Of a DNA stretch of 38,411 nucleotides, positions 1 through 38,411 are shown one piece after another. Numbering within the stretch: the stretch's first letter is position 1; every line of letters begins with the position of its first letter. Source of the DNA: a virus; IMG/VR virus record IMGVR_UViG_3300021440_000065, positions 1 to 38,411 of that record; one strand, given 5' to 3'. The translations under genes and the position numbers were made by a program. The notes beneath the pieces are model-generated. The model had not been told where the DNA came from, made no database searches, and saw nothing but the letters and a program-made list of their open reading frames with translations.

Positions 1-127
1 AAAGGCAGCGTGTAAATGGTACTAAACACAACACACGCTTTGTGGTTCGCAAGTAAACTTGCTCAACCCAAATTCGCTTCGCGAACTTCACAAAGCTAAT
101 ACGTTGTGAGTAATAACATTTTTGCGC
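1..127 (+). repeat. 127-bp perfect direct repeat, copy 1 (structured)
   Basis: Identical base for base to 520-646; identity stops at 128 versus 647. The copy touches the window edge, so its true left end is unknown. It can fold in two mutually exclusive ways. One is a long stem, 37-44/89-96 plus 45-50/81-86 with a two-base bulge. The other keeps 37-44/89-96 but forms two inner hairpins, GCAAG-TAAA-CTTGC (49-62) and TTCGC-TTC-GCGAA (73-85). An outer helix 27-32/103-108 can close either form. It also holds a 27-codon reading frame at 16-99. Confidence 0.95.
16..99 (+). CDS. Possible 27-aa leader peptide inside repeat copy 1
   Basis: An ATG 8 bases after AAAGGCAGCG opens a 27-codon frame that ends at TAA 97-99. 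The peptide begins MVLNTTHALWFA and ends RTSQS. It resembles the start (M-x-x-x-TTHA-x-x-FA) and the end (TTSVS) of the 53-aa Cys-rich protein at 948-1109, as if the Cys-rich middle had been deleted. The coding stretch overlaps the strong stem of the repeat, so a translating ribosome would change the fold. It could be a leader peptide, a decayed gene copy, or chance. No U-tract follows the stem, so classical attenuation is not shown. Confidence 0.35.
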   Translation: MVLNTTHALWFASKLAQPKFASRTSQS

Positions 128-139
128 GAAAACATTAAC

Positions 140-154
140 GCGGGTTACACCCGC
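140..154 (+). promoter_or_regulatory. Hairpin just upstream of the ribosome binding site of 174-350
   Basis: GCGGGT-TAC-ACCCGC is a perfect 6-bp stem. It follows ATTAAC and is followed by TAAAGAAAAGGAG, the SD of the next gene. The same layout (ATTAACGC, hairpin, GCTA, AAAGG) recurs at 1145-1172 with a different stem sequence, which suggests the RNA structure is what is kept. Confidence 0.55.
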
Positions 155-173
155 TAAAGAAAAGGAGAAATTT

Positions 174-350
174 ATGGGACTATTTGGATTTGTAAAAGAT
201 GTTGTAATGTTGCCAGTGGATATTGCTCTTGATGCTACAATGATTACACCAGCGTCAAGGGTAATTCGTGACACAAATCACGAAACTCCTTTTGGAACTT
301 TTGACCGTTTGGCTTCGATGGGTAAAAATATCGAGGAGACGTTAGATTAA
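174..350 (+). CDS. Small conserved phage protein, 58 aa
   Basis: ATG 174 has a clear SD (AAAGGAG, 161-167). The protein starts MGLFGFVKDVVMLPVDIAL and has a moderately hydrophobic, helix-prone N-terminal half followed by a polar end (NHETPFGTFDRLASM). Similar short proteins of the MGLFDFVKDVV type occur in many phages as hypotheticals. No enzymatic motif is visible. The N-terminal segment is too short and charged for a convincing membrane span but could be amphipathic. The stop overlaps the start of the next gene (TAATG), so the two are translationally coupled. Function unknown. Confidence 0.75.
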   Translation: MGLFGFVKDVVMLPVDIALDATMITPASRVIRDTNHETPFGTFDRLASMGKNIEETLD

Positions 351-520
351 TGAACAAGCTAAAAGACTTTGCGATAACGATGCAAAAACTTGTTTGGAAA
401 AATGAACAAGACAAAAAGGCACGCGCAAAACAACAGCACCTAACAAACGGCTTGGCGGTTCAGGGGCAAGCCCCTTCAAGGCGCTATTGCCCTTATGAAA
501 ATAAAAGTTACAGCAAATAA
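350..520 (+). CDS. Small basic hypothetical protein, 56 aa
   Basis: ATG 350 overlaps the preceding stop, and a GAGGAG stretch at 334-339 can act as SD. The product begins MNKLKDFAITMQKLVWKNEQ and is rich in Lys, Gln and Arg (KKARAKQQH), with a Ser/Tyr-rich end. It is not recognised. Its stop codon TAA (518-520) donates the first A of repeat copy 2, so the repeat begins directly at the gene end; the third related element at 933 also starts at a stop codon. A nucleic-acid-binding role is possible from charge only. Confidence 0.6.
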   Translation: MNKLKDFAITMQKLVWKNEQDKKARAKQQHLTNGLAVQGQAPSRRYCPYENKSYSK

Positions 521-646
521 AAGGCAGCGTGTAAATGGTACTAAACACAACACACGCTTTGTGGTTCGCAAGTAAACTTGCTCAACCCAAATTCGCTTCG
601 CGAACTTCACAAAGCTAATACGTTGTGAGTAATAACATTTTTGCGC
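520..646 (+). repeat. 127-bp perfect direct repeat, copy 2
   Basis: Same sequence as 1-127, offset 519 bases. The unit 1-519 therefore looks like one period of a tandem arrangement: repeat, two small genes, repeat. The folds are the same as in copy 1. Its last bases (TTGCGC, 641-646) form the left arm of a hairpin with GCGCAA (656-661) that copy 1 lacks. Short words from the repeat also recur nearby: CGCAAGTAAACTT is found again at 657-669. Confidence 0.97.
535..618 (+). CDS. Possible 27-aa leader peptide inside repeat copy 2
   Basis: Identical to the frame at 16-99: AAAGGCAGCG lies upstream, then ATG and 27 codons, with TAA at 616-618. It lies immediately behind the gene at 350-520 and ahead of the gene at 683-934. 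The frame is conserved trivially because the DNA is identical. The weak protein-level similarity to 948-1109 is the only independent hint that it is or was coding. Confidence 0.33.
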   Translation: MVLNTTHALWFASKLAQPKFASRTSQS

Positions 647-661
647 AAGGCAATAGCGCAA
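641..661 (+). promoter_or_regulatory. Hairpin upstream of the SD of 683-934
   Basis: TTGCGC, a nine-base loop (AAGGCAATA), then GCGCAA: a perfect 6-bp stem about 10 bases before the SD GAGGAGG (672-678). It takes the same position as the hairpins at 140-154 and 1151-1164, with an unrelated stem sequence. Confidence 0.5.
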
Positions 662-682
662 GTAAACTTTCGAGGAGGAAAG

Positions 683-934
683 ATGAATCAGAATGAAGTT
701 AATGGACTCTTACAAAGAGGTAAATCTTTTGACGAATGGTTTTCTGAACACTATAACGAAGCATCTTACAATAAAGAGCACATGCGTTTTGCGTGGAACT
801 CTGCATTAGAATCACAGGCTCAGTCTCAAACTCCAAATCAGAAGTGTAAACATCGTTCGAGCGAAGTTAAAAGAGTAATGGATTTTGAATTTAATGTCTG
901 CAATGATTGTGGTCACCAACAGAAAAGAAATTAA
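683..934 (+). CDS. Small protein with C-terminal zinc-finger-like Cys/His cluster, 83 aa
   Basis: I chose ATG 683 because GAGGAGG (672-678) sits at good spacing; a TTG at 641 would extend the frame but lies inside the hairpin and has no SD. The N-terminal half is acidic and aromatic (RGKSFDEWFSEHYNEA). The C-terminal 35 residues carry C-x-H, then about 20 residues, then C-x2-C-x-H (CKHRSS...VCNDCGH), a plausible single zinc site. The stop TAA begins the word TAAAGGCAGCG that also opens the 127-bp repeats. Function unknown; it might bind nucleic acid. Confidence 0.75.
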   Translation: MNQNEVNGLLQRGKSFDEWFSEHYNEASYNKEHMRFAWNSALESQAQSQTPNQKCKHRSSEVKRVMDFEFNVCNDCGHQQKRN

Positions 935-947
935 AGGCAGCGCAAAA

Positions 948-1109
948 ATGTTACAACTCACAACACATGCTAACCGATTCGCTTGTTCCACAAGCTTATC
1001 CAAATCGTGTGCTAATTGTAGTCACAAAGATTACTGCGAATTAGGTGGTGAGTGTAGTAACAATGGTTATGTGTATTGGCTGGCAGCGCACACGACTTCG
1101 GTTAGCTAA
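948..1109 (+). CDS. Cys-rich miniprotein, 53 aa (diverged relative of the repeat cassette)
   Basis: ATG 948 lies behind AAAGGCAGCG, the same leader word as in the 127-bp repeats. The protein begins MLQLTTHANRFA and carries CANCSHKDYC then GGEC, i.e. C-x2-C-x5-C-x5-C, a likely metal or disulfide knot. Its start and end resemble the 27-residue frame in the repeats. The DNA after the stop (AGCTAAATACGTT) resembles the same place in the repeat (AGCTAATACGTT). It therefore looks like a full-length or independently evolved member of one cassette family. The Cys pattern is shared with several other proteins of this phage (1252, 1994, 8500, 13219). Confidence 0.7.
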   Translation: MLQLTTHANRFACSTSLSKSCANCSHKDYCELGGECSNNGYVYWLAAHTTSVS

Positions 1110-1150
1110 ATACGTTAGGCGAAATTTAAAAACCGCCAAATCAAATTAAC

Positions 1151-1164
1151 GCAGCCAAGGCTGC
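1151..1164 (+). promoter_or_regulatory. Hairpin upstream of the SD of 1180-1236
   Basis: GCAGCC-AA-GGCTGC, a perfect 6-bp stem, is preceded by ATTAAC and followed by TAGAAAGGA (SD). The flanks align with those of the hairpin at 140-154 although the stem bases differ, which is a covariation-like pattern. Confidence 0.55.
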
Positions 1165-1179
1165 TAGAAAGGAAAAAAA

Positions 1180-1236
1180 ATGACTCAAGAAGAATATGCA
1201 GAACAATTAAAGGTAGCGGCTAAAAACAATGCATAA
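1180..1236 (+). CDS. Very small peptide gene, 18 aa
   Basis: ATG 1180 has SD GAAAGGA 8 bases upstream and an 18-codon frame ending TAA 1234-1236. The peptide begins MTQEEYAEQLK and is helix-prone and charged. It may be a real micro-ORF or a leader for the gene at 1252, which itself has only a weak SD. The strong SD and the hairpin cassette in front of it are the support; there is no family match. Confidence 0.4.
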   Translation: MTQEEYAEQLKVAAKNNA

Positions 1237-1251
1237 CAACGAAAGCGCGAT

Positions 1252-1443
1252 ATGAAAAAGGATAATGAAATACATTGTGCAACGTGTCCAGTAAATATTT
1301 GCTATCAAGCCGTAAACATGGGTGATGCTAATTGCTTGTGGTTGAGAAAGAAGAAGTTAAAAGCGTTGTCAAAAAAACACATAACCGTGAGGCAAGTAAA
1401 GGAGAGTAATGGGAACCTACCAAATTACAGAAAATGTTCCTAA
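1252..1443 (+). CDS. Cys-rich miniprotein, 63 aa
   Basis: ATG 1252 has only a weak upstream purine run (GAAAG), so translation may depend on the preceding micro-ORF. The N-terminal third carries CATCPVNIC then ANCLW, i.e. C-x2-C-x4-C followed about 10 residues later by C-x-W. The same arrangement occurs in the N-terminus of the DUF5664 protein (13219) and near the start of 1994-2350. The remainder is strongly basic (LRKKKLKALSKKH). A zinc-binding nucleic-acid or adaptor protein is a reasonable inference; function unknown. Confidence 0.6.
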   Translation: MKKDNEIHCATCPVNICYQAVNMGDANCLWLRKKKLKALSKKHITVRQVKESNGNLPNYRKCS

Positions 1444-1531
1444 TTGCGCGGATATACGCAGGGATTATGTCGAACAGCAGAAACAAAGGAAAAATAAAAA
1501 AGAAAGCGAGTGCAAGTGCAAGTGCAAGTGA
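1409..1531 (+). CDS. Small protein ending in a CKCKCK tail, 40 aa
   Basis: ATG 1409 has a good SD (AAAGGAGAG, 1398-1406) and overlaps the end of the preceding gene in another frame. The protein begins MGTYQITENVPNCADIRRDY. It ends with a basic run and then Cys-Lys alternation coded by three copies of the hexamer TGCAAG. The SD argues that this is translated. The Cys-Lys tail could chelate metal, or may simply be the result of repeat slippage. Not recognised. Confidence 0.5.
   Translation: MGTYQITENVPNCADIRRDYVEQQKQRKNKKESECKCKCK
1511..1528 (+). repeat. Hexanucleotide microsatellite (TGCAAG)x3
   Basis: Three perfect copies of TGCAAG precede TGA. They code for Cys-Lys pairs at the end of 1409-1531. 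A change in copy number would keep the frame, so this is a length-variable tail rather than an on/off switch. Confidence 0.85.
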
Positions 1532-1548
1532 AGTATAGAATAAAAGAC

Positions 1549-1659
1549 ATGCTAATGGACATACGGTGTGTGATACTGTTTCCTATTATATTTTTATTTT
1601 TCATTCTTATTTGGTTTCTTTGTAAGGTATTTAAAATAAAAGAATATGATTTAGGATAA
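1549..1659 (+). CDS. Small single-span membrane protein, 36 aa
   Basis: ATG 1549 gives a 36-residue product with one very hydrophobic segment (VILFPIIFLFFILIWFL, about residues 8-24) flanked by basic residues and a charged tail. GTG 1528, overlapping the previous stop (GTGA), would add seven residues and would be coupled. Neither start has a strong SD. The size and topology fit many phage early inner-membrane peptides of unknown role. A holin function is not supported, because it lies among early genes far from the endolysin. Confidence 0.5.
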   Translation: MLMDIRCVILFPIIFLFFILIWFLCKVFKIKEYDLG

Positions 1660-1711
1660 AAGCATTAGTCTAAAATACAAATAAGTTGTAATCACTAAAT
1701 TAAGGATAGTT

Positions 1712-1867
1712 ATGAAAATAGAAAAAGAAGAAACAGTCAACATACACTTAACAGACGATGAAGCCCTGCTCCTTCGGGGAGAGCTATCTTTCCTCGCAGT
1801 AACAGAAGGATTGAGCAAGTCAACAACAAAGCTTCTTCAGAGCCTTAGAGAGGTACTAAGAAAATGA
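1712..1867 (+). CDS. Small hypothetical protein, 51 aa
   Basis: ATG 1712 with SD AAGGATAG starts the product MKIEKEETVNIHLTDDEAL. It is predicted mostly helical with a leucine-rich end (LLQSLREVLRK). The pattern of a short beta strand followed by two helices is compatible with a ribbon-helix-helix-like DNA-binding fold, but this is inference from general shape only. It overlaps the next gene by four bases (ATGA), indicating coupling. The 52 bases upstream hold no promoter I would defend. Confidence 0.65.
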   Translation: MKIEKEETVNIHLTDDEALLLRGELSFLAVTEGLSKSTTKLLQSLREVLRK

Positions 1868-2031
1868 CCTTCCAATGCAAAAAGATGGGCTTGACAACTT
1901 CAGAAGAATGTGTGGAATGCCATTTCAACAGATTTAAGACGCTTGTGGGCAGACCAAATTGTAAGAGAGAAAATCAAATAAAGGAGAAAAAGAATGAAAG
2001 CAGTATGCAGGGCTTGTGTCAGCTCTTGTAA
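1864..2031 (+). CDS. Cys-rich small protein, 55 aa
   Basis: It starts at ATG 1864 in the ATGA overlap with the previous stop. The sequence has C5, then C16-x2-C19-H20 and C33 (EECVECHFNRF...RPNC), a potential zinc site of C-x2-C-H type. The frame runs 38 bases into the next gene, so either the last residues are encoded in the overlap or the protein is longer than needed. The SD of the next gene (AAGGAG, 1981) lies inside it. Function unknown. Confidence 0.55.
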   Translation: MTFQCKKMGLTTSEECVECHFNRFKTLVGRPNCKRENQIKEKKNESSMQGLCQLL

Positions 2032-2350
2032 AGTAGATACAGGAGACAATGTAATATCTCTTCCAAGAGAATGTATTTTTGGCATAGCTACTTGTGATTG
2101 GGAGGAAGAGGCAACAGAAACCTTAGAAAAACTCAGAGGAGAAATTTCTCTTCTTCAGAATATGCAGGTATTTTATGCACCTTCACGGCTAGAGTATTTT
2201 GCAGCAAAGGTTTTAGCAGCCTACATAACAAGAGGAGGTTTTTCAGTTCAGCAACCAAGCCAAGAAGTCTTGTCTGTAGCAGCAATATCACTGGCAAAAA
2301 CATTTCTTAAAGAGTTAGACAAGGAACAAAAAACAAATGTGGAAAGCTAA
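1994..2350 (+). CDS. Hypothetical protein with Cys-rich N-terminus, 118 aa
   Basis: ATG 1994 follows SD AAAGGAG at 1980-1986. The first 35 residues contain CRACVSSC then C and ATCDW, another member of the C-x2-C-x3-C plus C-x-W pattern seen in this phage. A charged helix follows (EEATETLEKLRGEISLLQNM, about 37-56) that may be a coiled coil, then a helical C-terminal domain (YFAAKVLAAYITRGG). It overlaps the DNA polymerase start by 14 bases. The position suggests a polymerase-associated or early regulatory role, but nothing in the sequence proves it. Confidence 0.75.
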   Translation: MKAVCRACVSSCKVDTGDNVISLPRECIFGIATCDWEEEATETLEKLRGEISLLQNMQVFYAPSRLEYFAAKVLAAYITRGGFSVQQPSQEVLSVAAISLAKTFLKELDKEQKTNVES

Positions 2351-4238
2351 AGAACATTACCCCGACCTTTCAGCAGCAAAAGCTATTTCTTTTGACCTTG
2401 AAACAAAAGACCCAGACCTGACAGAAAAAGGACCATCAACATTCAGAGGAGGCGGATATGTCATCGGATTCAGCGTTGCTACGGAAGATGGCTTTGCAGG
2501 GTACTATCCTATCAAACACCCAGAAGGCAATTTACCAGAGCCACAAAACGCAAGAAAATGGCTCAAATCAATTCTGGAAACGCCAATCCCGAAAATTGGA
2601 GCAAATCTGCTATATGACTGCGAATGGGCAAAAGCGGATTTAGGCATAGATGTTCAAGGACCCAAATGGGACGTGCAAATTGCTGGACCCCTCCTGGATG
2701 AAAACTACAATTCTTACAGCTTGAATAACCTTGCTCTAAGGCATTTCAACGAAACAAAAGAGAAAACCCTGCTCATTCAGGCAGGGAAAGAAATCTTGGG
2801 CCTGTCAGGAAAAGACGAAGAGATTGGAGAAAAGGTCAGGGGGCTTCTCTGGAAGTTGCCTGCAAGTTATGTTGGAGAATACGGAGAAAAAGACGCAGCC
2901 CTGCCTATCAGAATATTCCGCGAGCAAGAAAAGCAAATGGCAGGAAAGGGTCTGCAAGGTATTTTTAATCTGGAGACAGAATTGGTAGATGTCCTTTTAG
3001 CAATGCGCTTCCAGGGCATTCCGGTTGATGTGGAAAAAGCACATATTGTTGCTGAAGAATTGGAAAGGGAGCATGGACAGGTAATGAGCAACATAACAAG
3101 ACGTGTTGGTTTTGGTGTAGATATTTGGTCTGCACCAGAAATCCAAAAGGCTTGTGAAAAGCTTGGCCTGAAGTTTCCGCTTACTGAAAAAGAAAATCCT
3201 TCCTTTGCAGCGGATTGGCTTTCAAAACAAGAACATCCATTTTTCAAAATGCTTCTTGATGCAAGACAACTTGACAGATGCGGAGCAGTATTTATCAAAA
3301 GCAAAATATTAGATTTACAAGTCAACGGAATACTTCATCCAACATATCATCAATTGAGAGGGGAAAGAGGAGGCACTACCAGCGGAAGGCTAAGTTCTAG
3401 CAATCCAAATTCCCAACAATTTCCGAGCAGAAATGAACGTCTTGCCACTAAAGTCCGTTCCCTCTTAGTTGCAAATAAAGGTTGCAAATGGCTTTGTGCA
3501 GATGTCAAGGCACAAGAACCTAGAATGACCGTCCACTATGCAAACCTGTTAAATCTTGAAGGTGCAGCAGAGGCAAGAAAGGCATATGTGGAAGATGTGG
3601 ATACAGACTATCACACTTTAGTCGGGCACATGACAGGACTTATTGAAATGCACGGATTTGACAAAGGGCGAAAATTAGCTAAAGAAGTTAATCTGGGAAA
3701 AGCTTATGGCATGGGTGCAAAAAAATATTCAGAAAAGTACGGAAAAAGCTTGACGGAGGCTTACGAATTATTTAGATTATATGACACTAAGCTGCCATAC
3801 GTAAAACAGCTTTCACAGCATTGCGAGAGAGTAGTAAAAAATAGGGGTCATTTAAGAACAGTTTTGGGAAGGCATTGCAACTTCAACCTGTTCGGGCCTG
3901 CAAGATGGGCAAAAGGCATAGTACCAAAAAGATATGATGAGGCCCTGAAAGAGTTTGGACACCCTGTTATCCGCTATTTCACATACAAAGCCTTGAACAG
4001 ATTGATTCAGGGCAGTTCGGCAGACATGATTAAGAAGGCAATGGTGGACTGCTATAAAGCAGGGTACACACCTACAGTTTCAGTGCACGATGAATTGGAT
4101 TTTGCAGGAATAACTGAAGAAAGACAGATAAGAGAAATAAAAAGTCTTATGGAGAATGCCATTCAAATTACTGTCCCCATGCTTACGGAATGTGAAGTAG
4201 GTCCGAGCTGGGGGGAAGTGGAGAAAATTGAGCTATAA
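2337..4238 (+). CDS. Family A DNA polymerase with 3'-5' exonuclease
   Basis: This is the replicative polymerase of the phage, 633 aa, Pol I-like without the 5' nuclease. The exonuclease is intact: D20-x-E22 (SFDLET), N-x3-D in GANLLYD, and Y-x3-D in YGEKDA. Polymerase motif A is ADVKAQEPR (D389, E394, R396), with EPR in place of the bacterial ELR as in many phages. Motif B is RKLAKEVNLGKAYG (K449, L453, Y457) and motif C is VHDELD (H584-D585-E586). The residue matching E. coli F762 is Leu453, a known variant class in viral PolA. The start at ATG 2337 uses SD AAGGA inside the preceding gene. Confidence 0.97.
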   Translation: MWKAKEHYPDLSAAKAISFDLETKDPDLTEKGPSTFRGGGYVIGFSVATEDGFAGYYPIKHPEGNLPEPQNARKWLKSILETPIPKIGANLLYDCEWAKADLGIDVQGPKWDVQIAGPLLDENYNSYSLNNLALRHFNETKEKTLLIQAGKEILGLSGKDEEIGEKVRGLLWKLPASYVGEYGEKDAALPIRIFREQEKQMAGKGLQGIFNLETELVDVLLAMRFQGIPVDVEKAHIVAEELEREHGQVMSNITRRVGFGVDIWSAPEIQKACEKLGLKFPLTEKENPSFAADWLSKQEHPFFKMLLDARQLDRCGAVFIKSKILDLQVNGILHPTYHQLRGERGGTTSGRLSSSNPNSQQFPSRNERLATKVRSLLVANKGCKWLCADVKAQEPRMTVHYANLLNLEGAAEARKAYVEDVDTDYHTLVGHMTGLIEMHGFDKGRKLAKEVNLGKAYGMGAKKYSEKYGKSLTEAYELFRLYDTKLPYVKQLSQHCERVVKNRGHLRTVLGRHCNFNLFGPARWAKGIVPKRYDEALKEFGHPVIRYFTYKALNRLIQGSSADMIKKAMVDCYKAGYTPTVSVHDELDFAGITEERQIREIKSLMENAIQITVPMLTECEVGPSWGEVEKIEL

Positions 4239-4476
4239 AATAAAGCCCCTGCTTTGGGGAAAGAGTGTACGAGATACAGGGGTGCAGAGCACACAGACAC
4301 TTCCTTGGGGCTTTGAATACGTCATACATAAAGAAGCTGGAGGCAATAGGTGGGATTGGGGAATTAGTATGGAGGTATTTGATAGGCTTGGTATTTGCGA
4401 AAGCGAAGAGCAAGCTAAAATTGCCTGCCAGAAAGATTTAGAAAAAGATTTATCTTCGCTTATTGAGGAGGCATAA
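4228..4476 (+). CDS. Conserved small phage protein, 82 aa, TTG start
   Basis: No ATG fits; TTG 4228 has an SD (GGAAGTGGAG, 4214-4223) and overlaps the polymerase end by 11 bases. The product starts MSYKIKPLLWGKS. It contains GFEYVIHKEAGG, WDWGISME and a C-terminal helix with SEEQAKIACQKDLEKDL. That last part resembles the SEEEAKAAAEADYE ending of a widespread family of small phage hypotheticals. Role unknown. Its stop overlaps the nuclease start (TAATG). Confidence 0.75.
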   Translation: MSYKIKPLLWGKSVRDTGVQSTQTLPWGFEYVIHKEAGGNRWDWGISMEVFDRLGICESEEQAKIACQKDLEKDLSSLIEEA

Positions 4477-4901
4477 TGAGAAAACCAGAACAAGCCTTTT
4501 ACACCTGGCTAAAGCCACATCTTCCAGGGGAGTTTTGCAGGGTTGAGAATATTGTGGACCCTGGTATGCCTGACATTTCTGATTGCTGGCCTGGATTTGG
4601 AGATATTTGGTTTGAGCTGAAGGTATCCGATAAAAAAGTGTTTCCAGGGCTTTATGTTGTGCCTTTCCAGAAAGATGACCCTTATAAAGTGCTCAGGCCT
4701 ACACAAGTGGTTTGGCACATTCTCCGGGCGAAGGAAGGCAGCAAGGTGTTTACACTTGTTAGGCATCCCGATGCACTGCTTATATACAAGATGAGTCCAG
4801 AAGGAGAGTTCTTTCTCCATGCACTTCTTCCTACAAAAAGGTTTTTCCCAAAGGATATGTTTAAAACAGAGATAGAGAGAATACTGAAGGAGGACAAATA
4901 A
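4476..4901 (+). CDS. PD-(D/E)XK nuclease, probable Holliday-junction or VRR-Nuc-like endonuclease
   Basis: The 141-aa protein has PGMPDISD (D33), then after 13 residues WFELK (E47-x-K49). This is the PD-(D/E)XK metal-binding signature in the spacing used by phage resolvases and VRR-Nuc-type enzymes. A later polar helix containing LRPTQVVWHI also fits the fold. Such enzymes cut branched DNA and act in recombination and clearing DNA before packaging. ATG 4476 has SD GAGGAGG directly upstream. It overlaps the next start by one base (TAATG). Fold assignment is firm; exact substrate is inference. Confidence 0.85.
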   Translation: MRKPEQAFYTWLKPHLPGEFCRVENIVDPGMPDISDCWPGFGDIWFELKVSDKKVFPGLYVVPFQKDDPYKVLRPTQVVWHILRAKEGSKVFTLVRHPDALLIYKMSPEGEFFLHALLPTKRFFPKDMFKTEIERILKEDK

Positions 4902-5230
4902 TGGTTTACGTAGTTCAAGAGCAACCAGACAAAAACATAGTATCTGCTCAGAAGTTTGGAGAGATAAAAATCCTTCTTCCTCATGGCAGTAACATAATGT
5001 TCAGCGCAGGACAGGCAACACATAATTTGGTAGCAAAGATGTCAGATTTTAATGATGATGATTATCTGTTGCTTATTGGAGACCCAACGGCAATTGGCAT
5101 TGCAACGGCTGTTGCTTGTATGTGGAATCAGGGTAGGGTAAAACTTTTAAAGTGGGATAGGCAGGCAGCAATGTACTATCCTGTTCAAGTAAATTTGTAT
5201 CAAAAGGAGTCAGACGAAGTTTTAAACTAA
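4901..5230 (+). CDS. Conserved phage protein next to polymerase, 109 aa
   Basis: It starts MVYVVQEQPDKNIVSAQKFG. It contains LPHGSNIMFSAGQATHNL, YLLLIGDPTAIGIA and RVKLLKWDRQAAMYYPVQ. A family with this order (early VVQE, a GDP-x-AIG segment, KWDRQ-x-x-YYPV near the end) is common beside phage replication genes and has no established function. SD AAGGAGG lies before ATG 4901. Its constant partnership with polymerase and nuclease genes points to DNA metabolism, but this is context only. Confidence 0.85.
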   Translation: MVYVVQEQPDKNIVSAQKFGEIKILLPHGSNIMFSAGQATHNLVAKMSDFNDDDYLLLIGDPTAIGIATAVACMWNQGRVKLLKWDRQAAMYYPVQVNLYQKESDEVLN

Positions 5231-5245
5231 GAAAGAGAGGCAGAA

Positions 5246-5824
5246 ATGGCAAAAGAAAGTGCAGAGATGGACATGCTTCTGGAGCAGGATGCTTTGGAAG
5301 ACTTGAAACCAAAAGAAGCAGACCTTTCCCTGTTTGGAGAGGTAGGTAGGTATGTGAATAAACTTAAAGACCTTCAACAGCAGTTGGAGAAAGAAGAGTA
5401 TGTCATTCAGCAATTAAAAGAAGCAATTGCAGAAGTCTCAGAAAAGAAAATACCTGACCTGTTCGACCAATTAGGTATTGACTCTTTGAAGCTTCAGAAC
5501 GGTCAAAAGGTGACAATTGACAGGGGTTATGCAGTCAATTTGACCAAAGAAACCAAGCCAGCAGCGTATGAGTGGTTAAAAAACAATGGTCACGAATCGC
5601 TTATAAAACATGCAGTAGAAATTGTTATTAAGAAAGGAGAGAAAGAAGAGTATGAAAAAATAACAAAGCTTTTGGATTCAGAAGGCGTGTCTTACAAAGA
5701 TTCAGAAGACGTACACCATTCCACTCTCAAAGCTTTCGTCAACGAACAAATGAGAACCCCTGGAAGTAATTTTCCAGAAGAATTGTTTAAAGTGTTTTCA
5801 CTCACTTCAACTAAAATCAAATAA
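5246..5824 (+). CDS. Conserved coiled-coil phage replication-module protein, 192 aa
   Basis: Residues about 30-70 form a heptad-like coiled coil (LKDLQQQLEKEEYVIQQLK). A conserved region follows: KIPDLFDQLGIDSLKLQNG, a segment with EWLKNNGHESLIK, and a C-terminal part with HHSTLKAFVNEQMR and FPEELFKVFSL. The same order occurs in a widely distributed phage protein family usually left unnamed. It sits directly before the ssDNA-binding-like gene, 11 bases away. A structural partner of replication proteins is plausible. ATG 5246 has GAGAGG upstream. Confidence 0.8.
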   Translation: MAKESAEMDMLLEQDALEDLKPKEADLSLFGEVGRYVNKLKDLQQQLEKEEYVIQQLKEAIAEVSEKKIPDLFDQLGIDSLKLQNGQKVTIDRGYAVNLTKETKPAAYEWLKNNGHESLIKHAVEIVIKKGEKEEYEKITKLLDSEGVSYKDSEDVHHSTLKAFVNEQMRTPGSNFPEELFKVFSLTSTKIK

Positions 5825-5835
5825 GGAGTTTCAAA

Positions 5836-6642
5836 ATGGCTAAAGAGAAAGAATCGAAAGAAATCGCAGAAGTAAAACCAGCAGGACTTCCAACGGAAAT
5901 ATTTTCCGGAATGGAAGCAGATGCCACAAATGCTTCTGGCTTTGAAGGAATGTCAGCAGACGATTGTGCAGTGCCTTTTCTTATGTTGCTTCAGGCAACT
6001 TCAAAGAAGATAAATGGCCCAGCTCCATTAGTAGGTGCAAAAGCAGGAGACCTATTCAACACTGTGTCAAATGAAATTTTCCAGCCGCCTTTCAGAGTCA
6101 TACCTTGTGCTTTCAAGAAATCATGGGTTGAATGGAGACCACGTGAACTTGGTGGTGGATTTGTTAAAGAACATGCCACAGATGAGTTACTTGCACAATG
6201 CAAAAAAGGACAAAAAGGTGAAGATGTGTTGGCAAATGGCAACAATCTTGTTGCAACTGCCTACCACTTTGTTCTTGTGCTTAAAGAAGATGGCAAGTAC
6301 GAACGTGCTGTTCTGAGCTTCACTTCAACACAGCTTAAAAAGAGCAAGAAGTGGAATACTCAAATGCGCTCTCAGCAGTTGCGCCTTGCTAACGGAAAAA
6401 TCATTGTTCCACCAATGTATGCCCTGTCCTATTTGCTTGAAGTTGTTCAGGAGTCAAATGATAAAGGTTCCTGGAAGGGCTTGCTTGTTGGAAAACCAGA
6501 ACGTATTGCCAGTGCAGAAATCTATACTGCTGCAAAACTTTTCCATCAGGAAGCAACCAGCGGTCTTGTGAAAGTTTCACAGATAGTTGATGAAGATGCG
6601 GAGACCATAGCTGAAGGACCTGTTATGCCGGAGGTAATGTAA
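5836..6642 (+). CDS. Probable phage ssDNA-binding-like replication protein, 268 aa
   Basis: The N-terminal 30 residues are charged and flexible. The core has FEGMSADDCAVPFLMLLQ, GAKAGDLFNT, an RVIPCAFKKSWVEWRPRE strand region and ALSFTSTQLKKSKKWNTQM. Members of this family are often annotated as phage single-stranded DNA-binding or recombination-associated proteins; I rely on memory of the family, not on a catalytic motif. It is placed between the coiled-coil gene and a Rho-independent terminator, so it would end the most abundant early transcript, as expected for a protein needed in quantity. SD AAGGAG precedes ATG 5836. Confidence 0.65.
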   Translation: MAKEKESKEIAEVKPAGLPTEIFSGMEADATNASGFEGMSADDCAVPFLMLLQATSKKINGPAPLVGAKAGDLFNTVSNEIFQPPFRVIPCAFKKSWVEWRPRELGGGFVKEHATDELLAQCKKGQKGEDVLANGNNLVATAYHFVLVLKEDGKYERAVLSFTSTQLKKSKKWNTQMRSQQLRLANGKIIVPPMYALSYLLEVVQESNDKGSWKGLLVGKPERIASAEIYTAAKLFHQEATSGLVKVSQIVDEDAETIAEGPVMPEVM

Positions 6643-6656
6643 TAGGTTCTTTCTTA

Positions 6657-6690
6657 AAGCCCCTGTCTAATTAGCAGGGGCTTCTTTTTC
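6657..6690 (+). terminator. Rho-independent terminator inside the early operon
   Basis: AAGCCCCTG (6657-6665), nine-base loop, CAGGGGCTT (6675-6683), then CTTTTTC. The stem and U-tract are strong. It lies 15 bases after the 5836-6642 stop and before the primase, so downstream replication genes are read by partial read-through or a promoter I could not identify. Confidence 0.9.
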
Positions 6691-6710
6691 TACTTTAATT
6701 GAGGACAGCT

Positions 6711-8255
6711 ATGGAAGCGGAACAGATTTTGGACAACACAGATAGAATGATGCAGTTGTTCAGGGGACAAAACAGGGCTTACGGAATTTATAGCCTTGCA
6801 CAGTTTCACATGGAGAAAGAAGGTACAAAGAAAATAGGTAAGCCCAGAACAGTCACAGGAAAAGTGACAAAAGAGCTTTGGGAGAATCACTTGAATGGAA
6901 AAGAAGGTCTTGGAATAATACCTATCCGAGATGACAGCTCCTGCTTCTTTGGTGCAATCGACGTAGATATTTACAGGGATTTTAATACAGAAGCATTCAT
7001 AGAGGAAGTGTATAACAAAGACTTACCACTGGTCCCTTGCCGTTCAAAAAGTGGAGGGCTCCATCTTTACCTTTTCTGCAAAGAAGAGGTTCCTGCACCT
7101 TTGATGAGAGAAAAACTTGCTGCAATGGCTTCTCTTCTGGGACAAGCAGAAGCAGAGATTTTTCCAAAACAGTCAGAAGTGCTTGCTGAAAGAGGGGACT
7201 TCGGCTCTTGGATAAATGCACCTTATTATGAATCGTTTGATACAGACCGCTATGCTTACAAAAGAGACCTCTCAAAAATGTCTTTTGAGGAGTTTTTGAG
7301 TTTTGCAGAAATGCGCTCTTTGAGTAAACAAGAGCTGGATGCTTATTCCATTGTTACAATAACCGAAATTGAAGATGGACCTCCATGCCTTCAGGCAATG
7401 GTTGCCAAAGGTATTCCTCATGGTTGCAGAAACAATTTCTTCTTCAACTTAGCTGTCTATATCAAGAAAAGCGGGACTCCAAAAGGAGAGATGGCAGATA
7501 AACTATTTGCCTATAATGAAAAATATGCAAGGCCTGCTCTTGCAGAACCAGAAATAAGGGCTATTGTAAAAACTCATTCCACAAAAAAAGAATACTTCTA
7601 TTCCTGCAATAAAGAGCCTTTGAAAAGCCATTGCAATCAGACCCTCTGCAAAGCCAGAAGGTATGGACTCGGAGCGTATGCAGGGCTTCCACAATTGACC
7701 AGCTTAACAAAGTTCAATACAACGCCTCCAATGTGGTTTGTTACAAATGAAGATGGAAAAAGAATTGAGCTAGCAACTGAAGATTTGCAGAACCAGGGAA
7801 GGTTTCAGAGAAAATGTATGGAGGCAATAAACCAGATGCCTCCTACAATGAAAACAGAAGCATGGCAAGGGGTTGTTCAAAAGTTGATGGAAAATGTTGT
7901 GATAATTGAAGCACCAAAAGAAGCTTCGGCAGATGGCATGTTCTATGAGTACCTTGAAAGGTTCTGCACTTCCAGAGTGTCTGCTCGGACAATGGATGAA
8001 ATTCTGCTCGGAAGACCTTGCACAAATGAAGGAAGGCATTTCTTCAGAATGATGGATTTGCTAGACTTCATGGAGAGACAAAAATTCAGGGAGTTGAAGG
8101 GTCCGAAGATAAGCATGTTGCTTAATGATTTGGGAGGAGAGAATAAAATTCACAAGGTTAAGGGAAAGTCCATTAACCTTTGGTCGATACCAGAATTTGT
8201 AACAGTGGAAAGCCCTGTTGCAACGGCACTTGTGCCAGATAACAATGTAATGTAG
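6711..8255 (+). CDS. Archaeo-eukaryotic-type primase (TOTE primase-like)
   Basis: This 514-aa protein has the AEP catalytic core. It reads FRGQNRAYGIY near the start, GAIDVDIY with the D84-x-D86 metal pair, SGGLH (S114-H118) as the second motif, then EIFPKQ and SWINAPYY. A PriCT-like helical region (HGCRNNFFFNLAVYIKK) and a Cys cluster (CNKEP...HCNQTLC) follow, as in the TOTE-system primase family. The C-terminal 150 residues are helical and may be a DNA-binding or winged-helix part. It primes DNA synthesis for the family A polymerase. ATG 6711 with SD GAGGA is preferred over TTG 6699. Confidence 0.88.
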   Translation: MEAEQILDNTDRMMQLFRGQNRAYGIYSLAQFHMEKEGTKKIGKPRTVTGKVTKELWENHLNGKEGLGIIPIRDDSSCFFGAIDVDIYRDFNTEAFIEEVYNKDLPLVPCRSKSGGLHLYLFCKEEVPAPLMREKLAAMASLLGQAEAEIFPKQSEVLAERGDFGSWINAPYYESFDTDRYAYKRDLSKMSFEEFLSFAEMRSLSKQELDAYSIVTITEIEDGPPCLQAMVAKGIPHGCRNNFFFNLAVYIKKSGTPKGEMADKLFAYNEKYARPALAEPEIRAIVKTHSTKKEYFYSCNKEPLKSHCNQTLCKARRYGLGAYAGLPQLTSLTKFNTTPPMWFVTNEDGKRIELATEDLQNQGRFQRKCMEAINQMPPTMKTEAWQGVVQKLMENVVIIEAPKEASADGMFYEYLERFCTSRVSARTMDEILLGRPCTNEGRHFFRMMDLLDFMERQKFRELKGPKISMLLNDLGGENKIHKVKGKSINLWSIPEFVTVESPVATALVPDNNVM

Positions 8256-8264
8256 GAGAAAGAA

Positions 8265-8510
8265 ATGCCTTTAGATTTACAAAGTCTTTTATTAACAATC
8301 AGGGAGGATGAAAAAGTGTCCTTTTACTGTTCTTTTTCTGGAACTGGGCTTGTATGCCAAGTAGAGAAGAGGCAAAGTATATTTGGAGAAAGAATATTTG
8401 TTCAAGAGGCACTTTCTCTCGATGAAATAAGGTATAACAGCACACCAGAAGTTATTGCCCATGTCCTGCAAGGGTTGCTATTAAAAATAAGGAGTCAACG
8501 TGCGAATTAA
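8265..8510 (+). CDS. Hypothetical protein, 81 aa
   Basis: ATG 8265 follows SD GGAGAAAG. The product starts MPLDLQSLLLTIREDEKVSF, has a beta-rich middle (FYCSFSGTGLVCQVE) and a C-terminal helix (ALSLDEIRYNSTPEVIAHVLQGLLLKIR). No family recognised. It overlaps the next gene by 11 bases, whose SD (AAGGAG, 8489-8494) lies in its last codons. It is sandwiched between primase and helicase genes. Confidence 0.75.
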   Translation: MPLDLQSLLLTIREDEKVSFYCSFSGTGLVCQVEKRQSIFGERIFVQEALSLDEIRYNSTPEVIAHVLQGLLLKIRSQRAN

Positions 8511-8739
8511 AGCCTATGGGAGTATGCCTGGGAACCAAGCAGTAATGGACTTTCTTGCGAAGCCTTGTCCACATGGAGAAGAAGCTTGTGCAGGTGTTGT
8601 GGCAACGGTTGGTGGAACACATTGCTTGCGAGACTGCAAGAATTTTGACAAGTGGGAGTTTTTTGATATTGTCTGCAAAAAAGAAGAACCTGTTCCAGAA
8701 GCAGTTATTGAACATTTCACAGAAGGAAAAGGAAAATGA
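8500..8739 (+). CDS. Cys-rich protein, 79 aa, GTG start
   Basis: GTG 8500 is chosen because AAGGAG lies 6 bases upstream and no ATG is better placed. The protein has CPHGEEAC, then THCLRDCKNFDKW: C-x6-C, about 12 residues, C-x3-C-x5-W. It belongs by pattern to the Cys-rich set scattered through this early block. The C-terminal half is acidic (KKEEPVPEAVIEHF). It may bind zinc. Function unknown. Confidence 0.7.
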   Translation: MRIKAYGSMPGNQAVMDFLAKPCPHGEEACAGVVATVGGTHCLRDCKNFDKWEFFDIVCKKEEPVPEAVIEHFTEGKGK

Positions 8740-8855
8740 TGCAGCCACCAATCAAATACCAAATAAACAAAATTTTGAGGTTCCTCGCGTACACCTTGTT
8801 TATTTTGGTCATAGGCTTTATTTCAGGTTATGGATTTGCTCGGCTAACGCACTAA
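8736..8855 (+). CDS. Small single-span membrane protein, 39 aa
   Basis: ATG 8736 (ATGA overlap with the preceding stop) or ATG 8739 starts a 39-residue product. It has an amphipathic basic N-terminus (MMQPPIKYQINKILRF) and one transmembrane helix (LAYTLFILVIGFISGYGFA, about 17-35). The SD-like GAAGGAAAAGGAAA is just upstream. A membrane anchor or host-directed peptide is possible; nothing identifies it. Confidence 0.55.
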   Translation: MMQPPIKYQINKILRFLAYTLFILVIGFISGYGFARLTH

Positions 8856-8870
8856 GAAAGGAAGAGAGAT

Positions 8871-10352
8871 ATGAGTACAACACTTTTTCTGGGACCTCCG
8901 GGTACAGGCAAGACCACAACCCTGCTAAACCTTGTAGATGATTACCTTTCTTCGGGAGGTATTGTAGAGAAAATAGGCTTCATTAGCTTCACCAAGAAAG
9001 CTGTTAATGAAGCTGTGGACAGGGCTGCGGAGAGGTTTTGCATAGGCAAAAAGCATTTCCTATACTTCAGAACAATCCATTCACTTTGCTTTATGCAGCT
9101 AGGTATGTCAAAAAACGAAGTGATGTCCAGAGAACATTATAGGGATTTTGGACATGTTGTAGGAATGAGTGTTTCGGGATATCAAAGACAAGACCAAATG
9201 ATGTACGAACTCCCAGAAGGAGACCAGTTGGCATTTCTTGAATCCCTTGCAAGGCTTATGTGCTTGCCTCTGGAGGAAGCATGGAGACAAATAGAAAATG
9301 ACGTAGATTTTCACAAACTTGATTATTTTCGGAGGTCTTATGAAGAGTTTAAAAAAGTCAATATGCTTTATGACTTTACAGACATGCTTGTTAATTTTAA
9401 TGATAGGGGAGTCGTTCCAGAACTTGACTTGCTTATTGTGGACGAAGCTCAGGACTTGTGCAAACTCCAGTGGGAAATCATCGAAAAACTCTCAAAGAAA
9501 GCGGCACGTATATATATCGCCGGGGACGATGACCAGGCAATTTTCAGATGGTCTGGTGCAGACATTGAATACTTCTTAAGCCTTTCAAAGAGGTATGAGA
9601 CAAAAGTTTTAACACAGTCTTACAGACTTCCAAAAAAGGTATTTGAAATAAGCAACAGCCTTGTTAAACAGATTCAGAATAGAAATGAGAAAAGCTTTTT
9701 GCCTACTGCCAGTGCAGGAAAGGCAGAGATTGTTGGAGACATTGAAAGAATTCCTTTGGAAGTTGGAGAATGGCTTATCTTAGTCAGAAACACGTACATG
9801 ATGGAAGATGTAATCAAGTATTTGATGGCAATGGGCTTTCCTTACAGGACAAACACATACTCTTCCCAAGAAGACCCTGCCCTGAAAGCAGCTTTTGCAT
9901 GGGAAAGGCTTCGTGCTGGAGGAACAGTCGGACACAAAGAAGCAAGAGATGTGCTTTCCTTTATGAGAGGAAACAAGACAATTGCAGGGGATAAAGATTC
10001 TGCCTTCACAATGAAAGATATCTGTCAAGCAATCGGAAGAGATTTGTCAAAGGTCATTTGGCATGATGCTTTAGACAGAATACCTGTTGAAGATAGAGAA
10101 TACTACATTGCAGCAAGAGGTAGAGGGGAAGCCCTGAACAGAACGCCTCGAATAAAAGTGAGTACAATTCATGGTGCAAAAGGAGGAGAGTGTGCAAATG
10201 TAGTAGTTTTCACAGACCTGTCACTGAGGACTTTCAAAGCCATGCAAATGAATTATGAAGATGAAGTGAGAGTTTTTTATGTTGCAGTAACAAGGGCAAA
10301 AGAGAGGTTGTACATTGTGCAGCCGAGAAGCCCGAATTGTTTTTTAATATAA
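8871..10352 (+). CDS. UvrD/Rep-like superfamily 1 DNA helicase
   Basis: The 493-aa protein carries the SF1A motif set in order. Walker A is GPPGTGKTT (8-16); motif Ia region GFISFTKKAVNEA; motif II VDEAQD (D191-E192-A193-Q194); motif III AGDDDQAIFRWSGA; motif IV SYRLP; motif V STIHGAKGGE; motif VI YVAVTRAKERLYI. It unwinds DNA using ATP. At under 500 residues it is shorter than bacterial UvrD, lacking much of domains 1B and 2B, as is common in phage versions. With no DnaB-like helicase in the window it is a candidate fork helicase. Confidence 0.95.
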   Translation: MSTTLFLGPPGTGKTTTLLNLVDDYLSSGGIVEKIGFISFTKKAVNEAVDRAAERFCIGKKHFLYFRTIHSLCFMQLGMSKNEVMSREHYRDFGHVVGMSVSGYQRQDQMMYELPEGDQLAFLESLARLMCLPLEEAWRQIENDVDFHKLDYFRRSYEEFKKVNMLYDFTDMLVNFNDRGVVPELDLLIVDEAQDLCKLQWEIIEKLSKKAARIYIAGDDDQAIFRWSGADIEYFLSLSKRYETKVLTQSYRLPKKVFEISNSLVKQIQNRNEKSFLPTASAGKAEIVGDIERIPLEVGEWLILVRNTYMMEDVIKYLMAMGFPYRTNTYSSQEDPALKAAFAWERLRAGGTVGHKEARDVLSFMRGNKTIAGDKDSAFTMKDICQAIGRDLSKVIWHDALDRIPVEDREYYIAARGRGEALNRTPRIKVSTIHGAKGGECANVVVFTDLSLRTFKAMQMNYEDEVRVFYVAVTRAKERLYIVQPRSPNCFLI

Positions 10353-10362
10353 AGGAGAGGCT

Positions 10363-10404
10363 ATGGAAGAGTGCGCCAAGATTAAGAAGGTTATAAAAAC
10401 ATGA
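10363..10404 (+). CDS. 13-codon minigene ahead of the methyltransferase
   Basis: ATG 10363 follows a strong SD (AAAGGAGAGG, 10351-10360). The frame codes MEECAKIKKVIKT and ends in TGA at 10402-10404, overlapping the methyltransferase start as ATGA. The methyltransferase itself has no good SD, so translation probably reaches it by coupling from this minigene. The same AAGGAGAGGCTATG leader occurs before the 13219 gene. The peptide itself probably has no function. Confidence 0.5.
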   Translation: MEECAKIKKVIKT

Positions 10405-11006
10405 TTAAAACGATTTATCAAAAACAAGAAGACATCCTGAAAGCAATACAGCAGCTATATTGCCCAAATGGATTTCAATGCGATATAACTTTTGGCAATG
10501 GTGCTTTTTATAGTACACTTCCTGCACCTTTTTATTGCTTTGATGTAGAGCCTTTATCCCGTGGAGTGGTCAAAGCAGACAGTAGAAACATACCTCTTCC
10601 CGAAAGTGCCGTTCAATCCGTGGTGTTTGACCCGCCTTTCCTGACATATATCAAGTCTGGCCGGGAGCATAACTCTATAATGGGTAAAAGGTTTTCTGGA
10701 TATTGGAAGTATTCTGAGCTTGAAGAGCACTATAGAGGAACTCTCAAAGAGGCACATAGAGTGCTTAAAGTTGGAGGTTTTCTGATTTTCAAGTGTCAGG
10801 ATATTATTCACAACCACAAAATGCACTGTACTCATTTCAATGTTATTAAATGGGCACTAGAACAGAACCTTGAATTGGAAGACCTGTTTATTCTGGAAGC
10901 AAAAAACAGAATACCTGTTCGTGCAGCAAAGCACGGAAGGCAGACACAAAGACATGCAAGAATCCACCACTCTTATTTCTTAGTATTTAAAAACAGGGAG
11001 GCATAA
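10401..11006 (+). CDS. Orphan DNA methyltransferase (DPPF type)
   Basis: This 201-aa AdoMet-dependent methyltransferase has the catalytic motif VVFDPPF (D77-P-P-F80). Downstream helix-strand elements fit a Rossmann fold (TLKEAHRVLKVGGFLIFKCQ). The upstream TFGNGAFYSTL and YCFDVEP segments fit the cofactor site. DPPF/Y marks amino-methyltransferases (N6-adenine or N4-cytosine). No target-recognition domain or restriction enzyme is evident, so it is orphan, for self-protection or regulation. The C-terminal basic stretch (RAAKHGRQTQRHARIHHSY) may contact DNA. Recognition sequence unknown. Confidence 0.87.
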   Translation: MIKTIYQKQEDILKAIQQLYCPNGFQCDITFGNGAFYSTLPAPFYCFDVEPLSRGVVKADSRNIPLPESAVQSVVFDPPFLTYIKSGREHNSIMGKRFSGYWKYSELEEHYRGTLKEAHRVLKVGGFLIFKCQDIIHNHKMHCTHFNVIKWALEQNLELEDLFILEAKNRIPVRAAKHGRQTQRHARIHHSYFLVFKNREA

Positions 11007-11470
11007 TGGCACAAATATCTGATTTATCAAAAGCAGGGCAAGAGAGGAAAAAGCTCTTGGAAAAAACCCTTCACATTAAAATGAAAACAGGTTACAGGGA
11101 GATAGAAAAGGACATGACAGTAGAGGCTTTGGTGCAAGGATATATTGCAGCACACCAAGACCTGCACAACCTAAGTGAATTCCTTGAAGAAATGTTGGCC
11201 GCAATGTATGAAGCAAACAAAGGACATATCTTCTTCCAGAGCAAAGGGCCTGCTTTTGCTAAGTATGCAGAACAGGCAGCAGACAGATGGCGAATGAAAA
11301 ACAAGTTCTCCGATATAGGTGCTGTCATAGACAGGTTGGGAGAGTCCATTGCCAGAATGAATAAAGAAACTCCGAGCCTTAGAGAAAGTGTTGGAGCTGG
11401 CAGCAACAGAATAAGCAGTGGTCTAAGAATAAACCACAACATAAAGGTAGAAAATGAAAAACCTGCTTAG
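11006..11470 (+). CDS. Hypothetical helical protein, 154 aa
   Basis: ATG 11006 follows SD GGGAGG. The sequence is almost entirely helical, with charged amphipathic segments (KAGQERKKLLEKTLHI, LHNLSEFLEEMLAAMYEAN, EQAADRWRMKNKF). No motif is recognisable. It overlaps the next gene by 17 bases. Its position between the methyltransferase and the SNF2 helicase suggests DNA metabolism, but there is no sequence evidence for a function. Confidence 0.75.
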   Translation: MAQISDLSKAGQERKKLLEKTLHIKMKTGYREIEKDMTVEALVQGYIAAHQDLHNLSEFLEEMLAAMYEANKGHIFFQSKGPAFAKYAEQAADRWRMKNKFSDIGAVIDRLGESIARMNKETPSLRESVGAGSNRISSGLRINHNIKVENEKPA

Positions 11471-11792
11471 TTATATTTTGAACTTTTTTAAGAAAGAGAA
11501 AAAAGAAAATATTCAGATAGGGATTATCTGCTGCTATGCTTTTCAGTTTCGGGAATGGCTAAACGATAACTGCCCTTCTGTTAAATACCTCACACATGCT
11601 TTTGCAAAGGATGAGCATTATGAGTTTCGTAAAATAATGACACCTTATCACCTTTGTGGAGTCCGTTTTGACAGATTCTTTGCTGCCTACGATACAAAGA
11701 AACAAACACCTCTTGTAACTACAGCAGACTTGGCCGCACATTTAAAACCAGGAAGAAACTATGAGCTACCGATTCAAAACAAAACCATTTAA
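11454..11792 (+). CDS. Hypothetical protein, 112 aa
   Basis: It begins MKNLLSYILNFFKKEKKE, an amphipathic or hydrophobic helix followed by a basic patch. A compact mixed region follows (IQIGIICCYAFQFREWLND, HYEFRKIMTPYHLCGVRFD). GTAGAAA before ATG 11454 is a weak SD. It overlaps the SNF2 helicase start by 32 bases. Not recognised; the N-terminus could lie on a membrane. Confidence 0.65.
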   Translation: MKNLLSYILNFFKKEKKENIQIGIICCYAFQFREWLNDNCPSVKYLTHAFAKDEHYEFRKIMTPYHLCGVRFDRFFAAYDTKKQTPLVTTADLAAHLKPGRNYELPIQNKTI

Positions 11793-13209
11793 GCACCAAG
11801 AAGACTGTTTTGAGATAAACAAAAACAGGAAATTCTTTGCTGAACTTATGGAAATGGGCACGGGAAAGAGTAAAGTCCTATTAGACACTGCTGCCTACAT
11901 GTATGACCAAGGCTGGATAAATGCTTTGCACATCTTTGGCAACAAAGGTTCTTACATGAATTGGCTCACCAACGAAATTCCAGAGCACTTTCCTGAACAT
12001 ATTCCAATCAAAACAGGTTACTGGAAAGCTTCTATGAACAAAAAAGAAGAGTTGGCCCTGGAAAGTATGCTCAAAGAAAGCTTCTTTGGCCTCAAAATCT
12101 TTGTCCAGAATATTGAGTCAATGGCCTATGACAGAAGTGTGGAAGTTGCAAAGAAATTTGTCAGCGGACACCGGACACTTGTTACAGTGGACGAAAGCTC
12201 CACAATCAAAAACCACACGGCAAAAAGAACCAAAGCCATGCTCAAATTAAGAGACTTGGCTAAAGTCAGAAGGATTTTGACAGGTTCTTTGGTAGATAAC
12301 AGACCTTTAGATGCCTATTCTCAATTTGAATTCCTTAACCCTGCTTGCCTAGGCTTTTCATCCTTCTATTCTTTCCGAGCACAATATGCGGAAATGATTG
12401 ACATGAATCTCCGAAACAGTACAAGACCTGTGAAAGTTGTCAAAGGATTCAAGAATATTGAAGACCTGAAGAACAGAATAAGCAAGCACAGCTTCATCAT
12501 TAAAAAAGAAGATTGCCTTGATTTGCCTCCGAAGGTCTATCAGACTTTTAATGTAGAATTGACAGATGAACAGATTAAACACTACAACGACTTAAAGCTA
12601 CGTTGCATGACAGAGGTTGGTCAAGAAACCGTTTCTGTCCGGATTGTTTTGACAAAACTCATGCGTCTTCATCAATTGGTCTGTGGACACTTGAAAGATG
12701 ACGAAGGAAGTATTCACAAGGTAGCAAATAACAGAATGGCTGCTTTGCTAGACCTTCTGGAAGAGAGCAGTGGACAAGTGATTATTTGGGCGAACTACAG
12801 AGAAGATATTAAAGATATTGCGGAGGCAATTGGCAAAGAATATGGTGTGGAAAGTGTATTGACTTATTTTGGTGACACAACGGAAGAAGAGAGAGCAGAA
12901 GCAAAGAGGTCTTTTAGAAACGATGAACAAATTGGGGAAGCACGTTTTTTAGTTGCCAACCCTCAAACTGGTGGCTATGGCTTGACACTGAACGGAGCGT
13001 CAACTGTCATTTATTATTCTAACAGCTTTGATGCAGAAAAAAGGAATCAGTCAGAAGACAGGTGTCATAGGTATGGTCAAACAAAGTCTGTAACGTATAT
13101 TGACATAGTGGCTAAAGACACAATTGACGAAAAGATACTGAAGGTTTTGAAAGACAAGAAAGCTTTGTCTGAAGCCATCACAGTGAGTAATTGGCAGACA
13201 TTTTTATAA
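11761..13209 (+). CDS. SNF2-family (superfamily 2) helicase/translocase
   Basis: A 482-aa ATPase. It has a Q-motif-like FKHQEDCFE, Walker A EMGTGKSK (31-38) and motif II TVDESS (D144-E145-S-S instead of DEAH). Motif III is LTGSLVDN, where SNF2 proteins usually have LTGTP. The RecA2 domain has VIIWANYRED, VANPQTGGYGLTL and EDRCHRYGQTKSV (motif VI). Phage SNF2 proteins of this size translocate on DNA and may remodel nucleoprotein or restart forks. ATG 11761 is in the previous gene and no strong SD is seen, so translation is probably coupled. Confidence 0.93.
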   Translation: MSYRFKTKPFKHQEDCFEINKNRKFFAELMEMGTGKSKVLLDTAAYMYDQGWINALHIFGNKGSYMNWLTNEIPEHFPEHIPIKTGYWKASMNKKEELALESMLKESFFGLKIFVQNIESMAYDRSVEVAKKFVSGHRTLVTVDESSTIKNHTAKRTKAMLKLRDLAKVRRILTGSLVDNRPLDAYSQFEFLNPACLGFSSFYSFRAQYAEMIDMNLRNSTRPVKVVKGFKNIEDLKNRISKHSFIIKKEDCLDLPPKVYQTFNVELTDEQIKHYNDLKLRCMTEVGQETVSVRIVLTKLMRLHQLVCGHLKDDEGSIHKVANNRMAALLDLLEESSGQVIIWANYREDIKDIAEAIGKEYGVESVLTYFGDTTEEERAEAKRSFRNDEQIGEARFLVANPQTGGYGLTLNGASTVIYYSNSFDAEKRNQSEDRCHRYGQTKSVTYIDIVAKDTIDEKILKVLKDKKALSEAITVSNWQTFL

Positions 13210-13218
13210 GGAGAGGCT

Positions 13219-13734
13219 ATGTTGAAGGCATGTAAGGAATGTGTAAGAGAAGGGGAGTGTGCTATTAAAGATAGTGACCTTGTTCCCACAAAAGAAACCT
13301 GCTCAAATTGCAAGTTTCAAGAACTTTGCGGAGTAGAAGCATTGCATATAGATACTGCTTGCCCACACTGGCAAATGAAGTTTGCAGAGGAGACAGACCC
13401 CAACGGAAAATCTTTGAATGAACCTGGAGCAAAGGCAGATGCGGGAAAACCAATGGCCTCTCTCCTTTCTTCCTTTGGTCTTGCACTAATGGCTATTGCA
13501 GAAGTGTCCACTTTTGGAGCAAAGAAGTACACAAGAAATGGTTGGGAAAGTGTGCCAAATGGCAGGGAGAGGTATTTGGATGCAAAATGGAGACACCTGC
13601 TTAAAGGAAACTTAGAAGAGAAAGACCCTGAAAGCGGATTGCTCCACGAGTCACACGAACTTTGGAACTGTTTGGCAGCACTGGAATTAAAATTAAGAGA
13701 ACAAGCAATGCACGGTAGCCAGCCCAAACGATGA
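13219..13734 (+). CDS. DUF5664 dATP/dGTP diphosphohydrolase-like protein with Cys-rich N-terminal module
   Basis: Residues about 70-165 match the DUF5664 family: KADAGKPMASLL, LMAIAEVSTFGAKKY, RYLDAKWRHLLKG, DPESGLLHESHELWN. This is an all-alpha MazG-like nucleotide hydrolase fold with His and acidic residues for metal. The first 55 residues are an added Cys module: CKECVREGEC, then CSNCKFQELC and ACPHW. That matches the free-standing miniproteins of this phage. It would act on dNTP pools. Related enzymes serve phages with modified bases, but no purZ-like gene is in this window. SD AAGGAGAGG precedes ATG 13219. Confidence 0.8.
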   Translation: MLKACKECVREGECAIKDSDLVPTKETCSNCKFQELCGVEALHIDTACPHWQMKFAEETDPNGKSLNEPGAKADAGKPMASLLSSFGLALMAIAEVSTFGAKKYTRNGWESVPNGRERYLDAKWRHLLKGNLEEKDPESGLLHESHELWNCLAALELKLREQAMHGSQPKR

Positions 13735-13802
13735 GCTAACCCTGTTTCTGAAAGTTCGGGGATAATCTAGGCGCATTGCAGATTTTTAAAAGGGAGAAGA
13801 AA

Positions 13803-14030
13803 ATGTTGGCAAAAATCACTTGTCAGAATGAAGCGTGTGAAAACACATTTGAAGTTCACTACAACTACACCCCTGCACAAGCAGGGAGCAGGGATGAGCC
13901 GAGCTATCCAGAATACCTGGAAGCCGAAAGCGTGCTTTGCCCTGTCTGTGGAGAAGAAATGACACAAGAAGTAGTAGAAGCACAAATTTGGTCATACAGG
14001 GAGGACAAGAAAAATGACACATCTTACTAA
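13803..14030 (+). CDS. Small zinc-ribbon-like protein, 75 aa
   Basis: ATG 13803 has SD AAGGGAG (13789-13795); TTG 13776 upstream has none. The protein reads MLAKITCQNEACENTF then ESVLCPVCGEEM: a C-x4-C and C-x2-C pair about 36 residues apart, a typical zinc ribbon. An acidic tail follows. It overlaps the next gene by 17 bases. The 68 bases before it (13735-13802) hold no gene. Probably a transcription- or DNA-associated accessory protein. Confidence 0.75.
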   Translation: MLAKITCQNEACENTFEVHYNYTPAQAGSRDEPSYPEYLEAESVLCPVCGEEMTQEVVEAQIWSYREDKKNDTSY

Positions 14031-14412
14031 GCAATTGGAAAAGGACATTATAAAGGGTGGATTGATACTTGCACCTTGCAGGTCGGGAAAGACAACGGCA
14101 ATTGTGAATGTGCTAAAAAAGGACGAGCACTTTATCCTTGTGGTGGATACAGCTTTACAGAAAAAAGACTATGTGGAGAGACTTGGAGCACCTTCTCCAC
14201 AAGTATTTGTCTGCGATACTTTGAGAAGATATGGTACCTTTCCTGTGTATAAAATAGTCTTAGATGAAGCCCTGTTCAGCCCAGATTCATTTTTCCATTT
14301 CGGAGACAAATGCTATGCCATGCTTTCTTCTCCAAATAGGGTTCCAGTGGTTTGTTACAACATAAGAGGAGACAGGGTTGTACTTGAACCAGCAGAAGAT
14401 TTTAGAGGTTGA
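14014..14412 (+). CDS. Short P-loop protein, RecA1-like half of a superfamily 2 helicase
   Basis: A 132-aa protein with Walker A LAPCRSGKTTA (20-29), a strand HFILVVD, CDTLRRYG as a motif Ia/Ib-like region and Walker B KIVLDEA. These are the features of the first RecA lobe of an SF2 helicase. There is no second lobe and no arginine finger, so it is not a complete helicase. It may be a regulator, a partner of another ATPase, or a remnant. It is the last gene of the early block. SD GGGAGGA precedes ATG 14014. Confidence 0.7.
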   Translation: MTHLTKQLEKDIIKGGLILAPCRSGKTTAIVNVLKKDEHFILVVDTALQKKDYVERLGAPSPQVFVCDTLRRYGTFPVYKIVLDEALFSPDSFFHFGDKCYAMLSSPNRVPVVCYNIRGDRVVLEPAEDFRG

Positions 14413-14415
14413 AAA

Positions 14416-14458
14416 GTGTCTTCCCTGCACCGCAACAAAGCTAAGTGCAGGGAAGCAC
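14416..14458. terminator. Hairpin between the convergent operons
   Basis: CTTCCCTGCAC (14420-14430) pairs with GTGCAGGGAAG (14445-14455). Three more pairs, GTG/CAC, lie beyond a one-base bulge. Neither side has a long U-tract (the minus-strand transcript has only ACTTTT), so this may be a bidirectional, weak or Rho-assisted terminator. The remaining bases to 14496 show nothing else I recognise. Confidence 0.55.
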
Positions 14459-14496
14459 CCCGGAGGTAGGGTTTTAAGAGGGCGTATAGAAAGTAA

Positions 14497-14913
14497 TTAA
14501 GGGGCGAATTGTTCTTTTTGTTCTGTACCTGCTTTTGCATTCTTTTCTGCAATTGAGGTGTTCACGCCCCAAAAATAAAGTTGTGCACGGAGCCAGCACA
14601 TACCATCTTCACGACAAATCTGTTTAAAGAGCTTATTGGCAGTATCCGCGTATTTCTCAGCAATCACACCTAATCGCATCAATTGGTAAAGTGCATCATG
14701 AATTAGGGCTCCTCGCATATTCGTCTTAGTGTCAATAGTTGGTCCGCTCGGACCATCGAAACAATAATATTTTTTGACTGTAAGCCAACCAGTAGGTGTA
14801 AGTTTTAGGAAATCACTTTCATACTCATAATTAAAAATTCCAACAAAGCAAGTGTATTCTCTTGTGATTTGGTACTTATAGCCGGACTTGTAGAAAATAA
14901 GAGGCTGCTTCAT
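14497..14913 (-). CDS. DUF1353 family phage protein, 138 aa
   Basis: The core reads YYCFDGPSGPTIDTK, then NMRGALIHDALYQLMR, then LFKQICREDGMCWLRA, and ends in a small aromatic segment (LYFWGV). This is the DUF1353 signature, with a conserved HDALY. The family is widespread in tailed phages near lysis and tail genes; its function is not established. ATG at 14913 is preferred to GTG 14919, which would overlap the SD (GGGAG). It is the last gene of the late operon and overlaps the previous stop (TAATG). Confidence 0.88.
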   Translation of the reverse strand: MKQPLIFYKSGYKYQITREYTCFVGIFNYEYESDFLKLTPTGWLTVKKYYCFDGPSGPTIDTKTNMRGALIHDALYQLMRLGVIAEKYADTANKLFKQICREDGMCWLRAQLYFWGVNTSIAEKNAKAGTEQKEQFAP

Positions 14914-15053
14914 TAGCACTCCCTACAATCAATAATCTTACCTTCTATGTTCTTCACCCTCTTAAAATCGTGACATTTTGGACAATTAGCAATTTTCTTT
15001 TTGCTTTTTATAACTTGTTCTACAACTTGTTCTTGAACTTGTTCTTGTGTCAT
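14913..15053 (-). CDS. Small zinc-ribbon protein with EQV repeats, 46 aa
   Basis: SD AAAGGA precedes the ATG at 15053. The N-terminus is MTQEQVQEQVVEQVIK, coded by three near-copies of GAACAAGTT, and would make a short amphipathic coiled-coil helix. The C-terminal half has CPKCHDF and IIDCREC, a C-x2-C pair on each side of a hairpin (zinc ribbon). It overlaps the following DUF1353 gene by one base and the endolysin stop by four. A multimerising zinc-binding protein of unknown role; it may regulate lysis or late expression. Confidence 0.7.
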   Translation of the reverse strand: MTQEQVQEQVVEQVIKSKKKIANCPKCHDFKRVKNIEGKIIDCREC

Positions 15054-15421
15054 GCTGGTTTTCCTTTCAGCTCAAAATGATAAGGGTCTTTTGCATCCCA
15101 ATAGCCACCTTTGGCAATCCAGAACGCACCAAGTACTTCATACCGGGAATCTTTCCAGAGAATGTCATATCCTGTTTCGTCAGTTATCCAAATATCCACG
15201 GCCAAAGAAACAAGGTGGTCTGATTGCAGAACGCCTACCTTCGGCCAAACAAGCTGCACACCTCTGTTCCAGAGGTCAATACCTGTGGAATAGATTTTGG
15301 CAAGTATGCTTGGCCTATTCCACTCCCCGCCACGGATAGGCAAGCCCTGTTCTTTTGTGGACTGGAGAAGGGCTATAAACGCATCACGGAACCAATCGTT
15401 TTGCTGGCGGCGAGTCATCAT
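15050..15421 (-). CDS. Endolysin: M15-family peptidase
   Basis: The 123-aa protein has the zinc triad of M15/VanY-type peptidases: H69 and D76 in QSDHLVSLAVDIW (H-x6-D spacing as in S-x-H-x2-G-x-A-x-D) and H115 in DPYHFEL. A conserved GAFWIAKGGYWDAKD region precedes the last His. It cuts peptide cross-links of the host cell wall (D-Ala or L-Ala-D-Glu type; exact bond not deducible). There is no signal peptide, so it needs a holin. Two adjacent ATGs at 15421 and 15418 follow the SD AGGTGAGG; the second gives better spacing. Confidence 0.88.
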   Translation of the reverse strand: MMTRRQQNDWFRDAFIALLQSTKEQGLPIRGGEWNRPSILAKIYSTGIDLWNRGVQLVWPKVGVLQSDHLVSLAVDIWITDETGYDILWKDSRYEVLGAFWIAKGGYWDAKDPYHFELKGKPA

Positions 15422-16260
15422 ACCTCACCTATTTTTCTTAGATTGCAACGCCCTTCTGCAACAGTTATGCTGTTTGAAGCTGTATTTTCTATATAGATTT
15501 CAATAACGTTGCCTACTGAAAGATTTGCAAGGGCTTGTGAGGATATTCTTGTTGAAATGCCAAGGGGGAGCTCTTGTGTAATTGTGGAGATTGTACTTCC
15601 TCCACTAACTCTTAGTGCGCAAGAGATTCCACTTCCAGAGGAGCTACCTGCCCTCATTGAATAATCTAGAACATAAACCCCTGCTTCCACAATTACAAAC
15701 TTGTCGGCTGTTGTCATGGTAACAGACTTACTTAGACCACTGGTGGGAAGGGAAAGAAAAGCAGAAGAAGACATTGCAATAGTTTGGCCTATTCCTGCAT
15801 TGTATTTTTCTGCATAAACGCCTTGTACGGCAGCATGGGTGTGTAAGCCATCTGCAACAGAGCCATCAGAAAGGGTTTCAAGCTCATCACCTTCTATGTT
15901 CGTACTTGTTCCACGTATGATAGACTCCACTCCAGAATCATGGAAAGTTGCAGTGTTTGGAACAACAAGCATAAGGTCACTAGTTATAGTTCCTCCTGTC
16001 AACCCTGTCACAGTAAGATTATGAAAAGTAGGGTCACTTGCTACCTTAACAGGTTGGTCGATACAGGTATCAAAATAGGCTACCCATTCACAAAGAATAT
16101 AGTATAGCCAATTGATAAAACCTCTTGCTGGTTTTCTGTTTACCCAAGTAAAACCTGTGGCTCTTACGCCTGCATCTGGAACAGCCCTGTTTGGTTGCCC
16201 TGTTATAGGGTCTATTGTGTCTGTGCTTGCCCAATTTGGAACTATTGATGGCTTTGCCAT
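15418..16260 (-). CDS. Tail fibre protein with C-terminal jelly-roll-like domain
   Basis: A 280-aa virion protein. The N-terminus (MAKPSIVPNWASTDTID, GQPNRAVPDAG, GFTWVNRKPARGFINWLYY, CEWVAYFD) is a common attachment module of phage fibre or baseplate-distal proteins. The middle has short beta repeats and a GLHTHAAV turn. The last 110 residues (FVIVEAGVYVLDYSMRAG, SGSGISCALRVSGG) resemble C1q/TNF-like trimeric jelly rolls, the likely receptor-binding head. SD AAGGAGG precedes the ATG. It is the last structural gene and lies directly before the endolysin. Confidence 0.8.
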   Translation of the reverse strand: MAKPSIVPNWASTDTIDPITGQPNRAVPDAGVRATGFTWVNRKPARGFINWLYYILCEWVAYFDTCIDQPVKVASDPTFHNLTVTGLTGGTITSDLMLVVPNTATFHDSGVESIIRGTSTNIEGDELETLSDGSVADGLHTHAAVQGVYAEKYNAGIGQTIAMSSSAFLSLPTSGLSKSVTMTTADKFVIVEAGVYVLDYSMRAGSSSGSGISCALRVSGGSTISTITQELPLGISTRISSQALANLSVGNVIEIYIENTASNSITVAEGRCNLRKIGEV

Positions 16261-16270
16261 TTAAACCTCC

Positions 16271-16810
16271 TTAAAATATTTCGACTAAAGAACCTGCTGT
16301 ATACCCACCAGTTGTTTCATCCCAACCATCTTCAATAAAGCCTTCTCCAACACTTGAAAAAGAACCTTCATCTGCAAAAGCAAAAGGAGAAACTGAAGGT
16401 TCCACATAATACAAATCAAAACCCACGGCCACAGGTTTGAGTCTGTTTAACCTGTCTCTCAGTCCTTTTGGGTCTGTAAAGGTATCTACATCAAACTGAA
16501 ACCTGGCAGGGCAGGGTTCAGCGTAGTTCGCTATTGTAGAACCTGTAAAATTCTTAACTAAAGTAATCAAGGTTTCTGGGTTGCCGTTGCCTATGTTCAA
16601 GGAATTCTGAAGCATAAGTGCTGCACGGTATGCTGTGTCGTCCAGACCGTTTCTGGGGAGAACGATTATGTCTCCAATTTTATCTAGCTGAAGACCTTCG
16701 GCAACTGCCAAATCACAATTTTCTCTCAGCCCATTAAGCATTGTCTCAATGTCCTGCACTTCCTGAAGGAAGGGAGTAATCAAATCAAAGATTTTATTTG
16801 ACTCAGACAT
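16271..16810 (-). CDS. Baseplate protein, DUF2612-like, 179 aa
   Basis: It contains LAVAEGLQLDKIGDIIVLPR and DDTAYRAALMLQNSLNIGNG, the hallmark of DUF2612-type baseplate proteins functionally like the Mu gp48/P2 I group. The C-terminus (FDLYYVEPSVSPFAFADEG) turns into Gly/Ser/Phe-rich beta repeats and probably contacts the fibres. It would link the baseplate wedge to the tail fibre encoded just downstream. SD GGAGAAAG precedes the ATG. The start overlaps the end of the previous gene. Confidence 0.82.
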   Translation of the reverse strand: MSESNKIFDLITPFLQEVQDIETMLNGLRENCDLAVAEGLQLDKIGDIIVLPRNGLDDTAYRAALMLQNSLNIGNGNPETLITLVKNFTGSTIANYAEPCPARFQFDVDTFTDPKGLRDRLNRLKPVAVGFDLYYVEPSVSPFAFADEGSFSSVGEGFIEDGWDETTGGYTAGSLVEIF

Positions 16811-17117
16811 ACTTTCTCCTGAACTGAGTTATGAAAAGGCCAAGTCCTGCTGTCACATGGTCTGTTATTTCTTCGCCTGCTAAAACCGTAGTGTCCACAA
16901 CAACTGAAGAAGGCGCAACTGTGGCAATTGTAGGTGTGTCTAGACTTAAATCCCTCTTCCTTCTGAACTGCGTAACAAACAAAGCCAAAGCCCTGTCAAC
17001 ATGGTCAAGAATCAGGGCTCCTGGACCTTCCGTGAATTCAATATCCACAGTGACAGCACCAAAGCCGTCTGTTGCTAAAAGTGGTCCACCAAGACCTTTT
17101 GTTAATACTCCGTTCAT
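16803..17117 (-). CDS. Small protein with an internal duplication, 104 aa
   Basis: Two related units are visible: DHVDRALALFVTQFRRK (about 39-55) and DHVTAGLGLFITQFRRK (about 85-101). Each is preceded by a beta segment, so the protein is two half-repeats. No family is recognised. It sits between baseplate and fibre genes with ATGA overlaps at both ends, so it is likely made in a fixed ratio with them. It could be a baseplate or fibre-linker component, or a fibre assembly factor. Confidence 0.7.
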   Translation of the reverse strand: MNGVLTKGLGGPLLATDGFGAVTVDIEFTEGPGALILDHVDRALALFVTQFRRKRDLSLDTPTIATVAPSSVVVDTTVLAGEEITDHVTAGLGLFITQFRRKYV

Positions 17118-17587
17118 ACTTCGCTCTTTAACCTCTGGCTTGCTGTTGTACTGTTACGAAGAGAACGTATTTCTCTCCCTCTAAAATCCTTTAAGTGCAT
17201 CTTTGCAAGTATTGCCCTGCCATCGTCGTCATAAAGCACCCTGTAATATTTTCCAGAACCTGTTGGGCTTTCAACAATCGTAAAGTGGTTAAACAGGGCT
17301 TTCATTATTTTGTCTGTCTTTTCTCGGAGGCTTCCAGAAAGGACAGTAGGTGCAGGGGTGACAGATGTCTTTTCCCTTATTGCAACTTCTGTGCTATCTG
17401 CTGGAAAGACAAAAGGATTGTTCTCAATATCCTTCAATAAGCATTTTCTTATTTCCGTTATGTTGTCATCATCATAATTTATGATGTAATAGTTGCCACT
17501 GCCTACAGGGTCTTCGGCAATCACTTCCAGATTGACCATTATTTTTATAATCAGGTCGAGTTTTCCTGCAAGAGAAGCTATGCTCAT
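17114..17587 (-). CDS. Small protein with two repeated domains, 157 aa
   Basis: Two copies of one unit are visible: EDPVGSGNYYIINYDDD (about 25-41) and ESPTGSGKYYRVLYDDD (about 107-123). Each is preceded by an IM-x-x-L helix and followed by a charged helix with LKD. A Thr/Pro/Val linker separates them. It is not recognised. The neighbouring gene 16803-17117 is also internally duplicated. Both lie between baseplate/fibre genes with overlapping starts and stops, suggesting virion-associated linkers. SD GGAGAG precedes the ATG. Confidence 0.72.
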   Translation of the reverse strand: MSIASLAGKLDLIIKIMVNLEVIAEDPVGSGNYYIINYDDDNITEIRKCLLKDIENNPFVFPADSTEVAIREKTSVTPAPTVLSGSLREKTDKIMKALFNHFTIVESPTGSGKYYRVLYDDDGRAILAKMHLKDFRGREIRSLRNSTTASQRLKSEV

Positions 17588-17739
17588 ATACTCTCCACAA
17601 CTAAACCCAAATCATCGAAAACCCTTGCAATTACGACTTCTGGCTCTGCTTTTGTTATATTCATTGAAAAGATAACAGTATCTTTTGTTGCTCCTGCTTT
17701 TTCTGCTATTGTAACAAGATTTCCCCAGGTGCAGCTCAT
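17584..17739 (-). CDS. Small hypothetical protein, 51 aa
   Basis: ATG at 17739 follows SD AGGAGA and overlaps the upstream stop (ATGA). The 51-residue product starts MSCTWGNLVTIAEKAG, has a strand-like middle (DTVIFSMNITKAEPEVVIARV) and ends VVESI. It overlaps the next start by four bases. Continuous coupling and a clean SD make it credible despite its size. Unknown function; part of the fibre/baseplate gene string. Confidence 0.65.
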   Translation of the reverse strand: MSCTWGNLVTIAEKAGATKDTVIFSMNITKAEPEVVIARVFDDLGLVVESI

Positions 17740-19523
17740 TCTATGTCTCCTGTCTGCTCATCGTCAATTCCGTCCATTATTGTTCGGAGGTCAGAAAGAA
17801 GCTTTGTTGGCATTTCCGCAGCAGCAGGAAGGTTTGTGGTCTTGCTATCAATTGCTGTAACGATTTCTCCTAAGTCTGTTAAGGCAGCAGTGTGATTTAC
17901 CAGGGAATCAGTGTCTTTTGCAAAGCCAGTCCCCTTTACATCACTAAACCCTTCTGCAATGTTGTCAAGGATTGTACTTTCACTTTCAAGTATGTCACTA
18001 AATTCTGCTGCATTCGCTATTGTTTGCGCTTCAAGAGAAAAATATTGTGGGTCATAAGTAACACTACCCAAGTCGGTAGGTGTTGCGGCGGTCTTACTCA
18101 TTAAAGCCTTGAAAAAGCCTAGTACATCGTTGTTGCCACCAGTGGAAAAAGCTCCGAGTCGTCCGTTAATTGCATCTGTTCCATATACGCCCGCCTTATG
18201 TGCTAGAGCAGTTAAGCTATCTGTGTTCTTAATAAAACCTGTACCTTTTATGTCTGTAAGATGTGTTGTTTGTGTCGTTTGTGTTGCGGCAGTTGCAATT
18301 TTATCTGTTTCGAAAAACCCATAGTTATTTATAGTGGCAGAAGAACCTGTTTGAGCTATTGTTCCACAACCGCCATAAAGATTAATCGTAATAGCAACAT
18401 CTGGCACAACTATTTTTAATCCCTTTGATGCAATAATGTCTATTGTTCTTCCTGCTGATATTGAGCCAGATATTTTGAATACTCCACTACAATTTAAAAG
18501 TTTTGCATTTATTGCATTACCGTTGGTTCCAAGAATAAAGTTTATAGATGCTGCATTTTCAAAAGTACAGCCAAGGAAAAAGATGGAGCGATAATAAGAG
18601 TTTGTCAACGAAATACTGTTTACAATCTGAGAATCTTCAAAAATACAATCTGTACCTATCCAGGTTACACCTGAAATAAAACATTTGACAAATTTACACG
18701 TGTTAAATTTATATGTTGCATCCCCATATAAAAGAAAACCGTTAAATAAAGCACCTTCCACGTTTGAGGTTGTTAATGTTACAGAAGGAGAGTCGGGGGT
18801 GGCATAACCTAAATTATAAATTGACTTGTCTAATAATTTTGAACCAGTAAAGCTTAGAGAAGAACCCGAATTATACCTTAAGTTTATTTTCTTTAATTTA
18901 TTACTTGTTGCAATGTCTGCCGCATCGTCAATAGAAACGGCAGGTTTTGCAGATGTCCCTATAGGAAAAGTTGTACCTGTATCGCCACCATCAGACACCC
19001 AAACAGCACCCTCGTCAAATCGATAATCATCACTCGTACTATCTGCTGGATAAGGGTGAAGTCCAATAAGAAAATCAAGTGTTGCTGTATTTTGTCCAGC
19101 ACACTTGCATCTTGCCCACCATAAAGAACCAGCTGGCGACCTGTCACATTGAATTTCCCGAACATCCGTTCTTACTGCGGCGCTATCTGCGATAAAAGGA
19201 AATTCATCATAAGTACCTGCTGTTAAAGCACCTGCCCCACTTGCTCCATAACCGATTTGAATATCGTACCTATTTGACCTTTCAGAAGCGGTTATTTGAA
19301 TCCTGTGTAAATCGAAGAAAGGTAGACCAGAAGTATCTCCAGAGCCAAGAAGTTGAACCCACGTTCCCCAGGTATCATTTCCAGCATCTATCTGAAAGGA
19401 ACCATTATCTGAACCTATTCTATCAGCAAAATGAGTAGCAGAAGGTGTTGTTGCCTTACCATACCAGCGTCCCCACGAATGGAGGTGGTTTTCTATTTCT
19501 TCTATTGTTTGTTTACTTGACAT
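17736..19523 (-). CDS. Large beta-rich tail fibre or tailspike protein, 595 aa
   Basis: The N-terminal 200 residues carry aromatic beta segments (HLHSWGRWYGKA, WGTWVQLLGSGDTSGLPFFD). Residues about 200-410 have short Asn/Gly/Ser-rich strands of the parallel beta-helix type (FNTCKFVKCFISG, SYYRSIFFLGCTFENA). The C-terminal third is helical, with a repeated motif DIKGTGFIKNTDSL / DVKGTGFAKDTDSL, probably a trimeric coiled-coil stalk. No hydrolase site is identifiable. About 1.7 kb of this gene lacks the CAGGG word common elsewhere, which hints at a separate origin. Confidence 0.75.
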   Translation of the reverse strand: MSSKQTIEEIENHLHSWGRWYGKATTPSATHFADRIGSDNGSFQIDAGNDTWGTWVQLLGSGDTSGLPFFDLHRIQITASERSNRYDIQIGYGASGAGALTAGTYDEFPFIADSAAVRTDVREIQCDRSPAGSLWWARCKCAGQNTATLDFLIGLHPYPADSTSDDYRFDEGAVWVSDGGDTGTTFPIGTSAKPAVSIDDAADIATSNKLKKINLRYNSGSSLSFTGSKLLDKSIYNLGYATPDSPSVTLTTSNVEGALFNGFLLYGDATYKFNTCKFVKCFISGVTWIGTDCIFEDSQIVNSISLTNSYYRSIFFLGCTFENAASINFILGTNGNAINAKLLNCSGVFKISGSISAGRTIDIIASKGLKIVVPDVAITINLYGGCGTIAQTGSSATINNYGFFETDKIATAATQTTQTTHLTDIKGTGFIKNTDSLTALAHKAGVYGTDAINGRLGAFSTGGNNDVLGFFKALMSKTAATPTDLGSVTYDPQYFSLEAQTIANAAEFSDILESESTILDNIAEGFSDVKGTGFAKDTDSLVNHTAALTDLGEIVTAIDSKTTNLPAAAEMPTKLLSDLRTIMDGIDDEQTGDIE

Positions 19524-19549
19524 AATTACCTACTTCTTAAAAGTTGTTT

Positions 19550-21013
19550 CTATGCCTCTTGTACGAAAATTCTTGTTGCATCGAAAGAAGGAAAATCTGC
19601 TGTTGCTATACTTATGTTTGTTGACACCCAAGTTGGAGTATCTCCAGGGGCATCCGTCACGGCCATTTCCATAGTAACATCTGCAACACCGTCAACAATA
19701 TACCCTGCCCCTGCAAACTTCTGAACAAGGATATCCGAACCAAATGTAAGAGTGTTGCCCAAACGCAATAGTTCTTCAGCAATCAGGGCTTCCCCGTCTA
19801 ATGGGAAGACCTGCTCTGAACCTGTCCGGTCATAGGTCAAACGAAGATGCACATACTTTGTTCCGGCATGTGTAAAACTAACAACCTGTGTATCTCCATT
19901 GGTGTCTGTAACATTTACAGAAGTGTCACCAAAAGACAAAATACCCGCTGGTTTTCTTTCCCAGACCTTATCCGCAATTGCCTGATTAACAGGGCTGGTG
20001 TCTGGTGCAGCAACTACAAGCTCAAAACTGTGAGGTGGTCTGTCGCCATCATAAGCACCTGTGGTATTTTCAAAGATGAAGGCAGCGGTCACTTCAGGAA
20101 TATCATTCAAAACCCTGGCAACAATCGAATCAAGCGTTCCAGCAGAAACAAGCCCAAGACTTTTTCTTCTGCGAATTCTGAAAGCTGTGTCTGTTTCAGC
20201 TTCTGCACCTACTGAACCTTCTGCAATATTTGTGACTTCATCCAATCCAACAACAGGTGTGTCAATAACACTGATTGAACCTACTGGGACTGAAATTCTT
20301 CCATTGTTTGAAGACTCTACGGCAGCAGGTGTCCAAATATCTGTAAATTCTAAACGAGCACCTACAGCAGCCGTAAAGGTATCTGTAAGGGAAAGCAAAT
20401 CTGAGGTTATTGTGATATATTCCGTTGTGGCAACATAAACAGAAGTTACACCCAATTCCGCTGCATTTATGGCCGCTGAAAGTATCGCTGCAATAGCAGG
20501 TTTTGTAGCAGCTCCGCTACTTGTAATCGTTACGTCTGTTCCGTTTATTGTCACTGTGTAAGCTGTACTGTTTGCAGCGGTTGTAACCGTAATTTTTGTT
20601 TTGTGCAAGGTGTTTGTACTTATTGTTGCTTCTGTTGTAACTTTAAACTGCTCTTTCGTTGCAACCTGGCTGAACAGGGTGTTGACCGGAATTACAGTTG
20701 TATCATCTCCACGCAACTGCACAACTGCTGTTGAAGGTGCTGCTGGAAGGCGTGTGATTCCTGTGAAATAAGCTGCCTCATCTAAGTGAGCACCTTCAGC
20801 ACTTGAAGGGTAACGAGAATTGTAAACATTCTCTGACTGTTCCCAGACCTCCGCAAGAGCTCTGGAGAAGACACCTATCAACTGTCCAAAGACAGAATCT
20901 GGTGCTGTGTCTATTTCTCCGAAAGAAGCAACCAGTGCCGATTCAACACTTGCTTTTATATCTTCAAGCCTTTTAAGCTCAAAGCCTGTAGTTGTTACAC
21001 CATAGTCTGCCAT
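19550..21013 (-). CDS. Baseplate J-like protein
   Basis: The 487-aa protein begins with GFELKRLEDIKASVESAL and DSVFGQLIGVFSRALAEVWEQ, the classic baseplate J (Mu gp47/P2 J) start. AEGAHLDEAAYFTGITR and TDTAFRIRRRKSLG follow. It forms the wedge that joins the hub and the peripheral baseplate. Residues about 140-225 (YTVTINGTDVTITSSG and the following helix) look like an inserted beta domain of a kind also found in the sheath and decoration proteins here. SD GGAGG precedes the ATG; the start overlaps the gp25-like stop. Confidence 0.93.
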   Translation of the reverse strand: MADYGVTTTGFELKRLEDIKASVESALVASFGEIDTAPDSVFGQLIGVFSRALAEVWEQSENVYNSRYPSSAEGAHLDEAAYFTGITRLPAAPSTAVVQLRGDDTTVIPVNTLFSQVATKEQFKVTTEATISTNTLHKTKITVTTAANSTAYTVTINGTDVTITSSGAATKPAIAAILSAAINAAELGVTSVYVATTEYITITSDLLSLTDTFTAAVGARLEFTDIWTPAAVESSNNGRISVPVGSISVIDTPVVGLDEVTNIAEGSVGAEAETDTAFRIRRRKSLGLVSAGTLDSIVARVLNDIPEVTAAFIFENTTGAYDGDRPPHSFELVVAAPDTSPVNQAIADKVWERKPAGILSFGDTSVNVTDTNGDTQVVSFTHAGTKYVHLRLTYDRTGSEQVFPLDGEALIAEELLRLGNTLTFGSDILVQKFAGAGYIVDGVADVTMEMAVTDAPGDTPTWVSTNISIATADFPSFDATRIFVQEA

Positions 21014-21372
21014 TATACAGCCTCCGCAACAGTCAGTTCACCATAAATAGTGTTGACTTTAAAGGAAACAGAAAGGCTTCTTGTAGAAGCACTATAAGTT
21101 TGGTTGTATTCCATAATGGATTTCACTCCAGGTGTTTCAAGTATTGTAGCTTTGTACATGGAAGCAACCAGTTTTAAATTCGGATTTTTAACAAAAACAG
21201 TGTCATAAAGTTTTGCTCCTGAGGTTGTGTCAAGGAACCACTCTCCATAGAAAAACTTTAAACGGATAGATAACTTCTGCCTTATTTGCTCCAAGCCATC
21301 AACAATAGAAAGGTCATAATTAGCAACCTCTAAATCGTGAGTATCTTCATTAAGCAAAAGGTCAAGTGCCAT
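21013..21372 (-). CDS. Baseplate wedge protein, gp25/DUF2634-like
   Basis: A 119-aa protein with LSIVDGLEQIRQKLSIRLKFF then YGEWFLDTTSGAKLYDTV, the order of the T4 gp25/GPW-type wedge family, with the conserved EWF and D. The C-terminal strand-turn-strand (SLSVSFKVNTIYGELTV) fits. Its position between spike and baseplate J is the normal one. SD GGAGA lies 9 bases from the ATG. TAATG overlap with the upstream stop. Confidence 0.9.
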   Translation of the reverse strand: MALDLLLNEDTHDLEVANYDLSIVDGLEQIRQKLSIRLKFFYGEWFLDTTSGAKLYDTVFVKNPNLKLVASMYKATILETPGVKSIMEYNQTYSASTRSLSVSFKVNTIYGELTVAEAV

Positions 21373-21995
21373 TATACAGGGTCTCCTGTGTAATTTTTGT
21401 AAGGTGTAGAAGGTATGTCCAAACTATGCTTATGTGCAGAAAGTTCAATACTTCCTGCCTTTACTTCTGCATCACTTTCAATGTTCTCCGTTGCTTCTAC
21501 TTTTCCATTAACCTTCAAATTACCCGTTATCTCAAACCCTTCACCATCTGAAATAAATTTAGCATTGTCAAAAACAATTTCTAATTTGTTTCCGTCTTCG
21601 ATTGGGGAGCCTTGTCCGAAAGCAAAGAGGCCAGGAATTGCGATTGCATCTGTGAGAGAGAACTTTTTTCCGTCCAACGGAGTAACTTCTGAGCCATCAC
21701 CCGCAAGCCAAGTTTCAATGCTTCTTTCAGAAAAAAGGAGAAGAACTGTATCCCCTCTTTCAAGCGGAAACGTAAAGCGACACCTTTTTGTTCGCGGGAA
21801 TATGACAGGTACTTCAATAATAGGCTTAAAAGATATTTCTTTACCATTATTATATGCCTTCCTTAAAAGTGGTTGCACTTCGACTTTTGGCCCTGTTGGG
21901 TCATAGCTATTTACAATAGCCGGAAGACAAGTATGAAACTTGTTTTCAAGCTCTCCCCAAAGCACATCTTTAATTGCATCGAGTAATTCACTCAT
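21372..21995 (-). CDS. Baseplate spike protein (Gp138/gpV-like)
   Basis: 207 aa. The N-terminal OB-like domain reads LPAIVNSYDPTGPKVEVQPLL, then FPRTKRCRFTFPLERGDTVLLLF. This is typical of Gp138 N-domain spike proteins. It is followed by beta-helix-type short repeats (GEGFEITGNLKVNGKVEATE) and a His-containing apex (LSAHKHSLD...TGDPV), as in trimeric membrane-puncturing tips. It acts at the tail tip to pierce the host envelope. The ATG has no SD but overlaps the hub gene stop (ATGA), so it is coupled. Confidence 0.88.
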   Translation of the reverse strand: MSELLDAIKDVLWGELENKFHTCLPAIVNSYDPTGPKVEVQPLLRKAYNNGKEISFKPIIEVPVIFPRTKRCRFTFPLERGDTVLLLFSERSIETWLAGDGSEVTPLDGKKFSLTDAIAIPGLFAFGQGSPIEDGNKLEIVFDNAKFISDGEGFEITGNLKVNGKVEATENIESDAEVKAGSIELSAHKHSLDIPSTPYKNYTGDPV

Positions 21996-22939
21996 AGGAA
22001 GAGAAGCCTTATTTTTGATTCCCAGATGTCTCCGTGTGTGTCACCTCTGTGAGAAACGGATTCTACGTTAAATATACTATTTATATTCATCCTTTTACAA
22101 ATCAACTTTACTCTATGTCCAGGTTTAACTGAAGGGTCTAACAGGGTTGTAACTTCATAGCCTGGTGCTGAAGTTGCTTCACCGTTTTTCTTCTTTTTCT
22201 TCTTACCACTTTTTGTAAGAACATTGTCCATCTTTTGTGGAAAACCAATCATGCCTGTGTCCTGAGAAATCACTTTTCCTTTTTTCTCTGTTTCCTCAAA
22301 GCCATCGTCAGGAATAATTTGAAGCTCTCCATCTACAACCGTTGCATGCCCCTCTGCTTCATCTCCCAACTTTTCAAAAGCATCTTTTGCTATGCAGGTA
22401 TCATTCCATCCTCCTGCAAAAGTTTTTTCCGTAAGAAAAGAAGAACTTTCATTGTTCAACAAAGAAAAAGGTGCTGAGATAGCTTGATTCAGCACACCTT
22501 CAAGCTGTTTTATTATCTCGCTCATCTTTGCTTCTTTTTTGGGAGCAGCAAAGGAGACAGGCTCACTGAGCACATTTCTTCCATCTTCACAGGACAAAGT
22601 TGTGGAAATATTCGGGAGGTCAAAAGAATGAGAAACAGAAGAAATATCTGTCTTTGCAAGTAGCTGAAATCCTGGGTCTTCTTGGTACTTTACAAATAGA
22701 CTCACTGTTGTAGCAGTCTTATCAAAAACATCTAGGTTTTCTCTGCGTATGTTAGAAAGGTTGTATATTGTAAAGCGTGAATTATTGTATGGCTTTCTTC
22801 CTTTTTCAATCTCAAAAGCAATTCTTAAATTCTCAACAACAAGTTTGTCATAAAACTCATAAGACTTACCTTCCTTATCTGTAAAGAGAGGGGAAGTAGT
22901 TTCAACTACAATTTGTGCCTTACGCCCGAATTGCTTCAA
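21992..22939 (-). CDS. Baseplate hub protein (gp27/gpD-like), TTG start
   Basis: 315 aa, with an N-terminal Tudor-like barrel (QIVVETTSPLF, LRIAFEIEKG, RFTIYNLSNIRREN), a FQLLAKTDISSVSH segment, and later PDDGFEETEK and a poly-Lys loop (KSGKKKKKKNGEA). The C-terminal SVKPGHRVKLICKRMN...VESVSHRGDTHG matches hub proteins that cap the tube and carry the spike. The start is TTG 22939: GGAGG sits six bases upstream in the end of the previous gene, and no ATG is as good. Overlap of 20 bases with the plug gene. Confidence 0.85.
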   Translation of the reverse strand: MKQFGRKAQIVVETTSPLFTDKEGKSYEFYDKLVVENLRIAFEIEKGRKPYNNSRFTIYNLSNIRRENLDVFDKTATTVSLFVKYQEDPGFQLLAKTDISSVSHSFDLPNISTTLSCEDGRNVLSEPVSFAAPKKEAKMSEIIKQLEGVLNQAISAPFSLLNNESSSFLTEKTFAGGWNDTCIAKDAFEKLGDEAEGHATVVDGELQIIPDDGFEETEKKGKVISQDTGMIGFPQKMDNVLTKSGKKKKKKNGEATSAPGYEVTTLLDPSVKPGHRVKLICKRMNINSIFNVESVSHRGDTHGDIWESKIRLLFL

Positions 22940-23261
22940 GTTCTGCCTCCGTTACGTACGTAAGGAGAAGACCACGTTTATTGGAAAAATCATCGTAAGC
23001 GATTCTGGTTTCTCCGTTTGCTGCATCAATAACAACAAGAGCACCTTTGGGCATACCATCAAGGTATCTGCAAGATTCCAAAAGGTCATAGCCCAAAGTA
23101 ACTTTTATTCCAGATACAAGTTTGTTGTTTGCTTTGTCTGAAATGCTCAAAGCCCAGAACTCTCCACGAGTATTCCAGTGAATGTCCAAAACATACGGTA
23201 TACCATCAAGAGCAGTTGTCTCTGTAAAAGCAGGGTATGTGAAAAAAGGTACTACAATCAT
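22920..23261 (-). CDS. Baseplate plug-like protein (DUF6983 type), 113 aa
   Basis: The order PYVLDIHWNTRGEFWALSI, a G-x-x-x-LGYDLLESCRYL region, MPKGALVVID and GLLLTYVTEAEL matches the small beta-barrel baseplate plug proteins found between Dit-like and hub genes of myoviruses. It probably closes the tube at the hub. Its start overlaps the upstream stop (ATGA), giving coupled translation without a clear SD. Confidence 0.82.
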   Translation of the reverse strand: MIVVPFFTYPAFTETTALDGIPYVLDIHWNTRGEFWALSISDKANNKLVSGIKVTLGYDLLESCRYLDGMPKGALVVIDAANGETRIAYDDFSNKRGLLLTYVTEAELEAIRA

Positions 23262-23980
23262 GGTGTTAGCCTATCATTAACAGCATCTATAACATTGTCT
23301 CCGTCTAATCCTGCTTTAAATACAGACTTCAGTGACTTACCAGAAACCACTTTATCTCCGTTCTGGTTGCCCATATCTGCCTTTGTTGCACCCTGCTTGT
23401 CTACTCGGCTTGCTTTTGTAGAGTCTCTTATTGTCTGGTCATATTGTGTAGAAACAAATTTTACTTTTCTGAAGGAAGCTGTGAATTTTAAAGACTCTCC
23501 TGTTTCTGGGTCTCTCGGTACAGAAAGTCTTGTGAGAGCCATGCTTGTGTATGCACGAGTCTCTGTAACAATGTCAATAACTCCGAATTTTTCCTCTGGT
23601 ATAACGTATTCCCCGTTTGGGTACAGATTAGGCAATCCCCCATAGCCTGCCAGGGCTAGAAGATACTCATAGCCATCAAGAACAGGGTCGTGCCAGTTGC
23701 CTTCTTGGTACTCTGGGTTTGCACTGTTTATTACTGTCTTGCCTAAGTTGCCAAGAAACTCAATAGGTGTACGTGTAATCAGTCCAGAAAGAGTTACCTC
23801 TTCTGGTTCGTGAATAACGTGGTCACTTATAAAAGCTCCAGACTCAATAGGGAAAGAAGAGATTTGGTTGGAATACTCTGCACTCTCAGAAAGAGTACAA
23901 TCAAGCTGCAAAGAACCAATCAAAGGACTGGTGAACTTTGTTGCTTTTTTCCTGCCAAAAAGTAATTCGACTACTGCCAT
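23258..23980 (-). CDS. Dit-like baseplate/tail protein, 240 aa
   Basis: SLQLDCTLSESAEYSNQISSF near the start, DHVIHEPEEVTLSGLITRT and the later YTSMALTRLSVPRDP, FTASFRKVKF match the N-terminal domain of Dit-like phage tail proteins, which form the ring between tube and baseplate. The last 60 residues are polar and Asp/Lys/Gly-rich and probably flexible. It follows the tape measure gene with almost no gap. The SD is a weak purine run (GAAAGAAG). Confidence 0.83.
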   Translation of the reverse strand: MAVVELLFGRKKATKFTSPLIGSLQLDCTLSESAEYSNQISSFPIESGAFISDHVIHEPEEVTLSGLITRTPIEFLGNLGKTVINSANPEYQEGNWHDPVLDGYEYLLALAGYGGLPNLYPNGEYVIPEEKFGVIDIVTETRAYTSMALTRLSVPRDPETGESLKFTASFRKVKFVSTQYDQTIRDSTKASRVDKQGATKADMGNQNGDKVVSGKSLKSVFKAGLDGDNVIDAVNDRLTP

Positions 23981-23982
23981 AT

Positions 23983-25632
23983 TTACTTCTTTCCGTAATT
24001 TTCTTTAGTTACGTAGTTTGTTCTGACACCTTGCGTAACCTCTTTAAAGACCTGAAAAACAACAGGGCGTACAGTATTTGCAATATCTTGTGCATTTCCT
24101 GAAGGTGCATTTATTGTTATGTTTATAGGTGCATCCACACTTGATATTCCTCCACCTACATAACCAAAAGCAGGGGAGTATCCTGGCATTGCTGAAGATA
24201 TGCCTGAAAAGAAACCCTCTAGTTTTTGTCTAAGTGCTGCACCTGTGGAAGCCCCGCCTATGCCTCTTGGTGAGGAAGCATCTCCCCCGTTGTTTCCTGC
24301 CATAGCAGCGAAATCACTTTTCATGTCCGATATGTACTGGTTCAGCCCTGCTTTGCTGTAAGGTATTCTCATCATGTCAAACACTGTTCGTAAAGATGCC
24401 ACTAAGAAAGTGACAGCATTTATAAGGCCGTTTACACCCTCTAACATTGCCTTAAATATACCAGGGCTCTTTGTATCAAGAGCACCCAGAAGAACTAAGA
24501 AATCTTTTATTCCTACTCGTATGTCTGAAAAAGCGGCTTTGAGATTAGTAAACAAATCAACAAGGCTATTTTTCATTTCTATAAATGTTGGCCTGTACTT
24601 TTCAAAGCCCCCAAACAATATGCCCATCACAGAATCGCCGCCCTTTACCCAGACATAAATATCGTCAATTATCAGGGCTAATGCGCCTGCTATTGCAAGG
24701 GCAATACCCATTGGCCCAAGAAGAGAAAGCAAAGCGTTTCGGAAAAATATCATGGGACCTATGAGCGCAAACAAGCCTCCCAAGATTATTACGAATCTTT
24801 GGAAGTTTGGATTCAACCTGTTCAAGATACCTATAAAGTTAGAAAGTGCTCCAACAAGCTTTCCGAGAATGGGCAGTAGCTTTCCTCCGAGCATAGCTGA
24901 GAAAAGGAAAAATTGGTCTTTTAGTTTCAGGAATTGTCCATAAGGTGTTTTTGCAATTCTTTCAATAAGTGTTGCAATTTGACTTCCGGGGCCTGCAAAT
25001 TTAGCCATAGCTTTTGACATCATATCAAAAGTTATTAGCCTCTTTGTCATCATTTCGTTTACTTGAACAACGGACTTGCCCAGGTAGTCTGCCATCACTT
25101 GCTTTATAGGGATATTACTATTTACAAACTGAAGAACTTCTTGCGCTTGTAGTGTACCTCTGGCTTTAACGTCTGTATATGCTTTGGCAATTCTCTGAAT
25201 GTCTCCACCCAGAGCACCTTGCATGTTCAAAAGAATTTCTGATGTTGGAATGAGCTCTTGTGCACTCACTCCACGAGCAAGCAATTGTCCTGCTGTTTTG
25301 CCTATGTCTTTCATGCTTGCCATAGGAGAACGCAAAGCAAGTTCCTGAAGCTCTTTTGTCTTTGCTCTAGCAGCTTCGGCAGAACCGGTATACACGACCA
25401 TGCGCTCATTCAAGAGCTGCATTTCACTGGCTGCTTTTACCATGCTCCGAGCAAACAAACCAATAGGCAGGGAAAGAGAAAGCATTGCCCAACGGCCAAT
25501 ATTCTGCAAGCCCATTGCCTGAGACTTCAGTGTACGATAAGCTCTTTCTGCTTGGTAAAATTGTGTAGTGTTGACTCGAAAGCCAACCATCGTAACTAGT
25601 TCGCGAACTACACCCGCTCCGAATCCAGTCAT
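23983..25632 (-). CDS. Tape measure protein, 549 aa
   Basis: N-terminal region RAYRTLKSQAMGLQNIGRW, MQLLNERMVVYTGSAEAAR and MASMKDIGKTAGQLLARG shows the alpha-helical TMP_2-type tape measure family. A hydrophobic stretch at about 280-330 (FVIILGGLFALIGPMIFF, MGIALAIAGALALII) probably inserts in the host membrane during ejection. A Gly/Ser-rich tail follows (SAMPGYSPAFGYVGGG). It sets tail length; 549 residues predicts a rather short tail. SD GAGGAG is 11 bases from the ATG; TAATG overlap with the membrane-protein stop. Confidence 0.92.
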   Translation of the reverse strand: MTGFGAGVVRELVTMVGFRVNTTQFYQAERAYRTLKSQAMGLQNIGRWAMLSLSLPIGLFARSMVKAASEMQLLNERMVVYTGSAEAARAKTKELQELALRSPMASMKDIGKTAGQLLARGVSAQELIPTSEILLNMQGALGGDIQRIAKAYTDVKARGTLQAQEVLQFVNSNIPIKQVMADYLGKSVVQVNEMMTKRLITFDMMSKAMAKFAGPGSQIATLIERIAKTPYGQFLKLKDQFFLFSAMLGGKLLPILGKLVGALSNFIGILNRLNPNFQRFVIILGGLFALIGPMIFFRNALLSLLGPMGIALAIAGALALIIDDIYVWVKGGDSVMGILFGGFEKYRPTFIEMKNSLVDLFTNLKAAFSDIRVGIKDFLVLLGALDTKSPGIFKAMLEGVNGLINAVTFLVASLRTVFDMMRIPYSKAGLNQYISDMKSDFAAMAGNNGGDASSPRGIGGASTGAALRQKLEGFFSGISSAMPGYSPAFGYVGGGISSVDAPINITINAPSGNAQDIANTVRPVVFQVFKEVTQGVRTNYVTKENYGKK

Positions 25633-25928
25633 TATATTTTTAACTCCTCTATTTTTCCACCCTGCTTAACATATATTGCAAGCACAATATTTTTTACGTG
25701 CTTTATATCTTGGGCTGCTTCACAGTTTTTTGTATGTTTGCCTATTTCCTTTTCAACAAAAGCATACATGGAATCTTGATGCCAGATTTGTTCATGATGC
25801 TTCACCAAAGACTTGGCTACTGCTGCATAAGCACTTCTGTTGACAAGTGTCGTAATAAAATAAGTAATGAGAGAAGTAAGAAGGACTGAAACTGCTGTGA
25901 ATCCTAGGGCTTGGGCGGTTGAAAGCAT
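25632..25928 (-). CDS. Small membrane protein between tail chaperone and tape measure, 98 aa
   Basis: One N-terminal transmembrane helix (ALGFTAVSVLLTSLITYFITTLV, about 7-29) is followed by a soluble helical part (SLVKHHEQIWHQDSMY, VEKEIGKHTKNCEAA) and a conserved-looking end (VKNIVLAIYVKQGGKIEEL). Topology fits a phage spanin-like or holin-like accessory, but the gene is far from the endolysin and lies in tail genes, so a tail-assembly or unlinked lysis role is equally open. SD AGGAGA precedes the ATG. Confidence 0.72.
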   Translation of the reverse strand: MLSTAQALGFTAVSVLLTSLITYFITTLVNRSAYAAVAKSLVKHHEQIWHQDSMYAFVEKEIGKHTKNCEAAQDIKHVKNIVLAIYVKQGGKIEELKI

Positions 25929-25931
25929 TGC

Positions 25932-26578
25932 TTAGTCTCCTGGTGGTTCTGGCATTAATGCCTCTTGTATAGCATCGTCAATGTCTAAAACGGCATTGGC
26001 TCTTTCCAAATCATCAAAAGACCAGTATTCGTTTAAGTCCTTCCACGTTGCTACTTGTTTTGTGACCAACCTCCAAAGCGGCCACTCTTCTAATAAATCC
26101 TTTGAAACCTTATCGGTTATAGGCTTTATTTTATGTTCGGATTTATTGGGTCGCTTGTTTGCAGGAGGTTCCCAATATCTCCCATCTCGAAAAAACGATT
26201 TGCTTTTATAACCTCAACAGCTAATTTGTAAACAAAAATATAATTGCCTACAAACAACTCTTCAAAAGTCTTTCTGTCAACCCCCTTGCCATCCACAATT
26301 GTAGCAGCAAGCAAGTCAAGCATAAGGTTTAGCAGGGTTTCTTCGTCCAAAGACTCTGCAAGCACGGACAGTGCCTTGCTCAAATCCATGTCTGAATTCA
26401 CTATGTCTTTTGCTGTTACTTTGGAAATGCCTTTTGCTTCGCCTCCGAAAAGAGTGCCGAAGACTGGAAGAAGCAGTTTGGCCAAGCGAATCTGGAGCTT
26501 GAAGCCCCGGACTGCTTGGAACTGCGTAATCTTCACATTGCAACCGTCAATCTGCAATTCTGTAGTTTGTACTGGCAT
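25932..26578 (-). CDS. Tail assembly chaperone G-T, made by -1 ribosomal frameshift
   Basis: This is a long product of the 26126-26578 gene. At codons 129-130 the zero frame reads T TTT TTC (26195-26189). Slipping back one base gives TTT TTT CGA GAT and opens an 85-codon frame ending at TAA 25932-25934. The predicted fusion is 215 aa: 130 residues of G plus 85 (RDGRYWEPPANKRP ... EPPGD). The T part is Trp-rich and acidic at the end (LLEEWPLWRLVTKQ, EYWSFDDLERAN), like other T extensions. The frame has no ATG near its start, and G-T fusions by -1 slip are the rule between tube and tape measure genes. It lies at the expected place. Confidence 0.88.
26126..26578 (-). CDS. Tail assembly chaperone G
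   Basis: 150 aa. MPVQTTELQIDGCNVKITQF, a basic beta segment (RGFKLQIRLAKLLLP), then helices with DMDLSKALSVLAESLDEET, DRKTFEELFVGNYIFVYK and KANRFFEMGDIGNLLQ. Chaperones of this type bind the tape measure protein and guide tube polymerisation around it, and are absent from the virion. Most ribosomes should terminate here; a minority shift at TTTTTTC. Located between the tail tube and the tape measure genes. SD-like AGAGAAG precedes the ATG. Confidence 0.88.
   Translation of the reverse strand: MPVQTTELQIDGCNVKITQFQAVRGFKLQIRLAKLLLPVFGTLFGGEAKGISKVTAKDIVNSDMDLSKALSVLAESLDEETLLNLMLDLLAATIVDGKGVDRKTFEELFVGNYIFVYKLAVEVIKANRFFEMGDIGNLLQTSDPINPNIK
26189..26195 (-). promoter_or_regulatory. Slippery site TTTTTTC for programmed -1 frameshift
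   Basis: On the minus strand the heptamer is T TTT TTC in the zero frame of gene G, a canonical X-XXY-YYZ site for phage chaperone frameshifting. I did not identify a clear downstream pseudoknot by eye. Confidence 0.85.
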
Positions 26579-26613
26579 TTGACTTCTCTACCTCCGTTTT
26601 AAAGTCTCTGCTC

Positions 26614-27051
26614 TTATATGCCGTTAGAAGCACCAATCCATAAGTCCATGTCTGCTGTGTCAAAAATCCATTCTCTGTTGGACAGGTCTTTGCCGTTATC
26701 CAGGGAAGGTATTTTCTTTACCCAAGCCCAAGCAACTGTGCATAGACTTGTGCCATTGTTGTCTTTTACACTGATTGGCACAATTCCTGTATTTGACAAC
26801 TCATCAAGAGTTGCAATTAAAGAGAATTGGTCGTTTGAAGGAGAAGTTTGTGTCAAGGTTATTTTGACAGAACCTGCCCTGTTCCTGGTTTTTACCCTGG
26901 AAACAATACCATCAATGCCCACTACCTTTGAAAAGGAGTCTGCATCTTTTTCACACACTACAAAAGTGCCATCGGCAAAGCCTGTGACAGGGGTGAGCCC
27001 AACGCTCACACTTACTTCTGAAGGGTCGTATGTTCTTACTGTATCTGCCAT
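26614..27051 (-). CDS. Tail tube protein (DUF3277-like)
   Basis: 145 aa. The order VRTYDPSEVSVSVGLTPVTG, FADGTFVVCEKDADSF, VGIDGIVSRVKTRNR, TQTSPSNDQFSLIATLD and NREWIFDTADMDLWIGA is that of DUF3277-type tail tube proteins of contractile-tailed phages. It forms the inner tube under the sheath. It follows the sheath gene directly, with SD AAGGAGG before the ATG. Expected to be made in high copy number. Confidence 0.9.
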   Translation of the reverse strand: MADTVRTYDPSEVSVSVGLTPVTGFADGTFVVCEKDADSFSKVVGIDGIVSRVKTRNRAGSVKITLTQTSPSNDQFSLIATLDELSNTGIVPISVKDNNGTSLCTVAWAWVKKIPSLDNGKDLSNREWIFDTADMDLWIGASNGI

Positions 27052-27066
27052 TTTGCTATCCTCCTT

Positions 27067-28410
27067 TTATAGTGTTACCGTACCATCGATACGGACAAAG
27101 TGTATTGCGCCTGCAAGCCATGCAGTGAACTTCATATCATTCAAGGACCTTGAACTTTTATCCGCAGAAGGCACTGAAGAAAGAGAGGGCGCGGTTATAA
27201 CATAGCCACCTATCTGAACGCCTTCAGATGTGAATTCTTTTGGAGAAATGCCTCCTCTTGCAAGACCTGTTGCGAGAGGCTCTTCCATTGCAGAAGCTAT
27301 TGCATTGATGCCTGAATTTGTGTAAGGTACTTTCTTTGCTTTAGTCAGGGCTGCAAAAACATTTTCCTGAAGACGGGCATAGAGCCAATCAATGAAGATA
27401 ATGACATCTATGAATTCTCCTGAGCCAACTGTACCTTCTGCAAGAATATCTACTCCGCCAACTGACTCATAACTGTTAGCATTTTTAGCACGAACATTTG
27501 TTGAGTATGTGTCTGTAAGTGCATTTACCGTGATTGCTGCAAGGGTCTTAAACTTGACAGTGTATTCACCTGGATTGAGAGGAAGAATTCTACCTGCAAC
27601 TGCTGCTTCAATTCCTTCAGTTGCCGCAAGTGTAGAATAAAACACTGCTGTTTTTGTGAGATTGTTGGAATCCGCATAGTAAGCAATGGAAGTCGTGTCT
27701 GTTCCTGAAGCCTGTGCTGCAATATTGGAATCCCCAGAACCACAAAAGAAAAACTTCTTATTGCTTTCGACCCAATCTGCAATCAGCTCTTGTTTTTCAA
27801 TTGTCTGTGTTTCTGCACAAACTCCGTACCAATCTGGTTGTTCAAGAAGAATTGCATTCAATGCTGTTGTGTATGTTTCAGAAAGCTCAGTGCTTGTGAT
27901 TGTGTAAGCAAGTGTTCCTGTTACTGCTGTGAGCACAAAACTTACACCCACAACTTTTCCTGTGTTTGGTGTGATTACGAGGGTGTTTGTTCCTGCCGTA
28001 TATGCTGCTGTATCCACATCAGCATCTGCTGCAATATCTGTTGCAAGGGCTGCAATAGTTGTGTCCAGGTCAGTTGTCCATGCTTTTGAAATTGTACGCC
28101 CGTTAATCAGGGCTGAGATTGTTCCACCTGTGAAAGTACCTGTGAAAACGGCTGTTCTGCTTGCCTGAAGAGAACCAAGAGCAATACGTGTTGGGGCAGG
28201 GTTCTGTGCAAAAGCTGCTTCAACTAAAGCAGATTCACGGGAACTTGTGCCTGTAATTTTTGCAAGGGCTGTTGCAGAAGTGGAGAAATACTCCAGTCTG
28301 CTGTCAAGATTGCAGTTTGGTCCTACAATAAGTAGTGTGCCAAAACCTGCTTGGGATACGTTAGCTGTCTCGCGAGAGATAACTACGTTTACTATTTCGG
28401 AAAGATTCAT
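27067..28410 (-). CDS. Tail sheath protein (DUF3383-like)
   Basis: 447 aa. MNLSEIVNVVISRETANVSQ and FGTLLIVGPN at the start, YGVCAETQTIEKQELIADWVE in the middle and GGVDILAEGTVGSGEFIDVI later match the DUF3383 sheath family, which proves a contractile tail. Residues about 85-175 (FTGTFTGGTISALINGRTI and following) look like an inserted Ig-like beta domain exposed on the sheath surface. Strong SD (AAGGAGAAG). Immediately downstream of the gene carrying the terminator domain, as in related phages. Confidence 0.93.
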   Translation of the reverse strand: MNLSEIVNVVISRETANVSQAGFGTLLIVGPNCNLDSRLEYFSTSATALAKITGTSSRESALVEAAFAQNPAPTRIALGSLQASRTAVFTGTFTGGTISALINGRTISKAWTTDLDTTIAALATDIAADADVDTAAYTAGTNTLVITPNTGKVVGVSFVLTAVTGTLAYTITSTELSETYTTALNAILLEQPDWYGVCAETQTIEKQELIADWVESNKKFFFCGSGDSNIAAQASGTDTTSIAYYADSNNLTKTAVFYSTLAATEGIEAAVAGRILPLNPGEYTVKFKTLAAITVNALTDTYSTNVRAKNANSYESVGGVDILAEGTVGSGEFIDVIIFIDWLYARLQENVFAALTKAKKVPYTNSGINAIASAMEEPLATGLARGGISPKEFTSEGVQIGGYVITAPSLSSVPSADKSSRSLNDMKFTAWLAGAIHFVRIDGTVTL

Positions 28411-28421
28411 AAATCTTCTCC

Positions 28422-31148
28422 TTATACTGAGGTTATTGTTATCGTGTCCGTATTAATCGTAACGCCGCCACTGTCTTTTATTGTACCTTCCATTGTGACT
28501 GAATCAATGAGCCCCTGGCTTATGTCCTGTGTTTCCCAAGGCATTCTCATCATCAAGTCCAATGCTCCACGGCTTTCAAAGTTGCCATCTGTTACTGCTG
28601 AGATGTCCGTTGGGCCCATTAGCTCTTTAACAAATACAATGGCTGCTGTCTGTAAAATAGCATATTTTTCTTGATAACACAAGGAATCTCTTAGTGCCAT
28701 CAAATTTTCTATGGGGTCATTGCTTTCATTCCCATAAAAGCGGATGGACAGAGTAAACTCGTTGTGTGTGAGTACCTTGCCTACTCCACTTGTGTTTGGC
28801 TCATATACTGCTGCAACGCCTGTTGTAGAAAAAGCAGTTGTCCGTAAAGTCACGTATGGTTTGGAAGGTTTTGTCACGTCCTGATTTGCCCAGATAACAT
28901 GGTTTGCATCAAAGCCTGTTACAGAACGTACCCAAGCTATCATTTGTTTTTTGGAAAGACTGTAAGCCGTACTTGTTGCTTTTGTTTTTGCTGTAACTGC
29001 AAGGCTCCAGGGGCTCGCTCCTGCTGCATTTCTTGCTCTAACATAATAAGAATAAGTTGTGTCTGGAGATAAATCTTCTTCCTGAAAATCAAGAGCTGTT
29101 ATACCTGTTTCAAAAGCAGTTGTTCCATCATGGGAAAGTTCATAAGTTGCAGCAGGGCCTCCGAGAACAGAAACCATGTTCCAGGAAATATTATTTGTTG
29201 TTGAATCCAGAGCAAACGCTGCAAAGCCTGTTGGTGTAAGAGGCAAGTCCAATGTCCCTGGCTCTAGTTCTCCTATTATGCTCTGTCCTTTTATCTTCAC
29301 TTGTTCGTTCTCTAAAAGAATTGCGGGGTCTAAGTCGTCTGTTCTCTGGTTTTCTAAAGCAATATATTCTGGATTATCTGGTGAAATTGGAAGCCCTGCG
29401 AAAGTACCTGTAATTGTATTGTTTTTATTTAATACTTGTTCTCCAAACTTTAAAATTTCAGGTAACAAAGTATCATTTCGAGACGTTTCAAAATCTTCTG
29501 CATTACTAAGAAAATCAAAATAACCAAATACGCCTTCAAGAGTTAAAGCGTCTCCTTTATAGTTAATAATAGTCATATCAACATTTTGAGTAATTGGAGA
29601 TGAAGGAGCGCCCACTTCTATATGCGTATCGGATTGATTTTTATATTGCGTTGCTTCTATGCCATTGAATAAAACAGTTAGTGGCCCATCCGTATCTGGA
29701 TCGCCAAAACCGCCCGTACTTTCAATCGTTATCCATCCGCTGCCAGATAGTGAAATAGAATATGCTGGGGAAAGCTTAGTAAGAACAAGTTGCGTTCCAG
29801 CTTCAAAGTCATTAGTTTCAACTATTGATACTTGATTCAACGCCGCCCAGTCTGGATAGGTAAATGCCTTGCTTGCTGTGATTGTAGTCGTATCCGCAAG
29901 GGTAACGACAATGTCAACCGCTGTTAAGTTTGCGGCTTTGTCTGGTGCGTCAACCTTCATTGTTTGAGCATCTACAGGCACAAGGTTCGTAGCTGCTGTT
30001 CCTCCAAAAGTAACGCCTGTCGCCCCTGTAAGAACTTTGGGAGAAAGAGGGTTTAGCTTTATCGTTACTTGTGTTGTTCCAGATAGGCGTTTAATATTTG
30101 GGGTAACTTCTAAAACGCTGCTTGTCATATCTTCGCCCGATAAGCCAGTTGTTGTAAATACCTGATTAAGCGTATCCCCGCCAACATCCGTTGGAACACG
30201 CCTGCCAGTTACAGTTGATTTTAAGCGATAATCTCCATTAGCTGAATCTCTAAAAATATCCTCGGTTTCGTCTATTCGAGATAGCTCGGTTATGCTGCCT
30301 GTTGTTACGGAATTAGCAGATGCACAATTATAATATGTATTATTAGTCGCTAATACCCAGCCTGTTGTTGCAGCAATGCCTTTACCGCTTGAGGCAGTAT
30401 TGCCAAAACAGTTGTTGCGTATTATTGCCAAGGTCGAAGCTCCTGTACTTATCGATGCGGTTGACGCATTAACTATTATACAACCATTAACATTTGCAAG
30501 CTGACTGGATATAGATATTCCAATTGTACCACCAATAACAAGGCAATCTAGAGCTGACCCAGATGTTATAGTCAATCCAATTGAACTATTATTGATAGCC
30601 TTACATCTTATGTATTGAGACGCTGTACTAGTAGTTATACCCTGCAATCCATTATTGGCCGCTAAACAATTTAAATAAACCATAAGCGTCCAGCCAGAGC
30701 CAGAAACGGTACCATTAATCCCTACTGCTGAATTAGATACAGCACTACAGTTTTGAAAAATTAAATGAGCTGACACACCAGTTATACCTCTTATTCCGTC
30801 ACGCGTTGCGCCCTGCCAGCCCCAATTTTTAAATGTCACGTAATTTAGACCATTTAGATTTACAAGGTCAGTCGTTGCACCCATGCCAGAAGCAACCGTA
30901 TAATGAGAAACATTATCGTCAAGCCATAAATCATTTGTACAAATAAATTGAGCCATACCAGTAATCGCACCACTTATCATTGCAGCGGTTAGCGTCAATG
31001 TTGTTGACCGTGTTTTCAATCTTCTGGCATATACAATATCCGTACCTGTAACACCTGTCATATTAGCAATATCGCGCCAAGCATTGGCGGCGGAGGTGCC
31101 ATTATTAGCTCCTGTTGTGAGGGCTTCGTCAATATAGAGATTAGCCAT
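28422..31148 (-). CDS. Tail terminator/neck protein fused to an adhesin-like beta-helix, IPT and FnIII array, 908 aa
   Basis: Residues about 1-330 have short Asn/Ser/Gly-rich strands of a parallel beta-helix (VTFKNWGWQGATRDGIRG, NGCIIVNASTASIST). About 365-435 and 450-545 look like IPT/TIG domains (TGVTFGGTAATNLVPVDAQT; GPLTVLFNGIEATQYK). About 636-725 is a fibronectin III domain (SPDTTYSYYVRARNAAGASP). The last 175 residues (MIAWVRSVTGFDANHVIWAN, PYVTLRTTAFST, EFTLSIRFYG, LMALRDSLCYQ) match the phage neck/tail terminator family (LIC_12616-like). The gene holds the terminator's place, directly before the sheath. The fusion would display adhesin-like domains at the neck. The start overlaps the previous stop (TAATG). 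Confidence 0.8.
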   Translation of the reverse strand: MANLYIDEALTTGANNGTSAANAWRDIANMTGVTGTDIVYARRLKTRSTTLTLTAAMISGAITGMAQFICTNDLWLDDNVSHYTVASGMGATTDLVNLNGLNYVTFKNWGWQGATRDGIRGITGVSAHLIFQNCSAVSNSAVGINGTVSGSGWTLMVYLNCLAANNGLQGITTSTASQYIRCKAINNSSIGLTITSGSALDCLVIGGTIGISISSQLANVNGCIIVNASTASISTGASTLAIIRNNCFGNTASSGKGIAATTGWVLATNNTYYNCASANSVTTGSITELSRIDETEDIFRDSANGDYRLKSTVTGRRVPTDVGGDTLNQVFTTTGLSGEDMTSSVLEVTPNIKRLSGTTQVTIKLNPLSPKVLTGATGVTFGGTAATNLVPVDAQTMKVDAPDKAANLTAVDIVVTLADTTTITASKAFTYPDWAALNQVSIVETNDFEAGTQLVLTKLSPAYSISLSGSGWITIESTGGFGDPDTDGPLTVLFNGIEATQYKNQSDTHIEVGAPSSPITQNVDMTIINYKGDALTLEGVFGYFDFLSNAEDFETSRNDTLLPEILKFGEQVLNKNNTITGTFAGLPISPDNPEYIALENQRTDDLDPAILLENEQVKIKGQSIIGELEPGTLDLPLTPTGFAAFALDSTTNNISWNMVSVLGGPAATYELSHDGTTAFETGITALDFQEEDLSPDTTYSYYVRARNAAGASPWSLAVTAKTKATSTAYSLSKKQMIAWVRSVTGFDANHVIWANQDVTKPSKPYVTLRTTAFSTTGVAAVYEPNTSGVGKVLTHNEFTLSIRFYGNESNDPIENLMALRDSLCYQEKYAILQTAAIVFVKELMGPTDISAVTDGNFESRGALDLMMRMPWETQDISQGLIDSVTMEGTIKDSGGVTINTDTITITSV

Positions 31149-31537
31149 TACTCAACCGCCTTCTTAAGACGTTCCACGCCATCACTATTGTAAAGCCCAA
31201 TCGTTTGGTCTATGGACGCAACACCTAATAAAGCCTCTCTCATTGCGTTAGTATTATGGACAGCCTTATCGTTAACTTGCTGCGCTAATATTTGTTCTTC
31301 TGTTAATTCTATCTCTGGCTCTGGTTCAACACATTCACCTATTGTGTTTATACCTTTCAGTATTGCATCTGATGGAACTTTACAACCAATAAGATTACAG
31401 TCATTAAAAACCAAACTCTTAGCGGCAAACACCGGAACATCTTTACCGTATCGTGCAAAATTACACTTAATAAAAATATCATTGTCCTGATAAGCTGGTA
31501 TTACCATGTGTGCATAATTAAGAAATTTATATACCAT
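31148..31537 (-). CDS. Companion of the neck fusion protein, 129 aa
   Basis: ATG at 31537 follows GAGGTG; a GTG at 31543 would add two residues. The N-terminal half has short strand repeats of pentapeptide/beta-helix look (NDIFIKCNFARY, SLVFNDCNLIGCKVP). The C-terminal half is a charged helix (EIELTEEQILAQQVNDKA) ending in ASIDQTIGLYNSDGVE. Not recognised. It overlaps the start of the 908-aa fusion and lacks the CAGGG word, as does much of that protein's beta-helix part. It may be an assembly chaperone or second subunit acquired together with it. Confidence 0.65.
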   Translation of the reverse strand: MVYKFLNYAHMVIPAYQDNDIFIKCNFARYGKDVPVFAAKSLVFNDCNLIGCKVPSDAILKGINTIGECVEPEPEIELTEEQILAQQVNDKAVHNTNAMREALLGVASIDQTIGLYNSDGVERLKKAVE

Positions 31538-31595
31538 AAACACCTCGGAGCAAAGCGGATTCGTAGGCTATAATTTTATTTTGTGTGTCTATCAT
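31527..31595 (-). CDS. 22-codon minigene between head-tail genes
   Basis: ATG at 31595 overlaps the preceding stop (ATGA). The frame codes MIDTQNKIIAYESALLRGVY and two more residues, and ends at 31527 inside the next gene. AAGG lies about 10 bases upstream. Its role may be only to carry ribosomes toward the start at 31537. Low certainty as a functional peptide. Confidence 0.35.
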   Translation of the reverse strand: MIDTQNKIIAYESALLRGVYGI

Positions 31596-31924
31596 GATTC
31601 AAGGACCTTAATGACAAGGTATTTATAGTGATTTATTACACCATTTTGCCAGGTCTCTCTCTGTTCAATCTCATAGCTTTCTCCATTCAGCAATACAAAA
31701 TCTTTTATCTGAGAATCTGCAAGGTTCAAAAATGTATCTGTGAAAATATATTGCGGGTCTCTACTTCTTCTGCCTTCAGGAAGATTTTTTACCTCTTCCT
31801 GTTTCAAAGGTTGAACAGAAGCATAGATTATGTCATCTGTTAAAACACCAGGGACAACATAGCCATCCACAATGGTAGGTGTTGCACTTCTCTTAATAGC
31901 AATCTGTCTTCTAAAGCAACTCAT
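31592..31924 (-). CDS. Head closure / head-tail joining protein, 110 aa
   Basis: A beta-rich small protein with RRQIAIKRSATPTIVDGY, IIYASVQPLKQEEVKNLPEG, YIFTDTFLN and SYEIEQRETWQNGVINHYK. The order is typical of small head-closure proteins lying between connector and neck genes (lambda FII / SPP1 gp16-like group, by context). It would gate DNA in the connector after packaging. The start overlaps the preceding stop (ATGA), and there is no independent SD. Confidence 0.75.
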   Translation of the reverse strand: MSCFRRQIAIKRSATPTIVDGYVVPGVLTDDIIYASVQPLKQEEVKNLPEGRRSRDPQYIFTDTFLNLADSQIKDFVLLNGESYEIEQRETWQNGVINHYKYLVIKVLES

Positions 31925-32421
31925 TGTTCTTTACCAAAAGATTTTTCCTGAAAGAGCATTTGTCCCCCTCTCAGAAAATCTTTGTGTTGGATTGTTTCGT
32001 AAAGTTGTCCTGTCTCTACAAGAGGCATATCATGGCCTTTTTTATACACATTCTTTTGAAAAGGCCCGTTCTCAATCTTATGCTTAATCATGTTTACTAC
32101 ACGGTCGCCTATGCCACTCAGCCCCCACTTAACCAGTTCCTTGCCTGCAATAATCTGATTGACAAAACTCTCAGAGAGCCAGAAAATGTTTTTTCTGTTT
32201 TCATCTGTTGCGGAGCGTATGAAGGAGCGTTCAGGTATTTTGCCTTCGCCCATTTCATTTATAGCTGCGTAGTTTATTACTTCCTCTGAAGAACTTTTTC
32301 CAGAAGTCTTGCAGTCCATTGGGAGCCCTGCTTTTGTGAAAGAGCCATTGAGAAGTTTTAATTCTCTGACTATTCTGCTGTACCCCAAGTCTCTTTCTAA
32401 AACTTGGAATTCAGAATACAT
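31921..32421 (-). CDS. Neck / virion morphogenesis protein, HK97 gp10-like, 166 aa
   Basis: It contains NYAAINEMGEGKIPERSFIRSATDENRKN, of which YAAINE-x-G-x-x-x-IP-x-RSF-x-R is the mark of the phage virion morphogenesis/gp10 family. It is followed by a helix (SFVNQIIAGKELVKWGLSGIG) and PLVETGQLYETIQHK. Neck ring component or tail-completion protein. Its start lies one base after the previous stop; GGTG is the only SD-like element. Confidence 0.82.
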   Translation of the reverse strand: MYSEFQVLERDLGYSRIVRELKLLNGSFTKAGLPMDCKTSGKSSSEEVINYAAINEMGEGKIPERSFIRSATDENRKNIFWLSESFVNQIIAGKELVKWGLSGIGDRVVNMIKHKIENGPFQKNVYKKGHDMPLVETGQLYETIQHKDFLRGGQMLFQEKSFGKEQ

Positions 32422-32422
32422 C

Positions 32423-32791
32423 TTACACCGCCGTTATTCTTGTACGTGGTCCAAAAATGCTGCTTCTCCGAAGAGAAATAAGCTCCATACCCCATCTCGT
32501 TTGTGTCAAGTCAGGGTATTTGCTCGTTAGTGCAAAATCTACAAGGTATTGTTTCTGGAGAGAACCTTCCTTCTCCATAGAAACAATGCCTCCGTTGCCT
32601 GTACCACTTGGGTCTCTATCGTCCATTGTCAACCAATGCAGGACTAACAGGGAAATGGCTCTGTTTTGGTTGTCTCCGTAAGCAGTACCTGTCTCTGTTC
32701 CTGCTTGGTCAATCAGGATGGGCAAACGACTATCCGAGGCATACTTTGCTGAACGTGCTGCAATGTACTCCTCTGGGATATACGTAGCCAT
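32423..32791 (-). CDS. Head-tail connector protein, DUF4054-like
   Basis: 122 aa with YIPEEYIAARSAKYASDSRL, ENQNRAISLLVLHWLTMDDR-like helices (here GDNQNRAISLLVLHWLTMDD) and a C-terminal SLRRSSIFGPRTRI. The sequence and place fit DUF4054 connector proteins that bind under the portal. SD AAGGAT precedes the ATG at 32791, which overlaps the previous stop. Confidence 0.85.
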   Translation of the reverse strand: MATYIPEEYIAARSAKYASDSRLPILIDQAGTETGTAYGDNQNRAISLLVLHWLTMDDRDPSGTGNGGIVSMEKEGSLQKQYLVDFALTSKYPDLTQTRWGMELISLRRSSIFGPRTRITAV

Positions 32792-32973
32792 TATTTATCC
32801 TTCTTTGAAACCTCTAAAACAAACTTCTCGTTCTTCAGAAATTCTTTCAATACAGGCAAATCTTTTGCTGCTGCAAATTCTTCTTCTGTGAAATCGTTTT
32901 TACCAGGGTTGATTACTTTGCCTGAAGACAAACCATAAGGATATGTGAGAAAAGATTCAAGAACTTTGGACAT
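32791..32973 (-). CDS. Small protein after the capsid terminator, 60 aa
   Basis: ATG at 32973 is chosen for its SD GGAGG five bases upstream; longer versions of the frame start without SD. The product begins MSKVLESFLTYPYGLSSG and has an acidic helix (DFTEEEFAAAKDLPVLKEF), resembling small capsid-module proteins that sit next to connectors in myoviruses. Role unknown. It is the first gene of the transcript that would start after the terminator at 33050-33093. Confidence 0.7.
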   Translation of the reverse strand: MSKVLESFLTYPYGLSSGKVINPGKNDFTEEEFAAAKDLPVLKEFLKNEKFVLEVSKKDK

Positions 32974-33019
32974 CCTAGCCTCCATTGAATATTTAAACTT
33001 CTTGTGCCTTAATAACACA

Positions 33020-33048
33020 AATATAATAAATACTTGTGTACAACACAA
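33020..33048 (-). promoter_or_regulatory. Possible sigma70-like promoter for neck and tail genes
   Basis: On the minus strand TTGTGT (33048-33043), 17 bases, TATATT (33025-33020). The -10 matches five of six consensus bases and the -35 about half. It starts right after the T-tract of the terminator at 33050. TTGTG/CACAA inverted pairs overlap it (33002-33020, 33034-33048) and might be an operator. Confidence 0.3.
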
Positions 33049-33049
33049 A

Positions 33050-33093
33050 GAAAAAACTACCCCTGGGTAAGCTAAAAAGCTTGGCCCAGGGGT
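33050..33093 (-). terminator. Rho-independent terminator after the major capsid gene
   Basis: Minus-strand transcript: ACCCCTGGG (33093-33085), an inner AAGCT...AGCTT hairpin, then CCCAGGGGT (33067-33059) and AGTTTTTTC. A strong stem and U-tract 10 bases after the capsid stop. It would keep capsid mRNA in excess over neck and tail mRNA. Confidence 0.92.
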
Positions 33094-33102
33094 TAAGTTC
33101 TA

Positions 33103-34041
33103 TTAAATACCCTGAAGGATGTAAATTGAAAGCGGGTAGTAAGCTACCACACCTGCAACTCGTGCATGGGCAGGAACCACATAAGCAAGGTTCCGTTCCT
33201 GTGCAGGAAACATCTCTAAAGGTTGAGGAAGTTCAAGAGTCAATTTGTCTGGGCTCCGTCTGAAGAGCACCATGCAATTTGTAGCCCCTGCTGTTCCACC
33301 TGGCTTTAAACCAGCAACACTTGTGACCTGATACAACTCATTTACCCATTCCCAACGTGTGATGCTAGGGTAGGCTTTCTTCAAGAATTCAAGGATAGTG
33401 ATATCCGAAGTTGAAGAACGTGCAGTTGTGGCAAGGCGTGTGTAAACTGCCGGAGGAAGCAAGCAAGTGTCTGGAATTTCCACACCCTTAGTTGCAGTCT
33501 GTTGTTCGCCGTAAACTTTGGCAAAGTCAACAAGAATCTGGTCTGCTGTTGCAGTTGTCCAGGTTCCGGTTGTTGGGTCTGATACACCCTTGTTTGGAAC
33601 AAAGCACAGACCGTACATTCCACCATAAGTGGAGCTGCCATCTCCCAACCAAGCGAGCTTATTCACATAAGCTTCGTAATTGTCACGGACAGCTTTTGCT
33701 TTACGTGCATTCAGTGGTCTTCCTGCCTTTACAGCATTACGAACTTCCTGAAGGCTGTACTCAAAAGCACCGCCGATGGATTTGACAGGAATCAGGGTCT
33801 CTGTTCCTTTTACGTTGCTCATTGGAAGGTCGTCAGCATAGTTGCTGATAATCTTCATCATGCCAACGCGGTCAAATTGCTGGTACAGAATGGATTCTGC
33901 ACCTGGGCCTGCTTCAGTCGAAACTGGCAGGATACTCATGGCTTTATACTCTGGGTACAAGTAGTCATAAGTTCTGGCCTTTATCGCCGTTAATTCACGG
34001 GAGAAAAAGGCTGTTTCATTAGAATCAAGATTGATAAACAT
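33103..34041 (-). CDS. Major capsid protein (DUF2184-like)
   Basis: 312 aa, HK97-type fold. It has FFSRELTAIKARTYDYLYPE at the start, VGMMKIISNYADDLPMSNV, then SIGGAFEYSLQEVRNAVKAG, RPLNARKAKAVRDNYEAYVN and a LAWLGDGSSTYGGMYGL loop. The C-terminus is DKLTLELPQPLEMFPAQ and RVAGVVAYYPLSIYILQG. These match DUF2184 capsid proteins. No long propeptide is visible; scaffolding comes from the gene upstream. SD AGGAG precedes the ATG, and a terminator follows. Confidence 0.93.
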   Translation of the reverse strand: MFINLDSNETAFFSRELTAIKARTYDYLYPEYKAMSILPVSTEAGPGAESILYQQFDRVGMMKIISNYADDLPMSNVKGTETLIPVKSIGGAFEYSLQEVRNAVKAGRPLNARKAKAVRDNYEAYVNKLAWLGDGSSTYGGMYGLCFVPNKGVSDPTTGTWTTATADQILVDFAKVYGEQQTATKGVEIPDTCLLPPAVYTRLATTARSSTSDITILEFLKKAYPSITRWEWVNELYQVTSVAGLKPGGTAGATNCMVLFRRSPDKLTLELPQPLEMFPAQERNLAYVVPAHARVAGVVAYYPLSIYILQGI

Positions 34042-34061
34042 CTTTCGTTTCTCCTGTTAAA

Positions 34062-34787
34062 TTATGGAAGGTTGATTTCAATTTTTGCGAGACCTGCACC
34101 TGTTACAGAGCTACGGAACTTTCCGCCTGTTGCCATGTTGTTAGTGCTTGTGGAAGTAAACTTCCCAAGACCGCCAGCCAAGTCAACATAAGCAACATCA
34201 TCTGCTGTTACTGTTCCAGAAGTCTGCACCCAAACAACGCCCTTGCGAAGAATGCTTACTGCATCGTTCACTGCATAGCTTCCAATTTCATTGTTCTGGT
34301 GAAGTGCAACGCCTCTGAATATGTCATCCTGTGGAGTGACATAGTCATAAGCAGGAGCAGAACCTGCAAAAGTTCCACCGGAAATTGTCATGTTTAAATT
34401 AATGACACTTCCAATGCTTTCAATTGTGTATACACGACCATTGGTACTCTTTGAAGCACCTGTGACCTGTGCGTTGGCACTGATTGCAGCAAGCAAAGCA
34501 GTTGCGGTTGTTGCGTGAGCACTTGTGAAAGTTACTGGCGCACAAGCTACACCGTTCACTGTTACAGTGATTACGTTGTCAGCACTGAAATCTGCATCAA
34601 TCGTGATTGTGCCTTTATCACGAAGAGGAATGTGGACTTCGTTTGTCTCGCCTGGTTCATTGCCAACGGCAAGGCCAAAACCCATCGCAGTACGCGCAAT
34701 GCCACTCTCTGTCAGGGAAAATCCGGCATCTGCCTTCATTCCTGCAAAGGAGGCACTTGCTTCTGTAGCATAAGATGTTTGAGCCAT
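34062..34787 (-). CDS. Capsid decoration protein (DUF2190-like) with inserted domain
   Basis: 241 aa. The outer parts (FAGMKADAGFSLTESG, DIFRGVALHQNNEIGSYAVND, VSILRKGVVWVQTSG, KFRSSVTGAGLAKIEI) fit a DUF2190-type beta-barrel decoration or minor capsid protein, encoded right before the capsid gene as usual. Residues about 58-140 (ITVTVNGVACAPVTFTSA, then a helix ALLAAISANAQVTG and a strand RVYTIESIGS) are a separate beta domain resembling inserts in sheath and baseplate J. SD AAGGAG precedes the ATG. Confidence 0.8.
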   Translation of the reverse strand: MAQTSYATEASASFAGMKADAGFSLTESGIARTAMGFGLAVGNEPGETNEVHIPLRDKGTITIDADFSADNVITVTVNGVACAPVTFTSAHATTATALLAAISANAQVTGASKSTNGRVYTIESIGSVINLNMTISGGTFAGSAPAYDYVTPQDDIFRGVALHQNNEIGSYAVNDAVSILRKGVVWVQTSGTVTADDVAYVDLAGGLGKFTSTSTNNMATGGKFRSSVTGAGLAKIEINLP

Positions 34788-34808
34788 CGTTATTTCTCCT
34801 TTTTAAGT

Positions 34809-35318
34809 TTATTTCTGATAACCTTCTTCAAGACGTTTTAACATGTTCTTCCGAGAAGTCTCTGCTGCATCGCAATTTTCTGAGCCATCAACTTTTGTTG
34901 AAGTCAGTTTGCGTTGTGCTGCAAGACCATCATTCTCTTCTTTTGAAAGAGTAAGAACAACAGAATCCAAAATTGCCTGAACATACTCTTCAGATTTTCC
35001 ATCCAGCTTTACAGCAGGAAGTTTCTTAGAGATAATTGCAACTTTCAGGGCTTTGTTGTCAAGGTTCTGGTCAACAGAATCAAGAACAACTGAAGCAATA
35101 CGTTCAAGTTCAAGACGTGCCTGAACTGCATCGTTCACTTCTTTTGCAATGTCACGTTTCTCTAACTCATCAACCTTTGCCTGAAGCGCATCACACTTAC
35201 CTTGAAGTGTTTCGTTTTCCTTTACAACTTCGGAAACTTTTGAATCCGATTTTGTTAAGGCATTGGCAACTTCTGGTGCAGCATCATACTCAATGCTGTC
35301 AATCTTTACCTTTACCAT
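34809..35318 (-). CDS. Nested in-frame scaffold protein, 169 aa
   Basis: Inside the protease gene, the ATG at 35318 (MVKVKIDSIEYDAAPEV) has a perfect SD, GGAGG at 35327-35323 followed by AAAA. It is placed exactly at the border between protease and coiled-coil part. Separate production of scaffold from an internal start in the protease frame is the lambda C/Nu3 strategy. The same C-terminus would thus exist as protease fusion and as free scaffold. Confidence 0.7.
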   Translation of the reverse strand: MVKVKIDSIEYDAAPEVANALTKSDSKVSEVVKENETLQGKCDALQAKVDELEKRDIAKEVNDAVQARLELERIASVVLDSVDQNLDNKALKVAIISKKLPAVKLDGKSEEYVQAILDSVVLTLSKEENDGLAAQRKLTSTKVDGSENCDAAETSRKNMLKRLEEGYQK

Positions 35319-35966
35319 TTTTCCTCCAATATTAGAGTTTTCTGATTTATCTTTTACTGTTTCTCTTCCGTCAATAATTATGTCTGCACCATCAAGACAC
35401 ATCTTAATTGTGTCTCCGCCTCTTGCAGCATCTACAAGGGCAAGATGATTATACTTACGAGAAACCTGAATTGCATCATATCTTTGTCCGTTGTACTCTC
35501 CGTCCTGATAAACAAGTTCCGCCTGGTATCCGGGGGAAAGCTGCTGTCTTCCACCAAAAACACTATCCACAGCAACTGCATCTGTGACAACAAGAGAAGA
35601 AACAAGCACTTCTCCGTCCTGCTCCACAGTCTCCCCTGTTGTGCCCACTTGCCTGTAGCTTGCATTTTCCGCATCCACCATTCTTTCTGGGGGATGGTTG
35701 TCCGTAACAGGTTTAAGTTTCAGGGTCTCCATGCTGTCAACATTGAAAAGGGTCTCGGCAGGAACAAGTTCACGTAGCACCGTGCCATCTGCAAGAAGGT
35801 AGTTCATTATCCCTACCTTTGCCACAGGCACTTTTCCTTTGAGGAACCCTGTGTCCGTCTTTGACACTTTGCATTTAGCATCATTCTTAACAAAGTCATA
35901 TCGTGCTACTGTCTTCACTTCTGAAGCAGCATCAATATTGAACATTTTAAAAATAACATCTTTCAT
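34809..35966 (-). CDS. Capsid maturation protease (DUF2213-like) with C-terminal scaffold domain
   Basis: 385 aa. The protease half includes PVTDNHPPERMVD (His), QQLSPGYQAELV (Ser) and RKYNHLALVDAARGG (second His and Asp), the usual Ser-His protease pattern of DUF2213. Residues about 216-385 are a coiled-coil scaffold (VSEVVKENETLQGKCDALQA, LQAKVDELEKRDIAKE). It cleaves scaffold and possibly capsid protein during prohead maturation. SD AAGGAACAG precedes the ATG. It follows a terminator-like hairpin at 35984-36022 by only 17 bases. Confidence 0.85.
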   Translation of the reverse strand: MKDVIFKMFNIDAASEVKTVARYDFVKNDAKCKVSKTDTGFLKGKVPVAKVGIMNYLLADGTVLRELVPAETLFNVDSMETLKLKPVTDNHPPERMVDAENASYRQVGTTGETVEQDGEVLVSSLVVTDAVAVDSVFGGRQQLSPGYQAELVYQDGEYNGQRYDAIQVSRKYNHLALVDAARGGDTIKMCLDGADIIIDGRETVKDKSENSNIGGKMVKVKIDSIEYDAAPEVANALTKSDSKVSEVVKENETLQGKCDALQAKVDELEKRDIAKEVNDAVQARLELERIASVVLDSVDQNLDNKALKVAIISKKLPAVKLDGKSEEYVQAILDSVVLTLSKEENDGLAAQRKLTSTKVDGSENCDAAETSRKNMLKRLEEGYQK

Positions 35967-35983
35967 ATCTGTTCCTTAAATAC

Positions 35984-36022
35984 AAAAAGCCCTCAAAAGA
36001 ACTTACGTTCTCCTAGGGCTTG
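35984..36022 (-). terminator. Terminator-like hairpin ahead of the protease gene
   Basis: Minus-strand RNA: AAGCCCT (36022-36016), inner AGAAC-GTAA-GTTCT (36012-35999), AGGGCTT (35994-35988), then TTTG. A second hairpin, AGTCC...GGACT with inner CTGC-TATT-GCAG (36050-36024), lies just upstream. Short U-tract. It may terminate part of the terminase/portal transcript or be a processing site. Confidence 0.6.
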
Positions 36023-36070
36023 AGTCCAAGTCTGCAATAGCAGGGGACTTTAGCGTATGTAGTGCTTCTA

Positions 36071-36304
36071 CTAAGATAGCTTACTTGCTAAATCTTTGTC
36101 AATCTTTTTCTGCACATAGGCATCTATACTTCCAATGCCTCCGTGCCTGCAATTCACAGTAAAAATAATTTTACCTGTAAAGCCTTCACCTTTTTCCAGG
36201 TAAGCCTTCAGGGTGCTAGCCATTTGAAGAGAAGATGTAAACACCTTCTCTCCAAACGCTTTTTTAAATTCTTCAAGCGGCACTTGGGTCACTGCTTGTG
36301 GCAT
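36071..36304 (-). CDS. Small hypothetical protein after the portal, 77 aa
   Basis: ATG at 36304 (MPQAVTQVPLEEFKKAFGEK) has AAAAAAGG about 10 bases upstream and overlaps the portal end by 32 bases in another frame; an ATG at 36397 would lengthen the overlap without SD. A charged helical start is followed by a beta hairpin (GEGFTGKIIFTVNCRHGGIGSI-type) and a Lys-rich end. Function unknown. Short genes of this kind often sit between portal and protease in myoviruses. Confidence 0.6.
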   Translation of the reverse strand: MPQAVTQVPLEEFKKAFGEKVFTSSLQMASTLKAYLEKGEGFTGKIIFTVNCRHGGIGSIDAYVQKKIDKDLASKLS

Positions 36305-37679
36305 CTTGTGGAGCCTTTTTTGAAGGTTCTTTAAATTTCCTTTTGCCCTTGTTCTTTTGGTCCAGCTTTGTCTCAAAAGAATATGTTTCACTTCCATAAC
36401 GAGAATCCGCCACCTCTTCTGCTGTCAGAGCGCCCATCTTCACGTAGCGTTCGTCCGTTTGTGACTGAAGATTCCTTGCCTTTGCAATTTCATCTTCACT
36501 CATCTGCCACAAATTGTTGAACTTCAAGTGCCAGGTGTCTTTTATCTTTGCTTTTGTTGCTGTCTTGAAATCCTGAGAGCTTACCACAAGTTTGGTTGCT
36601 CTTTCAAGTTGTGGGCGCAAATCTTCTTCCTGCATGTCCAAAATATCGTCATAATACATCCGAATGTTGCCTGCTGATTGCGAGCCGAGACCTTTTGACT
36701 GTTCTCCGAACAACTTCACCTGAGGAATACCACTTTCCGAAGAAACATTGTCCTTCAGGAACTCCAAAATATCTTTTATTCCATTCACCGTTGCAGAAAT
36801 TCGAGTAAACTCTTCATCCTCATCAACAAGCATTGTATTCAGGATATGTTTTGCCATGTCAATCTGAGTAAGACGTTCCTGAATCTGCTTTTCTTTACCT
36901 GCCGCAATCAAATCTCCGAGACCTTTTATCGACAGAACACCAATTGTAAACTCTTCAATAATTGACTCTGAAGCAATCAAGCTGCTTGCAAAACCTCTTA
37001 TTCGGGTGTAAGGTGCTTGGAGGCAGGAATCCCCCCAGCCTCTTTCCTTCATGCTTTCGCTCTCTGGCAGGTCTTCCCCATCAAATCGAAGCACTCTTGA
37101 ATAATGAGTTTTGAATTCTCCTATCTTTGTACTCTCATTTGAAGGCGTGATTGTGTAATATTTTGGCTTTCCATAATTTTCACTTGTTGGGTCTTCATCA
37201 ATATCTGTTGACTCCCAACTTACTTGATGTCTGTCATAAACCCTGAAAAAACCAACCTTCTTTATTGTGTCTTCTCTTACAGCAGGAAGTGTTCTTGTGC
37301 CAGTGTATTTTTGCCCATCGTCAATTCCTATAAAGACAAGTGACCCACCGTAAAGCCTTGACCATCTAAGGCCATTCTTGATTGCTTGTCTGAACCTCAA
37401 TTTGTCAAGGTACTTTACAATGTGATTATCTGTGTCTCCATCGATAGAAAACCATGCACGAACCATGTCTTTAGCCGGAATGTCAACTATCTTTTTTGCC
37501 AGACCTTCACCTCTCCACAAATCAGAGAGTTCTTGCCTTGAAAGAATTTGGGAGGTGACAAAATCCATGTTTTCTCTTTTATCCGTACCTCTCGCACCCA
37601 AACCGACCATTAAGTTTTGCCATCCGTCTGTATTGAAGCCCATTTTCTGAGCTAAGTCCATCACTTTTTTCTTAGCCAT
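36273..37679 (-). CDS. Portal protein (DUF1073-like)
   Basis: 468 aa. DFVTSQILSRQELSDLWRG, GLAKKIVDIPAKDMVRAWFS and RLYGGSLVFIGIDDGQ, then ESIIEEFTIGVLSIKGLGDL and KLFGEQSKGLGSQSAGNIRMYYDD match the DUF1073 portal family. Twelve copies form the DNA entry vertex. The C-terminal Lys-rich, Ser/Ala tail (KNKGKRKFKEPSKKAPQDA) is probably disordered. The C-terminal cyclic-nucleotide-cleaving Acb1 domain that is fused to some relatives is not present. SD AAGGAAAC precedes the ATG next to the terminase stop. Confidence 0.93.
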   Translation of the reverse strand: MAKKKVMDLAQKMGFNTDGWQNLMVGLGARGTDKRENMDFVTSQILSRQELSDLWRGEGLAKKIVDIPAKDMVRAWFSIDGDTDNHIVKYLDKLRFRQAIKNGLRWSRLYGGSLVFIGIDDGQKYTGTRTLPAVREDTIKKVGFFRVYDRHQVSWESTDIDEDPTSENYGKPKYYTITPSNESTKIGEFKTHYSRVLRFDGEDLPESESMKERGWGDSCLQAPYTRIRGFASSLIASESIIEEFTIGVLSIKGLGDLIAAGKEKQIQERLTQIDMAKHILNTMLVDEDEEFTRISATVNGIKDILEFLKDNVSSESGIPQVKLFGEQSKGLGSQSAGNIRMYYDDILDMQEEDLRPQLERATKLVVSSQDFKTATKAKIKDTWHLKFNNLWQMSEDEIAKARNLQSQTDERYVKMGALTAEEVADSRYGSETYSFETKLDQKNKGKRKFKEPSKKAPQDATSSDPSAA

Positions 37680-38411
37680 TTAGTTTCCTTCCATAAACTT
37701 TGAAATATCGTATCTGTCCTGACCAAAAATGGTGTGCAGCACATATCTGTCTCTGTCCATAGCATGGTCCCCTTTCTTTATCGGGGCATCCTCTCCTCTT
37801 TCCGCCTTCTTTGAATCCCAGGAATAAGAACAATATTCGTTAATCGTGTGTCTTGCACTGCAATCCACTGCATATTCGCCTGCTTTCATCATTCTGCCGA
37901 CCGTCCGAATACCATCGAGCACTTCATTATTGGCATCTTCTGTATGAATACCTTTTCTCTTCAGGGTAAGATTAAAGCTCTCCGCAGCAGGGTCTCCAAT
38001 ATATGAACGGACATTTTTCGCCTGCAAACCTACGAACTTTATCAGGTCCTCTGCAAATTCTTCATCTGTCTTTTGTGCTTTCTGCTCCTGCGGGTCGTAA
38101 TAATACTCCCTTTCCAGCCAAATCTTCGGTTTTGCAGCAGGGTTTACACCATAAAGCCCAAAAGTTGTAGGGTTTGTTGTTCCATAGTCGTAACCCACAT
38201 AATAATGCTTTGCTTCAGGGAATTCATACCTTGTATGTATCTTTTCATCAAAAAAGTCATACACAGCACCTTCCGCCACGCACCATTCCCCCAAAATAAA
38301 CCTTTTATACCAGAGTCCGGTATACTCTTCCTTCAAAGACTCCACATAACTCTTCGGCAGGAAGGGATTATCCATTATATCAAAGTGAAAAAGGCTCATT
38401 TTCAGCTTCTT
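37680..38411 (-). CDS. Terminase large subunit, C-terminal part (cut by the window edge)
   Basis: The frame is open to the right edge (codons continue before the first visible ATG), so only the C-terminal nuclease region and the end of the ATPase are seen. It shows MDNPFLPKSYVESLKEEYTG and RFILGEWCVAEGAVYDFFD, then the RNase H-like nuclease with YVGYDYGTTNPTTFGLYG (first acidic site), RSYIGDPAAES and KGDHAMDRDRY (further acidic residues). It cuts and packages concatemeric DNA into proheads. The ATPase motifs and the small subunit must lie outside. Confidence 0.93.
   Translation of the reverse strand, partial: KKLKMSLFHFDIMDNPFLPKSYVESLKEEYTGLWYKRFILGEWCVAEGAVYDFFDEKIHTRYEFPEAKHYYVGYDYGTTNPTTFGLYGVNPAAKPKIWLEREYYYDPQEQKAQKTDEEFAEDLIKFVGLQAKNVRSYIGDPAAESFNLTLKRKGIHTEDANNEVLDGIRTVGRMMKAGEYAVDCSARHTINEYCSYSWDSKKAERGEDAPIKKGDHAMDRDRYVLHTIFGQDRYDISKFMEGN

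Follow-up and report, generated by a model that had tools for sequence, protein, structure and literature searches.

An arm-bearing tail terminator: a candidate neck appendage fused to the head-tail joint of an E217/XM1-like phage

Tail terminators are viewed as joint proteins that are small and do not vary. The locus considered here raises the question of why a gene in the position expected for one of them encodes a protein of 96 kDa, five times the size of the small tail-cap protein, and of what the additional residues might do. The gene lies in the window, by which we mean the whole stretch of 38,411 nucleotides that was analyzed (IMG/VR virus record IMGVR_UViG_3300021440_000065, positions 1 to 38,411). 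A sequence-only reading of this DNA had proposed that a terminator is fused to a beta-helix, two IPT/TIG domains, and a fibronectin type III domain, which together could form adhesin-like arms at the neck. The features discussed below are collected in Table 1.

Table 1. Fusion gene, its predicted domains, and neighboring genes (window coordinates)
Feature	Residues	Position	Strand	Basis or remark
Tail sheath		27067..28410	-	phrog_205, E 1.3e-94; directly downstream of fusion gene
Fusion gene, N-terminal beta-rich array and C-terminal tail (neck) terminator		28422..31148	-	single frame
Tail/neck terminator domain	724-908	28425..28979	-	PF23961, NF047498, phrog_7975, model
C-terminal beta-strand, presumed sheath-gripping arm	897-906	28431..28460	-	predicted strand, model residues 177-186
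Fibronectin type III domain	639-720	28989..29234	-	PF00041
Acidic region, possible linker	546-635	29244..29513	-	pI 4.05, 19% D+E
Possible second IPT/TIG-like domain	445-545	29514..29816	-	sequence pattern by eye only
Probable IPT/TIG domain	345-431	29856..30116	-	PF01833, sub-threshold
Probable right-handed beta-helix	1-330	30159..31148	-	DUF5123, period, Cys ladder
131-aa ORF		31148..31543	-	overlaps fusion-gene start (TAATG); absent in L002
Stopper/collar (E217 gp28-like)		31592..31924	-	phrog_939, E 1e-21; weak E217_gp28 match
Neck1 / tail completion		31921..32421	-	phrog_222, E 3e-20

The neighborhood of the gene is that of a terminator. It sits between the stopper/collar and the sheath, in what had been called the usual slot of a terminator ahead of the sheath, and the profile matches bear this out (phrog_939 and phrog_222 upstream, phrog_205 directly downstream). 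On the stopper side the order is capsid, adaptor, Neck1, and stopper/collar, with the 131-aa ORF intervening; on the other side are the sheath, a phrog_280 virion protein (the probable tube), the assembly chaperone, and the tape measure. The same stopper-terminator-sheath slot is found in phiEt88 and in two of the fetched loci, L002 and L004. The 131-aa ORF has no family match and no homologue in the fetched loci, and L002, which lacks the arm, also lacks this ORF; despite its coupling to the fusion gene, it would play no role in the account of the neck given below. Elsewhere in the window, a 595-aa ORF that follows the baseplate wedge genes (17736-19523) has no Pfam or PHROG match and is a probable tail spike or fiber, and a 280-aa ORF (15418-16260) weakly matches, at its C-terminus, the BclA C-terminal domain, a trimeric head type found in fibers.

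The C-terminal part of the protein (residues ~724-908) is confirmed as a tail/neck terminator by both sequence and fold. Matches were obtained with PF23961 (residues 737-889; 48.2 bits against a cut-off of 27, E 1.2e-12), NF047498 (residues 734-885; 63.5 bits against a cut-off of 28, E 1.7e-17), and phrog_7975 (residues 744-899; E 1.5e-13), and a search of the PDB with the family profile returned the terminators of Pam3, Sf14/Bas63-type phages, and phiTE. A single-chain model of the domain, built from 11 sequences, has a pLDDT of 81 and shows the terminator fold, a beta-sheet with flanking helices; it matches the terminators of Sf14, phiTE, Pa193, XM1, E217, and Pam3 with Z of 12-15.6 (PDB entries 9c39, 9cc7, 9b42, 7kjk, 8fvh, and 8hdr). 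The family membership that had been proposed for the last 175 residues, and the fold that it entails, were thus both recovered. The chain ends in VTINTDTITITS, predicted as a strand at a pLDDT of about 50-60. It resembles the C-terminal strand of the E217, XM1, and Milano terminators, and the motif is alike in L002 and in the L003/L006 pair.

The arm comprises the first ~728 residues (76 kDa) and is acidic. Nearest to the terminator, the fibronectin type III (fn3) domain exceeds its cut-off (26.3 bits against 25, E 8.8e-6). Residues 1-330 probably form a right-handed beta-helix because they match DUF5123 (residues 230-312; E 9.5e-8 on the fragment, 33.6 bits, below the cut-off of 35.1), because hydrophobic residues recur with a 23-residue period (P 0.015 over all periods 10-35), and because seven cysteines (at 134, 161, 182, 202, 223, 247, and 275) form a ladder with spacings of 27, 21, 20, 21, 24, and 28 residues (P 0.0024 for evenness). 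The Beta_helix profile also matches this region weakly (E 0.087). Residues 345-431 are probably an IPT/TIG domain, given a PF01833 match with E 0.0029 and 18.0 bits (cut-off 20.9). We consider a beta-helix and one IPT domain in the arm to be well-supported predictions. Of the array that had been proposed, then, the fn3 domain stands, the beta-helix and the first IPT domain fall just under their cut-offs, and the second IPT domain found no profile match in the domain search. Structure prediction, which had been suggested as a check, was similarly divided, in that the terminator modeled as described above but AlphaFold, run on the single sequence of residues 1-544, gave a pLDDT of 38. The possible linker matched no family in the profile search, and no carbohydrate-binding or enzyme families were detected in the arm. 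When viral contigs, genomes, and phage records were searched with the whole protein and with the arm by itself, no homologue of the arm was found, and the arm therefore carries no evolutionary signal about its partner.

Among relatives, the terminator is found both bare and decorated. The closest relatives by sheath are L002 and L009 (clade support 100/100). In L002 the terminator is an unfused protein of 180 aa that starts 2 bases past the stopper gene, whereas in the window the 131-aa ORF and ~2.2 kb of arm separate the stopper gene from the terminator domain; the L009 terminator bears ~80 extra C-terminal residues. Terminators of 164-194 aa occur in L004, L008, L010, L011, L014, phiEt88, and phages of Enterobacter, Hafnia, and Exiguobacterium, and those of the four annotated phage relatives that were fetched are single-domain proteins of 164-181 aa. 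Two other kinds of decorated terminator were found, all adjoining the sheath gene. In L025, at least 735 residues, largely repeated GSIxxxLEETxxxAxG units, precede the terminator (the frame is open at the contig start). The near-identical proteins of L003/L006 (683 aa) carry two fn3 domains and a further tail on the C-terminal side of the terminator; to our eye this tail looks lectin-like, and a Pfam lectin match is absent. In both sheath and terminator trees, L025 and L003/L006 are not grouped with the window, so the three decorations were probably gained separately, judging from the few lineages sampled. It should be noted that L025 is a contig (region 1-2730) from a MAG labeled Nanoarchaeota, although it carries a myophage tail module. 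No second match to its terminator family was found among 194 genomes of the MAG's phylum, which suggests a stray phage contig that was binned with the MAG rather than an archaeal gene. The sequence-only reading had called the fusion unusual, and this holds for described phages, whose terminators in the relatives are single-domain; no phage record matched the fusion over its full length. It is not unique, given that other arrays are fused to terminators of the uncultured L025 (N-terminal) and L003/L006 (C-terminal).

Separately, the window sheath contains an ~80-residue insertion (residues ~90-170) of the pattern GGTIS..(V/I)NG...(S/T)..W..D..TT..ALA. By eye, an insertion of this type is also present within the L003/L006 terminator (L003 5921-7972, residues ~25-105), and further cases occur at L003 2419-3213, L006 2418-3212, and L014 1275-2369, including a capsid-decoration-type protein. 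It appears to be one domain common to several virion proteins.

Our overall reading, which we consider likely, is that the window encodes the terminator of a small contractile phage resembling E217, XM1, and Pam3, extended at its N-terminus by an arm, such that the virus particle probably carries six neck arms, which likely serve in binding. A ring of six fusion subunits would close off the tube and the sheath. The terminators of E217, XM1, and Milano use their C-terminal strand to complete a beta-sheet within the first ring of the sheath (PMC10329688, PMC10457771, PMC10491603), and the channel wall of phage 812 is built from the core sheets of six terminators, with the helices flanking (PMC12886913). 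With the C-terminus paired with the sheath and the core sheets lining the channel, the N-terminal helix is the permissive fusion point, and a load placed there should extend outward without obstructing the contact with the sheath. Each subunit could thus still use its C-terminal strand to complete the sheath beta-sheet, and the N-terminus, at the start of the outer helix, would carry the arm outward. From the ring, the order would be fn3, linker, IPT-like domain(s), and beta-helix at the tip.

Most likely, the arms would attach to glycans or to some other feature on the surface of the host or its matrix, in line with what has been proposed for neck spikes, and they may additionally brace the head-tail joint. 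For binding outside the particle we rely on the domain types, their turnover between relatives, and analogy with the XM1 collar spike. Tail length usually follows a rule of 0.15 nm per tape-measure residue, which for the tape measure of 549 aa gives about 80 nm. We estimate from domain sizes that an arm spans about 20 nm, so that its tip would stop short of the baseplate plane. A receptor in the membrane is therefore a less likely target than surface polymers, appendages, or matrix.

Because this is a metagenomic contig, with the fusion present as a single copy and its arm lacking a homologue, it is reasonable to ask whether a neck spike gene and a terminator gene were joined by assembly or sequencing error. 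We consider this very improbable. The frame runs for 908 codons from its ATG with zero internal stops (chance probability ~2e-25 at this base composition), and no repeats hinting at a mis-join occur at the junction between the two halves. Third-position GC is 0.27-0.42 over most of the frame, matching the range of the neighboring genes, except in the block of residues 501-600 (0.15). There is also no orphan start for the terminator, and L025 offers another N-terminal fusion of this sort, independent of the one in the window. Mis-assembly was rejected on these grounds. It could also be that the arm is cleaved off, or that few subunits are full length, leaving rings with few or no arms. Minor, longer versions of ring proteins do occur in phages, and a 96-kDa subunit could burden a tight hexamer. 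We nevertheless think this improbable. A short form made from an internal start is disfavored, as no in-frame start with a Shine-Dalgarno sequence was found near the arm/terminator junction. The sole in-frame ATG there, M736, lacks a Shine-Dalgarno sequence and lies inside predicted helix 1 (residues 726-744), half of which would be lost by starting at this codon. Separate translation of the terminator domain is therefore unlikely, and internal initiation was rejected.

A different role for the same arm is less easily set aside, namely, that it is a structural brace rather than an adhesin, wrapping the neck or the first sheath rings and so strengthening the head-tail joint. The neck decorations of phage 812 and the Milano collar have been proposed to reinforce the neck, XM1 gp40 strengthens the head-tail joint, and an arm that ends short of the baseplate plane must make any host contact laterally or with extended surface polymers. 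However, a close relative, L002, manages without an arm, and the decorated relatives differ completely in domain type (beta-helix/IPT/fn3, LEET repeats, or an fn3 pair with a lectin-like tail), and such variety is easier to reconcile with changing binding partners than with a constant brace. A purely structural arm thus seems unlikely to us, and we favor outward-pointing arms that bind.

Given fusions in separate lineages (window, L025, and L003/L006), the terminator ring seems to have served repeatedly as a platform. Whether neck arms generally dock on this ring in uncultured E217/XM1-like myophages, with unrelated adhesin-type arrays having been fused to it repeatedly at either terminus to give an appendage class distinct from whiskers and collar spikes, is in our view an even call. 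If large, exchangeable arms are a recurrent feature of terminators, the neck would be a second, overlooked contact site for hosts or matrix, at which the arms would be covalently linked and always six in number. Annotation of such a gene as "tail fiber" or "hypothetical" would miss both the position of the arm and the terminator. The fusion also indicates where a contractile tail cap can bear a large load without blocking its connection to the sheath.

Among characterized systems, E217 gp29 (the "gateway"), XM1 gp5, and the Pam3 terminator (LIC_12616/PF23961 neck terminators) share the family and/or fold and the pre-sheath slot, and they have a C-terminal strand like the one predicted here. 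Known members consist of a single domain and have about 156-200 aa, whereas the window protein adds 728 residues in front. The proposed arms may be compared with neck appendages such as T4 fibritin whiskers, A-1(L) neck fibers, and Sf14 whiskers, although these are separate proteins on other neck rings or adapters. The XM1 collar spike gp40 is closer, with an Ig-like domain and a spike at the stopper/terminator, six per neck, as proposed here, and XM1 collar spikes have been proposed to sense hosts. However, gp40 is a separate trimeric coiled-coil protein, bound non-covalently to gp4/gp5, whereas the window arm is part of the terminator chain, one per subunit. Whiskers and collar spikes are separate proteins attached to the neck; here, arm and terminator share one frame. 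The arms, placed at the neck on the basis of the terminator domain, may resemble the XM1 collar spikes or the whiskers of T4 in how they work and yet fall outside those families. L025 and L003/L006 share with the window the terminator family, a large beta-rich array, and a position beside the sheath gene, but their domains differ and the L003/L006 array is C-terminal. In the literature searched, which took in few subscription papers, we found no account of a terminator that bears a fused array of the adhesin type. The nearest described case is phiCD508 gp53, which likewise has an extra domain ahead of the canonical terminator; that domain has a terminator-like fold and gives a double-layered ring (PMC13324602), and is thus a second terminator-like layer rather than an adhesin-type array. 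The more interesting point, we suggest, is the recurrence of such fusions among relatives.
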